From contig NZ_WBKA01000005.1 in the NCBI RefSeq assembly GCF_008831125.1, forward strand, positions 89,442-153,441: DNA of 64,000 nt, written 5' to 3'. The DNA is from Pseudoclavibacter caeni. Its GTDB lineage: Bacteria > Actinomycetota > Actinomycetes > Actinomycetales > Microbacteriaceae. The translations under genes and the position numbers were made by a program. This document shows positions 1 through 64,000 of this stretch, piece after piece (positions within the stretch are counted from its first letter, which is position 1; each line of letters begins with the position of its first letter). Below the pieces are notes generated by a model, which worked only from the letters and a program-made list of their open reading frames with translations, was not told the origin of the DNA and searched no databases.

Positions 1-1
1 T

Positions 2-430
2 CGTGCCGGGGCGTTCGACCGGGTGTTCTTCCCGGGCATCGCCCGCTCGTTGGCCGCAGGCGACATGGACGCGACGCTGCACGAGTGGGAACGGCGCCGG
101 GGCCGGCCGATCCCGCCTGCGGACCGAGCCGTGCTGGCCGCGAACGATCCGCGCGCACTCGCCGCGTACATGGTCGCCGAGGACGCTGACCTCGGGGTTC
201 CCTTCCATGCCTTGACCGGCCTGCACCTGCCGGTGCTGCTGTTGGTCGGCGACCGGGACGCCGAGCGCGAGCGAGCTGCCCAGCTCAGCGCCGCCTACAT
301 CCCGCGTGCCCGACTGCGCATCATCCCAGGCGCTGGGCACGGCGGACTGCTGCGCAGCACGGAAGCGCGTCGGGCCTCGACCTGCTTCCTCGCCGAGCCC
401 CGGCCAGCGCGCGGGCTGGCCCATGGGTGA
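2..430 (+). CDS. Alpha/beta hydrolase, C-terminal part (truncated by window edge)
   Basis: The reading frame is open from the first bases of the window, so the start lies upstream. What remains (about 142 residues) is the cap and C-terminal part of an alpha/beta-hydrolase fold: a hydrophobic strand with the pattern LPVLLLVGDRD, which normally carries the acidic member of the catalytic triad, followed some 35 residues later by IIPGAGHGG, which carries the catalytic histidine. The nucleophile elbow is outside the window, so the substrate cannot be inferred. It is followed on the same strand by a transcription regulator with its own promoter. Confidence 0.75.
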   Translation, partial: RAGAFDRVFFPGIARSLAAGDMDATLHEWERRRGRPIPPADRAVLAANDPRALAAYMVAEDADLGVPFHALTGLHLPVLLLVGDRDAERERAAQLSAAYIPRARLRIIPGAGHGGLLRSTEARRASTCFLAEPRPARGLAHG

Positions 431-496
431 TCCGGTGGGCTCGTCCGCGCGCCCCACCCATGGCGACAGGCCATGGACGCCACCGCGGCCGACTCG

Positions 497-502
497 TAGA
501 CT
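497..502 (+). promoter_or_regulatory. -10 hexamer of leaderless regulator gene
   Basis: TAGACT lies 7 nt before the GTG start of the AcoR-like regulator. No Shine-Dalgarno sequence precedes the GTG, which fits a transcript that begins at the start codon. Confidence 0.5.
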
Positions 503-509
503 GGCAGGC

Positions 510-2363
510 GTGAGTGACGCGATGGCGCAGCGAGAGCGAACCCCTGATGATCGAGGCGGGGCGGGCACCGCACTGGCACGCGAGCGCTTCACCGACACCG
601 GCGCGATCGACGTGGTGCGCGTCGACCCGGCGATCGCCGCCTCATGGGAGCGCTGCCGGGAGGCGAGTCTCGGCTCCGCGCCGGTCCTGCCGCCGGCCGT
701 GGCCGATGTGCCCACCGACTCGCCGCTCGCCCGGCATGGGGATGAGGCGCTGCAGCGGCTCGCCGGGGATCTCAGCGAGGTGAGCGCCGGTGTCGTCGTC
801 GCCGATGCCTCCGGGGTGATCCTCTCATCGGCCTTCTGCGACATCCACGGGCGGGACTCGCTCGCCGCGATCAACATGCTGCCTGGGTACTCGTTCGACG
901 AGCGCGCGGTGGGCACGAACGGCGTCGGAACGACGCTCGCCACGGGTCGCCCGACGGCGGTGATCGGTCCCGAGCACCTCAACGAGGTGTTCCAGGGGTA
1001 CACATGCGTGGGGCTGCCGCTGCGACATCCGATCGACGGATCGCTCATCGGCGTGGTGGAGATGACCACGAGCGCGACCAACGACGTGCAGGCGGCGATG
1101 CTGATGCGGCACGCGCTGACCGGCGCCAAGCGCTCGATCGAGCACGGGCTGCTGCACGAGGCGACGACCACGCGGCATCCGCTGCTGCAGCTGTTCCGCG
1201 ATCGGGAGTCGCTCGCGACCGGCCCCGTGCTCGCCTATGCCGACGACTTCGAGATCTGCAACACGTGGGCGACGTTGACCCTCGATGTCGAGGATCGCGC
1301 GATGCTGCAGCGCACCGCGCAGCGGATGATCGCCGAGCACAGTGCCGAGCGCCGGCAGGTCCGGCTGCACACGGGGGCGGAGTGCATCGTGAAGCCCACG
1401 CTGGTGCTCTCATCGGGACTCGCCCAGGACGGGCTGCTGCTGGAGCTCGAGTTCATCGGCAGTGCGCGCTCGTACCGCGTGCACGCGCCCGGGCAGGCGA
1501 CCACCATGCGGCTCGGCGAGAACTATCGGCGGTTCGCAGACGTCCAGCTGCTGGACGGACGCTCGCCGCTGTGGCTGCAGACCCGCACGGATCTCGGCGC
1601 GGCGCTGCGGCGTCGGGAGTCGGTGCTCGCCGTGGGCGAGACCGGCACCGGCAAGACCTCGGCGATCGACGAGATCTTCCACCAGATCGAGCCCGAGGGC
1701 AGCAGCACGATCGTCGAGCCGGAGGACCTCAACCGGCGGGTGCGGCGTGGCCGCGGTTTCTCCCAGCTGCTCGCCGGACGGCCCGACCTGCTGATCCTGC
1801 GCAACATCCACACGCTGCCGCAGGGGACCGTGACGGCGCTGTCGCAGTTCCTGGTGACCCGTTCGGCCGATGTACGGGTCGCCGCGACCTACAACCCGTC
1901 GCACATGACGGATCGCACGCCCGCGTCCTCACTGCTGCCGTTCTTCCAGCACACGACGACGATCCCGCCGCTGCGCCGCCGCCCCGATGACATCCCGGGC
2001 ATCGTCCGGCAGTTCCTGCGGGTGCTCGCCGGCGACGAGCGCCCGTTGCAGGTCGCCCCGGAGGCGATGGAGGCGCTCAGCCAGGCCAGCTGGCCGGGCA
2101 ACCTGAAGCAGCTGCACGACGTCCTGGCCGACCTGCACCACAGCCTCGCCCCCGGGGCGGTCGTGCGGCGATCGGACATCCCGCGGTTCGCGAGCCTGAG
2201 CGATCTGCTCGTGCTGACCGAGATGGAGTCGATCGAGCGGGATGCGATCGTGCAGACCCTGTACGAGTGCGACCGCAACAAATCGCACACCGCCGCCCAG
2301 CTCGGCATCTCCCGCTCCTCGCTGTACCGAAAGATGCGCGCCTACGGGCTCGAGGACCTCTGA
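510..2363 (+). CDS. AcoR/Fis-like transcription regulator (GAF + degenerate AAA+ + Fis HTH)
   Basis: A 617-residue regulator built like bacterial enhancer-binding proteins. A GAF-type sensor region lies at about residues 80-200 (NGVGT and FQGYTCVGLPL segments), an AAA+-like module at about 360-530, and a Fis helix-turn-helix at the C-terminus (TAAQLGISRSSLYRKM). Walker A is intact (GETGTGKT, residue 376). The GAFTGA loop that contacts sigma-54 is absent, and the Walker B acidic pair is replaced: LLILRNIHTLP stands where LFLDEIGELP is usual. Actinomycetes generally lack sigma-54, so it probably acts with a sigma-70-type polymerase. Convergence with the DUF779-aldehyde dehydrogenase pair suggests control of that operon, as for AcoR/MimR-type regulators; the target is inference. 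GTG at 510 was chosen for the hexamer 7 nt upstream; ATG at 522 is the alternative. Confidence 0.85.
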   Translation: MSDAMAQRERTPDDRGGAGTALARERFTDTGAIDVVRVDPAIAASWERCREASLGSAPVLPPAVADVPTDSPLARHGDEALQRLAGDLSEVSAGVVVADASGVILSSAFCDIHGRDSLAAINMLPGYSFDERAVGTNGVGTTLATGRPTAVIGPEHLNEVFQGYTCVGLPLRHPIDGSLIGVVEMTTSATNDVQAAMLMRHALTGAKRSIEHGLLHEATTTRHPLLQLFRDRESLATGPVLAYADDFEICNTWATLTLDVEDRAMLQRTAQRMIAEHSAERRQVRLHTGAECIVKPTLVLSSGLAQDGLLLELEFIGSARSYRVHAPGQATTMRLGENYRRFADVQLLDGRSPLWLQTRTDLGAALRRRESVLAVGETGTGKTSAIDEIFHQIEPEGSSTIVEPEDLNRRVRRGRGFSQLLAGRPDLLILRNIHTLPQGTVTALSQFLVTRSADVRVAATYNPSHMTDRTPASSLLPFFQHTTTIPPLRRRPDDIPGIVRQFLRVLAGDERPLQVAPEAMEALSQASWPGNLKQLHDVLADLHHSLAPGAVVRRSDIPRFASLSDLLVLTEMESIERDAIVQTLYECDRNKSHTAAQLGISRSSLYRKMRAYGLEDL

Positions 2364-2419
2364 CCACGGCGAGCGAACGACCCGCGCGCGGACGCCCCTC
2401 CCGGGGGCGATCCGCGGCA

Positions 2420-2449
2420 GGCGGGCGACCGGCTGATGGCCGGCCCGCC
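2420..2449. terminator. Hairpin between convergent genes
   Basis: Arms GGCGGGC and GCCCGCC enclose an inner CCGGC/GCCGG pairing. The structure sits in the 96-bp gap between the ends of two convergent genes and could stop transcription from both sides. There is no U-run, which is usual at this GC content. Confidence 0.5.
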
Positions 2450-2459
2450 GCCGGACGGC

Positions 2460-2999
2460 TCAGAGTTCGGGCAGCGCGCAGACCGCGCCGAAGTCACCGG
2501 TGAGGTCGACGGGCGGCAAGGGCTCGGGCCGGGCAGCCCCGGCGTCCACCTCGGCCTTCGTCGGCGCAGACGGGAGCGCGGCGTTCTGCTCGTCGGTGAA
2601 GATCCTCGCCCGGGAGAGGAACACGTACCCCTCGGGGCCCTCGAGTGAGAACCCGCCCATGGCCATGCCCTCGGTGACGTCGATCACCACCTGGGAGTGT
2701 TCCCAGGCGGCGAACTGCGTGGCGGAGATCCACACCGGGGTGCCCTCGACATCCTCCGGGGATCCGTCGAGCACGACGCCGAGCAGCCGGTCGAGCGGCG
2801 AGACGATGTAGGAGCCCTCGGCGAAGCAGGAGGGGCCGGAGCCCTCGCAGCATCCGCCGGACTGGTGGAAGATGACCCGTCCGTGCTTCTGGCGGAGGGT
2901 GTGCAGCACACGGGCCGCCGCGGTCGTGATGACCGCACGGGAGTGCAGCGCCCGCTGCAGCGTGGTGGTCTCGGTCGTGGTCTGCTGGTCGTCACTCAT
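2460..2999 (-). CDS. DUF779 family protein
   Basis: A 179-residue protein of the DUF779 family, which is commonly encoded next to NAD-dependent aldehyde dehydrogenases in actinomycetes. Visible hallmarks are the cysteine-rich segment FHQSGGCCEGSGPSCF near residue 45 and a conserved core (ISATQFAAWEHSQVVIDV). The clustered cysteines suggest metal or redox chemistry, but no activity is established. ATG at 2999 was chosen because GGAGGA stands just upstream; the frame runs further back without a better start. It lies downstream of the aldehyde dehydrogenase on the same strand, 279 bp away, so co-transcription is likely but not certain. Residues after about 150 are a poorly conserved proline/acidic tail. 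Confidence 0.85.
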   Translation of the reverse strand: MSDDQQTTTETTTLQRALHSRAVITTAAARVLHTLRQKHGRVIFHQSGGCCEGSGPSCFAEGSYIVSPLDRLLGVVLDGSPEDVEGTPVWISATQFAAWEHSQVVIDVTEGMAMGGFSLEGPEGYVFLSRARIFTDEQNAALPSAPTKAEVDAGAARPEPLPPVDLTGDFGAVCALPEL

Positions 3000-3278
3000 G
3001 TCGTCCTCCGCGTCATGCGGCCGCTGGCCGCCTGGCGTCGCATCGTGGTGATGGGCGCCGTGTCGTGTCGCGCTCGAGGCCGCCGCGGCATCCCGAAGCC
3101 TGCTGAGGGGGAAGCGGATGGCCTGACGCGTGCGATCCGTGTCGTGCCCCGGCCCGGTCGGATCGGTTCCGGCCCGGATGCGTGGCGGGGCGTCGACCAA
3201 TGCCCGACGCCCCGCGCTGGATGACTCACCTCAACGGCGACCGGTCAGGGCTCGCGCCCCGCCCGGCGCTCGAGCGGC

Positions 3279-4802
3279 TCAGAAGAGGCCCTGGGGCTTC
3301 TCGCTGTAGGAGACGAGCAGGTTCTTCACCTGCTGGTAGGCGTCGAGGACCATCTTGTGGGTCTCACGGCCGATGCCCGACTCCTTGTACCCGCCGAACG
3401 CAGCGCCCGCCGGGTAGTTGTGGTAGGTGTTGGTCCACACACGGCCGGCCTGGATGGCCCGGCCCGCCTTGTAGGTGGTGCGCCAGTTCCGGCTCCACAC
3501 GCCCGATCCCAACCCGTAGAGCGTGTCGTTGGCGATGGACATGGCGTCGTCGAAGTCCTTGAAGGTGGTCAGGGCCAGCACCGGGCCGAAGATCTCCTCC
3601 TGGAAGATCCGCATCTTGTTGTTGCCCTTGAAGACCGTCGGCTGGATGTAGTAGCCGCCGGCGAGATCGCCGTCGAGGTGGGCGACGTCACCGCCGGTGA
3701 GCACCTCCGCGCCCTCTTGCCGACCGATCTCGAGATAGCTCTTGATCTTCTTCATCTGGGCCTCGCTCGCCTGGGCGCCGACCTGGGTGTCGGTGTCGAG
3801 CGGGTTGCCCTGGACGGACTGCTCGACGCGGGCGATCGCATCCGGGATGAACGTGTCGGCGATCGACTCCTGCACGAGCGCGCGGGACGGGCAGGTGCAG
3901 ATCTCGCCCTGGTTGAGCTGGAAGAGCGCGAAGCCCTCGAGCGCCTTGTCGTAAAAGTCGTCCTTCTTGTCGGCGACGTCCTCGAAGAAGACGTTCGGGC
4001 TCTTGCCGCCGAGCTCGAGAGTGGCCGGAATGATGAGGTTCGCGGCCTGCTGGGCGATGAACCGGCCGGTCGTGGTCGATCCGGTGAAGGCGATCTTGCG
4101 GATGCGCGGGCTGGAGGTCAGTGCGGCGCCGGCCTCAGCGCCGAAGCCGTTGACGATGTTCAGCACGCCGGCGGGCAGGAGGTCCTCGATGGCCTTGATG
4201 AGCTCGAGGATCGACACCGGGGTCGACTCGGCGGGCTTGAGCACGATGGTGTTGCCGGCGGCGAGGGCCGGGGCGATCTTCCACGCGGCCATCAGGATCG
4301 GGAAGTTCCAGGGAATGATCTGGCCAACGACGCCCAGAGGCTCCTTGAAGTGGTAGGCGACCATGTCGGAGTCGATCTCGTTCGTGCCGGTCTCCTGGGC
4401 GCGGATCGCTGCGGCGAAGTAGCGGAAGTGATCGGCGGCGAGCGGGATGTCGGCCGCGAGGGTCTCGCGGACGGGCTTGCCGTTGTCCCAGGTCTCGGCG
4501 ACGGCGATCTTCTCGAGGTTCGCGTCGATGCGATCCCCGATCTTCCAGAGGATGTCGGCACGCTCGGTGGCGGACTTCGCGCTCCACTTCGGGAACGCGG
4601 CCCAGGCAGCGTCGAGGGCCTTCTCGATGTCGGCGGCCTTGCCACGGGCGACGCGGGTGAACACCTGGCCGGTGACCGGGGTGACGTTCTCGAAGTACTC
4701 CCCGTCGGCGGGGGCGACCCACTCGCCGCCGATGTAGTTGTCGTAGGAGTCCTGGAACGTGATCAGGCTGCCCTCGGTGCCGGGCTGTGCGTAAACCGTC
4801 AT
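3279..4802 (-). CDS. NAD-dependent aldehyde dehydrogenase (ExaC/AcoD type)
   Basis: A 507-residue aldehyde dehydrogenase that oxidises an aldehyde to the acid with NAD. It carries the Rossmann segment with IIPWNFPI, the general-base motif LELGGKSP, and the catalytic cysteine at residue 302 in NQGEICTC; the EICTC context is characteristic of acetaldehyde dehydrogenases of the ExaC/AcoD group rather than betaine-aldehyde enzymes. Length is normal for the family. The start has GAGGGAACC upstream. With DUF779 downstream and an AcoR-like regulator opposite, the locus resembles actinobacterial alcohol or acetoin oxidation modules; the natural substrate is probably a short aldehyde such as acetaldehyde (inference). 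Confidence 0.93.
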
Positions 4803-5119
4803 GTGGTTCCCTCATTCCTTCTCTGACCGGGGATCTCGCCCGGTCGTCCAGACGGCCGGTCCCGGCCGCCGCTGCTCATTCTGGGCGGTCGCGAGGGGCA
4901 CGGCAACGGACGTATACGATGCCGCGCGCGGACGTGTCAGAGTGGCACAGCCCGACGTCGACCGGCCCCGACTTCTCCGACAGCCGTCCGAGAGGAATGG
5001 TGCGGCCCGACCAAGCCGGTGGGCGGCCGGCGACGCGGACGGCGGTCATCGATGTGCCCGCGTGGTTCCCCGCCCGATGGTGCGCCGACGTTCTCCGTCA
5101 AGGGCGGCCCGGGACACGA
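4803..5119. other. Intergenic region upstream of aldehyde dehydrogenase
   Basis: No convincing gene is seen here. It should hold the promoter for the aldehyde dehydrogenase. An imperfect inverted repeat, GTGTCA-GAG-TGGCAC at 4934-4948 (5 of 6 positions pair), is a possible site for the AcoR-like regulator, and GTATAC near 4911-4916 could be part of a leftward -10. Both readings are tentative. Confidence 0.35.
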
Positions 5120-5160
5120 CGAGGGCGCTCCCCGGCGGATGTCCGGGTGGAGCGCCCTCG
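5120..5160. terminator. Terminator hairpin of isocitrate dehydrogenase gene
   Basis: A perfect 12-bp stem (CGAGGGCGCTCC and GGAGCGCCCTCG) with a 17-nt loop that itself contains CCGG pairs. It begins 18 bp past the stop codon of the leftward gene. Confidence 0.75.
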
Positions 5161-5177
5161 TGCGGGATCGCGACGGG

Positions 5178-7400
<2,223 letters not shown>

Positions 7401-7431
7401 GGATGGACTGTCTCCCTTGATCAGGTTCGAG

Positions 7432-7456
7432 GGGTCTTCCGTCAGGCGGAAGACCC
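7432..7456. promoter_or_regulatory. 10-bp inverted repeat in the icd leader
   Basis: Arms GGGTCTTCCG and CGGAAGACCC are perfectly complementary with a 5-nt loop, 32-56 nt before the icd start codon. It could be an operator, a leader hairpin affecting icd, or a terminator for the uracil genes that end 230 bp upstream. Position alone does not decide. Confidence 0.5.
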
Positions 7457-7683
7457 ATGGAACTTCCGTCCGCCAGCTTATCGGATCGGGCCGCTCCGCC
7501 CCGCTCCCCCGGCCCCGCTTCGCCGATGCCTGTCCGAGAAGTCGATCACCCGAGCGGGCACCCGCCCGTGCGGCCGCTGGTCAAGGGGATGCTGGGAGCA
7601 CTCGCCCCGCACATCTCGCCCGTCCGTGGGACCCGCCCGAGCAGCCGCCGCCCTGAGCGACCGTCTGCGCCACGCCGGGTGGA

Positions 7684-8319
7684 TCAGTCGATCGTGCCGT
7701 ACAGCCGGTCGCCGGCGTCGCCGAGGCCGGGCACGATGTAGCTGCGGTCATTGAGCCCCTCGTCCACCGCGCCGACGACGACGGTGACATCGCGGTCGGC
7801 GAAGTGCTCGCGCACGGCCTCGAGCCCCTGGGGTGCCGCGAGGATGCAGATCGCGGTGACGCGCTGCGCCCCGCGCTCGAACAGGTAGTCGATCGCCCCG
7901 ATGATCGACCCGCCGGTGGCGAGCATCGGGTCGAGCACGAAGCACAGCCGGTCGCTGAGCTCCTCCGGCAGCCGCTTCGCGTACGTGGTCGGCTGCAGCG
8001 TCTGCTCGTCGCGGACCATGCCGAGGAACCCGACCTCGGCGGTGGGCAGCAGCCGGGTCATGCCCTCGAGCATCCCGAGGCCGGCCCGCAGGATCGGCAC
8101 GACGAGCGGCAGCGGTTCGCTCAGCCGCACCCCGGTGGTGCTCGCGACGGGCGTGGTCACCGGGACAGACTCGACGGCCACGTCGCGGGTGCCCTCGTAG
8201 GCGAGCAGGGTCATGAGCTCCTCGACCAGCTGGCGGAACACCGGCTGTGGGGTGTTCTCGTCGCGCAGGATGGTGAGCTTGTGCTTGATGAGGGGATGTT
8301 CCGGGGTGATCAGACGCAT
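7684..8319 (-). CDS. upp: Uracil phosphoribosyltransferase
   Basis: A 211-residue salvage enzyme that joins uracil and PRPP to give UMP. Typical features are the opening [17 protein letters not shown], the segment [16 protein letters not shown], and the PRPP-binding loop region with [14 protein letters not shown]; the C-terminus [16 protein letters not shown] binds uracil in the family. It lies 30 bp downstream of the uracil permease on the same strand, so transport and activation are linked. A TACGCT hexamer 6 nt before the ATG suggests an additional leaderless promoter. Confidence 0.96.
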
Positions 8320-8325
8320 GAGAGC

Positions 8326-8331
8326 AGCGTA
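8326..8331 (-). promoter_or_regulatory. -10 hexamer of leaderless upp transcript
   Basis: TACGCT (minus strand) lies 6 nt before the upp ATG, inside the short gap after the permease gene, and no Shine-Dalgarno sequence is present. Confidence 0.4.
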
Positions 8332-8349
8332 CTCGCCCGCCGGGCCCGG

Positions 8350-9678
8350 TCAGTCCGCGGACGCCGCCGGGCGGCCGGTCTGTGCGTCCGGGACGGGTGC
8401 CCCCGGGTTCGTCTCCCGGCCGCTGCGCAGCCGGGTGATCCCGGTCATCAGGTGGTAGACGGCGATCGCGGCGAAGGTGCCGAGCGCGATGCCGCCGAAG
8501 ACGAGGTCGCCGGCCTGCCAGGTGAAGTCGGCGATCGCGATGATCAGGGCGACGCCGGCGGTGGTGAGGTTGATCGCGTTCGAGAAGTCGACCCGGTTCT
8601 CGACCCAGATGCGCACGCCGAGGATGCCGATCATGCCGTACAGTACGACCCCGGCCCCACCGAGCACACCGACGGGCACGGTGGAGATCGCCGCGCCGAA
8701 GCGGGGGCTGAGGCTCAGCAGCACCGCGACGATGCCGGCCACCCAGTAGGCGGCGGTGGAGAACACGCGGGTCGAGGCCATCACGCCGATGTTCTCGGCG
8801 TAGGTGGTCGTGCCCGAGCCGCCGCCGAACCCGGCGAGAGTGGTGGCGAGGCCGTCGCCCATGAGCGCCCGGCCGATGTTCTCGTCGAGATCACGGCCGA
8901 CCATGAGCCCGACGGAACGCACATGGCCGATGTTCTCGGCGATGAGCACGAAGATCACCGGGATGAACAGCCCGGCCAGTGAGAGGTGGAACGTCGGGGT
9001 CTGCAGGTGCGGCAGGCCGATCCAGGCGGCCTGCTCGACGGCGGTGAAGTCCACCTCGCCGCGGAGGACGGCGACGGCGTAGCCGATGGCCACACCGAAG
9101 AGGATCGACAGCCGGCCGAGGAAGCCACGGAAGACGACGCCCCAGACGATGATCGCGCCGAGCGTGACCAGGGCGGTCACCGGCGCCTGCATGAAGTTCG
9201 CCTTCGCGCTCGGGGCGAGGTTCAGGCCGATCAGAGCGACGATCGCCCCCATGACGACCGGCGGCATGAGCACCTCGATCCAGCGCACCCCGACCCACTG
9301 CACGACGAGGCCGACGAGGAACAGTGCGACGCCGGCCATCACGACCCCGCCGAGCGCACCGGCATAGCCGTACTCGCTCTGCGCCGCGGCGATCGGGGCG
9401 ATGAACGCGAAGCTCGAGCCCAGGTAGCTCGGGATGCGGTTGCGGGTGAGGAGCAGGAAGAGGATCGTGCCCACGCCGGAGAACAGCAGCGTCGTCGCCG
9501 GCGGGAAGCCGGTCAGCAGCGGCACGAGGAACGTGGACCCGAACATGGCGACCACGTGCTGGGCGCCGATGCCGATCGTGCGCGGCCAGGTGAGCCGCTC
9601 GTCCGGGGCGACCGCCTCCCCCGGTGCGATGTGCGCCCCGTCGCCGTGCAGTCGCCAGTCGAACATGCCCCGGGCCAT
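8350..9678 (-). CDS. uraA: Uracil/xanthine permease (NCS2 family)
   Basis: A 442-residue multi-pass membrane transporter of the nucleobase-cation symporter 2 family, expected to import uracil with protons. Hydrophobic segments span most of the protein after a short polar N-terminus. Family signatures include QHVVAMFGSTFLVPLLTG, the half-helix motif LIAENIGHVRSVG, and GFGGGSGTTTYAENIGVMA near the second substrate-binding helix. GAGGAG precedes the start. Location directly before upp supports uracil rather than xanthine as substrate (inference). Confidence 0.93.
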   Translation of the reverse strand: MARGMFDWRLHGDGAHIAPGEAVAPDERLTWPRTIGIGAQHVVAMFGSTFLVPLLTGFPPATTLLFSGVGTILFLLLTRNRIPSYLGSSFAFIAPIAAAQSEYGYAGALGGVVMAGVALFLVGLVVQWVGVRWIEVLMPPVVMGAIVALIGLNLAPSAKANFMQAPVTALVTLGAIIVWGVVFRGFLGRLSILFGVAIGYAVAVLRGEVDFTAVEQAAWIGLPHLQTPTFHLSLAGLFIPVIFVLIAENIGHVRSVGLMVGRDLDENIGRALMGDGLATTLAGFGGGSGTTTYAENIGVMASTRVFSTAAYWVAGIVAVLLSLSPRFGAAISTVPVGVLGGAGVVLYGMIGILGVRIWVENRVDFSNAINLTTAGVALIIAIADFTWQAGDLVFGGIALGTFAAIAVYHLMTGITRLRSGRETNPGAPVPDAQTGRPAASAD

Positions 9679-9790
9679 GTCGTCTCCTCACCCTCGCCGC
9701 GTCGCGCGCCGGCCGGTGCGCCGGGAGCGAGTGTAGACCGGGCAGCTCACCCGGCCACGGCGCCGCGCCCGGCGGGCCGGGACCGGCGGA

Positions 9791-9796
9791 TAGACT
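9791..9796 (+). promoter_or_regulatory. -10 hexamer of leaderless glycosyltransferase gene
   Basis: TAGACT lies 6 nt before the ATG; no Shine-Dalgarno sequence is visible. Confidence 0.5.
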
Positions 9797-9802
9797 CGGG
9801 GC

Positions 9803-10753
9803 ATGCTCGAACCGGATCCGCAGCCCGCGCCGCCCGGGCCGCTGCGCATCCAGCTCGACCGGGTGCGCGAGCGGTTCGCGCCGACCGTGAGCGCCCGGGC
9901 CGCGCTCACCGCGCACCGCGAGGTGCAGCTGTTCCTGTCCGACCGCCACGATCTGGTGCTGGCCACGGCCGGACTGGGCGAGGATGACATCCTGCGCACG
10001 GGGCTGCCGGATGCGGCGCAGGCCCGGGCTGCCGCGTCCGCCGCTCCCGCCGGCCCGGTGTTCTCGTACTGGAGCGCCCCGGACGGCCACGTGCCCCCGC
10101 TGGTGCGCGCATGTCTTGACCGGCTGCGCGCGCTGCATCCGGACGCCGTGGTGCTCACCCCGGCGAGCGTCCCCGACTGGGTGACGCTGCCCGGCGCCGT
10201 GGTCGACCGGCTGCGGGAGCGGCCCGCCCACTATGCCGATTTCCTGCGCCTGAGCCTGCTGGAGCGGCACGGCGGGGTGTGGGTGGACGCCACCTGCCTG
10301 CTGCTGCGCTCGATCGACGAGGGGCTCGCGGAGGCCGGCCCCCAGCCGGGGCCAAGCCTGCTGATGCCGCGCTGGACCGACCGCGAGATCTCCAACTGGT
10401 TCATCGCGGCGACGCCCGGGCACCCGCTGGTGCGGCTGCTGCGCGCGGCGCTCGAGCTGTGGTGGACCGAGATCGGCACCCTGCCCGACTACTTCCTCTT
10501 CCACCGCATGTTCGCCGGGCTGCTCGCCGAGTACCCACAGGCGGGGCTGCTGTGGGCGGGGACGCCGTGGCTCGGCAGCGCCCCGGCGCACCTGCTGCAG
10601 ATGGTCATGTTCCGTCCGTACGACTCGGACCTCGTCGCCGCGGCCTCCCGGCTCTCGTTCGCCCAGAAGCTCAGCCACAAGTTCGATGCGGACACCGTGC
10701 CACCGGACAGCCTGCTGGCGCGCCTGCTCGCCGGGCGCCTGTTCGAGGGCTGA
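9803..10753 (+). CDS. Glycosyltransferase of the capsular polysaccharide (Caps_synth/OCH1-like) type
   Basis: A 316-residue cytosolic protein resembling sugar transferases of the DXD-containing Caps_synth/OCH1-like group. The core reads YADFLRLSLLERHGGVWVDA, where GGVWVDA corresponds to the GGIYxDxD sugar-nucleotide and metal site. Earlier, FSYWS and a VRACLDRL helix fit the N-terminal family pattern. There is no signal peptide or membrane helix. The neighbours (uracil permease on the other strand, TetR downstream) give no pathway clue, and the acceptor is unknown. A role in surface polysaccharide is inferred from the family only. Confidence 0.75.
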   Translation: MLEPDPQPAPPGPLRIQLDRVRERFAPTVSARAALTAHREVQLFLSDRHDLVLATAGLGEDDILRTGLPDAAQARAAASAAPAGPVFSYWSAPDGHVPPLVRACLDRLRALHPDAVVLTPASVPDWVTLPGAVVDRLRERPAHYADFLRLSLLERHGGVWVDATCLLLRSIDEGLAEAGPQPGPSLLMPRWTDREISNWFIAATPGHPLVRLLRAALELWWTEIGTLPDYFLFHRMFAGLLAEYPQAGLLWAGTPWLGSAPAHLLQMVMFRPYDSDLVAAASRLSFAQKLSHKFDADTVPPDSLLARLLAGRLFEG

Positions 10754-10769
10754 GCGGCCGGGCCCGTGA

Positions 10770-10775
10770 TAGCGT
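10770..10775 (+). promoter_or_regulatory. Possible -10 hexamer of tetR
   Basis: TAGCGT lies 8 nt before the ATG of the TetR regulator; there is no Shine-Dalgarno sequence. Confidence 0.4.
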
Positions 10776-10783
10776 GACGCGCG

Positions 10784-11464
10784 ATGACTGTCCAGCCGCT
10801 GGCCCGCGTCCAGATCGCCGACATCGCCCTCGACCTGTTCCTCGCCCGGGGATATGACGCCGTCAGCGCCGCCGACATCGCCCGTGCCGCCGGGGTGTCA
10901 CGCAGCACGTTCTTCCGCCAGTTCGGTGCGAAGGAGGACGTTATCTTCGCCGACCACGACGAGACGGTCGCCGCCCTTGAGGCGCATCTGGCCGAGCGGG
11001 CGCGGACCGGGTCAACGGACGCCTGGGACGACGTGGTCTCCGGCGCCATGCTCGTGCTCGACCGATTCCTCGACCGCCTCGACAGCATCCGCCGCCGTGA
11101 CGACGTCGTGCGGCGCACGCCGGCGCTGCGGGACCGGGAGATCGTCACCATCACCCGCTACGACCGGGCCTTCGACCGGCATCTGCGCGCCCGGCTGCCG
11201 GCGGTCTCCCCCATCCGCACCGTGCAGTTCGCCGACGCGGTTGCGGCGACCCACAACGCCGTGCTGCGTCGGGTGCTGCGCGACGGGCTCGGCCCGGCGG
11301 ATGCGCGAGACCGGCTCGCCCGGGAGCTCGCCGACCTGCGCGCCCGGCTCGTCGACGGGGACGCGGGCGCCGGCGAGTCCGTGGTCGTCGCGTTCCGGTC
11401 AAGCCTGCCGCTGGCCGAGCTGGATCGCCGGCTGCGCAAGCTCGGCGACCCGGATCGTATCTGA
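10784..11464 (+). CDS. TetR family transcriptional regulator
   Basis: A 226-residue one-component repressor. The N-terminal helix-turn-helix is clear (IADIALDLFLARGYDAVSAA, then GVSRSTFFRQFGAKEDV, about residues 8-55); the C-terminal part is the variable ligand-binding, dimerising domain. The gene ends 115 bp before the beta-oxidation fusion gene, and a perfect 23-bp palindrome lies in that gap. The simplest reading is a repressor of the downstream fusion, perhaps responding to an acyl-CoA as FadR-type TetR proteins do. Ligand and target are inference. Confidence 0.9.
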   Translation: MTVQPLARVQIADIALDLFLARGYDAVSAADIARAAGVSRSTFFRQFGAKEDVIFADHDETVAALEAHLAERARTGSTDAWDDVVSGAMLVLDRFLDRLDSIRRRDDVVRRTPALRDREIVTITRYDRAFDRHLRARLPAVSPIRTVQFADAVAATHNAVLRRVLRDGLGPADARDRLARELADLRARLVDGDAGAGESVVVAFRSSLPLAELDRRLRKLGDPDRI

Positions 11465-11479
11465 TACACCGTCCCATTC

Positions 11480-11502
11480 GACATGAGACGCCGTCTCATG
11501 TC
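11480..11502. promoter_or_regulatory. Perfect TetR-type operator palindrome
   Basis: Left arm GACATGAGAC and right arm GTCTCATGTC are exact inverted copies separated by GCC. The palindrome lies 15 bp after the tetR stop codon and 77 bp before the start of the beta-oxidation fusion gene, a good place for a TetR dimer pair to block transcription of the latter. Confidence 0.75.
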
Positions 11503-11579
11503 ACGATGGCGCCATCCGCCGACCGGGGCACACCGTCGTGCCGCGATCGGGATGCCGTGTCAGATCGAAGGAGACGACG

Positions 11580-14500
11580 ATGTCCCAGCCCCAGACCATC
11601 CCACAGCCGCAGCCTCAGCAGACGACGCAGGCGCCGGAGTCTCAGACACCGCCCCAGCCGGGACCCCGGCCCGGGGCCGAGGCCGCCCCGGCCCTCGCGT
11701 TCGAGACGACCGTCGTCGAGCATCGCGGCCACCGGATCGCCCGCGTGCTGCTGCGCCCGGCATCCGGCCTCGTCGTCTGGTCGCCGGAGGCGCTCGCCGC
11801 GCTGGCCGACTGGACGCGCGACGTCGACACGAGCGGCGTCGACGCCATCGCGTTCGCCGCGGCCGGTCGAGTGTTCGGCGCCGGGGCGGATCTCTCCGGC
11901 TTCCGCGACATCGCCGAACGGGACGCCGCCCGCGAGGCCGCGGCGGCCGGGTACCGGGCGCTCGCCGGGGTGAGCGCGCTGCCCGTGCCGACCTTCGCCC
12001 TGATCGGCGGGGCGGCCCTCGGCGGCGGCCTCGAGTTCGCGCTGCGCTGCGACCGGCGCATCGCCCGGGCGGACGTCGAGGGGCTCGGCCTGCCCGAGGT
12101 CGGGCTCGGCCTGGTGCCCGGCTGGGGCGGCATCCCCGCGGCGGTCGCGGTGATCGGCCCTGAGGCCACCGGCCGGCTCGCCGTCCTCGACGCGCTCTCC
12201 GGACGCGGCGTCGACGCGACCACGGCACGGACGATCGGCCTGGTCGACGACCTGGTCGACGACCTCGACGGCGTCGAGACGCTCGACCGCATCGTCGACG
12301 CGCTCGAGGCCGCCCCGGTGCGCCTGGAGCCCGAGGGCGCCGGCGAGGCGTGGACGCCGGACGCGCTGCTCGCCCGCGTGCGCCGGCGCATCCCCACGCC
12401 CCCGCCCGCGGTGGATCGGGCCGTGGCTCTCATCGCGCAGGCCGCCCGTCACCCCGACCCGGCGTTCCGGTCGGCGCAGGCCCGCATCGCGCAGGCCGGA
12501 ACGCCCCAGCCGCTCGAGGCCGAGACGATCGACGCGTTCGTCGACCTGCTCATGACCGACGAGAGCCGGGCGGCCATTCACGCGTTCTTCGCCCTGCAGC
12601 AGGCCCGCCGGCGGGCGCGCCCTTCCGGGGCGCAGCGGCGCGTCGACGCCGTCGGCGTGATGGGCGGCGGCCTCATGGCCACGCAGCTGGCGGTGCTGTT
12701 CGCGACCCGGCTCGAGGTGCCGGTGCGCGTCGTCGAGCTCGACGCCGACCGGGTCGAGCAGGCCCGCGCGCGGATCGCGGGGCTCCTCGACCGGGCCGAG
12801 GCACACGGCGACCTCGACGCCGCCGCCCGGGAGCGGATCGCAGGGCTGCTGACCGTGCACGCCGACGTCACCGCCGTTCACGGCGCCGACGTGGTCATCG
12901 AGGCCGTCTACGAGGATCTCGACGTCAAGCGCGCCATGTGGGCCGAGGTGGAGCCGCACGTCGCCGACGACGCGCTGCTGCTGACGAACACGTCCTCGCT
13001 GCCGGTCGCCGCGCAGGGCACCGCGCTGCAGCACCCCGAGCGGCTGATCGGCTTCCACTTCTTCAACCCGGTGGCGGTGCTGCCGCTCGTCGAGCTCATC
13101 GTGCCGGAGACCGCCGACCGCGGCCTGGCCGACACCGCCCTGGAGCTCGGCCGCCGACTCGGCAAGGCGATCGTGCGCACCGGAGACCGGCCGGGCTTCC
13201 TGGTCAACCGGCTGCTCAGCCGCCTGTTCGCCGAGGCACTCGAGCTCGTCGACGCGGGCTGGGACCCCCTGCTCGTCGACCGCTGCCTCGTGCGCGACGG
13301 CCTGCCGATGACCATGTTCACCCTGCTCGACCACATCGGCCACCCCGTGCAGCTGCACGTGCTGGAGACGCTGCACGAGGTGTGGCCGGAACGGTTCCCC
13401 GTGAGCACGAGCCTGCGCCTGCTCGTCGAGCGCACACCGGCCGGGTCGCGCTCCCGCTGGCTGGACGACTCCGGCCGACTGACCGCGGCGGCGCGCGACG
13501 CGATCGCGGTCGCCGTCGCCGAACGGCCCGCCCACGACCCCGCCTGCGACACCGCCGAGGCGGCCCGGCTGCACATCCTGCGCGGCGTCGCCGACGAGGC
13601 GGCGCTGATGCTCGCCGACGGCACCGTCACCGAGCCGGGCGACATCGACGCGGCGATGATCCTCGGGGCGAACCATCCCCGACACAACGGCGGCCTGCTG
13701 CCCCTGCTCGACCGCTCCGGGGCGAGCCGCCGCGCGCCGCGCGGGCGAGAGCTGCTGCCCGACGGCGAGGCGAACGTCCCCGGCGATCGGCACGACGACC
13801 TGCCGGCGCTGGCGGCCTACGACGTGCTGCGCCCACTCGACCTCGACTTCTACGGGGTGTTCGACGACGTGCCGGCGGAGGACCGTTCCTGGCACGAGCG
13901 GGCCCGCCGCTTCACAGACTCGATCGCCGACGAGGTCGACACCGCCTGGGACCATGCGGAGTACCCGCTCGTCTGGGCCCGCCGGCTCGGCGCGCTCGAC
14001 CTGCTCACCGACGGGGTGACCGGCCCGGGGCTCACTCCGATGTCGCCGCTGGCGGCCGGGCTCGTCGGCATGGAGATGCACCGCTGCGACGGGTCGGTCG
14101 GCACGGTCGTCGCCGTGCAGGGCGGGCTGGCCCTGCGCTCGATCGCGATGTTCGGCAGCCCGGAGCAGCAGCGCGAGTGGCTCGTCCCCCTCGCCCGCGG
14201 CGAGCGGCTAGGCGCGTTCGCGCTGACCGAGCCCGAGCACGGCTCCGACGCGGTCGCGCTGACCACGACCGCCCGCCGCGACGGCGATGGCTGGGTGATC
14301 ACCGGCCGCAAGAAGTGGATCGGCAATGGCTCGGTCGGCGACGTGACCGTCACCTGGGCCCGCGACGAGGAGGGCCGCGTGCGCGGGTTCCTCGTGCCGC
14401 AGACCGCGCCGGGCTACATCGCCGAGACGATCCGCGGCAAGGGGTCGCTGCGGTCGATCCATCAGGCGCTCATCACCTACGACCACGTGCGCCTGCCCGC

Positions 14501-14996
14501 CGACGCGGTGCTGCCCGGGGCCCGGTCGTTCAAGGACACGGCGCGCGTGCTCGCCGCGACCCGGCTCGGCATCGCCTGGGCTGCGGTCGGCCACGCGCAG
14601 GCGGTCACGGAGATCGCCGTGCAGTACGCCCGGCAGCGCCACCAGTTCGGTCGGGCGATCGGCGACACACAGCTCGTCCAGGAACGCCTGGCCGAGATGC
14701 TGTCGATCCTCACCAGCCTGCAGCTGCACGTGCGCACACTCGCCGAGCGGGACGCGGCGGGCACGATGCGCCCCGAGCAGGCGTCGCTGGCGAAGGTGAC
14801 CGCCACACGCGGGGCCCGGCGGATCGCCCAGCTGGGCCGGGACATGCTCGGCGGAAACGGCATCCTGCTCGAGTACGGGGTGATGCGGCACTTCGCCGAC
14901 ATCGAGGCACTGCACACCTACGAGGGTACCGAGAGCGTCCAGTCGCTCATCGTCGGCCGCGACCTCACCGGGCACAGCGCCTTCAGCGGACACTGA
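11580..14996 (+). CDS. Fused FadB-type enoyl-CoA hydratase/3-hydroxyacyl-CoA dehydrogenase and acyl-CoA dehydrogenase
   Basis: A 1138-residue polypeptide with three catalytic modules for consecutive beta-oxidation steps. After a Gln/Pro-rich leader, a crotonase domain (about 40-300) keeps the oxyanion segment FGAGADL and both catalytic glutamates (E152 in GGGLEFAL, E173 in LPEVGL). The NAD-binding hydroxyacyl dehydrogenase domain starts near 355 (GVMGGGLMA) with catalytic H493 in GFHFFNP; two C-terminal helical repeats follow to about 720. From about 750 comes a complete acyl-CoA dehydrogenase of glutaryl-CoA dehydrogenase-like type (FALTEPEHGSD, ARQRHQFGR) with the catalytic glutamate at E1115 in TYEGTES. 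The frame is continuous. The start has GAAGGAG upstream. FadB alone is about 700 residues and acyl-CoA dehydrogenases about 390, so the length is a sum of two full proteins. Thiolase is absent from the fusion but encoded 2 kb away. Chain-length preference is unknown. Confidence 0.9.
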   Translation: MSQPQTIPQPQPQQTTQAPESQTPPQPGPRPGAEAAPALAFETTVVEHRGHRIARVLLRPASGLVVWSPEALAALADWTRDVDTSGVDAIAFAAAGRVFGAGADLSGFRDIAERDAAREAAAAGYRALAGVSALPVPTFALIGGAALGGGLEFALRCDRRIARADVEGLGLPEVGLGLVPGWGGIPAAVAVIGPEATGRLAVLDALSGRGVDATTARTIGLVDDLVDDLDGVETLDRIVDALEAAPVRLEPEGAGEAWTPDALLARVRRRIPTPPPAVDRAVALIAQAARHPDPAFRSAQARIAQAGTPQPLEAETIDAFVDLLMTDESRAAIHAFFALQQARRRARPSGAQRRVDAVGVMGGGLMATQLAVLFATRLEVPVRVVELDADRVEQARARIAGLLDRAEAHGDLDAAARERIAGLLTVHADVTAVHGADVVIEAVYEDLDVKRAMWAEVEPHVADDALLLTNTSSLPVAAQGTALQHPERLIGFHFFNPVAVLPLVELIVPETADRGLADTALELGRRLGKAIVRTGDRPGFLVNRLLSRLFAEALELVDAGWDPLLVDRCLVRDGLPMTMFTLLDHIGHPVQLHVLETLHEVWPERFPVSTSLRLLVERTPAGSRSRWLDDSGRLTAAARDAIAVAVAERPAHDPACDTAEAARLHILRGVADEAALMLADGTVTEPGDIDAAMILGANHPRHNGGLLPLLDRSGASRRAPRGRELLPDGEANVPGDRHDDLPALAAYDVLRPLDLDFYGVFDDVPAEDRSWHERARRFTDSIADEVDTAWDHAEYPLVWARRLGALDLLTDGVTGPGLTPMSPLAAGLVGMEMHRCDGSVGTVVAVQGGLALRSIAMFGSPEQQREWLVPLARGERLGAFALTEPEHGSDAVALTTTARRDGDGWVITGRKKWIGNGSVGDVTVTWARDEEGRVRGFLVPQTAPGYIAETIRGKGSLRSIHQALITYDHVRLPADAVLPGARSFKDTARVLAATRLGIAWAAVGHAQAVTEIAVQYARQRHQFGRAIGDTQLVQERLAEMLSILTSLQLHVRTLAERDAAGTMRPEQASLAKVTATRGARRIAQLGRDMLGGNGILLEYGVMRHFADIEALHTYEGTESVQSLIVGRDLTGHSAFSGH

Positions 14997-15037
14997 GCAC
15001 GGCAGGAGGTGGCGAGGCCCTGAACGAGGGCGACCGC

Positions 15038-15083
15038 CGGCCTGAACCGGATCGGGACCGAGACACCGACCCGGTTCAGGCCG
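15038..15083. terminator. Bidirectional terminator hairpin
   Basis: A perfect 13-bp stem (CGGCCTGAACCGG and CCGGTTCAGGCCG) with a 20-nt loop lies in the 98-bp gap between convergent genes, 41 bp after the fusion stop codon and 11 bp before the end of the opposite gene. Confidence 0.75.
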
Positions 15084-15094
15084 CGGGGCGATGG

Positions 15095-16780
15095 TCAGCG
15101 GCCTCCGCCACCGCCACCTCCGCCTCCGCCACCGGCTGACCCTCCACCGCCGGCACCGCCAGAGAAGCTGCCACCCGAGGAGGGGGCGGTCGCAGCTGAG
15201 TCGGCAGCCCCGGCGAGCCCGTGCACCATCCCGGCGAGCGTGCCGGCCCGCACGACGACGTCGCCGTCGAGCCAGGTCGGGGCCGTCCCCGAGGCCACGT
15301 AGGCGCGCTCGAGCGCATGCCCCCACGACTCCTCCACGCCCCACAGCACTGCCCAAGGCAACAGCCGCTCGGTGATCCGGACGACGGACTCGGGCGCGCC
15401 GGCGTCCGCGTCCTCCCGCTCAGCGCCGGTGACGCTCTGCAGCATTCGCAGCCGGTCGGCCTCGGCGAGCGCCATGTACATGCGCAGCCCCTCGATGTGC
15501 TCGCGTGCGAGGGAGCCAGCGCGGGTGAGTGACTGCGGCGGGCGCACGGTCAGCGTGCAGAGGACGACGGCGACGATGGAGACCACCCCGGCGGCGAACA
15601 GCCAGCCGGAGACCGTGCTGATGCGGGTGGACACGAGGCCGACGACCGCGACGGCGGCCGCCGAGAGTGCCCAGGCACCGAGACGCAGGGCAGGGGTGAG
15701 CCGGCGTTCTGACCGAGCCCGAAGCCCGTCGGCTATGGCGCGGTGGCGGGCGTCACCGACCACTCTGGCCACCCGTCCGGCCCGTTCCTCACTCGGCCCG
15801 TCGAACCACACGACGCGTCCCGGGGACGGTGCCCCCTCACCCACAACGGCGGCGAGGGCGAGCCGGTCGGGCGGGCTCGCCGCATCGGGCAGACCGACCA
15901 CGCGCACGCCGCGGCGCACCCGTTCGCGACCGAGGAGTCCACGGTCGCGACGTTCGACGACACGAACGACGCCGCGCACGGCAAGTTCCAGCACCGCGGC
16001 CGGAAACCATCGACCGGAGCGCTCGAGGAGGTCAGCGCCCTCGGCGAGATCGACCCTCTGGGGCGGTGTGCACTCGGGGACGATGACCTCGCGCCCGGGC
16101 ACGTCGCCCCAGCGGCGGCGGCGCTGCCCCCACAGCCCGACGGCCGCGAACAAGGCGGCGGCGGCCGCACCGAGGGGCAGCCAGGTGGCCCACCAGGTGC
16201 GAGCCGGGGCAGTGGGGACGGTGAATGTTCCGGGGGCGAACCCCACGGCGACGGTCATCGTCTGCCCGGCGCCAAGCGCGCCGTCGCTGACGGCCTGCCA
16301 GGTCACGCCGTCATCCGCCGCATCCGATGTGATGCGGTTGATCGGGCACCGACCGGTGTCGCCCTCGGCACCCCGGTAACAGGCGGACTCGCCGTTCGCG
16401 GCGGCGGCGAGGCCTGCGGGCACGTGCACAGTCGCGGTCACGGCGTCGAAGCGCTGGGCCCAGTCGGTGCCGTTGACGTCCCAGTAGAACTCGTCGGCAT
16501 CGGTGTCGCTGAAGTGGCGCACGAGATTGACCAGGTCGTAGACGATCACGTAGGTCTGCACGCCGCGCACGCAGCGGTCGTCGCCGATGGAGACGACGAG
16601 CTCCCCGCCCTCCTCGTCGGTCGTGTACGGCACGGCCGCCCCCGTGGCGTCGGTGTCGGCGCGCGCGGGCAGCGACGTGTCGATCATCGCGAGCGCCATG
16701 AGCGCGGCGAGAAGCGCGAGCGCGGCGATCCGGGCGGCGGGGGATGTTCGGATCGGGGCGCTGCGGCAGGCCGGGGTCAT
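15095..16780 (-). CDS. DUF2207 membrane protein with shortened N-terminal domain
   Basis: A 561-residue predicted membrane protein. A signal peptide or first helix spans about residues 18-42 and ends in PARAD. An extracellular domain with DUF2207 features follows (YVIVYDLVNLVRHF, DEFYWDVNGTDW), then a transmembrane helix (WWATWLPLGAAAAALFAAVG), a cytosolic region, two more helices and a tail of almost pure glycine (GGAGGGGSAGGGG). Typical DUF2207 proteins have roughly 100 further residues between the signal peptide and the YVI segment; here they are missing. ATG at 16780 has a TACCAT hexamer 6 nt upstream, and the thiolase gene ends only 150 bp behind it, so the short form looks genuine. Function unknown. 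Confidence 0.8.
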   Translation of the reverse strand: MTPACRSAPIRTSPAARIAALALLAALMALAMIDTSLPARADTDATGAAVPYTTDEEGGELVVSIGDDRCVRGVQTYVIVYDLVNLVRHFSDTDADEFYWDVNGTDWAQRFDAVTATVHVPAGLAAAANGESACYRGAEGDTGRCPINRITSDAADDGVTWQAVSDGALGAGQTMTVAVGFAPGTFTVPTAPARTWWATWLPLGAAAAALFAAVGLWGQRRRRWGDVPGREVIVPECTPPQRVDLAEGADLLERSGRWFPAAVLELAVRGVVRVVERRDRGLLGRERVRRGVRVVGLPDAASPPDRLALAAVVGEGAPSPGRVVWFDGPSEERAGRVARVVGDARHRAIADGLRARSERRLTPALRLGAWALSAAAVAVVGLVSTRISTVSGWLFAAGVVSIVAVVLCTLTVRPPQSLTRAGSLAREHIEGLRMYMALAEADRLRMLQSVTGAEREDADAGAPESVVRITERLLPWAVLWGVEESWGHALERAYVASGTAPTWLDGDVVVRAGTLAGMVHGLAGAADSAATAPSSGGSFSGGAGGGGSAGGGGGGGGGGGR

Positions 16781-16786
16781 GCGGTC

Positions 16787-16792
16787 ATGGTA
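16787..16792 (-). promoter_or_regulatory. -10 hexamer of leaderless DUF2207 gene
   Basis: TACCAT (minus strand) lies 6 nt before the ATG. It supports the downstream start and hence the short N-terminus. Confidence 0.45.
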
Positions 16793-16881
16793 CTGGGCCA
16801 CGGGGGACGGACCGTCTGGAACGGACCCCCCCGGGACGGACCCCACCCGGGCAGACGGCTGGAGCGGTCAACGGGGCCGGA

Positions 16882-16929
16882 CCGTCGGGCGAGGCCGGGA
16901 TCGTGTCCGCAGCCGGCCCGGCCCGACGG
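16882..16929. terminator. Terminator of the CoA-transferase/thiolase operon
   Basis: Arms CCGTCGGGC and GCCCGACGG are exact complements around a 30-nt loop containing an inner GGCCGG/CCGGCC pairing. The stem starts 1 bp after the thiolase stop codon. Confidence 0.6.
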
Positions 16930-16930
16930 C

Positions 16931-18127
16931 TCAGGCGCGCTCGAGCACGCTGGCGTAGTTCGATACCGCGGTGCCGCCCATGTTGACCACCCCGGCGACG
17001 TCAGCGGTCGGCAGCTGCATCTCGCCGGCCGTGCCGGTCAGCTGCATCGCGCAGAGCACATGCTGCGACACACCGGTGGCTCCCACCGGGTGCCCCTTCG
17101 CCTTCAGCCCGCCGCTGACGTTGACGGGCAGCCGGCCGTCGCGTTCGACGGTGCCGTCGTCGAGCAGCCGCGCGCCCTGCCCCGGCTCGGCCAGGCCGAT
17201 CGACTCGTAGATGACGAGCTCGGCGATCGTGAAGCAGTCGTGCACCTCGAGCAGGCTGAAGTCGTCGAGGGTGCGGCCGGTGCGTTCGAGCGCGCGCTGC
17301 CAGGCTTCGCGCACACCGCCGAACAGGGTCAGGTCGCGCCGGTCGAGCGGCAGCCAGTCATTGGCCTGCTCGATCGCCCGCAGGTGCACGGCGCCGTGCC
17401 CGGTGTGCGGGGCGCGGTCGCGGCGGGTGAGGACGAGGGCGGCGGCCCCGTCGGAGACCGGCGAGCAGTCGGTGCGCTTCAGGCGGCCGAACACGGTGGG
17501 GTTGCGGTCGGAGACCGTCTCGCAGAAGGCCACGTCGAACGGCTTGTGCAGCTGTGCGTAGGGGTTGCGCATCCCGTTGGCGTGGTTCTTCGCGGCGATC
17601 TGCGCCATCGTGTGGGCGGGGTCGCCGTACCGGTCGGCGTAGGCGTCCGCGACGGCCGAGAACATCTCGGCGAACCCGCCGCGGGAGTCGGTGCCGGCCA
17701 GCTCGTAGGAGGCGCCGAGCAGTGCCCGGCCGACCTGCTCGGGGCTCGCCTGGGTCATCTTCTCGACGCCGATGACGAGCACCCGGTCAGCGTCGCCGCT
17801 GCGCACGGCGCGCACCCCGGTGCGTACGGCAGCGGCGCCGGAGGAGCAGGCGTTCTCGACCCGGGTCGCGGGCCGATACAGCAGCGCCTCGTCGATCTGC
17901 AGGGCGAGCGACGACGGGAACGCGAGCGGGACGAGCCCCGCGTTGTAGGTGCCGATGACGACCTCGTCGATGTCACCGGGCTCGAGGCCGGCGTCGGCGA
18001 TCGCCTGCCCGCCGATGCGGGTGATGAGGCTCTCCAGCGTCTCGTCGGGCAGCTTCCCGAAGCGGGAGTGGGCCCAGCCGGCGATCAGGACGTCGTCGGG
18101 GCGGGGATCGGTGCGGGTGGCGGTCAT
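16931..18127 (-). CDS. Thiolase / acetyl-CoA acetyltransferase (SCP2-type)
   Basis: A 398-residue thiolase-superfamily enzyme for cleavage or condensation of 3-ketoacyl-CoA. The acyl-accepting cysteine is C94 in ENACSSGA, and the HDCF and GHPVGATG motifs near the C-terminus are present. The classical terminal CxG cysteine of degradative thiolases is replaced by NMGG, as in the SCPx/thiolase-like branch, where the HDCF cysteine takes over. Its start overlaps the CoA-transferase beta gene by 4 bp (ATGA), indicating translational coupling. It is therefore the third gene of a CoA-transferase operon. It may supply the thiolytic step missing from the nearby beta-oxidation fusion (inference). Confidence 0.88.
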
Positions 18128-18801
18128 GCGTGGGTCTCCTCGGTCTCGGGCTGGATGATGTGCAGGTCGTCGGGGACGACGAGCGGCGCGTCGGTGCGCC
18201 GACGGATCTCGTCGACGGTGACGTCGGCGGGGTGGCCGACCAGGCGCAGCCCCTCCGGTGTGACGTCGATGACGGCGATGTCGGTGATGATCCGGTCGAC
18301 GGCACCGGCGCCGGTGAGCGGCAGGTCGCAGCGACGACGGATCTTGGGCGTGCCGTCCTTGGCAGTGTGGTCAGTGAGCACGATCACCCGTCGGGTGCCC
18401 GCGACGAGGTCCATGGCCCCGCCCGGCCCCTTCACCTTGCGCCCGGGGATCGCCCAGTTGGCGAGGTCGCCGCGCTCGGAGACCTGCATCGCCCCGAGCA
18501 CGGCGATGTCGATGCGACCGCCGCGGATCATCCCGAACGACAGCGCCGAGTCGAAAAAGCTCGCGCCGGGGGCGACGGTGACGGTCTGCTTGCCGGCGTT
18601 GATCACATCCGGGTCCTCCTCCCCCTCCCAGGGGAAGGCGCCGACGCCGAGGATGCCGTTCTCGGAGTGCAGGGTCACGTGCACTCCCTCGGGCACGTGG
18701 TTGGCCACCAGCGTGGGGATGCCGATGCCGAGGTTGACGTAGTCGCCGTCGTGCAGCTCGCGGGCCGCCAGCCAGGCCATCTGGTCTCGTGTCCAGCTCA
18801 T
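18124..18801 (-). CDS. scoB: 3-oxoacid CoA-transferase, beta subunit
   Basis: A 225-residue subunit B of a family I CoA-transferase, carrying the active-site glutamate E47 in HSENGILG, which forms the covalent CoA thioester. Other family features are [14 protein letters not shown] near residue 22 and the GGAMDL segment. It is 14 bp behind the alpha subunit and overlaps the thiolase start. The substrate may be acetoacetate, 3-oxoadipate or another 3-oxoacid. The accompanying thiolase is not of the PcaF type, which makes acetoacetate or another 3-oxoacid more likely than 3-oxoadipate. The symbol is provisional. Confidence 0.88.
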
Positions 18802-18815
18802 GGTTCACTCCTCTC

Positions 18816-19532
18816 TCAGGCCGCCACGTCGCGGGCGGGACGCGGGCGCACGGTGCGCCGCTCGATTGGCCGCTCCCGGTGCGCGGCCGAGACGACGGAC
18901 TCGACGAAGATGCCGGGCGTCTCGATGCGGTCTGGCTCGAGCGCGTCAGGCTCGATGCGCTCGGCCTCGACGACGGTGTGGTCGGCGGCCTGGGCGACGA
19001 GCGGGTTGAAGTTGCGGGCCGCGGCCCGGTAGGCGAGGTTGCCGAACCGGTCGGCCCGGTGAGCGTGGACGAGGCCGAGATCGGCGTGCAGCGCCGTCTC
19101 GAGCAGATGCGGCACCCCGTCGAAGTCACGCACCTCGTGGTCGCGGGCGACGTCGGTGCCGACACCGGTGGGCGTGTAGAAGGCGGGGATGCCGGCCCCC
19201 GCGGCGCGCAGCCGCTCGGCGAGCGTGCCCTGCGGCACGAACACGACCTCGACCTCGCCGGCGATCATCTGCCGGGCGAACTCGTCGTTCTCCCCCGCGT
19301 ACGAGCAGTGCACGCGGGCGACCTGGTGGCTGTCGAGCAGCAGGCCGAGCCCGACGCCGTCGAGCCCCATGTTGTTGGAGATGATGGTCAGCTCCCGCAC
19401 CCCCGAGTCGCGCACTGCCTCGATGAGCTCGAGCGGCGAGCCGCAGATGCCGAACCCGCCCACGGCGATCGTCATCCCGTCATGCAGCAGCGGTTCGAGC
19501 GCCTGGCGCGCCGCCGTGATCCGCTTGATCAT
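18816..19532 (-). CDS. scoA: 3-oxoacid CoA-transferase, alpha subunit
   Basis: A 238-residue subunit A of a family I CoA-transferase, with the glycine-rich CoA-binding segment GGFGICGSP near residue 26 and NMGLDGVGLG near 54. The last 30 residues are an Arg/Pro/Glu-rich extension. It is the first gene of a three-gene operon with the beta subunit and a thiolase. GAGGAGG stands before the ATG. An IclR regulator is transcribed away from it, and the shared 154-bp gap is full of GGAC/GTCC boxes, so IclR control is likely. The symbol is provisional. Confidence 0.88.
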   Translation of the reverse strand: MIKRITAARQALEPLLHDGMTIAVGGFGICGSPLELIEAVRDSGVRELTIISNNMGLDGVGLGLLLDSHQVARVHCSYAGENDEFARQMIAGEVEVVFVPQGTLAERLRAAGAGIPAFYTPTGVGTDVARDHEVRDFDGVPHLLETALHADLGLVHAHRADRFGNLAYRAAARNFNPLVAQAADHTVVEAERIEPDALEPDRIETPGIFVESVVSAAHRERPIERRTVRPRPARDVAA

Positions 19533-19684
19533 GTGGACCTCCTCATCCCTGGACCAGTGCGGACCCCATTGTCCACATGCCGGTCATCGACTCTCATCGA
19601 CTGCCCCGAGCGTAAAGACGGCCGGGCGCGCCGGCAAATGATATACACGCCCCGATGGACACCAGTCATGTCCGTATAGTGGAC
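19531..19684. promoter_or_regulatory. Divergent promoter with GGAC/GTCC boxes (candidate IclR operators)
   Basis: Between the CoA-transferase operon and iclR there are repeated GGAC/GTCC boxes: ATGTGGAC at 19531-19538 pairs with GTCCACAT at 19571-19578; GGACA at 19657-19661 pairs with TGTCC at 19669-19673 over a 7-nt spacer; GTCC at 19670 and GGAC at 19681 bracket the -10 hexamer. The last two would place a repressor on the regulator's own promoter. Confidence 0.55.
19675..19680 (+). promoter_or_regulatory. -10 hexamer of leaderless iclR-type gene
   Basis: TATAGT lies 6 nt before the GTG start codon; no Shine-Dalgarno sequence fits in between. Confidence 0.6.
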
Positions 19685-19686
19685 CC

Positions 19687-20487
19687 GTGAACGATGACCA
19701 CGCCGCCCAGACCGGCACGCAGTCGCTCGACCGGGCGTTGCGCCTCCTCCACCTCATCGCCGACGCGGACGCCCCCTGCGGCACCGGCGAGCTGTCCCGC
19801 CGGGCCGGACTGACGCGTCCGACCGCCCACCGGCTGCTGCAGGGCCTGCACCACGCCGGCATGGTCTCCCGCGCGGACGCGACCGAGCCCGTCACGGGGT
19901 CGCACCGCACGGCACGCTGGGAGCTGGGGCCGCAGCTGGCCGTGCTCGGCACGCTCGCCGCGGCGCGACGACCGCTCCCCCGGCTCGCCCGGCCGCTGCT
20001 GCAGCGGATCGCCCAGGCCACCGGGGAGAGCGCGTTCCTCTCCGTGCTGCGCGGCCACACGACCGTGTGCGTGGCTGAAGAGGAGGGCTGGTACCCGATG
20101 CGGTCGTACGTGCTGCACGTGGGCAGCCGGTTCCCCGTCGGCGTGGGCACCGCGGGGATGGCGTTCGCGGGACTGCTCGACGCCGACGAGCTCGACCGGG
20201 CGCTCGCGGCGACCCGGGCCGGGCGGGTGGAGCTCGGCCCCGCCTTCGACGACGACCGGGTGCGGGTGCGCGCCGAGCGGACGCGACGGCTCGGCTGGGC
20301 GTGGAACCCCGGCCTCATCGTGGCTGGCAGCCACGGGGTCGGCGTGGCGGTGCGCGAGCCGGGGGCGCCGGCCTGGGCGCTGAGCGTCACCGGGGTGGAG
20401 CAGCGCTTCGCCGACGGACGCGCCGAGCGACTTGCGGAGACGCTGCTGGAGGCGGCGACCGAGCTGCGCGAGCGGCTCGCCCGCTGA
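19687..20487 (+). CDS. IclR family transcriptional regulator
   Basis: A 266-residue regulator with an N-terminal winged helix-turn-helix (SLDRALRLLHLIADADAPCG, TGELSRRAGLTRPTAHRLLQ, about residues 12-60) and the C-terminal IclR effector domain (GESAFLSVLRGHTTVCVAEE, then FPVGVGTAGMAF). In the family this domain binds small organic acids. It is divergent from the CoA-transferase/thiolase operon, the usual arrangement for an IclR protein controlling that catabolic operon. The GTG start is set by TATAGT 6 nt upstream. Confidence 0.92.
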   Translation: MNDDHAAQTGTQSLDRALRLLHLIADADAPCGTGELSRRAGLTRPTAHRLLQGLHHAGMVSRADATEPVTGSHRTARWELGPQLAVLGTLAAARRPLPRLARPLLQRIAQATGESAFLSVLRGHTTVCVAEEEGWYPMRSYVLHVGSRFPVGVGTAGMAFAGLLDADELDRALAATRAGRVELGPAFDDDRVRVRAERTRRLGWAWNPGLIVAGSHGVGVAVREPGAPAWALSVTGVEQRFADGRAERLAETLLEAATELRERLAR

Positions 20488-20499
20488 CGGGACCGCGGG

Positions 20500-21507
20500 T
20501 CAGAGCCAGTCGCGCACCTTGAACTGGATGTACAGGCCGACGCTCGTGAGCGCGACGAGGGCGATCGCGACGACGCCGCCGGTGCCGGTGCCGAACAGCG
20601 GCAGGTCGACGTTCATGCCGAAGAACCCGGTGATGAGCGTGGGCACGGCGATGATCGCCGCCCAGGCGGTGAGCTTCTTCATCACGAGATTCATCCGGTT
20701 GCCCTGGCTGGAGAGGTTCGTGTCGACGATCGTGCTGGCGAGGTCGCGCAGCGAGTCGGTCCAGTCGCTCACCCGCAGCACGTGGTCGTACACGTCCAGC
20801 AGGTAGGGCTGCAGCGCGTCCGGCAGCGGCGGGTCGGAGCGGTTGATGATGCTGCTGACGATCTCGCGGGTGGGCAGGGCGAGCCGGCGCAGCACGACGA
20901 GCTGCTTGTGCAGCAGGTAGGCGTCCCGCTGCACACGGTGGGCGTCCGGATGCGTGCCGAGCACCTCCGCCTCCAGCTGCTCGACCTCCTCGTCGAGCGC
21001 CTGGACGGTGTCGAAGTGCGTGTCTACGACGTGGTCGACGATCGCCCACACCAAGGTCATCGGCCCGGCGGCGAGCAGCCCCGGATGCGCCTCCCACCCC
21101 CGTCTCACGCAGTCGATGTCGAACCCGTCGGCCCGACGCACGGTGACCACGACTCGGCCGGCGACGAACACGTCCACCTCGTGGCGCACGATGCGATCCT
21201 GCGGGGCCGGCGCGGGGCCTGGCCCAGCGAGCGCCAGGGCGTAGAGGGTGAGGAACAGATGGGTCTCGTAGCGGACGAGCTTCGCCCGCTCCTCGCTCCC
21301 CTCGACATCCTCCACGGCGAGAGGGTGCAGGTGCAGCAGCTCGGCGAGCCGCTCGAGCCGCTCGTGATCGGGGTCGACGAGGTCGACCCAGGTGACCCGC
21401 TCGGCGTCGTCGCGCAGCGCCGTGATCTCCTCGACCGCGGCGGTGCACTCGATGCGGCCGTCGCGGTAGACGACCGCGGTGGCCGCGGGCTCGGTGCTGG
21501 CTGGCAT
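20500..21507 (-). CDS. corA: CorA family magnesium/cobalt transporter
   Basis: A 335-residue divalent cation channel. The large N-terminal cytosolic domain and long stalk helix (VQALDEEVEQLEAEVLG) are followed by two C-terminal membrane helices with the signature GMN in ITGFFGMNVDLP, which forms the selectivity filter. The upstream frame is open much further, but the CorA homology begins near MPASTEPAATAVVYRDG, and a TAGACT hexamer 7 nt before this ATG supports the start. It follows the phosphatase gene by 10 bp on the same strand. Mg2+ as the main ion is family knowledge. Confidence 0.93.
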   Translation of the reverse strand: MPASTEPAATAVVYRDGRIECTAAVEEITALRDDAERVTWVDLVDPDHERLERLAELLHLHPLAVEDVEGSEERAKLVRYETHLFLTLYALALAGPGPAPAPQDRIVRHEVDVFVAGRVVVTVRRADGFDIDCVRRGWEAHPGLLAAGPMTLVWAIVDHVVDTHFDTVQALDEEVEQLEAEVLGTHPDAHRVQRDAYLLHKQLVVLRRLALPTREIVSSIINRSDPPLPDALQPYLLDVYDHVLRVSDWTDSLRDLASTIVDTNLSSQGNRMNLVMKKLTAWAAIIAVPTLITGFFGMNVDLPLFGTGTGGVVAIALVALTSVGLYIQFKVRDWL

Positions 21508-21514
21508 GCTCTCG

Positions 21515-21520
21515 AGTCTA
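21515..21520 (-). promoter_or_regulatory. -10 hexamer of leaderless corA
   Basis: TAGACT (minus strand) overlaps the last codons of the preceding phosphatase gene and lies 7 nt before the corA ATG. Confidence 0.45.
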
Positions 21521-22537
21521 CGATCGACCGGCGTCGGGCCGCTCCAGCGCGCTCCTCGCGACGCCGTCGAGGATGTCCTGCTCGCTGTACGCGATCGGCA
21601 CGGCGAGCCCCGCGGCCACCAGTCGGGCGCACACGCGATCCCAGATGACCGCCGCGGCGCCGACCACGTCGCGGCGCCCCGGGTCGACGCCGAGCGCGGC
21701 GAGCTCGGTCGCGTCGGAGCGGATGATCCGGGCCGCCGCGCGGCGCAGTGCGTCCACCGGCCACGCGCGCCTGGAGAGCTCGGCACGGCGCGCGCAGGAG
21801 ACGCCGGCTGCGACGGCCGCGATCGCGCCGACCGAGTCAGACACCCCGATGACCCGGTCGAGGCCGCCCAGCGGCACGATCTGCTCGGCGCGGTCGAGCG
21901 CCCGGTCGACGTCCCGCGCGATCGCGGCACGAACGGTGGCGTCCAGCGGCGTGCCGGCCACGTGCCGCTCGGCGAGGCGGACGCTGCCGACGTCCATCGA
22001 GTGCGCGGCCAGCACGGCGCCGGCCGTCGCGTCGCCGACGACGAGCTCGGTGGAGCCACCGCCCATGTCGATCACGAGCGTGCGATCCGGTCGCCCGGGC
22101 GCCGCCGCGCGCGGCAGGCCCGCGGTCGCCCCGCGGAATGACAGCGCCGCCTCCTCGGTGCCGGCGATGACCTCCGGGATGACGCCGAGGACGCTGCGGA
22201 CCCGGTCGACGAGCGGGGCCGGGTCGGTCACGTCACGGCTGGCCGAGGTGGCCGCGAACCGCACCCGGGACGCCGGCACGGCGAGTCGGTCGAGCTCGGC
22301 TCGGATCACCGCCAGGGCGGCGTCGAGCCGGGCGAGCGCCGGCGGGGCGAAGCGGCGGGTGCGGTCGACGCCCTCGCCGAGGCGGATCACCCGGGAGCGC
22401 CGCGCGAGCTCGCGCGCCCCGTCGGGCGCGCGTTCGAGGACGAGCAGGCGGATCGTGTTCGTGCCGCAGTCCACGCCGGCGGCGCGGACCGGCTCTGGAG
22501 CATCCGGCCGGAGCGTGCGCGGGGTCTGACTCGACAT
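21518..22537 (-). CDS. ppx: Ppx/GppA family exopolyphosphatase
   Basis: A 339-residue member of the actin-like Ppx/GppA phosphatase family, which hydrolyses polyphosphate or pppGpp. It has the phosphate-1 motif AAGVDCGTNTIRLLV at the N-terminus, ATSASRDVTD, EEAALSFRGA, and the phosphate-2 motif VIDMGGGSTELVVG. At this length it is the short, single-module form common in actinomycetes. Two ATG codons lie close together; the one at 22537 is preferred because TACCAT stands 7 nt upstream. corA follows closely. Confidence 0.9.
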   Translation of the reverse strand: MSSQTPRTLRPDAPEPVRAAGVDCGTNTIRLLVLERAPDGARELARRSRVIRLGEGVDRTRRFAPPALARLDAALAVIRAELDRLAVPASRVRFAATSASRDVTDPAPLVDRVRSVLGVIPEVIAGTEEAALSFRGATAGLPRAAAPGRPDRTLVIDMGGGSTELVVGDATAGAVLAAHSMDVGSVRLAERHVAGTPLDATVRAAIARDVDRALDRAEQIVPLGGLDRVIGVSDSVGAIAAVAAGVSCARRAELSRRAWPVDALRRAAARIIRSDATELAALGVDPGRRDVVGAAAVIWDRVCARLVAAGLAVPIAYSEQDILDGVARSALERPDAGRS

Positions 22538-22544
22538 GAGCCCC

Positions 22545-22550
22545 ATGGTA
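22545..22550 (-). promoter_or_regulatory. -10 hexamer of leaderless ppx
   Basis: TACCAT (minus strand) lies 7 nt before the chosen ATG and contains the alternative upstream ATG, which would then not be transcribed. Confidence 0.4.
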
Positions 22551-22616
22551 GAGGCCCGGCCGCCGCAGCCCGGCCGCACCCTGCGCGGGGAATATCCCGA
22601 CGCCCCGATCGTTGGA

Positions 22617-22637
22617 GTTGAGCGTATGACACTCAAG
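22617..22637. promoter_or_regulatory. HAIR-like HspR operator before clpC
   Basis: GTTGAGC, a 7-nt spacer (GTATGAC) and ACTCAAG. The HspR-associated inverted repeat is CTTGAGT-N7-ACTCAAG; the right arm and spacer length are exact, the left arm matches 5 of 7. It lies 67 bp before the clpC start codon. Confidence 0.75.
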
Positions 22638-22704
22638 TCCGAGGGTGCGACGTCCGCGAGTCCGCGGGCCGGCCGCACCCTTCCAACCACTGTGAGGAGG
22701 CACC

Positions 22705-25434
22705 GTGCCAGAGAACGTCACCCCCAGCCGCGGCGAGGCAGGCCCCCACGGCGACCATGACGGCGAGCGGGAGCGCGCCGCATTCGACGAGTTCCTCGCC
22801 CGCTATCTCGCCGGCGAGCGGGCCACGCAGTCGCGGCAGGCGATCGACATCAGCCGGTTGCTCGCCCGGCGCACGCAGACGGCGCTGGCCCGGGCTGGCT
22901 CGTACGCGGTCGCCCGTGGACAGGGCGAGGTCGACGCGCTTCACCTGCTGCGCGTGCTCGTGACCCGGGATCCGGCGGCCGGCGTGGTGCGCGGACTCGG
23001 CATCACACCCGAGCGGGTCGTGGAGGCCGTGGAGGCCCGGCTCCCGCAGGCGGTGCCGGGCGCCGCGGTCACCGAGGCCCCGGCGATCACCCCCTCGCTG
23101 CAGCGGGTGCTCTTCCACGCCTTCCAGATCGCGCGCGCCTCGGGAGCGACCTACATCGATCTGGAGCACCTCTTCCTCGCGCTCGTCCTGGACCAGGACA
23201 CGCCCGCCGGCCAGGTGCTCACCCGGCTCGGCATCACTCCGCAGGCGGTCACCCGCGGCGTGCGGCCCGCCGATATCGCGCACGCGTCCGATGCGGCGGA
23301 GACCGCGGCGGCCGACGCGTCCGACGGCGCGGTGGACGAGGACGACGATGCGCAGGACGCCACCGCGTCCACCGAGGCCGGGGCCACCCCGATGCTCGAT
23401 CGCTTCGGCGAGGACCTCACCGCCCGCGCCGAGGCCGGCGAGCTCGACCCGGTGATCGGCCGGGACGACGAGATCGTGCAGACCGTGGAGATCCTCTCGC
23501 GGCGCACGAAGAACAATCCCGTGCTCGTCGGCGAGGCGGGCGTCGGCAAGACGGCCGTCGTCGAGGGGCTCGCCGAGCGGATCGCCTCCGGCGACGTGCC
23601 CCCGGCGGTCGCCGGCCGGCGTGTCATCACCCTCGACCTGCCCGCCCTGGTGGCCGGCACCCGGTTCCGGGGCGACTTCGAGGAGCGGCTGACCCGCCTG
23701 CTCGACGAGATCGCCGCCCACCGCGACGAGCTCGTCGTGTTCATCGACGAGCTGCACACCGTCGTCGGCGCCGGCGGCTCCGCACCCGGCGACGGCATGG
23801 ACGCGGCGAACATCCTCAAGCCGCGGCTGGCCCGCGGCGACCTGCACCTGGTCGGGGCGACGACCCTCGATGAGTACCGGCGCATCGAGCACGACCCGGC
23901 GCTGGCCCGCCGGTTCCAGCCGGTCACGGTCGACGAGCCGAGCGAGGACGACGCGGTGCGGATCGTCGAGGGTGTCGCCCCCGCCTTCGCCCACCACCAC
24001 GACGTGCGGTACACGCCGGAGGCGCTTCGCGCCGCCGTGCGGCTGTCGGCCCGCTACCTGCCCGACCGTCGGCTGCCGGACAAGGCGATCGACCTGATCG
24101 ACCAGGCCGGGGCCCGGCTGCGGCTGCGGCTCGGCGCTGTCACCGGGGAGCGCACCGTCGACACCGCGCCGCTCATGGAGCGGCTGGCCGAGCTGGAGGC
24201 GGAGAAGAACGCCGCCGTGGACCAGGAGCGCTACGAGGACGCCGGCACGGCCCGGGATCGCATCCGCGAGGTGCAGCACGAGCTCGACGAGGCCACCGCG
24301 CACAACGCGCGAGTGGCGTCGGAGCGCGCCGCGGGGTCCCAGGACGCCCCGGTGGAGGCGGTCGTCGACGAGGCGCAGATCGCCGGGGTCGTCGCCCGGC
24401 GCACCGGCATCCCCGCCGAGCGCATCAGCGAGGGCGAGCGCGCCCGGCTGGCGCACCTCGAGGAGGAGCTGCACGCGCGGGTGGTCGGGCAGGACGACGC
24501 GGTCAGTGCCGTCGCCCGGGCCGTGCGTCGCGGGCGCACCGGGCTCGCCGACCCGCACCGCCCTGTGGGCAGCTTCCTGTTCTTGGGGCCCACCGGCGTC
24601 GGCAAGACCGAGCTGGCCCGCACACTCGCCCGTTCGCTGTTCGGCGACGAGCGGGCGATGGTGCGCTTCGACATGTCGGAGTTCGGCGAGCGACACACCG
24701 CCTCGCGGCTCGTGGGCGCCCCTCCGGGCTACGTCGGGTTCGACCAGGCCGGGCAGCTGACCGAGGCTGTGCGCCGCCGACCGTACTCGGTGCTGCTGCT
24801 CGACGAGATCGAGAAGGCGCACCCTGACGTGTTCGACCTGCTGCTGCAGGTGCTCGACGACGGCAGGCTCACCGACGGGCAGGGCCGCACGGTCGACTTC
24901 CGCAACACCGTGATCATCATGACGTCGAACCTGGGCTCGGAATTCCTGGCCTCGCGGTCGGGGGCGCTCGGGTTCGTCGCCAACGACGACCCGACCGGCT
25001 TCGGCTCGGAGCAGGCGCTGCGCGATCGGGTGATGGGCCGGCTGCGCGAGACGATGCGGCCCGAGTTCCTCAACCGCATCGACGAGATCGTACTGTTCCA
25101 CCGGCTCACCCGCGACCAGGTCGCCCGCATCACCCGCGGCATGGTCGACGAGGTCGCCGCCCGGCTCGCCGGGCAGGGCGTGCGGCTCGTCGTCTCGGAC
25201 GCGGCGGTCGCCCGGCTCGCCGAGCTCGGCTGGCAGCCCGAGTACGGGGCCCGCCCACTGCGGCGGACGATCCAGCGCGAGCTGGATGACCGCCTCGCCG
25301 ACCGCCTCGTGACCGGCACGCTGCAGCCCGGCGACACCGCCCGGGTGGACGAGCACGACAGGCAGCTCTCGGTGACCGTCGAGAGCGGCACCGACGCGCA
25401 TCCGGCTCCGCACCCGGTCGGTGACGCGGCCTGA
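22705..25434 (+). CDS. clpC: ClpC-type AAA+ unfoldase (Clp protease ATPase subunit)
   Basis: A 909-residue double-AAA+ unfoldase that feeds proteins to ClpP. An N-domain with two Clp repeats occupies about 15-185, followed by an acidic linker. AAA-1 has Walker A GEAGVGKT at 276; a UVR-like segment near 495-530 (KNAAVDQERYEDAGTARDRI) replaces the long middle domain of ClpB; AAA-2 has Walker A GPTGVGKT at 628. The tripeptide L755-G756-F757 in GALGFVAND matches the ClpP-docking loop, absent from ClpB. GTG is preceded by GAGGAGG. The HAIR-like site upstream suggests HspR heat-shock control. A C-terminal His/Pro/Asp-rich tail ends the protein. Confidence 0.92.
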   Translation: MPENVTPSRGEAGPHGDHDGERERAAFDEFLARYLAGERATQSRQAIDISRLLARRTQTALARAGSYAVARGQGEVDALHLLRVLVTRDPAAGVVRGLGITPERVVEAVEARLPQAVPGAAVTEAPAITPSLQRVLFHAFQIARASGATYIDLEHLFLALVLDQDTPAGQVLTRLGITPQAVTRGVRPADIAHASDAAETAAADASDGAVDEDDDAQDATASTEAGATPMLDRFGEDLTARAEAGELDPVIGRDDEIVQTVEILSRRTKNNPVLVGEAGVGKTAVVEGLAERIASGDVPPAVAGRRVITLDLPALVAGTRFRGDFEERLTRLLDEIAAHRDELVVFIDELHTVVGAGGSAPGDGMDAANILKPRLARGDLHLVGATTLDEYRRIEHDPALARRFQPVTVDEPSEDDAVRIVEGVAPAFAHHHDVRYTPEALRAAVRLSARYLPDRRLPDKAIDLIDQAGARLRLRLGAVTGERTVDTAPLMERLAELEAEKNAAVDQERYEDAGTARDRIREVQHELDEATAHNARVASERAAGSQDAPVEAVVDEAQIAGVVARRTGIPAERISEGERARLAHLEEELHARVVGQDDAVSAVARAVRRGRTGLADPHRPVGSFLFLGPTGVGKTELARTLARSLFGDERAMVRFDMSEFGERHTASRLVGAPPGYVGFDQAGQLTEAVRRRPYSVLLLDEIEKAHPDVFDLLLQVLDDGRLTDGQGRTVDFRNTVIIMTSNLGSEFLASRSGALGFVANDDPTGFGSEQALRDRVMGRLRETMRPEFLNRIDEIVLFHRLTRDQVARITRGMVDEVAARLAGQGVRLVVSDAAVARLAELGWQPEYGARPLRRTIQRELDDRLADRLVTGTLQPGDTARVDEHDRQLSVTVESGTDAHPAPHPVGDAA

Positions 25435-25629
25435 CCGGCGCCGGACGGATCCGACATGGCGCAGGCCGCTCGCGGGTCGGCTGCCCGATGAGGTGAGCCG
25501 ACTCGCGAGCCGACCCGGCTCCCGGGTGTGCCCGGTGGGCGCACGCTCTGGCACGGCCGAGGGCGCCTGGCGAGGCCGGCGGATGACGCACGCCGTCACG
25601 TCGGGCTGACGAGAGTCTGTGGAGGTGCG

Positions 25630-25635
25630 TAGGCT
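25630..25635 (+). promoter_or_regulatory. -10 hexamer of leaderless aldo/keto reductase gene
   Basis: TAGGCT lies 6 nt before the ATG. Confidence 0.55.
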
Positions 25636-25641
25636 CGTGGC

Positions 25642-26523
25642 ATGAGCACCCACGGAACCGCATCCCCGACCACCCCGTCCTCCCCTGTCGACGTCCCCCA
25701 GCTCACGCTCTCGGACGGTCACGCCCTGCCCGCCATCGGCCTCGGCACCTACCGCCTGCGCGGCGCCGCCGGCGCCGACGCGGTCGCCCGGGCGATCCGC
25801 ACCGGCTACCGGCTGATCGACAGCGCCTTCAGCTACGAGAACGAGGGCGCCGTGGGCGCCGGCGTGCGCGACTCCGACGTGGACCGCTCCGAGATCACCG
25901 TCACCTCCAAGCTGCCCGGCCGTCACCACGCCTACGACCAGGCGCTCGCCGCGATCGAGGAGTCGGTGTACCGCATGGGCATCGGCCCGATCGACCTCAT
26001 GCTCGTCCACTGGCCGAACCCGCTGGCGGGTCGGTATGTGGAGGCGTGGCAGGCCCTGCTCGAGGCCCGGGAGCGCGGGCTCGTCCGCTCGATCGGGGTG
26101 AGCAACTTCCTGCCCGAGCATCTGGAGCGGATCATCGCCGCGACCGGGGTGGCTCCGGTCGTCGACCAGATCGAGATCCACCCGCGCTTCCCACAGGACG
26201 AGGCCGTGCGCTGGAACGCCGACCACGGCATCCGCACCGAGGCGTGGAGCCCGCTGGGCCGCGCGTCCGGCATCCTCGCCGACCCCGTGCTCCAGGCGAT
26301 CGCCCGCGAGCACGGCCGGACGGTGGCGCAGATCGTCCTGCGCTGGCACGTGCAGCGGGGCGTCGTGCCGATCCCGAAGGCCGCCAGCCCCGACCGGCAG
26401 CGCGAGAACCTCGCCGTGTTCGACTTCGCCCTGAGCGAGTCGGACCTCGCCCGGATCGCGGAGCTCGCCCGTCCGGACGGCCGGCTGAAAGGCCAGGACC
26501 CTGCCACCTACGAGGAGTTCTAG
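25642..26523 (+). CDS. Aldo/keto reductase
   Basis: A 293-residue NADPH-dependent reductase of the AKR superfamily ((beta/alpha)8 barrel), reducing aldehydes or ketones. The catalytic tetrad is present: D60 and Y65 in LIDSAFSYENEG, K90 in TSKLPG, and H123 in LVHWPNP. The C-terminal cofactor motif IPKAASPDRQRENL is intact. It resembles 2,5-diketo-gluconate reductase-like members; the real substrate is unknown. It is monocistronic and followed by a large intergenic palindrome. Confidence 0.94.
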   Translation: MSTHGTASPTTPSSPVDVPQLTLSDGHALPAIGLGTYRLRGAAGADAVARAIRTGYRLIDSAFSYENEGAVGAGVRDSDVDRSEITVTSKLPGRHHAYDQALAAIEESVYRMGIGPIDLMLVHWPNPLAGRYVEAWQALLEARERGLVRSIGVSNFLPEHLERIIAATGVAPVVDQIEIHPRFPQDEAVRWNADHGIRTEAWSPLGRASGILADPVLQAIAREHGRTVAQIVLRWHVQRGVVPIPKAASPDRQRENLAVFDFALSESDLARIAELARPDGRLKGQDPATYEEF

Positions 26524-26548
26524 CCGAGGTGTGGCCCGGGCTGACGCC

Positions 26549-26620
26549 GATTCAGCATCCCGACCCCGATTCAGCAGCAGCACCGCGAATCCCGCTGAAC
26601 CCGATCAAGGATGCTGAATC
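26549..26620. repeat. Intergenic palindromic repeat, copy A
   Basis: Outer arms GATTCAGCATCC and GGATGCTGAATC are exact inverted copies. An inner pair, TTCAGC at 26570-26575 and GCTGAA at 26594-26599, nests inside. It lies between the convergent aldo/keto reductase and FMN reductase genes and may act as a bidirectional terminator. A related element occurs near 56.8 kb. Confidence 0.7.
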
Positions 26621-26681
26621 CGCGTCTCGACACGCCTCACCCACCGTCCGAGACCGGCCCGCCGCCCACCAGCGGCAGCCC

Positions 26682-27434
26682 TCACTCCCCTCCGGCGGCC
26701 AGGCGCATCAGATCCGTGTCGAAGTCGGGCCCGTCGTCGCGGCGGCGCTCGGCGGCCGAGTCGAAGGTGTGGTCGTACGAGCTCCACGTGCTGCGGGTCA
26801 TAGCCCGCTCGACGTCGTCGGCGACGAGGGCGATGAGCTCGGCGGCGGCGCGCTCGACCCGCTCGCCGAGGCCGGGGTCGAACCAGTCCCCGCCGGTGGC
26901 GAGCACCGAGGTGGGCACGGTCAGCGTGCGGAAGAAGGCGAGCACCCCGCGCAGCTCGATGTCGACGGCGAGGGCGTGCCGGGCGGTGCCGGCGGTCGCG
27001 AGCAGGGCGGCCGGCTTCGCCACGAGCAGGTCCTGGTCGAGGACGTCGAGGAAGCTCTTCAGCAACCCGCTCATGCCCGCCTTGTATATCGGTGTGGCGA
27101 TGACGACGCCGTCGGCGTGGGCGAGTGCGGTGACCGCGGACTCCAGCCGTTCGGAGCGCAGCCCGCCCACGAGCGCCTGCATGATCTCCTGGGCGAGCGG
27201 CCGCAGCCCGATGCGCCGGACGGTCACGCGCACCCCGGCGCGGTCGGCGGTCACGCCCGCGGCCCGGGCGAACCGGTCGGCGAGCATGTCGGTCGACGAC
27301 GGTTCGGAGACCCCGGCGCTGATGATGAGGATCGTCCGCGCGCGGTCGTCGCGCGTCTGCTCCGGTCCGGCCGGCTGACCGGCTGTCTCGTCCGGTCCGG
27401 CATCATGCCTGCTGGTGGTGGCTGTCGTGGTCAT
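26682..27434 (-). CDS. NADPH-dependent FMN reductase (CE1759-like)
   Basis: A 250-residue flavodoxin-fold reductase that would supply reduced FMN to a partner monooxygenase. After about 35 disordered residues comes the FMN phosphate loop region ISAGVSEPSSTDMLADR, then GVVIATPIYKAGMSGLLKSF, typical of the NADPH-dependent FMN reductase family. The sequence matches the CE1759-like group that is paired with luciferase-like monooxygenases. It is the last gene of a three-gene operon (monooxygenase, MarR, reductase), each joined by a 4-bp ATGA overlap. Confidence 0.85.
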   Translation of the reverse strand: MTTTATTSRHDAGPDETAGQPAGPEQTRDDRARTILIISAGVSEPSSTDMLADRFARAAGVTADRAGVRVTVRRIGLRPLAQEIMQALVGGLRSERLESAVTALAHADGVVIATPIYKAGMSGLLKSFLDVLDQDLLVAKPAALLATAGTARHALAVDIELRGVLAFFRTLTVPTSVLATGGDWFDPGLGERVERAAAELIALVADDVERAMTRSTWSSYDHTFDSAAERRRDDGPDFDTDLMRLAAGGE

Positions 27435-28030
27435 GATCCGCTCGTCTCCGAGGCGACGGCGGAGGCCGCCGCGTCCTCCATCCCGTCCGGGCCCGAGTCC
27501 GCCCGATTCTCGCTCGGCCGGCCCGAGTCGGACCGGCCCGCGGCCGTCTGGCCCGCAGGTGCCCGGCCCCTGCTCGTCCCGTCCGCACGGTCGATGAGCC
27601 GCCGGGCCAGGTCCCGCAGCCCGGTGAGCTGGGCGTCGTCGAGCGACGCCGTCATCCGGTCGGCGACCTGGCGGGCGTGCCGGCGGCCGATCGTCCGCTG
27701 CACCTCGTGCCCCGCCTCGGTCAGGCCGAGCCGCACCCGGCGGGCGTCGCGCAGGTCGCGTCCGCGGGACACCCAGCCACGGGTGACGAGCCGCTCGACG
27801 AGCCGCGAGAGCCCGGGCTGGGTGAGCATGACGTCCTGCCCCAGCGTGCGCTGGTCGAGCCCATCCGGGTGCCGGGCGAGCGTGTAGAGCACGTCATACT
27901 CGGACAGCGTCGCCGGATGCCACAGGTCGGCGGCCGCGAACTCGCGCAGCAGCACGCCCTGAGCGCGGAAGAGCGCCTCCCACGCCTCGTTGGCGAGCCG
28001 GGTGCGGGCGCGGGAGGCGGCCTTGGTCAT
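27431..28030 (-). CDS. MarR family transcriptional regulator
   Basis: A 199-residue winged-helix regulator: FAAADLWHPATLSEYDVLYT, then DGLDQRTLGQDVMLTQPGLS as the recognition helix-turn-helix, and RDARRVRLGLTEAGHE as the wing. The C-terminal 40 residues are a low-complexity polar tail. It is encoded in the middle of the operon between the monooxygenase and its reductase, overlapping both by 4 bp, so it probably represses its own operon through the palindrome over the promoter. The inducer is unknown; relatives sense phenolics or oxidants. Confidence 0.9.
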   Translation of the reverse strand: MTKAASRARTRLANEAWEALFRAQGVLLREFAAADLWHPATLSEYDVLYTLARHPDGLDQRTLGQDVMLTQPGLSRLVERLVTRGWVSRGRDLRDARRVRLGLTEAGHEVQRTIGRRHARQVADRMTASLDDAQLTGLRDLARRLIDRADGTSRGRAPAGQTAAGRSDSGRPSENRADSGPDGMEDAAASAVASETSGS

Positions 28031-29241
28031 CGCCCGGCCTCCGCGGCCCGTCGCGCCTCGCGCCGCTGCCGGGCGATGATCTCGGGGCTGTCCTGGTAGG
28101 GCGAGCCGCCGGTGACGTTGTCGCCCCGGTTGGCGTTCGGGCGCGGCTGTCGGGGTGGCTCGTCGCCGTACCTCGCACGCACGAGGTCGGCGTGCGAGGG
28201 CGGGTCGCTGGGGACGCCGGCCGGCCGCATCGCCTCCATCTCGTGACGCAGCACCGGCACGACCTCGCCGCCGAGCAACTCGAGCTGGTCAAGCACCGTC
28301 GCGAGGGGCAGCCCGGCGTGGTCCATGAGGAACAGCTGTCGCTGGTAGTCGCCGAAGTCCTCGCGGAACTCGAGCGTGCGGTCGATGACCTGCTGGGGGC
28401 TGCCGACCGTCAGCGGGGTCTGGCTGGTGAAGTCCTCCAGGCTCGGCCCGTTGCCGTACACGGGCGCCTCGTCGAAGTAGGGGCGGAACTCGCGCACCGC
28501 GTCCTGCGACCGCCGGGCGATGTACGCCTGGCCACCGAGGCCGACGATCGCCTGGTCGGCCCGACCGTGGCCGTGGTGCTCGAAGCGGCGCCGGTACAGG
28601 CCGATCAGCCGCTTGAAGTGGTCACGGGGCCAGAAGATGTTGTTAGCGAAGAAGCCGTCGCCGTAGTACGCGGCCTGCTCGGCGATCTCCGGGGTTCGGA
28701 TCGATCCGTGCCAGACGAACGGGGGCACGTCGTCGAGCGGGCGGGGCGTGGCGGTGAACCCCTGCAGCGGGGTGCGGTATCGGCCGTGCCAGTCCACCAC
28801 GTCCTCACGCCACAGCCGGTGCAGCAGGTTGTAGTGCTCGAGCGCCATGGGCAGCGACTCGCGGATGTCGGCGCCGAACCATGGGTAGACCGGGCCGGTG
28901 TTGCCGCGGCCGAGCATGAGGTCCATGCGGCCCTCGGAGAGATGCTGCAGCATCGCGTACTCCTCGGCGATGCGCACCGGGTCGTTCGTGGTGATGAGCG
29001 TGGTCGAGGTGCTCACGATGATGCGTTTCGTCTGCGCGGCGATGTACGCCAGCAGCGTCGTCGGCGCCGACGAGAAGAACGGCGGGTTGTGGTGCTCGCC
29101 GATCGCGAAGACGTCGAGCCCGACCTCCTCCGCCTTGCGGGCGATCGTGACGGCCGCGCGGATGCGCTCCGCCTCGCTGGGCGTGCGGCCGCTGACGGGG
29201 TCGCGGGTGATGTCGCTGACCGAGAAGATGCCGAACTGCAT
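28027..29241 (-). CDS. Luciferase-like flavin monooxygenase, CE1758-like
   Basis: A 404-residue bacterial luciferase-fold enzyme expected to use FMNH2 from its partner reductase to oxygenate an organic substrate. The pattern is that of the CE1758 group: MQFGIFSVSDITRDPVSG at the start, then IGEHHNPPFFSSAPTTLLAY and RMDLMLGRGNTGPVYPWFG. The last 60 residues are a basic, disordered extension. The start codon was chosen for the match and for GGAGACGAC upstream; the frame stays open another 195 nt. First gene of the three-gene operon. The substrate cannot be told from sequence. Confidence 0.88.
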   Translation of the reverse strand: MQFGIFSVSDITRDPVSGRTPSEAERIRAAVTIARKAEEVGLDVFAIGEHHNPPFFSSAPTTLLAYIAAQTKRIIVSTSTTLITTNDPVRIAEEYAMLQHLSEGRMDLMLGRGNTGPVYPWFGADIRESLPMALEHYNLLHRLWREDVVDWHGRYRTPLQGFTATPRPLDDVPPFVWHGSIRTPEIAEQAAYYGDGFFANNIFWPRDHFKRLIGLYRRRFEHHGHGRADQAIVGLGGQAYIARRSQDAVREFRPYFDEAPVYGNGPSLEDFTSQTPLTVGSPQQVIDRTLEFREDFGDYQRQLFLMDHAGLPLATVLDQLELLGGEVVPVLRHEMEAMRPAGVPSDPPSHADLVRARYGDEPPRQPRPNANRGDNVTGGSPYQDSPEIIARQRREARRAAEAGR

Positions 29242-29328
29242 GTCGTCTCCGTTCTTGGTGGTGCGTCCGGTACGCCGTCCGGCCGCGGGATGCGATGCCG
29301 TACTCCCCTGCCGCGCCCGGCACGCCTC

Positions 29329-29357
29329 ACTATAGTTGCACCTGCAATATATGCGCA
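29329..29357 (-). promoter_or_regulatory. Promoter and MarR-type palindrome of the monooxygenase operon
   Basis: On the minus strand TATAGT (29334-29329) forms a good -10, with TTGCGC 18 nt upstream as a -35. TTGCA (29336-29340) and TGCAA (29343-29347) form an inverted repeat with a 2-nt centre inside the spacer, next to the -10, where a repressor would block polymerase. Confidence 0.6.
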
Positions 29358-29402
29358 AGCATTGGTATTCGCGGCGCGCGGAGGCGAGCGACGACGTGAG
29401 CA

Positions 29403-29476
29403 TGTCGCAGTCGGCGGGATCATCAGATGTGTCCATGGGTGCCCGCTTCCATCATCGGATGTGTCACTTTGCGACA
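29403..29476. promoter_or_regulatory. Tandem repeats flanked by an inverted repeat, upstream of the alcohol dehydrogenase
   Basis: ATCATCAGATGTGTC (29419-29433) is repeated as ATCATCGGATGTGTC (29451-29465), exactly 32 bp apart or about three helical turns. The pair is bracketed by TGTCGCA (29403-29409) and its complement TGCGACA (29470-29476). The arrangement looks like a cooperative multi-site operator. Confidence 0.6.
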
Positions 29477-29731
29477 GCGCCGCTCGCCCCTCGATCCCAG
29501 CTTCCGCACCGGCATGCCGATCCGCCCATTCCTGAGAACGGTTCGCAGCCCGGATCCCGGCTCCGACACCTCTCGGCATCGCCCGCGTGCGGCGCTACGC
29601 TCGCCAGTGATCAGGGGCTCCGGAGAGACCGGAGCCGACAGTGCGGTCCTCCGCGAGGCCTTCCGCCCTCGCACCTGTGTGTGCGAGACGAGGCGACCGG
29701 AGCACCACGACGACACACAGAGGAGTACGCC

Positions 29732-30784
29732 ATGAAGGCTGCTGTGCTGGAGGAGTTCACCAAGCCGCTCAACGTCACCGACGTCCCGGACCCGACGCTC
29801 ACCGACGACGGCGCGATCATCGAGGTCAAGGCCTGCGGCATCTGCCGCAGCGACTGGCACGGCTGGAAGGGAGAGTGGACCGGGTTCCTCGCCCCGCTGC
29901 CGATGATCGGCGGCCACGAGATGAGCGGCATCGTCAAGGAGGTCGGCAAGAACGTCAAGAAGGTCAAGGTCGGCGACCGCGTGATCGTCCCCTTCACCTG
30001 TGGCGACGGCACCTGCCAGGCCTGCCTCGAGGGTGACTCGAACGTCTGCGAGCATCAGACGATGCCCGGCTTCACGTACAACGGCGGATTCGCCGAGTAC
30101 GCGCACGTGCCCACCGCCGACTTCAACCTCATCCCGCTGCCCGACGAGGTCGATTTCTCGCAGGCGAGCGGCATGGGCTGCCGCTTCATGACCGCCTACC
30201 ACGGCGTGCTGAGCGTCGGCGACGTGCGCCCCGGTGACTGGGTGAGCGTCTACGGCGCGGGCGGCGTTGGTCTGTCGGCGATCCAGATCGCCACCGCGGC
30301 CGGCGCGAACGTCATCGCGGTCGACATCGCCCAGGACAAGCTCGACTTCGCCAAGAAGATGGGCGCCGTCCACACGGTCAACAGCATGGAGACCGACCCG
30401 GTCGAGGCGATCAAGGACTACACGCACGGCGGCGCCGACGTGTCGGTCGACGCGCTGGGCATCAACGCCACGCTGCTCGCCTCGCTCAACAGCACCAAGC
30501 GCAAGGGCCGCGCGGTGCAGATCGGCATGACCCCGATGGGCAAGGACGGCGACATCCCGATCGCGGTCAACGACATCATCGCCAACGAGGTCGCCTACCT
30601 CGGCTCGTTCGGCATGCCGCGCGCCGAGTTCCCGGCCCTGCTCAACCAGGTCGCCACCGGCAAGCTGCGCCCCGGCGATCTGGTGACCGCCGAGACGAAC
30701 CTCAGCGGCATCGTCGACGTGTACCACGACATGGACACGTTCAAGGTCAACGGCGTGACGGTCATCACCGACTTCACCAAGTGA
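29732..30784 (+). CDS. Zinc-dependent alcohol dehydrogenase
   Basis: A 350-residue medium-chain dehydrogenase oxidising alcohols (or reducing aldehydes) with NAD(P). Catalytic zinc ligands are C38 in KACGICRSD and H62-E63 in GGHEM; the structural zinc is held by C90, C95, C98 and C106. The nucleotide-binding motif GAGGVGLSAIQ is present. The pattern matches the zinc-dependent alcohol dehydrogenase subgroup common in actinomycetes. Codons and residues are richer in lysine than in the neighbours. AGGAG precedes the ATG; upstream in-frame sequence contains operator-like repeats rather than coding sequence. A strong terminator follows. Confidence 0.93.
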   Translation: MKAAVLEEFTKPLNVTDVPDPTLTDDGAIIEVKACGICRSDWHGWKGEWTGFLAPLPMIGGHEMSGIVKEVGKNVKKVKVGDRVIVPFTCGDGTCQACLEGDSNVCEHQTMPGFTYNGGFAEYAHVPTADFNLIPLPDEVDFSQASGMGCRFMTAYHGVLSVGDVRPGDWVSVYGAGGVGLSAIQIATAAGANVIAVDIAQDKLDFAKKMGAVHTVNSMETDPVEAIKDYTHGGADVSVDALGINATLLASLNSTKRKGRAVQIGMTPMGKDGDIPIAVNDIIANEVAYLGSFGMPRAEFPALLNQVATGKLRPGDLVTAETNLSGIVDVYHDMDTFKVNGVTVITDFTK

Positions 30785-30893
30785 TCCGGTCGTCCGGCAC
30801 GGCGCCCATCCGTCGCCGGACGTCGCGCGCCGGCCGGGCTGTCTCGGTCGGCGCGCATCCCTCGTCGACGCCGGGCTGACACGGCGTCGGCCT

Positions 30894-30930
30894 GAAGGAG
30901 CCCCGCGACTGCATGCCGCGGGGCTCCTTC
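30894..30930. terminator. Terminator of the alcohol dehydrogenase gene
   Basis: A perfect 14-bp stem (GAAGGAGCCCCGCG and CGCGGGGCTCCTTC) with a 9-nt loop, 110 bp after the stop codon. Confidence 0.75.
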
Positions 30931-30965
30931 GTGCCCCGGGCTTGAGCCGCCATCCCCGGGACACG

Positions 30966-31367
30966 TCACCCGGGACCGTCCGGGCACGTCCCCAGGCCCC
31001 GGGCCGTGATCACCGAGGCAGCACGGTGAGCCGGCTGGACGACTCCCCGTGGTCCACGCGCATGCGCAACGGCTCCAGTCGGCAGCGCCAGGCGCCCGGA
31101 GACGAACGCCGCGAGCTCGTCCCACGCGAGCAGGTGATGGTGGTCGTCGGAGATGTAGGCGATCTGCTGTTCGGAGTCGCCGATGTACAGGTAGTTGTCC
31201 CGCAGCCAGGTGGGCACGCCGTCAGGGTCGGCCGTGAACTGGTGATGCAGGAGGATCGGCACCTTGATGTCAGCCGCGCGCTGGGCCTCCGGCTCGGTCC
31301 AGACCCCGTGCAGCGTCCGCGCGCCGTCGGAGCAGTCGACGAGCGGGGCGCCGTGCCAGCGACACAC
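30966..31367 (-). CDS. Hypothetical protein
   Basis: A 133-residue frame whose composition is protein-like rather than that of a GC-rich shadow: it contains ILLHHQFTADPDG, WLRDNYLYIGDSEQQIAYIS and HHHLLAWDELAAFVSG, with aromatic and acidic residues in sensible spacing. I do not recognise the family. No signal peptide or membrane helix is visible. The start is uncertain; no good ribosome site precedes the ATG at 31367. The last 30 residues look unconserved. It may be a short protein or the end of a decayed longer one. Confidence 0.45.
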   Translation of the reverse strand: MCRWHGAPLVDCSDGARTLHGVWTEPEAQRAADIKVPILLHHQFTADPDGVPTWLRDNYLYIGDSEQQIAYISDDHHHLLAWDELAAFVSGRLALPTGAVAHARGPRGVVQPAHRAASVITARGLGTCPDGPG

Positions 31368-31624
31368 CCGCGTGCGGCCCCGGGGATGCCGCAGCGGCAG
31401 TCCCGTCCGGGTCGGCGCGTTCGCCCCCCGATTCCACCGCAGTCCGCCCGCGCGGCCGGCGGTGACGCCGCGTCCCCTGCCCCCCCTCCTCCGGCCAACG
31501 ACATGGCGGGCCTGCGCTCCACCATGCCTCGTAGCCCGGCGCCGCGCTCCGGCACCGGGCAGGCCGCCCGGCGAGCGACGCGGACACGATCCGCCGATCG
31601 CTCGCTATCTGCGAACACCCTTGT

Positions 31625-31630
31625 TACTCT
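31625..31630 (+). promoter_or_regulatory. -10 hexamer of leaderless hxlR-type gene
   Basis: TACTCT lies 6 nt before the GTG start; there is no Shine-Dalgarno sequence. Confidence 0.5.
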
Positions 31631-31636
31631 CATTCT

Positions 31637-32143
31637 GTGAGCACGATTCGATCCCTTCCCGCCGACCACCCGGCGCGCGCCGCGGCGACCCCGCCACGCA
31701 CCGTCATCGACACCACCTCCAGCACGGCAGCCCGCACCGCGACAGCCCCAGCGCCCAGCCGCGGAGAGGCCGACGTCGACCAGATGCTGTGCCCGGCCCT
31801 CCTGGCCGCGATGGCCCTGCTCGGCAAACGCTGGAACGGCCTGGTCATCCAGGCGCTCGGCACGGGCCCGCAGCGGTTCGTCGACATCCGGCGCGGCATC
31901 CCGGGCATCAGTGACGCCGTGCTCGCCCGCCGTCTCGGCGAGCTGCAGCACTGCGAGCTGATCGAGCGAGTCGACGGCGCCACCCGCGCCCCGTACCGGC
32001 TCACGGCCAAGGGCCGCGACCTGCTGCCGGTGCTCGATGCACTCACCGCCTGGGCCGAGCGCTGGAGCGTCGCCGAGCATCTCGCCGCCGCCTGCGTCAA
32101 GGACATCGCCGGCGACCCCGTCCTGCAGGGGGCCAGGCGATGA
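31637..32143 (+). CDS. HxlR family transcriptional regulator
   Basis: A 168-residue winged-helix regulator of the HxlR family, with an N-terminal low-complexity stretch of about 45 residues before the domain (CPALLAAMALLGKRWNGLVI, then FVDIRRGIPGISDAVLARRL). Members often respond to reactive aldehydes or quinones through a cysteine in the position corresponding to the one in DQMLCP. It is the first gene of an operon with a luciferase-like monooxygenase and an FMN reductase and overlaps the monooxygenase by 4 bp, so it probably regulates that operon. GTG is supported by the TACTCT hexamer. Confidence 0.9.
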   Translation: MSTIRSLPADHPARAAATPPRTVIDTTSSTAARTATAPAPSRGEADVDQMLCPALLAAMALLGKRWNGLVIQALGTGPQRFVDIRRGIPGISDAVLARRLGELQHCELIERVDGATRAPYRLTAKGRDLLPVLDALTAWAERWSVAEHLAAACVKDIAGDPVLQGARR

Positions 32144-33228
32144 CCCGCCCGTTCGAGATCGGCGTCTATCACTTCGGCGAGCTCACCCCCGACCCCGAGA
32201 CCGGCCGGGTCGTGACTGCGCAGCGCCGCCTGCATGAGCTGATCGAGCAGGCCGAGGTCGCCGACCAGGCGGGGCTGTCGGTCTTCGGCGTCGGCGAGCA
32301 CCACCGCCGTGACTTCGCCGTCTCCTCCCCCGTCGTGCTGCTCGCGGCGATGGCCGCGCGCACGAGCCGCATCCACCTCACCCCGACGGTGAGCGTGCTG
32401 AGCTCCGACGACCCGGTGCGGGTCATGGAGCAGATCAACATGCTCGACGACCTCTCCGACGGACGTGCCGAGCTGATGGTCGGTCGCGGCTCGTACACCG
32501 AGTCGTTCCCGCTGTTCGGCTACGACCTGGCCGACTACGACGCGCTGTTCGAGGAGAAGCTCGACCTGCTCGACCACCTGCGCCGTGAGAACCCGATCAC
32601 CTGGCAGGGGACGCTGCGGCCCTCCCTGCACGACGCCGACATCACCCCGCGCCCGGTCGGCGACCGGCTCGTGCCCGTGTGGATCGCCGTCGGCGGCACC
32701 CCGGCCAGCGCCGTGCGCGCCGCCAGACACGGCCTGCCGATGGCGCTCGGCGTCCTCGGCGGCCGCCTCGACGGCTTCCGCCGGTTCGTCGACCTGTACC
32801 GTCGCACCTGGGCCGAGCTCGGCCGCCCGGCGGACGAGGCGCTCGTGAGCGTCAACGGCCCGGGCTTCGTCGCCCCGACGAGCCAGGCGGCGATCGACCT
32901 GTCGTACCCCGCCTTCGCCGAGGGGATGCAGCAGAACTTCCACCAGCGCGGCCGCGGCTGGCGCGTGCCCCGCGACCAGTACGAGGCGATGGCCTCGCCG
33001 GGGGGCGCCCTGTTCGTCGGCAGCCCCGCCCAGATCGTCGACAAGATCCTGCGCCAGCACGAGGTGTACGGGCACGTGCGCTACATCTGTCAGCTCGGCT
33101 TCGGCAACGTGCCCAAGCGGGACGCGCTGCGCGCGATCGAGCTGCTCGGCACCGAGGTGCTGCCCGCGGTGCGCCGGGCGCTCGGACAGACCGGGGATGC
33201 GGCGGCCGAGACGGAGGCCAGGGCATGA
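32140..33228 (+). CDS. Luciferase-like flavin-dependent oxidoreductase
   Basis: A 362-residue enzyme of the bacterial luciferase superfamily. Pattern: FEIGVYHFGELTPDPETG at the start, VFGVGEHHRRDFAVSSPVVL, and AELMVGRGSYTESFPLFGYD. It belongs to the group that includes Atu2307-like probable oxidoreductases and differs from the CE1758-like enzyme 3 kb away. It overlaps both hxlR (upstream) and the FMN reductase (downstream) by 4 bp, so the three are translationally coupled. FMNH2 use is family knowledge; the substrate is unknown. Confidence 0.9.
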   Translation: MTRPFEIGVYHFGELTPDPETGRVVTAQRRLHELIEQAEVADQAGLSVFGVGEHHRRDFAVSSPVVLLAAMAARTSRIHLTPTVSVLSSDDPVRVMEQINMLDDLSDGRAELMVGRGSYTESFPLFGYDLADYDALFEEKLDLLDHLRRENPITWQGTLRPSLHDADITPRPVGDRLVPVWIAVGGTPASAVRAARHGLPMALGVLGGRLDGFRRFVDLYRRTWAELGRPADEALVSVNGPGFVAPTSQAAIDLSYPAFAEGMQQNFHQRGRGWRVPRDQYEAMASPGGALFVGSPAQIVDKILRQHEVYGHVRYICQLGFGNVPKRDALRAIELLGTEVLPAVRRALGQTGDAAAETEARA

Positions 33229-33884
33229 GCGTGCGCGAGGAGATCGACCGGATCGACCGGCCGTTCCCGGGCCGTCCGGTGCGCGTCGTGGCCGTGAACG
33301 GCGCCTACTCGACCGGGGGACGCACCGACACGCTCGTGCGCGACATCCTGCAGGAGACCCGCCGGCAGCTCGCCGACGCCGGCCACGGCATGACGGCGAC
33401 CACCATCGACGTCGCCCGGCTGGGCCAGGGGTTCACCGGGGCGCTCGAGCCCGACGACCTCACCCCGGAGGTCGCCGCCGTGTTCGACCAGGTGGCCGGC
33501 GCCGATCTGCTCGTCGCCGCGTCCCCCGTGTTCCGCGGGTCGTACAGCGGGCTGTTCAAGCACTTCTTCGACCTGATCGACCAGTACGCGCTCGCCGACC
33601 GGCCGGTGCTGCTCGCGGCAACCGGTGGCAGCGATCGGCACACGCTCATGATCGACCACGAGCTGCGTCCGCTGTTCGCGTTCCTGCAGGCGCACGTGGC
33701 GCCCGTGTCGGTGTTCGCCAGCGCCGGGGACTTCGCCGGCGGCCTGCTGCTGAACCCGGACGTGCGCGCCCGGATCGAGCTGGCCGTGCGCGGCATCCTG
33801 CCGGTCGTGCTGCTCGACGTCACCCGGGAGGACCGCGCCGGGCGCCGGCAGGTCGTCGACGAGTCGCAGCTGCCGCCGCTCTGA
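33225..33884 (+). CDS. NAD(P)H-dependent FMN reductase
   Basis: A 219-residue flavodoxin-fold reductase, the flavin-reducing partner of the adjacent luciferase-like enzyme. FMN-binding segments are VVAVNGAYSTGGRTDTLV and ADLLVAASPVFRGSYSGLFK; HFFDLIDQYAL follows, as in CE1759-like proteins. It is related to the other FMN reductase in the window but is shorter at the N-terminus. ATG overlaps the monooxygenase stop as ATGA. It ends 106 bp from a convergent DNA glycosylase gene. Confidence 0.88.
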   Translation: MSVREEIDRIDRPFPGRPVRVVAVNGAYSTGGRTDTLVRDILQETRRQLADAGHGMTATTIDVARLGQGFTGALEPDDLTPEVAAVFDQVAGADLLVAASPVFRGSYSGLFKHFFDLIDQYALADRPVLLAATGGSDRHTLMIDHELRPLFAFLQAHVAPVSVFASAGDFAGGLLLNPDVRARIELAVRGILPVVLLDVTREDRAGRRQVVDESQLPPL

Positions 33885-33990
33885 TCCGCTCTGCCCCGCG
33901 CCGACGCGCTTGTCCGTCCGCCGCATCCCCACGTCATGCGGGCTGCTCGGCCGGACCGCGCTGTTCCGCGCTGCCCGGGCCCACCACCGG

Positions 33991-34806
33991 TCACCGCTGG
34001 CAGCGCGGGCACCAGTACACGTCGCGCAGCCGGGCGGGATCGGCACCGAGCCGGTCGAACGCGATCGGCGTGCCGCAGCGCCGGCAGGGCCGCCCCGCCC
34101 GGAAGCACACCCACAGCCGCTGGCCGCGCCGCCGGTCACCGGTGGTCGTCCGCTCCACGCGCAGCCGGTTCGCCCGGATCATCCGGGCCCCGAGGCGCAG
34201 GATCGCCGCCGCGTCCGTCTCCCGGGCCGGCCGGCGCGGGTCGACGCCGGCGAGGAAGCAGATCTCGTTGCCGTACTCGTTGCCGAACCCGGCCACGTTC
34301 CGCTGGTCGAGCAGGGCGACGTGCAGGGGGCGAGTGTCTGCGGCGAGCCGGCGGACGGCCTCGTCGCGGCCGCGCGACCCGGCCGGGTCGGCGTCCCATG
34401 CGGCGCCCAGCGGGTCGGGGCCGAGGTGATCGAGCAGCAGGTGCTCCTCGTCCCGCGGCACGAGCCGCACCTCGGCGACCTCGAACCCGACCGACTCGAC
34501 CGCGGGCCCGCCCGGGTGCGCGGCGACGGTGAGGACGACGCGGGCCTGGTGGCCGGGTGAGCACCAGCGCTCCCCGGGCCGGTGCCGCTCCCAGCGTCCC
34601 TCCATGCGCAGGTGGCTGTGCAGCGTCCAGTCGCCGATGTGGTGCAGCAGGTGCTTGCCGTATGACGTGACCTCGTCGACGACGAGCCCGGTGAGGTCGG
34701 CGGTCGCTTGCCGGGGCACGCGCAGCTCGAATCGGGTGATCCGCCCGCCGCGCAGGGCGCGGTCGAGCACCCGGGCGGTGCGGAACACGGTGTCTCCCTC
34801 GGGCAT
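33991..34806 (-). CDS. nei: Fpg/Nei family DNA glycosylase (endonuclease VIII-like)
   Basis: A 271-residue base-excision repair enzyme that removes oxidised bases and nicks the abasic site. The N-terminus MPEGDTVFRTA gives the catalytic P2 and E3 with the GDT of Nei2-type enzymes; the helix-two-turn-helix motif region has LLDQRNVAGFGNEYGNEICF. The C-terminal zinc finger is complete (CRRCGTP and CPRCQR). GAGAGGAG precedes the ATG. It is transcribed alone, convergent with the FMN reductase. Which oxidised bases it prefers is not decidable here. Confidence 0.93.
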   Translation of the reverse strand: MPEGDTVFRTARVLDRALRGGRITRFELRVPRQATADLTGLVVDEVTSYGKHLLHHIGDWTLHSHLRMEGRWERHRPGERWCSPGHQARVVLTVAAHPGGPAVESVGFEVAEVRLVPRDEEHLLLDHLGPDPLGAAWDADPAGSRGRDEAVRRLAADTRPLHVALLDQRNVAGFGNEYGNEICFLAGVDPRRPARETDAAAILRLGARMIRANRLRVERTTTGDRRRGQRLWVCFRAGRPCRRCGTPIAFDRLGADPARLRDVYWCPRCQR

Positions 34807-35071
34807 GCGCTCCTCTCGACGCGGCCATCGTAGTCAGCGCACGGAGTGCCGCTGTACCAGGAGATCATCGCACCGCGACGGCGTCGCGGAGCACCGACCG
34901 TGCAGCGGGTCCGTGTCCGTGCGCACGGTATCCCCGCCATCCCGCGGAATGTCCCTGCCGCCCGCCGTGTTCCATTACCTGGGTCTCGTGCGACCTCGAC
35001 GATGACGCCGACCTCCCCGCGGCCCGCGCGCCGCGACCCGCGTGCGCGCAGTGCATTCCGAAGGAGGAATC

Positions 35072-36073
35072 ATGTCTGAGCCCACTGAGCCTGCTGCGAC
35101 CACCGGATCCGCCGGGGGGCAGGCCCCTGCCGCATCCACCCCGACCGTCTCGCGGGCCGCTGTCGTCGGCGCCGGGCTGATCGGCCTGTCGTGGGCGTCG
35201 CTGTTCGCCGCTGAGGGGCTCACCGTGAAGGTGTGGGATCCCCGCCCCGATCTCGCCGAGGCGCTCGCGAAGACGGTGCCCCAGGCGGTCGCCGGGGTCC
35301 CGGGCTTCCCGGATGACCCGGACGCCGTCGCCGCCGCCGTCGCCCGCGTGATCCCGGTGACGACGATCGCCGACGCGGTCGCCGACGCCGAGCTCGTGCA
35401 GGAGGCCGGCCCGGAGCGGGCGAACATCAAGCAGGCGAACTGGAAGGAGGTCGAAGCGCACGCCCCGGCCGACGCGCTGCTGCTGTCGTCCAGCTCGGGC
35501 ATCGTGGCGAGCGTGCAGTCGGAGCTCATGGTCAACCCGCTGCGCCTGCTGATCGGGCACCCGTTCAATCCGCCGCACGTGCTGCCCCTGGTCGAGGTCT
35601 CGGCCGACGAGCAGACCGACCAGGCCCTCATCGACCGGGCGCTCGCGTTCTACCGGTCGATCGGCAAGCATCCGGTGCAGCTGCACAAAGAGGTGCCGGG
35701 CTTCGTCGCCAACCGCATCCAGGCGGCCGTGATCGTCGAGGCGATCCGGCTGGTCGACGCGGGCGTCGTCAACGCCCGGGAGCTCGACGACATCGTCACC
35801 AACTCGCTCGGCATCCGCTGGGCGAGCGTCGGCCCGTTGCTCGCCTTCCACCTGGGCGGCGGCGAGGGCGGCCTGAAGTACATCCTCGAGCACATCGGCA
35901 AGGGGCTCGCGGAGGACATCGGCCAGGGCGACGCGCTCACCGACGAGGTGATCGCGCACATCGGCGCCGACGCCGACCGGGAGTACCCGCACCGGGACTT
36001 CCCCGAGTACATCGCCCGCCGCGACCGCCTGCAGAAGGCGGTCATCGCCGAGCGGCAGGCCGAGCAGGCCTGA
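35072..36073 (+). CDS. 3-hydroxyacyl-CoA dehydrogenase-like NAD oxidoreductase
   Basis: A 333-residue dehydrogenase of the 3-hydroxyacyl-CoA dehydrogenase family, standing alone. The NAD-binding motif GAGLIGLSWASLFA lies near residue 33; the catalytic histidine is in LIGHPFNPPHVLPLVEV, and GKHPVQLHKEVPGFVANRIQ opens the C-terminal helical domain. The pattern HPFNPPH is close to L-carnitine dehydrogenase and 3-hydroxybutyryl-CoA dehydrogenase-like enzymes, so the substrate may not be a CoA ester. AAGGAGGAAT before the ATG is an unusually strong ribosome site. A clear terminator follows. Confidence 0.88.
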   Translation: MSEPTEPAATTGSAGGQAPAASTPTVSRAAVVGAGLIGLSWASLFAAEGLTVKVWDPRPDLAEALAKTVPQAVAGVPGFPDDPDAVAAAVARVIPVTTIADAVADAELVQEAGPERANIKQANWKEVEAHAPADALLLSSSSGIVASVQSELMVNPLRLLIGHPFNPPHVLPLVEVSADEQTDQALIDRALAFYRSIGKHPVQLHKEVPGFVANRIQAAVIVEAIRLVDAGVVNARELDDIVTNSLGIRWASVGPLLAFHLGGGEGGLKYILEHIGKGLAEDIGQGDALTDEVIAHIGADADREYPHRDFPEYIARRDRLQKAVIAERQAEQA

Positions 36074-36095
36074 CCCGCCGGCTCCGCGTGGGATG

Positions 36096-36134
36096 CGACG
36101 CGCCCGCTCCGAACGTCTCGGGGCGGGCGCGTCG
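36096..36134. terminator. Terminator hairpin
   Basis: A perfect 12-bp stem (CGACGCGCCCGC and GCGGGCGCGTCG) with a 15-nt loop, 22 bp after the dehydrogenase stop codon. Confidence 0.75.
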
Positions 36135-36214
36135 TCGTCTGGGTCATGGCTCGAGCCCCTCGAGGCGGCCGGACGAGTGAACGACCCCGCGCGAACGACT
36201 CTGCACGGGTCGGG

Positions 36215-39200
36215 TCACCAGGGTCGAAGGCGCAGGATGAGCCCGCGCGGGGTCGGCTCCAGACCAGCGTCGCACAGCGCCCGCCGCCACCCGGCGACCG
36301 CGGGGTCCGTCGTCGGCACCCCGTCGATGCGGGTGATCGTGAACGTGGCCAGGCGTCGCTCCCGCACCGTGTCGGCAAGGGAGGCGGCTGCGGCCAGGCG
36401 GTCCTCGGCGGTCGCGACATCCCGCCCGGCGTTGGCGACAGGACCGGTCACCGGCACCGCAGCCAGGCCGCCTGCCGAATCGGCCGCTGCGGCTGCAGCC
36501 TGGCCGGTCGCGTGCGCGGACGCCGCCTCGGACCCGGCTGCGAACGCCGGGAAGGTCAGCAGGGTGCGTCCGCCGCGCTCGAGGTACAGCACGGGGCGGC
36601 CGTCCAGCGTAGTGACGAGCGCGCCGGGATTTCGGCGGGGCCGCGTCCTGCCGCCACCGGCGGGCTCCGGCCAGTCGAGGGCCGCACCCCACGGGCTGGC
36701 CGGGTCTGTGGCGGAGAGGGTGAGTGCCGCGGCCTCCATTCGGCCTGCGCCGGTTCGGGAGGCAGCCACGCTGACCAGGGCGGCGGCGTCGCCGTGGCGT
36801 GCCGCGTCCGCCAGGTTGTCGGCCATCTCGCGCAGCCGGTCGACCGTGGCGGGTGCGGCGAACTGCGCGCCGCCGAGCCCGTCGACGAGGTAGCCGCGAC
36901 GACACAGGCCCGCTCGCTCGAACTCAGCAAGCACGCGGTAGGCGGCCTGGAACCCGCCGGGGAATCCCTCCGCCTGTGCGGCGCCGCGGGTGACCACCCC
37001 GTGCCGGTCGAGCAACAGGCCGGCCGCGGCGGAGAGCCGCTGCTCGCGTCCCGCCCGCGGGGGCGGCAGCAGGCTCCATCGGCCGGCCAGGCGCGGGTCC
37101 GTCTCCACCGACAGGCCTGTCGCATCGAGCTCGCTCGCCCGGTGACTCGCCGTGCCGCTCGCCGGGCCCGCATCGAGCGCAGCCCGCTGGGCGCGCAGCC
37201 GGGCGAAGGTGCCATGCCGCCGGGCGCGTCCCACGGGCGTGCGCCGGCGGGTCTTCTGCGCGGCGTGACCGCCAGCGACGAGCGCGCGCAGCCCGGCGAG
37301 TGAGTCGGCGGTGACCAGACCGGCCCAGACCTCGGCCCACAGCGCCGCGGCGAGGGAGTCGGCGGTGACGACGAGCCCCCGCTCGCGCAGCCCCGCACGC
37401 AGCTCGCGGGCGAACACGGCGCCCCGGTCGGCAAGCACATGCCGTATGCCGGCACGCAGGGCCGCCTCGTCGGCGTCCGCGGACGGGACGTCGGCTGCGG
37501 CCGCATCCGCGATTCCTGCCCCGTCCGCAGCTGAAACGTCGGCGACCCCGTCCGCGGTCCCCGTCCCGACAGCAGGCGAGCAGCCGTCGGCCATGTCCTC
37601 CCGCACGGGCAGGGTGAGGTCGAGCGTGTCGGCCAGGTGCAGGCTCACCCGGCCGTCATGGCCAGGCAGCGAGCCGCATCCGGCCCACACCACCTGTCCG
37701 GCCGTGACGAGCTCGTCGAGCATCCCGGGCCGGTAGTCGGCGACCCGCTGTGGCAGGATCATCGTCTCGAGCGTCGACGCCGGCAGGGGTGCGCCGGCGA
37801 GCTGTTCGACGGCGTCGAGCACGCCCTCCAGCCCATGCAGCGACCGGTCACAGTGCTGCCAGTCGGCGAGGAACCGCGCGTAGGCGGGCTGGGGCACGGG
37901 CTCGATGCCGCCACGCAGCCGGGCGAGGCTGCGAGTGCGGATCGCCCGCAGGACGTCGCGGTGCACGTACTCGGGCGCGTCGCCGCGCACGTCGGGTCGG
38001 AACGCGCCGCGCACGACGAGGCCGTCGACGACGAGCCGCTCGAGCGCGGCGGTGACGACGGCGGGGCCGAGCCCCAGCGCCCGGGCCGGGTCGATGGCGG
38101 GGAACGGCGGATGCGTGCGCGCCCAGCGCAGCAGCAGCTCGCGCAGCGGGTCCATTCGGGGTGCGAGGAACGCCTCCGGCACGCCCGGGGGCGGTGCGCA
38201 GCCGAGCCCGTCGCGCAGCAGTGCCGCGTCCTCGATCGCGGCGATCTCGTCCCGCCCGGCGATGCGCACCCGGATCGCCCGGCGCCCGTCGAGCAGATCG
38301 GTGACCGCGGCCCGGGCGGCGGCGTACGCCGCGGGGGACGGGCTCTGCACGTCGACGGCCTCCGTATCGCTCGTGACGGTGGCGTCCGGTGCCGACGGGG
38401 ATGTCCGGGCGGAGCCGTCCCCGCCGTCCGGCTCCCGCATCCGCGCGGCGATCGCGGCGAGGTCGAGGGGCCCGAGCTCGCGCAGCAGGTCGGCCACGCC
38501 CTCCGCGTCGCGCGCCCGCCGGGCCGGGGCGAGCCGCTGCAGTCGACTGGCGACCTCGGCGATCGCCTCGGCGTCGAGCAGATCGCGCAGCTCGACCTCC
38601 CCGAGCAGCTCGCGCAGCACCGCCGGGTCGACTGTGAGCGCGGCGACGCGCCGCTCCCCCAGCGGCTGGTCGCCCTCGTACATGAACGCGCCGACGTAGC
38701 CGAAGAGCATCGACCGGGCGAAAGGCGATGGCGTCTCGCAGGCGACCTCGCGCACCCGCACGCGGTGTCCGGCGATGTCGCGCATCAGCGTCTCGAGCGC
38801 CTGCAGGTCGTAGACGTCCTGCAGGCACTCCCGCACCGTCTCGAGGATCATCGGGAAGCGCGGGTGCCGGGCGGCCACCTCGAGCAGCCGGGCCGACCGC
38901 TGACGCTGCTGCCACAGCGGCGAGCGCCGGCCGGGCGCCGCGGTGCCGAGCAGCAGGGCCCGGCCGGAGCACTCCCGGAAACGGGCGGCGAACAGCGGCG
39001 AACCGGTGACCCGGTCGGTGACGGTGGCGCGGATCTCGTCCGGATCGAACACGAACAGGTCTGCGCCGGGCGGCTCGCCCTCCATGTCGGGCACGCGGAC
39101 GATGATGCCGTCGTTGGAGGCGGTCGCGCTGCCCTCGACGCCCCAGCGCTCCTCGATGCGGGCGGCTATCGCGAGCGCCCACGGGGCATGGACGGCCTGG

Positions 39201-41746
39201 CCGTACGGGGATTCGAGCACGAGTCGCCAGTCGCCGACATCGTCGCGGGTACGCTCGACGGTCAGCTCGCAGTCGGTGGGGGCCGATCCGGTGGCCTCGA
39301 CCTGCTCGGCGAGGTAGGTCATCGCGTTGGTCACAGCGCGGTCGTCGAGGCCGGCGGCGCGCAGTCGGGCCGCGGCGGCCTGGCGGGGATCGGTCCGGGT
39401 CCGGGTCCGCGACGAGCCGGGGTCGACCCCGACGTTCACAGGGTTGGCCGGGCCGGCGTCTTCCGCCGCGACCGGGGCGGGGTGGCCCCTGGCATCCTGG
39501 TCCGTGGAGTCGCGGGCCGCGGCGACCGGGGAGGTTGGTGGGGCCGCAGCGGCGGCGCGGGCCGCGGGCAGCAGGTCGCGGGTGAGCGCGCCGAGGGCGC
39601 GGCCGAGCTCCGCCGGACGGGATGCGCTGTCGCCGCGCCAGAACGGCATCCGCCCGGGCTGCCCGAACGCGGGGACGACGTTGACGGTGTCGTGGGTGAT
39701 CTCGCGGATGCGCCAGGCGGTGGTGCCGAGGGTGAACACGTCGCCCACCCGGGACTCGTAGACCATCTCCTCGTCGAGCTCGCCGACGCGGGTGCCTGGC
39801 GTGCCCTCGTCGCCGGTGACGGCCATGACCCGGTAGAGCCCGCGGTCGGGGATCGTGCCGCCGCTGGTGACGGCGAGCCGCTGGGCGCCCGGGCGGGCGG
39901 TGAGGACGCCGTGGTCGCGATCCCAGACGACGCGGGCGCGCAGCTCGGCGAACTCGGTCGACGGGTAGCGGCCGCTGACGAGGTCGAGCACCGACTCGTA
40001 GGCGGAGCGGGGCAGAGTGCGGAACGGGGCCGCCCGGCGGACGGTGTCGTACCACGCCTCGACGTCGAGGTCGCCCATGGCCGTCTGCGCGATCGTCTGC
40101 TGGGCGATCACGTCGAGGGGGTTGGCGGGCAGGTGCAGGGTCTCGAGCTCGCCGGCGAGCATCCGCTCGGTGACGATCGCCGTCTGCAGCAGCTGCGCCC
40201 GGTGGGTCGGGTAGAACACGGCGCGGGAGACCCCGTCGATCTGGTGGCCGGCGCGGCCGACCCGCTGCAGTGCGCTGGCGACGGAGGGCGGCGCGTCGAT
40301 CTGCACGACCAGGTCGACCTGCCCCATGTCGATGCCGAGCTCGAGGCTCGAGGTGGCCACGACACAGCGCAGCCGGCCGGTCTTGAGCGCCTCCTCCACC
40401 TCGGCGCGCTGCTCCTTCGACACGGAGCCGTGGTGGGCGCGGGCGAGCGGTGCGGGGGCGTCCGAGGGCTGATCGCCGGAGGTCGGGGTGCCCGTGCGCG
40501 GCGAGGCCGTGTGCTGTGTGTCCTGGGTCTGAGCATTCGAGACCGGTGCATCCGGCCGCTCAGGGCTCGAGCGCTGACGGTCCGCGCTCCGGCGCTCCGG
40601 CCCCTGGTCGGCCCGGAGTCGTTCGGCGTGCAGCGAGTTGAGCCTGGTGGTGAGGCGCTCGGCGAGCCGGCGCGAGTTCGTGAACACGATCGTCGAGCGC
40701 ACCGAGAGCACGCGGTCGAGCAGCGACCGCTCGATCCACGGCCACATCGAGCCGACCCGGTGCTCGCCGGCGCTGTCCGCGTCGGAGACCTCGCCACTGT
40801 TCGGCTCCCGTGCCGCGGCGCGCTCCGAGGGGTCTGCGACTGCATCCGGGGTCGGCGGATGCGCCATGTCATCCACCGGCACCTCGACAGTCAGGTCGAA
40901 CCGCCGGTGGGCGGGCGGGGCCACGACGTCCACCGGCCGGTCGCCGCCGAGGAACCGGGCCACGGCGTCCACCGGCCGCACCGTGGCGCTCAACCCGATG
41001 CGCTGGGCTGGCCGTTCGAGCAACAGATCGAGCCGCTCCAGCGACAGCGCGAGGTGGGCGCCGCGCTTGTCGTCGGCGAGCGCGTGGATCTCGTCGACGA
41101 TGACGGTGTGCACGCCGCGCAGCGTCTCTGCGGCGCGGCTGGTGAGCATCAGGTACAGCGACTCGGGGGTCGTGATGAGGATGTCCGGCGGGTGCGCGGC
41201 GAGGCGACGGCGCTCGCGGGGCGGGGTGTCACCCGAGCGCACGCCGACGCTGATCTCGGGCAGGGGCGCCCCGGTCAGCTGGGCCTGGCGGCGGATGCCG
41301 GCGAGCGGGGCGCGCAGGTTGCGCTGCACGTCGACGCCGAGCGCCTTGAGCGGGGAGATGTAGAGCACGCGCACGCCGGGCTTCGCGGTGCTGGCGAGCC
41401 GGGGGGCAGCGGAGGTGTGGGGTGCCGGTTGTGCGACCCTGACCGTGCCGCCTGTGTCGGATGTCACGGGCTGCGGCTGGGCGGCGGCGCGCCGCTCGCG
41501 CACGAGCAGGTCGATCGCCCACAGGAAGGCCGCGAGCGTCTTGCCCGAACCCGTGGGCGCGACGACCAGGCAGTTCTGGCCGGATGCGATCGACCGCCAG
41601 GCCTCGGCCTGTGCCCGGGTGGGGGCGGCGAACGCGTCTCGGAACCAGGCCTGCGTGAGGGGGCTGAACGCCTCGAGCGGGTTCGGGGCATCAGTCCGGC
41701 CGCACTCGTCCTGTGCGTTCGTCGCGTGCCGCTCGTCCCGGGTCAT
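36215..41746 (-). CDS. lhr: Lhr-type ATP-dependent helicase, very long form
   Basis: An 1843-residue superfamily 2 helicase. N-terminal RecA-like domain: APTGSGKT (Walker A, about residue 63), YISPLKALGVDVQ, TTPESLYLML and the DEIH box in VDEIHALADD. Second domain: STIVFTNSRRLAERL, VATSSLELGIDMG and QRVGRAGHQ. Then the Lhr winged-helix, core and large C-terminal domains. Lhr proteins are usually about 1500 residues; here several Ala/Pro/Ser/Thr-rich stretches (after residue 90, around 290-320, 380-430, and before the DRAVTNAM segment) account for the surplus. Lhr acts in DNA repair and is sometimes linked to a nuclease; none is adjacent here. TAGGAT 6 nt before the ATG suggests a leaderless transcript. 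Confidence 0.92.
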   Translation of the reverse strand: MTRDERHATNAQDECGRTDAPNPLEAFSPLTQAWFRDAFAAPTRAQAEAWRSIASGQNCLVVAPTGSGKTLAAFLWAIDLLVRERRAAAQPQPVTSDTGGTVRVAQPAPHTSAAPRLASTAKPGVRVLYISPLKALGVDVQRNLRAPLAGIRRQAQLTGAPLPEISVGVRSGDTPPRERRRLAAHPPDILITTPESLYLMLTSRAAETLRGVHTVIVDEIHALADDKRGAHLALSLERLDLLLERPAQRIGLSATVRPVDAVARFLGGDRPVDVVAPPAHRRFDLTVEVPVDDMAHPPTPDAVADPSERAAAREPNSGEVSDADSAGEHRVGSMWPWIERSLLDRVLSVRSTIVFTNSRRLAERLTTRLNSLHAERLRADQGPERRSADRQRSSPERPDAPVSNAQTQDTQHTASPRTGTPTSGDQPSDAPAPLARAHHGSVSKEQRAEVEEALKTGRLRCVVATSSLELGIDMGQVDLVVQIDAPPSVASALQRVGRAGHQIDGVSRAVFYPTHRAQLLQTAIVTERMLAGELETLHLPANPLDVIAQQTIAQTAMGDLDVEAWYDTVRRAAPFRTLPRSAYESVLDLVSGRYPSTEFAELRARVVWDRDHGVLTARPGAQRLAVTSGGTIPDRGLYRVMAVTGDEGTPGTRVGELDEEMVYESRVGDVFTLGTTAWRIREITHDTVNVVPAFGQPGRMPFWRGDSASRPAELGRALGALTRDLLPAARAAAAAPPTSPVAAARDSTDQDARGHPAPVAAEDAGPANPVNVGVDPGSSRTRTRTDPRQAAAARLRAAGLDDRAVTNAMTYLAEQVEATGSAPTDCELTVERTRDDVGDWRLVLESPYGQAVHAPWALAIAARIEERWGVEGSATASNDGIIVRVPDMEGEPPGADLFVFDPDEIRATVTDRVTGSPLFAARFRECSGRALLLGTAAPGRRSPLWQQRQRSARLLEVAARHPRFPMILETVRECLQDVYDLQALETLMRDIAGHRVRVREVACETPSPFARSMLFGYVGAFMYEGDQPLGERRVAALTVDPAVLRELLGEVELRDLLDAEAIAEVASRLQRLAPARRARDAEGVADLLRELGPLDLAAIAARMREPDGGDGSARTSPSAPDATVTSDTEAVDVQSPSPAAYAAARAAVTDLLDGRRAIRVRIAGRDEIAAIEDAALLRDGLGCAPPPGVPEAFLAPRMDPLRELLLRWARTHPPFPAIDPARALGLGPAVVTAALERLVVDGLVVRGAFRPDVRGDAPEYVHRDVLRAIRTRSLARLRGGIEPVPQPAYARFLADWQHCDRSLHGLEGVLDAVEQLAGAPLPASTLETMILPQRVADYRPGMLDELVTAGQVVWAGCGSLPGHDGRVSLHLADTLDLTLPVREDMADGCSPAVGTGTADGVADVSAADGAGIADAAAADVPSADADEAALRAGIRHVLADRGAVFARELRAGLRERGLVVTADSLAAALWAEVWAGLVTADSLAGLRALVAGGHAAQKTRRRTPVGRARRHGTFARLRAQRAALDAGPASGTASHRASELDATGLSVETDPRLAGRWSLLPPPRAGREQRLSAAAGLLLDRHGVVTRGAAQAEGFPGGFQAAYRVLAEFERAGLCRRGYLVDGLGGAQFAAPATVDRLREMADNLADAARHGDAAALVSVAASRTGAGRMEAAALTLSATDPASPWGAALDWPEPAGGGRTRPRRNPGALVTTLDGRPVLYLERGGRTLLTFPAFAAGSEAASAHATGQAAAAAADSAGGLAAVPVTGPVANAGRDVATAEDRLAAAASLADTVRERRLATFTITRIDGVPTTDPAVAGWRRALCDAGLEPTPRGLILRLRPW

Positions 41747-41752
41747 GCCGCC

Positions 41753-41758
41753 ATCCTA
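41753..41758 (-). promoter_or_regulatory. -10 hexamer of leaderless lhr
   Basis: TAGGAT (minus strand) lies 6 nt before the lhr ATG. Confidence 0.5.
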
Positions 41759-41970
41759 TTGAGCACGTGTCGCAGTCCCCGTACACCCGGCGACAGGCCG
41801 GCCGGGTGGCGGGCGGCGCCCACGAACCTCGACCACGAATGCGCCACGCTGCCGACCTGCAGCCACGAACGCGCCACCCCCCCCCGCGGCGTGAACACGG
41901 CTGCCCCGGGTGCGACCGGCGCAGAGCTGGCTGCTCGACCTCGCCCTTGTGCGCACCACGCCCCACCAGC

Positions 41971-42002
41971 TATAGTCACTTGTAGCGACAACATATGTCG
42001 CT
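41971..42002 (+). promoter_or_regulatory. Promoter with operator palindrome
   Basis: TATAGT (41971-41976) is a strong -10. AGCGACA (41984-41990) and TGTCGCT (41996-42002) are exact inverted copies around ACATA and would cover the transcription start. A repressor bound here should control the reductase-like gene downstream. Confidence 0.65.
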
Positions 42003-42153
42003 CGGCGCACCGCACACCGGGTCCGATGCGGGCACGGGCACACCTCCAACATCGAAGGTGGGTCCCGCCCCGTCGACACCTGCCGGGCCCGGTCGTCGTG
42101 ACCTCCGTCCAGCACATCGCCCGGACGGATCCAGAGAGGGACGCACGAGCATC

Positions 42154-42732
42154 ATGACCACTTTCACCGTCATCGGCACCGGCAGCATGGGCACCGCGAT
42201 CACCGGCGTGCTGCAGCGGGGCGGCGCCGCCGTCACCACGATCGCCCATTCCGACTTCGGCACGAAGCCCGTCGACGGCGACATGGTCGTGCTGGCCCTG
42301 CCCTACCCGGCGCTGGCGGAGGTCGTCTCGGCCTACGGTTCGCAGCTCGCCGGCCGCATCGTCGTCGACATCACGAACCCCCTCGACTTCAGCACGTTCG
42401 ACGCGCTGGTCGTGCCGTCCGACAGCTCGGCCGCCGCCGAGCTGCAGCAGCAGCTGCCCGAGGCGAAGGTGCTCAAGGCCTTCAACACGAACTTCGCCGC
42501 CACACTCGCTTCCGGGCACGTCGGCGATCAGCCGACCACCGTGCTCATCGCCGGCGACGACGCCCAGGCGAAGCAGACCCTCGCTCAGGCGGTGGCGGCC
42601 GGCGGCCTCAGGGCCGTCGACGCCGGATCGCTCAAGCGTGCCCGCGAGCTCGAGGCCGTGGGGTTCCTGCAGCTGACCCTGGCCGCCGGCGAGCGGATCG
42701 GCTGGACCGGCGGGTTCGCTCTCGAGCACTGA
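42154..42732 (+). CDS. NAD(P)-binding oxidoreductase (F420-dependent NADP reductase-like)
   Basis: A 192-residue protein with a single Rossmann domain: FTVIGTGSMGTAITGVLQRG at the N-terminus and the central VVDITNPLD, as in the NADP oxidoreductase coenzyme F420-dependent family. VLKAFNTNFAATLASG follows the family pattern. Members of this group include F420-NADP reductases and many proteins of unknown role. ATG at 42154 opens the homologous region; GAGAGGG lies somewhat far upstream. It is under a promoter with a palindromic operator and ends in a strong terminator, so it is probably an inducible single gene. Confidence 0.82.
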   Translation: MTTFTVIGTGSMGTAITGVLQRGGAAVTTIAHSDFGTKPVDGDMVVLALPYPALAEVVSAYGSQLAGRIVVDITNPLDFSTFDALVVPSDSSAAAELQQQLPEAKVLKAFNTNFAATLASGHVGDQPTTVLIAGDDAQAKQTLAQAVAAGGLRAVDAGSLKRARELEAVGFLQLTLAAGERIGWTGGFALEH

Positions 42733-42814
42733 CCGGGAGCGCGCTCGAGCGCTGATCTGGAGGGCTCTCGCGCTGACCCGGGACCCGCCGACCACTTGCG
42801 CCACCGTGACACGA

Positions 42815-42855
42815 ACGACCGCGGCTGCGCCACCTCTTGGCGCAGCCGCGGTCGT
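42815..42855. terminator. Strong terminator hairpin
   Basis: An 18-bp perfect stem (one arm contains CGACCGCGGCTGCGCCA) with a 5-nt loop, CCTCT, between the reductase-like gene and the esterase gene. Confidence 0.8.
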
Positions 42856-42925
42856 GCCCAGCAGGGTGGCTCAATCCTGGTCGTCCCCACCATCACACCG
42901 TTCTGCCGTCAAGATCCGAGGTCCC

Positions 42926-43594
42926 ATGTCCGACGCACCAGTCACCGCCGCCACCCCCACCACTGCCACACACCTGCTCCACGCCGTCACCTCGTTCACG
43001 GACATGCCAGACCCATCCATGCCGGTCGCCCTGTTCCTGCATGGCTTCGGCACGGATGAGGGCGACCTGCCCGGCCTCGCTCCGCTGATCCTTCCCCCGG
43101 GGATGCCGTGGGCGTCGCTGCGCGCCCCGCTCGCCCTGCCGACCGGCGGCTTCGCCTGGTTCCCGATCGAGCGCCCGGGCGACCCGCGCCCCGAGCCGAT
43201 CGAGCGTGCCACCGCCGCGGTGTGGCACTGGACGGACGCGATGCTGCCCGCCGACACCCGGGTCGTGCCGATCGGGTTCTCACAGGGCGGACTGATGGCC
43301 GTGCAGCTGCTGCGCACCCGCCCCGACCGGGTCGCACGCCCGGTGAGCCTCAGCGGGTTCGCTCTCTCGGCCGCGCAGCCGGCCGACGAGGCCCTCGCCG
43401 AGACCCGTCCGCCCGCGTTCTGGGGGCACGGGGACGCCGACCCGGTCATCACGCCGGCCGCCGTGGCCCGCACCGCGGCCTGGCTCGCCGGCCACACCGC
43501 CGACGCCGAGCACCGGTACGCGGGCATGGGGCACACCACCACGCCGGAGGAGCTCGCGGACGTGCACGCCTTCCTCGCCCCGCTCGCAGTCTGA
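42926..43594 (+). CDS. Phospholipase/carboxylesterase family hydrolase
   Basis: A 222-residue serine hydrolase of the alpha/beta fold, family of small carboxylesterases. The triad is visible: S119 in IGFSQGG, D172 in HGDADPV and H203 in GMGHTT. The oxyanion-region HGFGTDEGDL near residue 39 fits the family. There is no signal peptide, so it is cytosolic. GAGGTCCC precedes ATG 42926; an upstream in-frame extension would run through the terminator hairpin and is rejected. The substrate is unknown. Confidence 0.88.
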   Translation: MSDAPVTAATPTTATHLLHAVTSFTDMPDPSMPVALFLHGFGTDEGDLPGLAPLILPPGMPWASLRAPLALPTGGFAWFPIERPGDPRPEPIERATAAVWHWTDAMLPADTRVVPIGFSQGGLMAVQLLRTRPDRVARPVSLSGFALSAAQPADEALAETRPPAFWGHGDADPVITPAAVARTAAWLAGHTADAEHRYAGMGHTTTPEELADVHAFLAPLAV

Positions 43595-43827
43595 GCCGGC
43601 CGTGCCTCGACATCGCCATCCCGCACGCATCGCTGTCCTACCCCACACCGTCGCCGCCTGAACCGGCCCCGCTCGCCGCCTGAGTCAGCCCTGCCCGCCA
43701 CGCCGGCCACGCTGCCCCTCGCCACGTTCACCTCGTCGTTCCTGCCGCCCGGACCAGCCGCACCGCCCGTCTCATCCACAGGTGCGACGTCTAGGCTGGA
43801 GGGTGGCACGACGAACGGAGGCCAGCC

Positions 43828-44556
43828 GTGGCGATGAACGTGGTCAGCTACAACCTGCGCAAGAACCGGGCGGCGCACGAGCTGGAGGGCCTCGTCGAGG
43901 CGACCCTGCCCGACGTGCTGTGCCTGCAGGAGTGCGACGTGGAGACCCTGCCCGGCCGCATCGGCCCGCTCACGCTCGCCGAGGCGACCCGGGCGAACCG
44001 GCTCGGCATCGCCGTCCTCTACCGCGACGACCGGTTCTCGCTCGTCGATTCCGAGACGTTCCAGCTGAAGAAGTCGCTGCACGACCGGGTCGCCGCGCCC
44101 GCGCACGAGCGTCTGGTCGCCTCCCGCCTGCACGATGCCGAGGCGGGCCGCGACCTGCTCGTCGCCTCGTTCCACGGGGCTCCGCTGACCGCCCGCAACG
44201 CGCTGCGGCGCACGCAGATCCGCTCGGCGTTCCAGCTGCTCGGCGCGCTGGGCCCTGACCTGCCGACGATCATGGTCGGCGACTACAACTACCCGTTCTT
44301 CCAACGGGGGCTCGAGCGCCGGGTCGGCAGTCACGGCTTCCGGCTGAGCGTGACGAGCGACCGCACCTACCAGCGCTACCGTATCTTCCGGGGACGCTAC
44401 GACCTGGCCACGTCGACCGGGTTCCGCATCGACCAGGTCGCCTCGCTGCCGCAGGGGGACAGCGACCACCATCCGATCCTGCTGTCGGCCAGTTACGAGG
44501 ATCGGCCGACGGAATACTCGCTGTGGCGGCAGGCGTTGGAGCAGGTGAAGCACTGA
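43828..44556 (+). CDS. Endonuclease/exonuclease/phosphatase family protein
   Basis: A 242-residue metal-dependent phosphoesterase-fold protein. The family landmarks are MNVVSYNLRKN at the start, VLCLQECDV (metal-binding glutamate), VASFHGAPLTARNALRRTQI, IMVGDYNYPF (Asp/Asn pair) and SDHHPILLS (catalytic Asp-His) at the end. It could be a nuclease or a lipid or nucleotide phosphatase. No signal peptide. GTG with GGAGG upstream was chosen; ATG two codons later is possible. Confidence 0.85.
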   Translation: MAMNVVSYNLRKNRAAHELEGLVEATLPDVLCLQECDVETLPGRIGPLTLAEATRANRLGIAVLYRDDRFSLVDSETFQLKKSLHDRVAAPAHERLVASRLHDAEAGRDLLVASFHGAPLTARNALRRTQIRSAFQLLGALGPDLPTIMVGDYNYPFFQRGLERRVGSHGFRLSVTSDRTYQRYRIFRGRYDLATSTGFRIDQVASLPQGDSDHHPILLSASYEDRPTEYSLWRQALEQVKH

Positions 44557-44635
44557 CCGCGGGCCCTGCGCGCCCTCCCCCAGTCGAGGACCGTTCCTCA
44601 CGGCCACGGTCATCCCCCCACGGGCGTGCCGGTCG

Positions 44636-44668
44636 CGATCGGTCGCGACCCGCGTCCGCGACCGATCG
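44636..44668. promoter_or_regulatory. Hairpin/operator directly before the NmrA-like gene
   Basis: CGATCGGTCGCG and CGCGACCGATCG are exact 12-bp inverted copies with a 9-nt loop. The right arm ends immediately before the GAAGGAG ribosome site, so it may be an operator or a leader structure affecting translation. Confidence 0.6.
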
Positions 44669-44679
44669 AAGGAGCACAC

Positions 44680-45540
44680 ATGACCATCGCCGTCCTCGGA
44701 GCCACCGGACATCTCGGCGCCCTCGTGATCGACGCGCTCATCGCCCGCGGCGTCGCACCGGATGACATCCGCGCCATCGGACGCAGCGAGCGCAGGCTCG
44801 CCACCCTCGCGGAACGCGGCCTGCAGACCGCCCGCTCCGAGTACGGCGATCCCGCCTCACTGCAGCGTGCGCTGGACGGCGTGGCGAACGCGCTGCTCAT
44901 CTCCGGCTCCGAGGTGGGCCGCCGGGTCGCACAGCATGCGAACGTGATCGACGCGGCGAAGCTCGCCGGCGTCGACCGGCTCGTGTACACCTCCGCCCCG
45001 CACGCCGACGACACACCGCTCGTACTCGCCCCGGAGCACAGGGCGACCGAGGAGGCCCTGCGTGCATCGGGTCTCGCATACACGATCCTGCGCGACGGCT
45101 GGTACACCGAGAACTATCGGGGCGACTTCGACCAGGCCCGCGAGCACGGGGTGATCCGCAACAGCGTGGGCGAGGGCCGCATCGCGAGTGCCCCCAGGCG
45201 GGATTACGCCGAGGCCGCGGCGGTCGTGCTCACGGGGACCGGCCACGAGAACCGCGTCTACGAGGTGACTGGCGACCATGCCTGGTCGTTCCGGGAGTTC
45301 GCCGAGACCGCCGCCCGCGTGCTCGGCCACCCGGTCGTCTACGAGACGATCACCCCGGAGCAGGAGCTCACCGACCTTGAGCAGAGCGGCGTCGACCATG
45401 GCACCGCGGAGTTCGTCGTCGTGCTGAACGGCAACACCCGAGACGGGCTGCTCGGCGAGACGAACGGGGTGCTCTCGGGCCTCATCGGCCACCCGACCGA
45501 GCCGCTCGAGCAGACGATGCGCGGCTGGGTCGAGCGCTGA
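44680..45540 (+). CDS. NmrA-like NAD(P)H-binding quinone oxidoreductase (QorB-like)
   Basis: A 286-residue atypical short-chain dehydrogenase of the NmrA/QorB group. The cofactor motif is AVLGATGHLGALVIDAL at the N-terminus; YTSAPHADDTPLVLAPEHRA and LRDGWYTENY correspond to the substrate region of the NAD(P)H:quinone oxidoreductase 2 type. GAAGGAG stands before the ATG. It is monocistronic, with a hairpin in front and a 38-bp palindromic terminator behind. A role in reducing quinones or similar electrophiles is inferred from the family. Confidence 0.87.
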   Translation: MTIAVLGATGHLGALVIDALIARGVAPDDIRAIGRSERRLATLAERGLQTARSEYGDPASLQRALDGVANALLISGSEVGRRVAQHANVIDAAKLAGVDRLVYTSAPHADDTPLVLAPEHRATEEALRASGLAYTILRDGWYTENYRGDFDQAREHGVIRNSVGEGRIASAPRRDYAEAAAVVLTGTGHENRVYEVTGDHAWSFREFAETAARVLGHPVVYETITPEQELTDLEQSGVDHGTAEFVVVLNGNTRDGLLGETNGVLSGLIGHPTEPLEQTMRGWVER

Positions 45541-45557
45541 GCCGCAGCCGACCGCGT

Positions 45558-45595
45558 CGCAGGGCCCGTCCGGTGATCACCGGACGGGCCCTGCG
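45558..45595. terminator. 38-bp perfect palindrome, terminator
   Basis: Two exactly complementary 19-base halves (one contains CAGGGCCCGTCCGGTGA) meet without a loop, 17 bp after the stop codon of the NmrA-like gene. Confidence 0.75.
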
Positions 45596-45681
45596 CATGT
45601 GCATCAGATGCGCCGCGTCTCCGCATCCGGCTATCAGGGGTCCCACAGCCGGCGCTGTCCGGCCTCCCAGAGTCCGGCCCG

Positions 45682-45687
45682 TATCGT
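45682..45687 (+). promoter_or_regulatory. -10 hexamer of leaderless GT2-GtrA gene
   Basis: TATCGT lies 7 nt before the ATG; no Shine-Dalgarno sequence is present. Confidence 0.45.
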
Positions 45688-45694
45688 CGCCGAC

Positions 45695-47089
45695 ATGTCC
45701 ACCACCGATGGCACCGCGCTCGTCCCCCGCCCCGCCCCGGGCCAGACCACGACTCAGGTGCCCGCTCCGGTCGTCGATCTGCTCATCCCCGTCCACAACG
45801 AGGCACACGACCTGCCCCACGCCGTGGCCCGCGCCCGGGCGTTCCTCGACCGGGAGCTGCCCTGGCCTGCCCGGCTGACGATCGTCGACAACGCCTCGAC
45901 GGACGACACCTGGGCGATCGCCCGCCGGCTCGCCGCCGAGATCCCCGGCGTCGCCGCGGTGCGCCTCGACCGCAAGGGGCGGGGGCTCGCCCTGTCGACC
46001 GTGTGGCGCGCCGACGCGGCGCACATCCCGGTGCTCGCCTACATGGACGTCGATCTGTCGACCGATCTGCGCGGGCTCGCCCCGCTCGTGGCCCCGCTCG
46101 TCTCCGGCCACTCCGACGTGGCGATCGGCACCCGGCTCGCCCGCGGATCGCACGTGCGGCGCGGTCCGACGCGCGAGTTCATCTCGCGCTCGTACAACCT
46201 GCTGCTGCACACGCTGCTGGGCGTGCGGTTCTCCGACGCCCAGTGCGGGTTCAAGGCGATCACCGCGGACGCGGCCCGCGCGCTGCTGCCGCAGGTGCAC
46301 GACACGCAGTGGTTCTTCGACACCGAGCTGCTCGTCATCGCCGAGAAGGCCGGGCTGCGCATCCACGAGGTGCCGGTCGACTGGGTCGACGACCCAGACA
46401 GCCGGGTGGACATCCCCCGCACCGTGCGCGAGGATCTCGCAGGGATCGCCCGGCTGGCCGGCGCGCTGCTCGGCGGGCGGATCCCGCTCGAGGCGATCCG
46501 CCAGGCCGTGCACCCGCCGATGGCCACGGATCACGACGAGGCGCCTCACGACGGGCTGCTCGGCCAGATCGTGCGCTTCGCCGTCGTGGGGCTCGCCTCC
46601 ACGGTGCTGTACACGCTGCTGCTGCTCGGACTGATGCCGCTCGCCGGCGCGCAGGCGGCGAACCTCCTCGCCCTGCTGCTCAGCACGCTCGCGAACACCC
46701 AGGCGAACCGGTGGTTCACGTTCGGCGTGCACGGCCGCCGCCGGGCGCTCGTCCACCAGGGGCAGGGCCTCGTGGTGTTCCTCGTCGGCTGGCTGCTCAC
46801 CGCGATCGCGCTGCAGCTGACCGCCGGGCTCGCCCCGGTCTGGCAGGCGGTCGCCGCCACGGTCGCGAATCTGCTGGCCACGCTGGTGAAGTTCCTGCTC
46901 TTCCGACACTGGGTGTTCCGGCCGCACCGGCCTGCCACCACGACGGATGCGGGGGTCGGCCCCGCCCGACACAGCCCCGCACGTGACGCCCTGCTGGACG
47001 ATCAGGACGCGACACCGGCGGCGCTGCCGACACCGGCAGATCGCCCCGACGGCACCGCTGACACCTCTGACACGATGGAGCACCGATGA
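45695..47089 (+). CDS. Family 2 glycosyltransferase fused to a GtrA membrane domain
   Basis: A 464-residue fusion. Residues about 25-270 are a GT-A glycosyltransferase of the polyprenyl-phosphate sugar synthase type: LLIPVHNEAHDLP, IVDNASTDDTW, AYMDVDLSTDLRGL (the DxD site) and DAQCGFKAITADAARALLP. Residues about 285-430 are a four-helix GtrA domain (VRFAVVGLASTVLYTLLLLG, NTQANRWFTF, FLLFRHWVFRP), which in other bacteria is a separate flippase-like protein. The fusion would make and translocate a lipid-linked sugar. It overlaps the GT39 gene by 4 bp, so the sugar donor and the user are translationally coupled. Confidence 0.9.
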   Translation: MSTTDGTALVPRPAPGQTTTQVPAPVVDLLIPVHNEAHDLPHAVARARAFLDRELPWPARLTIVDNASTDDTWAIARRLAAEIPGVAAVRLDRKGRGLALSTVWRADAAHIPVLAYMDVDLSTDLRGLAPLVAPLVSGHSDVAIGTRLARGSHVRRGPTREFISRSYNLLLHTLLGVRFSDAQCGFKAITADAARALLPQVHDTQWFFDTELLVIAEKAGLRIHEVPVDWVDDPDSRVDIPRTVREDLAGIARLAGALLGGRIPLEAIRQAVHPPMATDHDEAPHDGLLGQIVRFAVVGLASTVLYTLLLLGLMPLAGAQAANLLALLLSTLANTQANRWFTFGVHGRRRALVHQGQGLVVFLVGWLLTAIALQLTAGLAPVWQAVAATVANLLATLVKFLLFRHWVFRPHRPATTTDAGVGPARHSPARDALLDDQDATPAALPTPADRPDGTADTSDTMEHR

Positions 47090-49470
47090 CCACCGCATCC
47101 ACCAGTCCGCTGACGCCTCGCCCCGGCCGCGCCGCCGCGAGCCTCGCGGCCACCACAAGCCCGGTAACGGGGGCATCCAGCCTTGCGGCCGAGGCATCCG
47201 ATGCCGCGACCGCGGCGATCGCCACCGAAGCCGACGTGCGCGCACCGGGCGCGGGACGCCTGCGGGGCGTGCGCGACCACGTCGTCCGCTGGCTGCGCGG
47301 CGAGACCCGCCCCGAGGCCGCCGCGACCCCGCGCACCCGCTGGGAGCGTCCCGCACTGCTCGTGCTGCTCGCGGTGACCACGGTCGCGTATCTGTGGAAT
47401 CTCGCCGCCTCTGGCCGGGGCAACTCCTTCTACGCCGCGGCGGCGCAGGCGGGCTCGCAGAACTGGGAGGCGTTCCTGTACGGCTCCTCGGACATGGGCA
47501 ACTCGATCAGCGTCGACAAGCCGCCGGCGTTCCTGTGGGTGATGGCGCTGTCTGTGCGCCTGTTCGGGCTGAACTCGTGGGCGCTGCTCGTGCCTGAGGC
47601 GCTCATGGGCGTGCTGTCGGTCGCCGTGCTGCACGGTGCCGTGCGCCGGGTGTCGACTCCGCAGGCCGCGCTCATCGCCGGATTCGCCCTCGCAGCCACC
47701 CCGATCGCCGCGCTCATGTTCCGATACGACAACCCGGACGCGCTGCTCGTGCTGCTGCTGACCGTCACGGCCTGGCTCGTGCTGCGGGCGGTCCAGGACG
47801 GCCGCACCCGTTGGATGGCGCTCGCCGGGCTCACCGTCGGATTCGCGTTCCTGACCAAGCAGCTGCAGGCGTTCGTCGTGCTGCCCGGATTCGCCGTGGC
47901 GTACCTGATCGCCGCGCCCGTGTCACTGCGCCGGCGCATCCGCGACGGGTTCATCGCGGTCGGCACGCTCGTGGCCGGCGCGGGCTGGTGGGTCGCGCTC
48001 GTCGAGCTCGTGCCGAGTGACTGGCGACCGTACGTCGGCGGCTCGCAGGACGACTCGTTCCTGGAGCTCACCTTCGGCTACAACGGGTTCGGTCGCATCA
48101 CCGGCGACGAGACCGGGTCGGTCGGTGGCATGGAGGGCCAGGGCGGCATGTGGGGTGAGACGGGGATCACCCGGCTGTTCGAGGGCGAGTTCGGCGGCCA
48201 GGCCTCGTGGCTGATCCCCGCCGCGCTCGTGCTGCTCGTCGCCCTGCTCGTGGTCACGTGGCGGCGCCCGCGCACGGACGCCCTGCGCGCGTCCGCCGTG
48301 ATCTGGGGGTCGTGGCTCGTGGTCACCGGCCTCGTGTTCAGCTCCATGTCGGGCATCTTCCACGCGTACTACACCGTGGCCCTCGCCCCGGGCATCGCCG
48401 GGCTCGTCGGGCTCGGCTGCGGAGAGCTGTGGCGGCGCCGCGACCGGTGGCCGGCTGTGGTGACGCTCGGCGCGGTGACGGCGCTGACCGTGGTGTGGGC
48501 GTGGGTGCTGCTGGGCCGCAGCTCGAGCGTCGAGCAGTGGCCGGTGCTCGTCGTCGGCGTGCTCGCCGGGCTTGCCCTGGCGCTGTCGCCGTGGCTGCCG
48601 TGGACCTCCCCGTGGATCACGCGCGCCGCGGCCGCGGCGGCCCTCGCCGCGGCGTTCACCGGCCCGGTCGCCTACACCCTGTACACGGTGCAGCGCGGGT
48701 ACACCGGGTCGATCATCACCGCTGGCCCCTCCGTGTCGACCACCTCGATGGGCGGCGTGGGCGGAGGCCTGGGCGGCCCCGGCTCGATGGGCGGAGGCCT
48801 GGGCGACCCCGGCGCGATGACGGACGGCGGCTCAGCCGGAGTGGAAGGGTCCGGCTCCGGCACGACCGGGGCGATGCCCACCGCCGACGCGTCAGAGGGC
48901 GGACCCGCCTCCGGCGACGGCTCCGCAGGACGGACGATGTCCGGCGGCCAGGGTGGTCAGGGGCGGTTCGGTGGCCCCGGCGGCCAGGATGGTGACGGAG
49001 GACATGGCCAGACCGAGCAGGATGGCCCGGACGGGGCCGGGCAACAGGCCTCGGGGACGCCCGAGCTGGGCGGCATGGGCGGCATGAGCAGCATGAGCGG
49101 CATGAGCGGCCTGCTCGACGGCGGCGACGCCTCCGATGAGATCGTGGCGCTGCTCGAGGACACCGGCGACGCCCGGTGGGCGGCGGCGACGACCGGGTCG
49201 CAGAGCGCGGCGGCCTACCAGCTCGCCTCGAATCGTGCCGTCATGCCGATCGGCGGGTTCAACGGCACTGACCCGGCGCCGACGCTGGAGGAGTTCCAGC
49301 AGCATGTCGGGCAGGGCGAGATCCGCTGGTACATCGCCGGCCGCAGCATGGGGAGGTCGATGGGTGGCTCCGACGCCGCCGAGCAGATCTCCGAGTGGGT
49401 CGAACAGCATTTCACCGCGCAGACGGTCGACGGGGTGACGCTCTACGACCTGACGCCCTCGACCGAGTGA
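47086..49470 (+). CDS. GT39-type membrane glycosyltransferase (ArnT/YkcB-like)
   Basis: A 794-residue integral membrane transferase that would move a sugar from a lipid carrier to a target outside the membrane. After a 75-residue disordered N-terminus come about a dozen helices. Family features are FYAAAAQAGSQNWEAFLYGS, SISVDKPPAFLWVMALSVRL (acidic/lysine site of the first loop) and RYDNPDALLVLLLT. The extracytoplasmic tail has an exceptional Gly/Met/Ser-rich region (about 545-685, with GGMGGMSSMSGMSG) before a folded end domain (IVALLEDTGDARWAAATTGS) similar to YkcB-type proteins. Coupled to the GT2-GtrA gene. The acceptor (teichoic acid, polysaccharide or protein) is unknown. Confidence 0.88.
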   Translation: MTTASTSPLTPRPGRAAASLAATTSPVTGASSLAAEASDAATAAIATEADVRAPGAGRLRGVRDHVVRWLRGETRPEAAATPRTRWERPALLVLLAVTTVAYLWNLAASGRGNSFYAAAAQAGSQNWEAFLYGSSDMGNSISVDKPPAFLWVMALSVRLFGLNSWALLVPEALMGVLSVAVLHGAVRRVSTPQAALIAGFALAATPIAALMFRYDNPDALLVLLLTVTAWLVLRAVQDGRTRWMALAGLTVGFAFLTKQLQAFVVLPGFAVAYLIAAPVSLRRRIRDGFIAVGTLVAGAGWWVALVELVPSDWRPYVGGSQDDSFLELTFGYNGFGRITGDETGSVGGMEGQGGMWGETGITRLFEGEFGGQASWLIPAALVLLVALLVVTWRRPRTDALRASAVIWGSWLVVTGLVFSSMSGIFHAYYTVALAPGIAGLVGLGCGELWRRRDRWPAVVTLGAVTALTVVWAWVLLGRSSSVEQWPVLVVGVLAGLALALSPWLPWTSPWITRAAAAAALAAAFTGPVAYTLYTVQRGYTGSIITAGPSVSTTSMGGVGGGLGGPGSMGGGLGDPGAMTDGGSAGVEGSGSGTTGAMPTADASEGGPASGDGSAGRTMSGGQGGQGRFGGPGGQDGDGGHGQTEQDGPDGAGQQASGTPELGGMGGMSSMSGMSGLLDGGDASDEIVALLEDTGDARWAAATTGSQSAAAYQLASNRAVMPIGGFNGTDPAPTLEEFQQHVGQGEIRWYIAGRSMGRSMGGSDAAEQISEWVEQHFTAQTVDGVTLYDLTPSTE

Positions 49471-49482
49471 TGCGGGGCGGGG

Positions 49483-51300
49483 TCACTCCCCCGCGGTCGA
49501 TCCGTCGGGATGCCTGGTCGCATCCTGACCGCCGAGATGCCGGGCCACGCTCTGACCGCCGGTGCGCCCGGCCTCGTCTCGCCCGGCGGCGATGTCGGAG
49601 CGCAGCCGCCCGGTGAACCGGTCGACAGCCGCGCCCACCGTGGGCTCGAACATGTTGTCGGCGAGCTGCCCGGCTAGGTCGAGCCGGCGCAGGCGCTCGC
49701 GCACCGGATCCTTCATCTCGGCGAGCACGAGGTCGACGTCTGTCTCGGCGAGCCGGCGGTCCAGCATGATCAGGGCGTCGACCGCGGTCGTGTCGATCCC
49801 CGTGATCGGTTCTGCGGCGAGCACGACCTCATGCACGCGGTCGCGCCGTCGTTCGAGCGTGCGACGGACGAATTCCGAGAAGGTGCCCGCGTTGGCGAAG
49901 TTGAGCGGGGCGTCGAAGCGCACGATGACGATGCCGGGGATGCGTCGAGCGCCTGGGTGGCGCAGATCGTGATAGCCGCGCAGCCCGGGCACCAGGCCGA
50001 GTTCAGCACGATACGGCCGCCACTGCTCGATGAACAGGGCGAGGATCGACAGGCCGACCGCGATGCCGATGCCGGTGAGCACCCCGGCCACCGCCACCCC
50101 GGCCGTGGCTGTGAGGCACAGCAGCCCGTCGACGGGGCTCATGCGGAACAGGCGGCGCACCGTGCCGACGTCGACCAGGGCGAGCGCGGCTGCGACCACG
50201 ACCGCCGACAGCGCAGCGGCGGGCACCCAGGCGGTCGCTGCCGGTGCGGCGAACAGGAACACGAGGATGCCGGCCGCGCCGATGAGGCTGGCCAGCTGAC
50301 TGCGGCCCCCGGCCGACCGCAGCACGGGCGTGCGTGACGACGACCCTCCGATCGCGAACCCGCCGATGACGCCGACGGCGATGTTCGTCAGCCCCAGCCC
50401 GATCATCTCCTGACGCGGGTCCACCAGTCTGTGGTCGCGCTCGCTGATGCTGCGCGAGAGGATGCTGGTGTCGGCCAGTGCGATGAGGGCGATGCCGAGA
50501 GCGGCGGGCGTGAGTGCGGCGACATCGCCCCAGTCGAAGAGGGCGAGGTCGATGCCGATCGCCGGCAGCCCGGCCGGCAGGGCGCCGACGGTGGCGATCG
50601 AGGCGGTCCAGCCGAGCCCGGCTGAGAGGATCGCGGCCATGAGGATGACGAGCAGGGCGCCCGGCGCCCGCGGGGCGAGCCGGCGCAGCAGCAGGATGAC
50701 AACGAGGCCGCCGCCGCCCAGGGCGAGCGTGCGCCAGTCGGCGATGCCGGCCGCGACGTCCTGCACGAACCCGGTGAACGGGTCGGCGCCATCGCTCTCG
50801 ACCCGGTTCAGTCCCAGCACGCCCGGCAACTGCTCGGCCAGCACGGTCAGGGCGATGCCGTTGAGGTAGCCGACGCGGATCGGCTTGGAGAGCAGATCGG
50901 TGAGCACGCCCAGGCGCAGCACCGCGGCGAGCAGCAGCACGATGCCGATCATCACGGCGAGCACCCCGGCCAGGGCGATCGCCCGGGCGTCTGAGCCGAG
51001 GGCGAGCGGCACGATGGCCGCGGCGATCATCGGCGACAGTGACGAGTCCGGCCCGACGACGAGCGTGCGCGAGGGACCGAACACCGCGTAGGCGACAAGA
51101 CCCACGACGGTCGCGACGAGCCCCGTGTAGGGCGGCAGCCCGGCGAGCTCCGCGTACCCCATGCCGGTCGGCAGCAGCACGGCGATGAGGGTGATCCCGG
51201 CGACGATGTCGCCTCGCAGCCACCGGCGGTCGTAGTCGCGGGTGTGCCGCAGCACCGGCGGCCAGCCCGGCAGGGCTCGATGCGCGCCGTCTCCCGTCAT
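49483..51300 (-). CDS. SulP family anion transporter with STAS domain
   Basis: A 605-residue transporter of the SLC26/SulP family. The membrane part (about 30-420) opens with GDIVAGITLIAVLLPTGMGYAELAGL and AVFGPSRTLVVGPDSSLSPM, both family signatures; a cytosolic STAS domain follows (PGIVIVRFDAPLNFANAGTF, GIDTTAVDALI). Sulfate, bicarbonate or another anion may be the substrate. The ATG overlaps the stop of the upstream MFS gene as ATGA with GAGGG immediately before it, so translation depends on reinitiation. The last 40 residues are a polar tail. It is convergent with the GT39 gene with only 12 bp between. Confidence 0.9.
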   Translation of the reverse strand: MTGDGAHRALPGWPPVLRHTRDYDRRWLRGDIVAGITLIAVLLPTGMGYAELAGLPPYTGLVATVVGLVAYAVFGPSRTLVVGPDSSLSPMIAAAIVPLALGSDARAIALAGVLAVMIGIVLLLAAVLRLGVLTDLLSKPIRVGYLNGIALTVLAEQLPGVLGLNRVESDGADPFTGFVQDVAAGIADWRTLALGGGGLVVILLLRRLAPRAPGALLVILMAAILSAGLGWTASIATVGALPAGLPAIGIDLALFDWGDVAALTPAALGIALIALADTSILSRSISERDHRLVDPRQEMIGLGLTNIAVGVIGGFAIGGSSSRTPVLRSAGGRSQLASLIGAAGILVFLFAAPAATAWVPAAALSAVVVAAALALVDVGTVRRLFRMSPVDGLLCLTATAGVAVAGVLTGIGIAVGLSILALFIEQWRPYRAELGLVPGLRGYHDLRHPGARRIPGIVIVRFDAPLNFANAGTFSEFVRRTLERRRDRVHEVVLAAEPITGIDTTAVDALIMLDRRLAETDVDLVLAEMKDPVRERLRRLDLAGQLADNMFEPTVGAAVDRFTGRLRSDIAAGRDEAGRTGGQSVARHLGGQDATRHPDGSTAGE

Positions 51301-52607
51301 CCCTCTAGGATAGAGGTCCTGCTCCGACCGACGAGGAACATCGCCATCGCCACCACAGAGGCGGTGACCATCACGATCCCGAGCGGGGTCGCGGTGCCCT
51401 CGCCGCCGAGGCTCACCAGCGGCGAGACGAGACCGGCCAGTGCGAACTGCGCCATGCCGAGGATCGCTGATCCGAGGCCCGCGACCCGAGCGGGTGCCGC
51501 GTCGAGCGCCAGGGCTGTGGCGTTGCCGAACACGAGCCCGAGCGGCGCGACGGCGATCGGGAGGGTGAGGGTCAGCAGCCACACGGGCACCCCGGTGACG
51601 GCGACGAGCAGCGTCGCGGCGGAGCCGACGAGATTGGTGATGAGACCGATCCGCAGCAGGCGCTCAGCACCGTACACGGCCACGAGTCGCGCGGAGATCG
51701 CGGAGACGAGCATGAGCAGCAGCGCGTTGAGCCCGAAGAGCAGCCCGTAGGCGGGCACGGAGAGGCCGATCATCCGCTGGTAGACGAACGGCGAGGCGGA
51801 GATGTACGCCATCATCGTCGCGAAGGCGAACGCGAACGCGAGCGTCCGCCCGATGAACGTGCGGGTGGCCAGGGCACGCACCCCGCCGGCACCGGGATGC
51901 TCCGCGGCGAGGGCTGCGTCCGCGGCCGCCCGCCTGGCGCGCGCGTCGGCATCGTTCGTCTCGGGCACGAAAACGACGCTCGCGACCAGTCCGGCCAGAC
52001 CGAGACCGGCGACGATCCACAGCAGGCCGCGCCAGCCGATGACGCCTGCGAGCCCGCTGCCGAGCAGCGGGGCGATAACCGGGGCGAGGCCACCGACCAT
52101 CATCATCAGGCTGAGGGCGCGTGCTGCGGCGCGACCGTGCGAGCGATCGGCGATGACGGCGCGGCCGATCACCATCCCGGCGGCGCCGCTGATCCCCTGC
52201 ACGAGGCGGAGGGGGATGAGCACACCGATCGACGGTGCCATCGCCGTCCCACAGCTCGACGCGAGGAAGAGCATCAGGCCGATCAGCAGCGGCCACCGGC
52301 GACCGAGTCGGTCGGAGACCGGCCCGAAGACGAGCTGACCGACGCCCGCGCCGATGAGGAACGCGGTGAGCGACAGTTGCACCGCGGTGTCGGAGGTCGC
52401 CAGCTCCGTGCTCATCTGCGGGAACGCCGGCAGGTACAGGTCGGTCGAGAACGGCGCGACCGCGGAGAGCACGGCGAGGGTGACGAGCAGCGGAGTGGAG
52501 ACACCCGGGCGTTCCGCCGACTGCACCGGCGGGACGAACGACGCCGGGGCTGCGGCCGGGTCGGATGACGGAGTCGGGTCGGATGACGGAGAGGGGGTGA
52601 CGCTCAT
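51297..52607 (-). CDS. MFS drug/H+ antiporter, Bcr/CflA type
   Basis: A 436-residue proton-driven exporter with 12 predicted helices after a repetitive Pro/Ser/Asp N-terminus. Signatures are VAPFSTDLYLPAFPQM in helix 1, the motif A-like GPVSDRLGRRWPLLIG between helices 2 and 3, and LRLVQGISGAAGMVIGRAVI in helix 4, as in Bcr/CflA transporters. GAAGGAAT precedes the ATG. It is the first gene of an operon with SulP and is divergent from a MarR gene, which suggests substrate-induced expression. Confidence 0.9.
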   Translation of the reverse strand: MSVTPSPSSDPTPSSDPAAAPASFVPPVQSAERPGVSTPLLVTLAVLSAVAPFSTDLYLPAFPQMSTELATSDTAVQLSLTAFLIGAGVGQLVFGPVSDRLGRRWPLLIGLMLFLASSCGTAMAPSIGVLIPLRLVQGISGAAGMVIGRAVIADRSHGRAAARALSLMMMVGGLAPVIAPLLGSGLAGVIGWRGLLWIVAGLGLAGLVASVVFVPETNDADARARRAAADAALAAEHPGAGGVRALATRTFIGRTLAFAFAFATMMAYISASPFVYQRMIGLSVPAYGLLFGLNALLLMLVSAISARLVAVYGAERLLRIGLITNLVGSAATLLVAVTGVPVWLLTLTLPIAVAPLGLVFGNATALALDAAPARVAGLGSAILGMAQFALAGLVSPLVSLGGEGTATPLGIVMVTASVVAMAMFLVGRSRTSILEG

Positions 52608-52709
52608 GGATTCCTTCGACGGGGGGATGCGACGCCGGCCGTGGTGCCCACGTGGACGTCGTTGGTTATGACTATAGAACAATCTTCCGCCGCGTGGCAC
52701 GATGGAGGC
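52608..52709. promoter_or_regulatory. Divergent promoter region between MFS and marR
   Basis: The centre is AT-rich compared with its surroundings (GTTGGTTATGACTATAGAAC at 52661-52680). TATAGA at 52673-52678 could be a -10 for marR. TTGGTT and GAACAA form an imperfect inverted repeat over it, a possible MarR site. Confidence 0.4.
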
Positions 52710-53420
52710 ATGTCAGATTCCCCAGGACCGCAGGCGCCCGCCGAGCCGGCCGCGTCGCCCGCGGATCCGGCGCTGCGGGAGCCACTCCCCGCGTCGCGAC
52801 ACCGCCGCCTCCCGCGCCATGCCGAGGCGGGGCATCCCCCGTCGTCCGCCGACCGCACCGCGCTGCTCGCCGAGTGCGCCGACCTCGCGCTCACCCTCGC
52901 CCGCACCCTGCAGACGGCTGTCGACGCCGATCCCGAGGTGCACCGGCTCACCGCCGCCGAGTCCTCCGCCCTGCGGCACATCGACCGGCACGGTCCGATC
53001 CGCCCGAGCGCGCTGGCGCGGGCACTGCACGTGCTGCCGAGCAACCTGACCCCCACGGTGCGTCACCTGCGCGCCCTCGGGCTCGTCGCCTCCGCTCCCG
53101 ACCCGGCCGACCGACGCGCGTGTCTGCTCACCGCCACGGACGCGGCCCAGCAGAACCTCGCCCGGCTGCGGCAGGTCTGGACGACCACACTGCAGGGAGT
53201 CGCCCGGGGCGTGACGGCCGACCGCGCGGACGCGTCGGCCCGGCCGGTCAGGACATCAGGGGGTTCCCGGCGCGAGGGGCCCGGTGACGAGCGGTCCGGG
53301 AACGCCGACGACGTCCCGCTGACGGACGCGCAGCTGGCCGCTCTGCTCGACGCGCTGAGCGTCCTGGCCGGCGAGGGCGTGGCCTCGCTCGCTCAGCCTC
53401 CGCACAGCCGGCGCTCATAG
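52710..53420 (+). CDS. MarR family transcriptional regulator
   Basis: A 236-residue winged-helix protein with an unusually long, proline-rich N-terminus (about 45 residues) before the domain. The helix-turn-helix is HIDRHGPIRPSALARALHVL, then PSNLTPTVRHLRALGLV, with the wing PADRRACLLTATDA. A low-complexity insert of some 35 residues (SARPVRTSGGSRREGPGDER region) interrupts the C-terminal dimerisation helix pair. GGAGG precedes the ATG. Divergent from the drug antiporter operon, which it probably represses. Confidence 0.87.
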   Translation: MSDSPGPQAPAEPAASPADPALREPLPASRHRRLPRHAEAGHPPSSADRTALLAECADLALTLARTLQTAVDADPEVHRLTAAESSALRHIDRHGPIRPSALARALHVLPSNLTPTVRHLRALGLVASAPDPADRRACLLTATDAAQQNLARLRQVWTTTLQGVARGVTADRADASARPVRTSGGSRREGPGDERSGNADDVPLTDAQLAALLDALSVLAGEGVASLAQPPHSRRS

Positions 53421-53478
53421 ACTCGGCGCATCGACGCGCGCCGGGCCCGCCCGGCCGTGCCACGCCGAGAGGAGATCA

Positions 53479-54312
53479 ATGGACGCCGACGACCACACCC
53501 TCATCCAGGCGCTCGCCGAGCGCATCCGCGCCGCGCAGCCCGTCACCCCGGATGCCGAGGCCGACGCCGAGATCGGGCGGCTGATCGCTGCCCAGCCGAA
53601 CGCGGTCTACTTGCTCACCCAGGCGGTGCTGCTGCAGGAGCAGGCGCTGTGCGAGGCCCGCGGGCGCATCGACGCCCTCGAGCGGGAGCGGACGACGCTC
53701 GCTCAGCAGCTGCAGAACGCGCAGGCCGCCGGCGCGCGACAGAACGGCTCGCCCCGTGGCCTGCTCGGCTCGCTGTTCGACGCGTTCCAGGGCGGCCGCT
53801 CCGGAGGTCAGGCGAACGGCCGCGCGGCGGGATACGGCCAGGCCGCCGGGCACGCGCAGAACACCGGATACGCCCAGACCACGGCCGCGTCCTCGACCGG
53901 AGCGGCCGACGTCGGGACCACGGCCGACGCGACCGGGTCCGCCGGCGAGTGGCAGCGGTCCGCGGCGAACGCGACCGGGGCGTCCGCCCCGGCGACGGCC
54001 GGGCGGGGACCCGGCGGCAGCTTCCTGCGCGGGGCCGCGGCGACGGCGCTCGGGGTCGCCGGCGGGGCACTGCTGTTCGACGGGCTCACCAACGCGTTCG
54101 ATGGTGTGCCCCAGGCGGCCGGCGACGCTGCGGCGGACCTCGGCGACGCTGTCTCCAATGCGGGTGATGCGGCCGGCGAGGCGGTCGGCTCGGTCGGCGA
54201 CACCGCGACCGAGGCGACGAGCGCGTTCGGCGAGCTGGACGAGACACTCAGCCAGGGGTTCGATCTCGGCGGCTTCGGCGACTTCGGTGGCTTCGGCGAC
54301 TTCGACGTGTGA
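53479..54312 (+). CDS. DUF2076 domain protein
   Basis: A 277-residue protein with a DUF2076-type N-terminus: an acidic start, LIQALAERIRAAQPVTPDAE, LIAAQPNAVYLLTQAVLLQE and a coiled-coil (ARGRIDALERERTTLAQQLQ). The middle is a Gly/Ala/Gln/Thr-rich linker, then a small hydrophobic segment (GGSFLRGAAATALGVAGGAL) and an acidic Gly/Phe-rich end. The N-terminal family is mostly known from proteobacterial periplasmic or envelope proteins of unknown function. Here no signal peptide is seen. GAGGAG precedes the ATG. Function unknown. Confidence 0.8.
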   Translation: MDADDHTLIQALAERIRAAQPVTPDAEADAEIGRLIAAQPNAVYLLTQAVLLQEQALCEARGRIDALERERTTLAQQLQNAQAAGARQNGSPRGLLGSLFDAFQGGRSGGQANGRAAGYGQAAGHAQNTGYAQTTAASSTGAADVGTTADATGSAGEWQRSAANATGASAPATAGRGPGGSFLRGAAATALGVAGGALLFDGLTNAFDGVPQAAGDAAADLGDAVSNAGDAAGEAVGSVGDTATEATSAFGELDETLSQGFDLGGFGDFGGFGDFDV

Positions 54313-54318
54313 AGAAGA

Positions 54319-54360
54319 CAGGCGCGGGTGGGTCCCCGTCAGGGGCCGCACCCGCGCCTG
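54319..54360. terminator. Bidirectional terminator hairpin
   Basis: A perfect 12-bp stem (CAGGCGCGGGTG and CACCCGCGCCTG) with an inner CCCC/GGGG pair, 7 bp after the DUF2076 stop codon and between convergent genes. Confidence 0.8.
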
Positions 54361-54402
54361 CTCCTCATCGCCGCGGCACCCGTTTGAGGGCGCCGCTGCG
54401 GA

Positions 54403-55104
54403 TCACATCTGCGAGATGCTGGTGACCTTGAACGTGGCGGTCTTCAACGCCTCGATCTTGTCATCCGTCTGATACTCGAAGGCGGTCAGGTCCTGCGCCT
54501 GTCCTGCACCCAGGTTGTTCACCATCAGGGTGTCGTCGGTGACCCGGTTGCCCGAGGCGTCAACAGCCTCGATCTGCACAGAGTAGGTGTGCGGCTCGCT
54601 GGCGAGGTTCACCACATGCACCGGCAGTGTGGTCTCCGTGAGCCCATACTGATCTTTGGTGGCCGAGAACTGGCCGAGATCGACGGTGATCTCCTTGCCG
54701 AGCAGGTCGTCCGTGGCGTCGCCGCTCATGCGATCGAGCGAGTCGCTGGCGCTGGCCGCCGCGCTGTCCAGCGACTTCGAGGCGTTGTCGAGAGCGGCAC
54801 CGTACATCGCCTGGGTGCCGAGCACCCCGACGACCGCGATGATGCCGAGCACGAGACCGGCGATCGCCATGCCCCGACCGCTGCGACGGCCGGCCTTCGT
54901 CCCGACGATGCCGATGATCGAGAAAATCACGCCGATGATGGCGAGGACGATGACGAGATTGTTGAGGATCGGCACCCAGCACAGCAGCAGTGAGACGATG
55001 CCGATGCTGAGCGAGACGACGGCCCAGGCCGAGACCCCGGGCTTCTGCGATGACTGCGAGATGTGCGTCGGGCCGCTCGGCTGCGGCGTAGTCGGTGTGG
55101 TCAT
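54403..55104 (-). CDS. DUF4190-like membrane protein with extracellular domain
   Basis: A 233-residue protein. The N-terminal third has the DUF4190-like helical hairpin (SAWAVVSLSIGIVSLLLCWV, LAIIGVIFSIIGIVG, AIAGLVLGIIAVVG). A polar Ser/Ala/Asp linker leads to a C-terminal beta-type domain (TTLPVHVVNLASEPHTYSVQ, TATFKVTSISQM) resembling DUF4352-like extracellular modules. It probably sits in the membrane with the domain outside. GGAGGAACTC precedes the ATG. No function is known. Confidence 0.8.
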   Translation of the reverse strand: MTTPTTPQPSGPTHISQSSQKPGVSAWAVVSLSIGIVSLLLCWVPILNNLVIVLAIIGVIFSIIGIVGTKAGRRSGRGMAIAGLVLGIIAVVGVLGTQAMYGAALDNASKSLDSAAASASDSLDRMSGDATDDLLGKEITVDLGQFSATKDQYGLTETTLPVHVVNLASEPHTYSVQIEAVDASGNRVTDDTLMVNNLGAGQAQDLTAFEYQTDDKIEALKTATFKVTSISQM

Positions 55105-55248
55105 GAGTTCCTCCTGTTTTCATCATGCGTCGCACGTCTCCCTGACCTGCGCGGGCACGTTCGGTGCCGCCTACAGTTCTATGAGCACCCCCTGACATCG
55201 CTGTGACTCGCGCACGACATCGCCGCGCCGGGTAGGCTGATGGTCCGT

Positions 55249-56661
55249 ATGTCCACCGATCCCGCAGCTCCCCTCGACTCCGCCCGCAACCCGGCCACCT
55301 GGCGCGAGCTGTTCGCCGCCGACACCCGTGCCGCGGTGGTCGTGTTCGCCGGCGGCATCGCACTGTATGGCACGAACGTGTACCTCACCGCGAGCCTGCT
55401 GCCGAGCGCAGTGGCCGACATCGGCGGGCAGAGCCTGTACGCCTGGGTGTCCACCGCGTTCCTGCTGCCCTCGGTCGTGGTGTCGTTGTTCGTCGGGCGC
55501 CTGCTCGGGGCGTGGGGCGCGCGGCGGACGTATCCGATCGCCTTCCTGGGCTTCGCGCTGGGACTCGTGGTGAGCATGCTGGCGCCCACGATGCCGGTGT
55601 TCCTCATCGGCCGGTTCATCCAGGGCTGCGCCGGCGGGCTGCTCACCGGCCTCGCCTACGCAGTGATGCGGGTCACCCTGCCATCACGCCTGTGGACGCG
55701 GGCGATCGCCCTGCTGTCGGCGATGTGGGGCGTCGGCAACCTCATCGGCCCGCTGCTCGGCGGGCTGTTCGCCCAGCTCGGGCTGTGGCGCGGCGCGTTC
55801 GCCCCACTCGCGCTGGGCGCGGTCGCCGCAGCATGGCTCGCGGCGCGGACGCTGCCCCGGCGGAGCGGGACGTCGCCGACCGAGCGCATCCCGCTCGCCT
55901 CCCTCGCCCTCGTCACTGCGGTGGCCGCCGCACTGGCGCTCACCGTCGTGTTCACCGAGCCCTGGCAGGTGCTGACACTGCTCGGGCTGGCGCTGGTCCT
56001 TGCGATCACGTTCGGACTGGTGGAGCGGCATGGCCGCCGTACTCTGCTGCCGCACACCGTCTACCACGGAGCCTCGTCCCTGCGCTGGATCTACCTCGTG
56101 ATCACCACGCTGGCCGCGGCATCCACCGTCGAGGCGTTCGTGCCGCTGTTCGGGCAGGAGCTCGCCGGGATGTCGCCGTTCATGGCGGGGTTCCTCGGTG
56201 CGATGGTCTCGTGGGGGTGGACAGCTGGCGGCCTGCTCACCTCCGGGGCCGTCTCCGATGCACGGGTGGCCGCGTACCGGGTGGGCGGACCGGTCCTGCT
56301 GGCGCTGGGGCTGGCCGGCTACGGTCTGGTGCAGCCGGACCCCGCGGGCTGGGGCATCGTGCTGCTGTGGTTCGCGACGCTGTTCATGGCGGGCATCGGC
56401 ATCGGCACCGCGTTCGGCCACACCGCGGCCGCGGCCCTGCGCAGCACCGACGATCCGCTCGAATCGCAGAAGGTCTCTGCTGGAGTCAACACCGTGCAGC
56501 TCGTCGCGAACACGATCGGGTCGGCGGTGAGCGGGCTGCTCATCAATCTGGGTGGGCCGACGGTGGCCGGCAGCGCCCGCACGCTGAGTCTGTCGTTCGC
56601 GGCGTTCGCCCTGCTCGGGGTGCTCGCCGCATGGCTCGCGGTGCGCGCCGAACGGCGGTGA
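55249..56661 (+). CDS. MFS transporter
   Basis: A 470-residue major facilitator with about 12-14 helices. Key features are the opening TRAAVVVFAGGIALYGTNVY, the motif A-like LFVGRLLGAWGARRTYPIAF, and IGRFIQGCAGGLLTGLAYAV in helix 4, which place it near the multidrug exporters of the EmrB/QacA group. An ATG three codons upstream (55240) is an alternative; a TAGGCT hexamer at 55233-55238 lies too close to 55240 to serve it. The substrate is unknown. An intergenic palindromic repeat lies about 100 bp downstream. Confidence 0.87.
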   Translation: MSTDPAAPLDSARNPATWRELFAADTRAAVVVFAGGIALYGTNVYLTASLLPSAVADIGGQSLYAWVSTAFLLPSVVVSLFVGRLLGAWGARRTYPIAFLGFALGLVVSMLAPTMPVFLIGRFIQGCAGGLLTGLAYAVMRVTLPSRLWTRAIALLSAMWGVGNLIGPLLGGLFAQLGLWRGAFAPLALGAVAAAWLAARTLPRRSGTSPTERIPLASLALVTAVAAALALTVVFTEPWQVLTLLGLALVLAITFGLVERHGRRTLLPHTVYHGASSLRWIYLVITTLAAASTVEAFVPLFGQELAGMSPFMAGFLGAMVSWGWTAGGLLTSGAVSDARVAAYRVGGPVLLALGLAGYGLVQPDPAGWGIVLLWFATLFMAGIGIGTAFGHTAAAALRSTDDPLESQKVSAGVNTVQLVANTIGSAVSGLLINLGGPTVAGSARTLSLSFAAFALLGVLAAWLAVRAERR

Positions 56662-56757
56662 GGGGCGAGGCCCCCAGGCCGACGTCACACTCGACGCCGG
56701 CACCGCCAAACCTCGATCTCGCCCCTCGATCTCGTCCTCGACCTCTGCGCCGACGCC

Positions 56758-56830
56758 GATTCAGCGCCATCACCGCGATTCACCACGAACCCCGCCTCGA
56801 GCGCTGAATCCCTGCCAGAATGCCGAATCC
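56758..56830. repeat. Intergenic palindromic repeat, copy B
   Basis: GATTCAGCGC (56758-56767) and GCGCTGAATC (56801-56810) are exact inverted copies, followed by GAATGCCGAATCCACGTC. Start (CGCCGATTCAGC) and end resemble the element at 26.55 kb, including an internal ACCGCGA segment. Confidence 0.6.
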
Positions 56831-56907
56831 ACGTCGTGCGCAGACCGTGCCGCGCAGAATCGACGTCACGCGCAATCCCCGGGGCACCCGGCCACCCGGT
56901 TCTGCTC

Positions 56908-56913
56908 TAGAGT
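56908..56913 (+). promoter_or_regulatory. -10 hexamer of leaderless DksA/TraR-like gene
   Basis: TAGAGT lies 6 nt before the ATG. Confidence 0.5.
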
Positions 56914-56919
56914 GCGGAC

Positions 56920-57336
56920 ATGAGCCCACGCACCCCGCGCACGTCCCGCTCCGCCTCACGGCGCACGGGACTCCGTCCTGCCGTGGCCCAGGCGGCGCCG
57001 CCCGAGGCTCGCGCCGCGCTGGCGCTGCGGCTGCAGGATGCTCGGGTCGCGCTCGACCGTGCGGAGCGGACGCTGGCGCAGGTGCGTCGGCTGCAGTCCG
57101 GCGCCGATGACGACGAGCACGATCCCGACGGCGTGCCGCTGTCGTTCGAGTGGTCGAAGGCGATGGCGGTGCGCGATCAGGCGCGGGCGCAGGTGGCGTC
57201 GCTCGAGGACGCCGCGGCACGGGCCGACGCCGGGACGTTCGGCGTGTGCTCGCGATGCGGTCGGCTCATCGATCCCAGGCGGCTCGCGGCGCGCCCGGAC
57301 GCCACGCTGTGCATCGACTGCGCCCGGCGGGGCTGA
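56920..57336 (+). CDS. DksA/TraR family zinc-finger protein
   Basis: A 138-residue protein with a basic N-terminus, a long helical part (ALALRLQDARVALDRAERTL, VRDQARAQVASLEDAAARAD) and a C-terminal four-cysteine zinc finger (FGVCSRCGRLID and CIDCARRG), the layout of DksA/TraR proteins that enter the RNA polymerase secondary channel. The coiled-coil tip acidic residues typical of DksA are only loosely matched (DDDEHDPDG), so action on polymerase is uncertain. Leaderless start inferred from TAGAGT. Confidence 0.85.
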   Translation: MSPRTPRTSRSASRRTGLRPAVAQAAPPEARAALALRLQDARVALDRAERTLAQVRRLQSGADDDEHDPDGVPLSFEWSKAMAVRDQARAQVASLEDAAARADAGTFGVCSRCGRLIDPRRLAARPDATLCIDCARRG

Positions 57337-57422
57337 ACGCGCCCTCCGAGAGCGTCACCCGAACCGCTCCGGCACCGGCCCCATGCAGCACGAGCTCAGC
57401 GGTCGCACTGGATCGGGCGGGC

Positions 57423-57442
57423 GTGCGGAAGCTTCCCCGCAC
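57423..57442. terminator. Possible hairpin between convergent genes
   Basis: GTGCGG and CCGCAC pair around a GGAAGCTTCC core, 9 bp from the end of the leftward gene. Confidence 0.35.
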
Positions 57443-57450
57443 CTGCCGGC

Positions 57451-57690
57451 TCAGCCGGCCTGTCCAGCCGTGGCGGCGTTGACCAGACCGACCACGCCGC
57501 CGACCGCGCTGACCGCGGCGATCGTGAGCGCCAGGGTGATGAGCACCTGGTGCACGCGGAGGAAGCTCGTGGCGTTGCCCTCCTCGTCGCGGGCCCGGTC
57601 ATCACGCGAGACGCGGCGCAGGAACTGCGGCCACACGATCACGTTGAAGAACGCGTTGACCAGCAGCACGACCGAGGTGAAGATGAGCAT
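57451..57690 (-). CDS. SCO4848 family small membrane protein
   Basis: A 79-residue protein with two membrane helices (LIFTSVVLLVNAFFNVIVWP and VLITLALTIAAVSAVGGVVG) separated by a charged loop with FLRRVSRDDRARD and TSFLRVHQVL, the pattern of the actinobacterial SCO4848 family. Function unknown. The ATG has TAGGCT 6 nt upstream. Confidence 0.8.
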   Translation of the reverse strand: MLIFTSVVLLVNAFFNVIVWPQFLRRVSRDDRARDEEGNATSFLRVHQVLITLALTIAAVSAVGGVVGLVNAATAGQAG

Positions 57691-57696
57691 GCCTCA

Positions 57697-57702
57697 AGCC
57701 TA
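57697..57702 (-). promoter_or_regulatory. -10 hexamer of leaderless SCO4848-type gene
   Basis: TAGGCT (minus strand) lies 6 nt before the ATG. Confidence 0.5.
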
Positions 57703-57973
57703 GCGTCCGACGGCGCCGACGGCGCCGGCAGAAGGCACTCCAGACGCCCCTCGAACCCTCCCACCCGGCGCCGCACGGATCACTCTGCGACGCCGCCGGT
57801 GCCACGGGCGGGCCGGGCGCGACATGCAGGGCGGATGCCATGCGTGGCGCGGTGCCGGGCGCCACCCCGATAGGCTGAGGAGGAGCCCGATCGCCGGGAC
57901 GTCGCCCCATCGCCGACCGTGGTGGGCGGCCCCGCTCCGTGCCCGCACATCGACACCGACAGAAGGAGCCCTC

Positions 57974-58222
57974 GTGTTCGACTTCAACGACATCGTCAAC
58001 AAGGTGAAGGACGCCGCCCAGAACACAGACCTGCTCAAGAGTCTCGAGGGCAACGAGCAGGTGCAGTCGCTCATCGCGAAGCTCGGTGAGAACGCCGGCG
58101 GCGAGGGGGCGGAGGGCCTGCAGCAGAAGCTCGCCGATGGCCTGCATGGGCTCGGCATCGACACGTCGAACCTCGACCTCGGCCAGCTCGCCCAGCAGGT
58201 CGCCGAGCGCTTCAAGAAGTAG
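57974..58222 (+). CDS. Small helical protein, unknown function
   Basis: An 82-residue acidic, soluble protein beginning VFDFNDIVNKVKDAAQNTDL and ending LGQLAQQVAERFKK, predicted to be amphipathic helices with a glycine-rich middle. It resembles short YidB-like or antitoxin-like proteins only superficially, and I do not assign a family. GTG is preceded by AGAAGGAG, a strong ribosome site, so it is a real gene. Confidence 0.75.
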   Translation: MFDFNDIVNKVKDAAQNTDLLKSLEGNEQVQSLIAKLGENAGGEGAEGLQQKLADGLHGLGIDTSNLDLGQLAQQVAERFKK

Positions 58223-58334
58223 CTCGCCGGGCGGCGAGGACGTCGAGGCCGGCTGGATGATGCCGGCCCGCGTCGTTCCGGCCGGAGCAGCTCCTCGGGT
58301 GGTCGGCTCGGGCCCCGACCCGACCCTGAGCGGT

Positions 58335-58360
58335 GGGGGCCAGCCCAGGTGACGGCCCCC
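58335..58360. terminator. Terminator of the peptidase operon
   Basis: GGGGGCC and GGCCCCC are exact complements with a 12-nt loop, 4 bp past the stop codon of the leftward DUF885 gene. Confidence 0.55.
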
Positions 58361-58364
58361 GTCT

Positions 58365-60275
58365 CTACAGCACGAGCCCGCGCAGCTGGGCGACGTCGCC
58401 GAGCAGCTCGTAGCGCTGCAGGGCGATCGGCACGTTGCCCTCGCGCCAGAGCCGGTCGTGGAACTCCCGCAGGGTCAGGCCCGAGCGGACGGCCGCGGCG
58501 AGGAAGCCGAGGATCTGCGTCTTGCCGACCTGGTAGGTCATCCCCTGTCCCGGTGTCTTGGCGAAGAACGCGGCCTCCCACCGGGCGGTGGGCTCGTCCA
58601 TGGGCACCCGTTCGGCGAGGATCCGCGTGGCCTCGTCGATCGTGAGCCGCCCCAGGGCGAGCTCGATGTCGATCTGCACGCGCAGCGCCCGCAGACGCAG
58701 GAACGCGTGGACCGTCTCGCGGCTGTCCGGGTCGTCGTCGGCGGGGGTGACGTCGATGCCGCCGCCGAACAGCCCAGCCCGGGCGAGCATCTCCTCGTTG
58801 TAGAACCCGATGCCCTCGTTGGCACCTGAATCGTAGTAGTGGCGGCGGATCGGGTCGGGGTGGGCGGCCGACAGCGCGATCTGCTGGCTGTGGCAGCCCT
58901 CGTGGATGAGCCCGGTCATCGGGTCGCGGGCGATCGCGTCGTCGAAGAAGCCGAGCCCGGAGTCGGTGTCGGCGCGACCGGCCGCATCCTCGGCTGCGTC
59001 CGGCTGCCAGCTGAGCGCGTCACGCTCCGCGGCGTGCTCGGCCGGGATGTCGTCGGTCACCCCGAGCCACTGCAGCGGCTCGATGCGGGCGGGCATCGGC
59101 AGCAGCCGGTAGTGGCGCAGCTCCTCTGGCTGGCTGAGCAGGCCCTGGCGCTCGTAGAAGTCGCGGATCGCGGCCTCCTGTGCGTGCTGCCGCTCGCAGG
59201 CGGACGCGGTGGCCGCCGGCAGCGCCTCGCGCGGCTGACTGCGTCCCGAGTCGAGGCGATGGCCGCGCGACTCGATGACGCTGAACGCCTCGGCACGCTC
59301 CAGCTCGATGCGACCGGTGATGAGCAGCTCCTCGGGATCGGCGGGGTTCAGGGCGATCTCGCGGAGGAACCGCACGAACGCCTCCCGCCCGATCGGCTGC
59401 CACGGGGTCGTGTCGAGGTCGTGCTCGAGCCAGGCCCGATACGCGTCGAGCGCGTCGGCGGCTTCCTCCCCCGCCGTGGCGAGGCGCTCGCGCAGCGTCT
59501 CGGGCACGTCCCCGGCGAGTTCCTCGGCGGTGGCCTCGATCGCGTCGCGCACGGCCTCGCCCACACCGCCGGGGCGTCCGCCAGCGGAGGCGAGGGTCGC
59601 CGCCGCCAGTCTGGTCGGCTCGGTCTGCGCGTGGCCGACAAGGTTGGTGCGCCCCTGGTCGAGCAGGGCTGGGATGCGCTCGAGCGCTGCGGCGACGTCC
59701 TCGGTGCGGGCCGTGTCAAACGGGCCCTCCGGACGCAGCAGATCGAACACGACGCCGATCGTCTGGTCGATGTAGAACCCGGGGTCGCGCTGCCACGCGG
59801 CGAGCACGTCGAGCTCGAAGCGGGCCCGGGCGATCGACGAGCCGATCAACGCCCGGTCGACCAGGTACGCCCTGGCCTGGGCGGCGTGGGTGGCGGATGG
59901 GCTGTCGGGCGCGTCCGTGGCGGATGCGTCGGCTGTTCCGTTGGCCCCTCGCGCGCCGCTGTTCGCGTTCGCAGCGCTGGCACCTTCTGCTCCGGGGGTG
60001 CCGGCGAGGGTCGTGGCCGGGTCGATCGCGGGCAGAGAGGCGCGGCGGGCGGCGAACGCGGCGAGGTCGGCACGGTACCGGACCACGGCGTCCGCCGACC
60101 AGTCGGGCGCCCAGCCCGCCGGACGCTCGATGCGCGGGATGTCGTCATCGGTGCGGGGCTGCTCGGCGGCGCGCCACCTCCACCACTCGTCGGCGAGGCG
60201 GGCGAGTTCGCCGCGAGCGTCGGCCAGTGCCTCGGGAGTGATCGGGCGGCCATCGAGCGTGCGGATGTCGGTCAT
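58365..60275 (-). CDS. DUF885 family putative metallopeptidase
   Basis: A 636-residue protein of the DUF885 family, related to zinc carboxypeptidases. The metal motif appears as LIHEGCHSQQ (HExxH-like), followed about 35 residues later by EGIGFYNEEMLARAG, which supplies the third ligand in the family. There is no signal peptide. Its ATG overlaps the stop of the upstream peptidase gene by 4 bp, and GAGGAGG lies inside that gene. Encoded together, the two probably degrade peptides in the cytosol. The Ala/Asn/Thr-rich stretch near residues 95-130 is an insertion. Confidence 0.85.
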   Translation of the reverse strand: MTDIRTLDGRPITPEALADARGELARLADEWWRWRAAEQPRTDDDIPRIERPAGWAPDWSADAVVRYRADLAAFAARRASLPAIDPATTLAGTPGAEGASAANANSGARGANGTADASATDAPDSPSATHAAQARAYLVDRALIGSSIARARFELDVLAAWQRDPGFYIDQTIGVVFDLLRPEGPFDTARTEDVAAALERIPALLDQGRTNLVGHAQTEPTRLAAATLASAGGRPGGVGEAVRDAIEATAEELAGDVPETLRERLATAGEEAADALDAYRAWLEHDLDTTPWQPIGREAFVRFLREIALNPADPEELLITGRIELERAEAFSVIESRGHRLDSGRSQPREALPAATASACERQHAQEAAIRDFYERQGLLSQPEELRHYRLLPMPARIEPLQWLGVTDDIPAEHAAERDALSWQPDAAEDAAGRADTDSGLGFFDDAIARDPMTGLIHEGCHSQQIALSAAHPDPIRRHYYDSGANEGIGFYNEEMLARAGLFGGGIDVTPADDDPDSRETVHAFLRLRALRVQIDIELALGRLTIDEATRILAERVPMDEPTARWEAAFFAKTPGQGMTYQVGKTQILGFLAAAVRSGLTLREFHDRLWREGNVPIALQRYELLGDVAQLRGLVL

Positions 60276-62836
60276 CGTGCGTCCTCCTCGGTACATGAGG
60301 CTGTCGGCCGGGAGGCGCTGTCGGCGACGTGTGTCGACGGGCTCCCCTCGGTGCCGGGGGTGGTGCGGGCTGCGGCGGTCGTGTCGAGGCTGCGCCGCAG
60401 GAAGTCGAGCTGCAGTAGGAGCAGGTGCTCAGCGACCGTCTCGTCGGCGGCCATGTGGGTGATGCCGCCGGAGAGAGGCAGCACCTCGTGGGGGCGGCCG
60501 GCGGCGAGCAGTGCCTGCGAGAGGCGCAGCGTGTGCGCGATCGTGACGTTGTCGTCGGCGAACCCGTGCACGAGCAGCAGTGGCCGGGTCAGCCGGGGCG
60601 CGTCATCGATCAGGCTGCTCGTGCGGTAGGCGGCCGCGTCGAGCCCGAGGTACCGCTCGGTGTAGTGCGTGTCGTAGAGCGTCCAGTCGGCGGGAGGCGC
60701 CCCGGCGATCGCGGCGTGGAACGTCTCCGGCGCCCGCAGCACGGCCAGCGCGGCGAGGTACCCGCCGAACGACCAGCCCATGATCGCGACCCGGTCGAGG
60801 TCGGCGGCGGGGATGCGGCCCGGCCCGGCGAGGCGGGCGAGTGCCCCGGGCAGGGCGTGCACGGCGGCGACCTGGTCGGGCAGGGTCGCGGCGAAGTCGA
60901 GGTGGATGCGACGGTCCCAGGCCGGGCCGCGGCCGGGCGCGCCGCGGCCGTCGGCGACGAGGACGAGGTACCCCTGATCGGCCCACCACTGATCCTCGGC
61001 GTAGGCGGCGGCGCTGCGGATGACTCGCCGGGCTCCCGGCCCGCCGTAGGGGCGCACGAGCACGGGCAGGCTGGCCGCGCGGGCGGCCGCGGTGCCGGGC
61101 CTGGGCAGGACGATCGCCGCGGGCAGTCCGGCGATCTCGGTGACCCGCACGTTGAGCGGGCCTGGCGTCGCCGAGCGGTCTCGCAGGACGTGCTCACGGG
61201 TCGCGCCGTCCGGTGCACGCCACCGGTGGGTCGCCGTCGCCCGGGTGTCGGCGAGCGTGCGAACGGTGAGGACGCTGCCGTCAGCGGCTGCGGCGAGACC
61301 GGCCACCGCGTCCTCGGGGGCGAGGCGGTCGACGCCGCCGTCGAAGCGGACGCGCACGGGTGCCGGACGCGTCGGATCGGCGGAGGCGAGCGCGAGCACG
61401 CCGTCGTGGTCATCGCCGATGACCGCGTCGATCTGCAGCCCGGCCGAGCCGACTGGGCGCCCGTCGAGGGCCACCCGGTACGTGTCGGTGTCAGGGTCGG
61501 CGACGACTGTGATCACACGGCCGGCCGCGTCGTGGCGGGGCGTGCCGGGGACGAGGTCGACCCAGCAGCGATCGGTGACCTCCTGCAGCGTCCGCACGGC
61601 GCCGTCCACGGAGACGCCGAGCAGGCGGGTGCGCCGCTGGTCGCGGGACTGGACGAGCACGAGCGCCTCGGGGGCGTCCCAGGTGACGGCGGTGAGGTAC
61701 TCGAACGCGGCGTGGTCCCAGGGGATCTCGGTGATGGCGGAGGGTCCAGCACCGCCCGCGGCGGCGAGATCGACCAGGTGGAGGGTGACCCGGGCGTTGT
61801 CGGTCAGCGCCCGGGGGTACCGCCAGGCGCGGGGCTCGGCGGCCGGATCGACCGGATCGCACAGATGCCACACCGCGACCGGGGACTCGTCCGTGCGCTG
61901 CACGAGCAGCCGGGAGGCGTCCGGCGACCACCACAGCCCGTGGTAGCGGTGCTGCTCCTCCCCCGCGATGAAGTCGGCGATGCCCCAGGTGACGGGGCCC
62001 GCGTTGGAGCCCGGCGCGGGGGTCTGGGCTGCAGGCTCGGCCGCGGATGCCGATTCGGCCGACTCGACGGCGGATGCCGCCCCGGTGACCTCGACATCGC
62101 CAGCGGACCCGGCTCCAGCTGCGGCATCCCGCTCATCAGGGTCGCCCCCATCCTCCCCGGCGACCCGACGCCAGGTGGAGCCGTCCGTCGTCGCGACGAC
62201 CACGGCGTCCACCGTCGACCAGGCGACGAGGCGGCCGTCCGGGCTCACCCGGGGGTCGACGACCGGCCCGGGCACGTCGAGGCGACGCGGGGTGAACGCG
62301 GGCGTGGGAGCGTCCGGGTGCAGGTCGACCGTCCACAGGGCACCGTCCAGCGTGAACGCGGCGGTGCGGCCCTCGGGGTCGACGTCGAAGCCGACGATGC
62401 CACTGGCCCGCTCCCGGGTGCGCTCACGCAGCGCGCGCTCGGCGTCGCTCAGGGTCTCGGCGGCCTTCGACTCCTCGGCATCGGTCAGGTCGTCGGGGCC
62501 GTTCGCGCCTTCCGCGTCGCGCGCCTGGTCTGGGCTCGAGCGCTCGTCGGCTTTCTGCCCCTCGGGCCCGCTCGAGCCCCCGTCGATGTCCGGGCCAGCG
62601 CCGGCATCGATGTGAGCGTCGAGCGCCCGCGGGTCGACGACGACGCGCTCGACGTCGGCGTCCGTCTCCCGCAGATCGCTCAGCCACAGGGCGAGCCGGG
62701 GATCCTCCGGGCCAGAGGAGCGCAGGAACAGGGCGCGGGATCCGTCTCCGACCACGCGCGCGCTGCGCGGGGCGCCGAGCCGGAACCGCTGGGTGCGGGC
62801 CTGGAGTCTGGGGAACGAGTCACGCGAATCGGTCAC
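60272..62836 (-). CDS. Prolyl oligopeptidase family peptidase (DPP IV-like)
   Basis: An 854-residue serine peptidase. An N-terminal beta-propeller (about 20-600) carries two long acidic, low-complexity insertions (about residues 60-125 and 220-290). The C-terminal hydrolase domain has the nucleophile S689 in GWSFGGYLAAL, the aspartate in HGFADDNVT and the histidine in GGITHMAADE. GTG was chosen because the homology starts at SFPRLQARTQRFRLG and TACCGT lies 7 nt upstream; the frame continues back into transposon sequence, which cannot belong to the gene. It is co-transcribed with the DUF885 gene. Dipeptide release is the family activity. Confidence 0.88.
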   Translation of the reverse strand: MTDSRDSFPRLQARTQRFRLGAPRSARVVGDGSRALFLRSSGPEDPRLALWLSDLRETDADVERVVVDPRALDAHIDAGAGPDIDGGSSGPEGQKADERSSPDQARDAEGANGPDDLTDAEESKAAETLSDAERALRERTRERASGIVGFDVDPEGRTAAFTLDGALWTVDLHPDAPTPAFTPRRLDVPGPVVDPRVSPDGRLVAWSTVDAVVVATTDGSTWRRVAGEDGGDPDERDAAAGAGSAGDVEVTGAASAVESAESASAAEPAAQTPAPGSNAGPVTWGIADFIAGEEQHRYHGLWWSPDASRLLVQRTDESPVAVWHLCDPVDPAAEPRAWRYPRALTDNARVTLHLVDLAAAGGAGPSAITEIPWDHAAFEYLTAVTWDAPEALVLVQSRDQRRTRLLGVSVDGAVRTLQEVTDRCWVDLVPGTPRHDAAGRVITVVADPDTDTYRVALDGRPVGSAGLQIDAVIGDDHDGVLALASADPTRPAPVRVRFDGGVDRLAPEDAVAGLAAAADGSVLTVRTLADTRATATHRWRAPDGATREHVLRDRSATPGPLNVRVTEIAGLPAAIVLPRPGTAAARAASLPVLVRPYGGPGARRVIRSAAAYAEDQWWADQGYLVLVADGRGAPGRGPAWDRRIHLDFAATLPDQVAAVHALPGALARLAGPGRIPAADLDRVAIMGWSFGGYLAALAVLRAPETFHAAIAGAPPADWTLYDTHYTERYLGLDAAAYRTSSLIDDAPRLTRPLLLVHGFADDNVTIAHTLRLSQALLAAGRPHEVLPLSGGITHMAADETVAEHLLLLQLDFLRRSLDTTAAARTTPGTEGSPSTHVADSASRPTASCTEEDAR

Positions 62837-62843
62837 GGCCTCA

Positions 62844-62849
62844 ACGGTA
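62844..62849 (-). promoter_or_regulatory. -10 hexamer of leaderless peptidase operon
   Basis: TACCGT (minus strand) lies 7 nt before the GTG. The terminal repeat of the insertion remnant begins 5 bp further upstream, so any -35 lies in transposon DNA. Confidence 0.45.
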
Positions 62850-62853
62850 TACC

Positions 62854-62869
62854 GGCTCTTCGCAGTTGA
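62854..62869. repeat. ISL3 terminal inverted repeat, left
   Basis: GGCTCTTCGCAGTTGA, identical to the complement of the repeat at the other end of the element. Confidence 0.8.
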
Positions 62870-62965
62870 AGGTGTAGACGAGGGGCGCCGGCCGGTTCGC
62901 AGATAGAGGTCGAGGTCTTCCAGAATGGAAGTTCCTACACTGCCCATCCGCCGGAAGACCTCGAC

Positions 62966-63031
62966 ATGCACCACCCTACGTTCGCGACACCTGACCTGAC
63001 CACGTTCTGCCGCCTCGACGAGCTCGGCCTT
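62966..63031 (+). pseudogene. ISL3 transposase N-terminal remnant
   Basis: Encodes MHHPTFATPDLTTFCRLDEL, the typical N-terminus of actinobacterial ISL3 transposases, then breaks off after LGL into unrelated sequence. Confidence 0.75.
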
Positions 63032-63060
63032 CAAGCGGCTCTTCGGACATCCGGTGGGGG

Positions 63061-63448
63061 TCATGGGGTGAGTCCGCCGGCGGCGAGGAGCATGCGGAGC
63101 CGGTAGTTGTCGCGGTTGCGGAAGCCGCGGGCGAGGCGACGGTGCAGCTCGATGATCCCGTTCACGGCCTCAGTTCCGCCGTTCGATGATCGTCCGGTCG
63201 TGAAGTAGGCCAGGAACGCGGCTCGCCAGCGGCGGAGGGTGCGGCCCAGGCGTGCGATCTCGGGGATCGGGCAGGTGTGGAATGTGTCGAGGACCTTCTC
63301 GGCGATCCGCCGCCCGGCGGCGAGGTCCTTCTGGTGGTAGGCGGAACGTCGTTGCTGGGCGCACTGCCACGCGACGAACACCTCGTCGTGGGCGGGGTCG
63401 GTCTCGATGGCCGCGACCAGCCGGGCGCGCTGCTTGTCGGTGAGGTTC
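63061..63448 (-). pseudogene. ISL3 transposase C-terminal fragment (leftward)
   Basis: About 128 residues matching the end of an ISL3 transposase: LTDKQRARLVAAIETDPAHD, RTLRRWRAAFLAYFTTGRSS, GGTEAVNGIIELHRRLARGF and RNRDNYRLRMLLAAGGL. The last acidic residue of the DDE triad is the glutamate of TEAVNG. The frame upstream (to 63543) is antisense to the opposite fragment, so the homology starts near 63448. Confidence 0.8.
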
Positions 63449-63609
63449 TCGGCCCCGGCACGAGCAACGGACCGACGGAGGCCATCAACGGCCGGCTCGA
63501 GCACCTTCGCGGTTCCGCACTCGGCTTCCGGAACCTCACGCACTACATCGCCAGATCGCTCCTCGAAGCCGGCGGATTCAGACCGCTCCTACACTCCCAT
63601 CCGCGATGA
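63449..63609 (+). pseudogene. ISL3 transposase C-terminal fragment (rightward)
   Basis: Encodes GTSNGPTEAINGRLEHLRGS, ALGFRNLTHYIARSLLEAGG and FRPLLHSHPR followed by a stop: the end of another ISL3 transposase subtype in the opposite direction to its neighbour, with no N-terminal part attached. Confidence 0.8.
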
Positions 63610-63781
63610 GCCGAGAAAGCCCCTGGCTGCCACAACCCCGACACCACGGATCCGGCTCCGCAACCCGGCACTCGATCACCGCCCGGTCCGACTCAAGACA
63701 CTGCCCCACCGCGACGAGACCGAGCTCGTCCAGTCGGCAGAACACGGTCAGATCAGGGGTCGCAAAGGTAGCGTGGAGCAC
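63610..63781 (-). pseudogene. ISL3 transposase N-terminal remnant (leftward)
   Basis: Encodes MLHATFATPDLTVFCRLDEL followed by the first zinc-site cysteines (WCRGCG), then runs into the end of the opposite fragment. It parallels the remnant at the left end of the element. Confidence 0.75.
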
Positions 63782-63877
63782 GTCGAGGTCTTCCGGCAGA
63801 TGGTCAGTGTGAGAACTTCCATCATCGGGAGACCTCGACCCTCACCCCCGCAACGACGCGCTCAACCACCTACCCCC

Positions 63878-63893
63878 TCAACTGCGAAGAGCC
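63878..63893. repeat. ISL3 terminal inverted repeat, right
   Basis: TCAACTGCGAAGAGCC, exact complement of the left repeat. Confidence 0.8.
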
Positions 63894-64000
63894 CCAGATG
63901 TGCTCATCGACACCGAGGGTGGTGACATTCTCGAACCGTGACTCGTCCTCAGCCAGCTTGACCAGCTCGGGCTCGATGGCCCGCCACACCGTCTTCCACG
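63894..64000 (-). pseudogene. Third ISL3 transposase fragment, interrupted
   Basis: Reading leftward from the window edge, the frame encodes KTVWRAIEPELVKLAEDES and NVTTLGVDEHIW, the segment around the first catalytic aspartate (VDEH) of an ISL3 transposase. It is broken exactly at the tryptophan codon by the terminal repeat of the other remnant. The rest lies beyond the window. Confidence 0.75.

Follow-up and report, generated by a model that had tools for sequence, protein, structure and literature searches.

A gene of Pseudoclavibacter caeni that runs in one frame from a FadB-type enzyme into an acyl-CoA dehydrogenase (ACD) raises the question whether the first three steps of beta-oxidation are truly joined on a single polypeptide, and to which acceptor the first step would pass its electrons. 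The gene lies in a 64,000-nucleotide stretch of contig NZ_WBKA01000005.1, which as a whole is called the window here. We favour, with some confidence, the prediction that one chain converts acyl-CoA to 3-ketoacyl-CoA through three successive reactions, of which the first is likely linked to O2 and not to the usual carrier, electron transfer flavoprotein (ETF), and that the gene likely arose by a deletion within an operon. The features on which the argument rests are the following:

10784..11464, + strand: TetR-type regulator, directly upstream of the fused gene, kept in three congeners
11567-11574, + strand: strong RBS-like stretch GAAGGAGA, just 5' of ATG 11580 (from the sequence)
11580..14996, + strand: fused gene, FadB-type hydratase/hydroxyacyl-CoA dehydrogenase plus ACX4/GCDH-branch acyl-CoA dehydrogenase/oxidase, 1138 aa (ORF, Pfam)
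11823..12263, + strand: enoyl-CoA hydratase domain ECH_1, residues 82-228 (Pfam), with E152 at 12033-12035 and E173 at 12096-12098
12651..13187, + strand: NAD-binding domain 3HCDH_N, residues 358-536 (Pfam), with H493 at 13056-13058
13194..13430, + strand: C-terminal domain 3HCDH, residues 539-617 (Pfam)
13671..13811, + strand: joint and low-confidence linker, residues 698-744, FadB tail followed by ACD head
13878..14204, + strand: Acyl-CoA_dh_N, residues 767-875 (Pfam)
14214..14486, + strand: Acyl-CoA_dh_M, residues 879-969 (Pfam), with W913, G915 (14322-14324, the position of the flavin-N5 Thr) and Q962 (14463-14465, the position of ACX4 Asn255)
14544..14966, + strand: Acyl-CoA_dh_1, residues 989-1129 (Pfam), with the proposed base E1115 at 14922-14924

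The frame claimed by the earlier note is open from 11580 to 14996 and encodes 1138 residues plus the stop; the ATG at 11580 is preferred as start over the GTG at 11538 because the RBS-like stretch stands immediately in front of it. G+C content by codon position (high, low and highest at positions 1, 2 and 3) follows the same pattern across the entire gene including the joint, so that nothing points to a slipped frame. All six Pfam domains score over their curated cut-offs and confirm a FadB-type module together with a complete ACD domain set on one chain; the two 3HCDH domains that had been supposed reduce to a single stretch. The predicted model of the chain is of moderate confidence (mean pLDDT 77.2, pTM 0.57), with values below 50 at residues 574-603 and 605-615, in the linker, at 954-957 near Q962, and at 1093-1138, a segment that holds E1115. 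The channelling of intermediates that the earlier note had thought possible is hypothetical; to judge from this model, the linker between the modules is probably flexible.

In three congeners, Pseudoclavibacter soli and two others, fadB and acd are separate adjacent genes with a spacer of 2 to 76 bp. These loci share the upstream regulator and the gene order with the fused locus, and their products are 53-55% (fadB) and 73-76% (ACD) identical to the respective halves; in contrast to the single fused gene, which has no such neighbour, a thiolase gene follows acd in both congeners checked. Among the genes of the window, the FadA-type thiolase neighbour is absent at the fused gene and a DUF2207 gene occupies its place. 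In the P. caeni lineage the fusion likely goes back to an operon of the type TetR - fadB - acd - fadA: an in-frame deletion would have removed the fadB stop, any spacer and the acd start codon, and fadA would have been lost as well. The order of the modules (second, third and first step), which had been pointed out as notable, has a plain origin: the genes follow each other in the same succession in the operon of the relatives.

We regard it as nearly certain that the fusion is genuine. A second database protein carries the identical joint and agrees in 1137 of 1138 residues, the last residue alone being different, and the longest contig of its cluster measures 22.7 kb, compared to 153 kb for the contig of the window, i.e. 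the two are not the same contig. The joint lacks the fadB stop and any counterpart of the congeners' acd start while the frame is kept, and the region is 59-127 bp shorter than in the congeners, a difference that spans both stop and start and is not a matter of one base. Given that the fusion is known from one species and that all three congeners examined carry two genes, an error of sequencing or assembly that merged two genes by dropping the stop of one and the start of the next might be suspected; however, the second protein with the same joint, the unbroken codon-position signal and the size of the shortening lead us to reject it as exceedingly improbable, and the sequencing error at 13.70-13.85 kb that had been feared earlier is likewise very unlikely. 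Alternatively, the fused chain could be a decaying relic on its way to a pseudogene, as might be read from the loss of the adjacent FadA, from a genome of 2.06 Mb compared to 2.2-2.4 Mb in the congeners, and from the low identity of the fadB half to its congeners. This we hold to be improbable, though less so than an artefact: the 1138 codons contain neither stop nor frameshift, every catalytic residue checked is retained, and the dN of fadB to the congeners (0.41-0.44) about equals that between the unfused congeners (0.41), so that there is no excess decay. The dN of the ACD half to the congeners is somewhat higher (0.18-0.21 versus 0.15).

The judgement that the arrangement is unusual holds, as no other clean FadB-ACD fusion was found among the matches listed in two database searches and three genome searches. 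P0004 and P0048, which combine 3HCDH and ACD domains, are likely frame-slip products and not second cases, because the stretch between their domains is rich in R, H and P (fractions of 0.35 and 0.38, compared to 0.27 in the 1138-aa protein) and poor in hydrophobic residues (0.17 and 0.18, compared to 0.28), and because in P0004 a normal ACD could begin at the Met that comes after it. P0014, an ACD plus thiolase, resembles these two when judged by eye, and G114, with both halves in one frame and one TGA, is taken to be two genes, its ACD being a different one. Fusions of ACD with an alpha/beta hydrolase (e.g. P0005, P0009, P0019) belong to the same ACD branch and likewise have their partner at the N-terminus, but this partner is a hydrolase and not a beta-oxidation enzyme. 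In the parts consulted of open-licence papers on fused FadB/ACD, on bacterial or ETF-free acyl-CoA oxidases and on fadNAE, the architecture was not found.

The N-terminal part is FadB-type in that a hydratase with two catalytic glutamates is followed by 3HCDH_N and 3HCDH with the catalytic histidine. The catalytic residues named in advance are all in place: E152, E173 and H493 are identical in 39/39 aligned FadB relatives and E1115 in 31/31 aligned ACD relatives, both sets chosen from among the matches listed in the database searches. The rows of the VIA-align comparison span mainly residues 753-1118; the FadB half was compared by Foldseek, with the alpha subunit of the Mycobacterium tuberculosis trifunctional enzyme (4b3h) as top match (E 3.9e-34). 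FadB/FadJ and 4b3h resemble residues ~85-720 in module order, catalytic residues and fold; in contrast to such an alpha subunit, the present chain runs on into a whole ACD and has no neighbouring thiolase partner gene. The NCBIfam equivalog cut-offs are missed for FadJ (302 of 869 bits) and FadB (268 of 870 bits); P0103 and P0105, relatives without the fusion, likewise stay below the FadB cut-off (355 and 317 of 870), so that the whole group is divergent.

Three ACD domains and the catalytic Glu place the C-terminal half in the ACD superfamily. Its tied top structural match is the peroxisomal short-chain acyl-CoA oxidase ACX4 of Arabidopsis (2ix5/2ix6; 32% identity), a stand-alone protein. At the flavin-N5 position, where dehydrogenases have Thr, the half has Gly915, as does ACX4, and Gly occupies this proposed O2-gating position in 31/31 chosen close relatives. 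Gln962 stands at the position of ACX4 Asn255, an amide, yet not Asn; W913 stays Trp, which ACX4 itself also keeps. Engineered enzymes count against the oxidase reading: T317G alone had an oxidase activity 'very low' relative to the dehydrogenase activity, and even a triple mutant, in which, unlike at W913, the Trp is changed to Phe, was much slower in its reaction with O2 than typical oxidases are (PMC6017585).

A profile search for ETF gave no PF01012 match in the genome, with controls positive in 10 of 14, and 282 of 398 Microbacteriaceae genomes are likewise without detected ETF. ETF absence alone does not imply O2, because 7 of the 8 other ACDs from ETF-less genomes (phmmer 90-200 bits) carry Thr at N5. 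At least 17 Gly-type sequences occur in ETF-bearing genomes. The association of Gly or Thr with ETF does not amount to 64 independent tests, because in the gene tree the sequences with Thr fall into a single clade. The motif table behind it took all rows from ETF-less genomes among the matches listed, a few more, and part of the rows from ETF-bearing genomes; L042, L043, L044 and L087 (duplicated or not part of the genome set), L121 and L145 (without a phmmer match) and 12 aligned rows below 90 bits were left out.

Two further readings of the ACD half have to be weighed. The chain might serve glutarate or lysine breakdown, in which case crotonyl-CoA made by a glutaryl-CoA dehydrogenase would pass on to the hydratase and dehydrogenase. 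Glutaryl-CoA dehydrogenases indeed account for 9 of the 11 solved structures that match best by sequence, and lend their name to several relatives in jgi. However, glutaryl-CoA dehydrogenases (3sf6, 2eba, 1siq) possess both the N5 Thr and the arginine of the D-S-G-x-R motif, which presumably binds the glutaryl carboxylate, and the ACD half has neither: Gly841 aligns with this arginine, with Gly in 31/31 chosen relatives, and the family model scores 145 of 470 bits, under the cut-off. By its sequence the half is thus probably not a glutaryl-CoA dehydrogenase, and we reject the glutarate route as highly improbable. Less easily set aside, if still rather unlikely, is an ordinary dehydrogenase in a genuine fusion, using an acceptor other than ETF, e.g. 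a membrane oxidoreductase or quinone. Among the close relatives of the ACD half (at least 120), those with a name go by acyl-CoA dehydrogenase in ncbi and by glutaryl-CoA dehydrogenase in jgi, Thr-type ACDs are present in 6 ETF-less genomes too, and Escherichia coli FadE, which has no identified ETF partner, may hand its electrons straight to the respiratory chain (PMC11495604). Against it stand the conserved Gly at the proposed O2-gating position (PMC6017585) and ACX4 as tied top structural match. Coupling to ETF is the less likely option because of the same Gly and because no ETF was found. The 'FadE-like' label of the earlier note therefore fits broadly but not in detail, the half belonging to a GCDH/ACX4-like branch. 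Taken together, the ACX4 match, Gly in place of the N5 Thr and the missing ETF match suggest a putative ETF-independent, likely O2-using first step, and we hold the reading as a putative oxidase with moderate confidence.

On the oxidase reading, the C-terminal module would convert acyl-CoA to trans-2-enoyl-CoA on FAD, with E1115 as base and release of H2O2; the N-terminal module would hydrate the product by means of E152 and E173, and the middle module would oxidise the 3-hydroxyacyl-CoA with NAD+ and H493. The reactions, their order and O2 as acceptor are predictions. The last step needs another thiolase because the adjacent FadA is missing, and 3-ketoacyl-CoA would be cleaved by a separate enzyme encoded elsewhere in the genome. 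The nearest thiolase in the window (16931-18127) belongs to another subfamily, and P. caeni's own best match for the last step scores 229.5 bits, just under the cut-off of 240.55.

P. caeni is reported to be abundant in caproate/caprylate reactors (PMC11334527; for the genus, PMC12369010). If our reading is right, one purified protein would perform steps one to three of beta-oxidation, and would provide a simple system for testing whether tethering the first enzyme to a FadB module speeds up flux or contains intermediates. Genes of this branch labelled acyl-CoA or glutaryl-CoA dehydrogenase may then be misnamed, and it becomes testable how acyl-CoA is oxidised in Microbacteriaceae without detected ETF and whether the branch comprises true oxidases. 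Tentatively, the chain may represent a bacterial, one-polypeptide version of the peroxisomal-type pathway (acyl-CoA oxidase, enoyl-CoA hydratase and 3-hydroxyacyl-CoA dehydrogenase) that allows beta-oxidation without ETF in this lineage; if this is true, the frequent absence of ETF across the family would accompany the oxidase branch.

The fused gene (window 11580-14996, plus strand) keeps an open frame throughout its 1138 codons, as the earlier note had claimed, and the joint between the FadB tail and the head of the acyl-CoA dehydrogenase (ACD) is crossed without a change in the G+C pattern by codon position. The Pfam order along the chain is ECH_1, 3HCDH_N and 3HCDH, followed by three ACD domains, all above curated cut-offs. 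The N-terminus (window 11580-11690) comprises about 30 Pro/Gln-rich residues with very low model confidence. The start codon is preceded by the following sequence:

Shortly ahead of ATG 11580, plus strand: GAAGGAGA

A sequencing error at the joint, which would have undone the proposed fusion, is made very unlikely by a protein database search with residues 700-1138 (101 matches among 7,996 scored candidates). Entry P0002 (1138 aa), which represents 15 members on 5 contigs, equals the fused chain save for the final residue and carries the same joint. The longest of these contigs measures 22,693 bp, compared to 153,441 bp for that of the window, and therefore the joint is present in at least one other record. 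The fusion is real.

It is also unusual, as had been proposed: no full-length match outside its own genome occurs among the matches listed for 59 relatives, 398 family genomes and 396 phylum genomes, and none of the best 120 of 420 matches to the whole chain (7,985 scored candidates) is another chain with both modules. Within what was searched, the fusion is restricted to its own species or near kin, and it is likely recent. Two database proteins with both domain types (P0004, P0048) were set aside, their linkers resembling wrong-frame translation. In genome G114 (C1:3317873-3321187, locus L176) a FadB and a different ACD type share one frame with a single TGA between them; the locus reads as two genes and was not taken as a second fusion, being a pair of neighbours near to fusing. 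ACDs of the same branch as ours lie behind an alpha/beta hydrolase in many database proteins (e.g. P0005, P0009, P0019).

In all three congeners (G001, Pseudoclavibacter soli DSM 23366, NZ_AUIC01000004.1; G002; G003) fadB and acd are two adjoining genes on the same strand. Their acd begins at a Met codon of its own, located 2, 71 and 76 bp past the fadB stop and, in G002 and G003, immediately preceded by AAAGGA. The span from the FadB motif LLDRSGAS to the ACD motif YDVL measures 173, 218 and 241 bp in the congeners versus 114 bp in the window, where it contains no stop codon. The window's stretch 13701-13900 offers just three in-frame GTG codons, and no clear Shine-Dalgarno stretch lies within the 20 bases upstream of any of them, which makes separate translation of the ACD half unlikely. 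A thiolase follows acd in P. soli and G002, the two congeners checked (Thiolase_N, 291 and 287 bits); the own genome reaches 107 bits at its top-scoring place. In the window the thiolase's place is taken by a DUF2207 gene on the opposite strand, which in the three congeners is located past the acd/thiolase region. From the fused joint and the missing congener-type thiolase downstream we infer that this operon suffered two losses. The own genome's top acyl-CoA thiolase candidate (C10:46218-47429, L177; TIGR01930, 229.5 bits against a cut-off of 240.55) is a possible substitute for the lost FadA. Window 16931-20487 encodes a PRK07516-type thiolase and 3-oxoacid CoA-transferase subunits B and A on the minus strand and an IclR-type regulator on the plus strand (19687-20487), together possibly a ketoacid-CoA cluster; it is unmatched in the 18-kb stretches flanking the operon in the three congeners.

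The catalytic residues that the earlier note had assigned to the hydratase (E152, E173) and the hydroxyacyl dehydrogenase (H493) are retained, and together with E505, S472 and N543 are identical in 39/39 relatives whose rows were chosen by hand for alignment. For the FadB part, Foldseek listed alpha chains of the trifunctional enzyme along with related multifunctional enzymes. ECH_1 matches three places in the own genome: the fused gene, MenB (546.5 bits) and a 3-hydroxyisobutyryl-CoA hydrolase (333.8 bits), the latter two above cut-off. Beyond the fused gene there are two single 3-hydroxyacyl-CoA dehydrogenase genes, one at 404 bits versus an NCBIfam cut-off of 312, the other (window 35042-36073) under its cut-off. 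Three ACD-fold proteins encoded close to one another elsewhere in the own genome (C1:528000-542000, L179) resemble DszC/SfnB/FadE16, under cut-offs.

Nei-Gojobori estimates against the congeners, rough because third-position G+C is extreme, gave dN 0.41-0.44 and dS 0.76-1.11 for the FadB half, and dN 0.18-0.21 and dS 0.64-0.77 for the ACD half. When P. soli is compared with G002 and G003, dN is equally 0.41 for FadB, and thus decay of the fused FadB is not accelerated; the corresponding 0.15 for ACD indicates that the fused ACD evolves somewhat faster. An AlphaFold2 model built from 71 sequences (mean pLDDT 77.2, pTM 0.57) falls below pLDDT 50 at residues 1-30, 574-603, 605-615, 644-656, 954-957, 1093-1138 and in the linker (698-744), so that the modules are probably separate bodies joined by a flexible tether.

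Electron transfer flavoprotein (ETF, sought via PF01012) has no match in the own genome or in the three congeners. Among 398 Microbacteriaceae genomes, PF01012 is present in 116 (112 above cut-off) and was not found in 282, whereas the fused query matched 375 at E 1e-60 or better; at least 259 genomes therefore have one or both modules with ETF undetected. In an actinobacterium, according to one report, ACDs require ETF, and a yeast acyl-CoA oxidase circumvents ETF loss on octanoate (PMC8593149). E. coli FadE has no known ETF partner according to another (PMC11495604), which argues against taking the absence of ETF as proof of an oxidase. In an engineering study, a dehydrogenase acquired low oxidase activity through T317G by itself and more through the combination W315F/T317G/E377N, the engineered N377 being compared to Asn255 of the Arabidopsis acyl-CoA oxidase ACX4 (PMC6017585). 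The fused chain reads W913-I-G915, Gly915 occupying the flavin-N5 position, and has Q962 at the aligned position of Asn255. Across 64 sequences resembling glutaryl-CoA dehydrogenase or ACX4 (phmmer, at least 200 bits), this position is Gly in 41 and Thr in none from ETF-less genomes, and Gly in 17 and Thr in 6 from ETF-bearing ones (Fisher p 0.0013, relatedness uncorrected). The six Thr sequences form a single clade (support 100/98), and the label 'Gly, ETF-less' requires 15 changes on the gene tree, which includes paralogues. Against this stand other ACDs (90-200 bits) of ETF-less genomes, with Thr in 7/8 and Gly in 1/8. A K-Q-F-I-T-N ACD, with Thr at the N5 position, occurs in each of the ETF-less genomes G004, G005, G011, G012, G019 and G028. 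The most plausible reading of the fused gene's product is an enzyme that performs three steps on a single chain; judged from sequence, the first of these steps is likely independent of ETF and likely uses oxygen.
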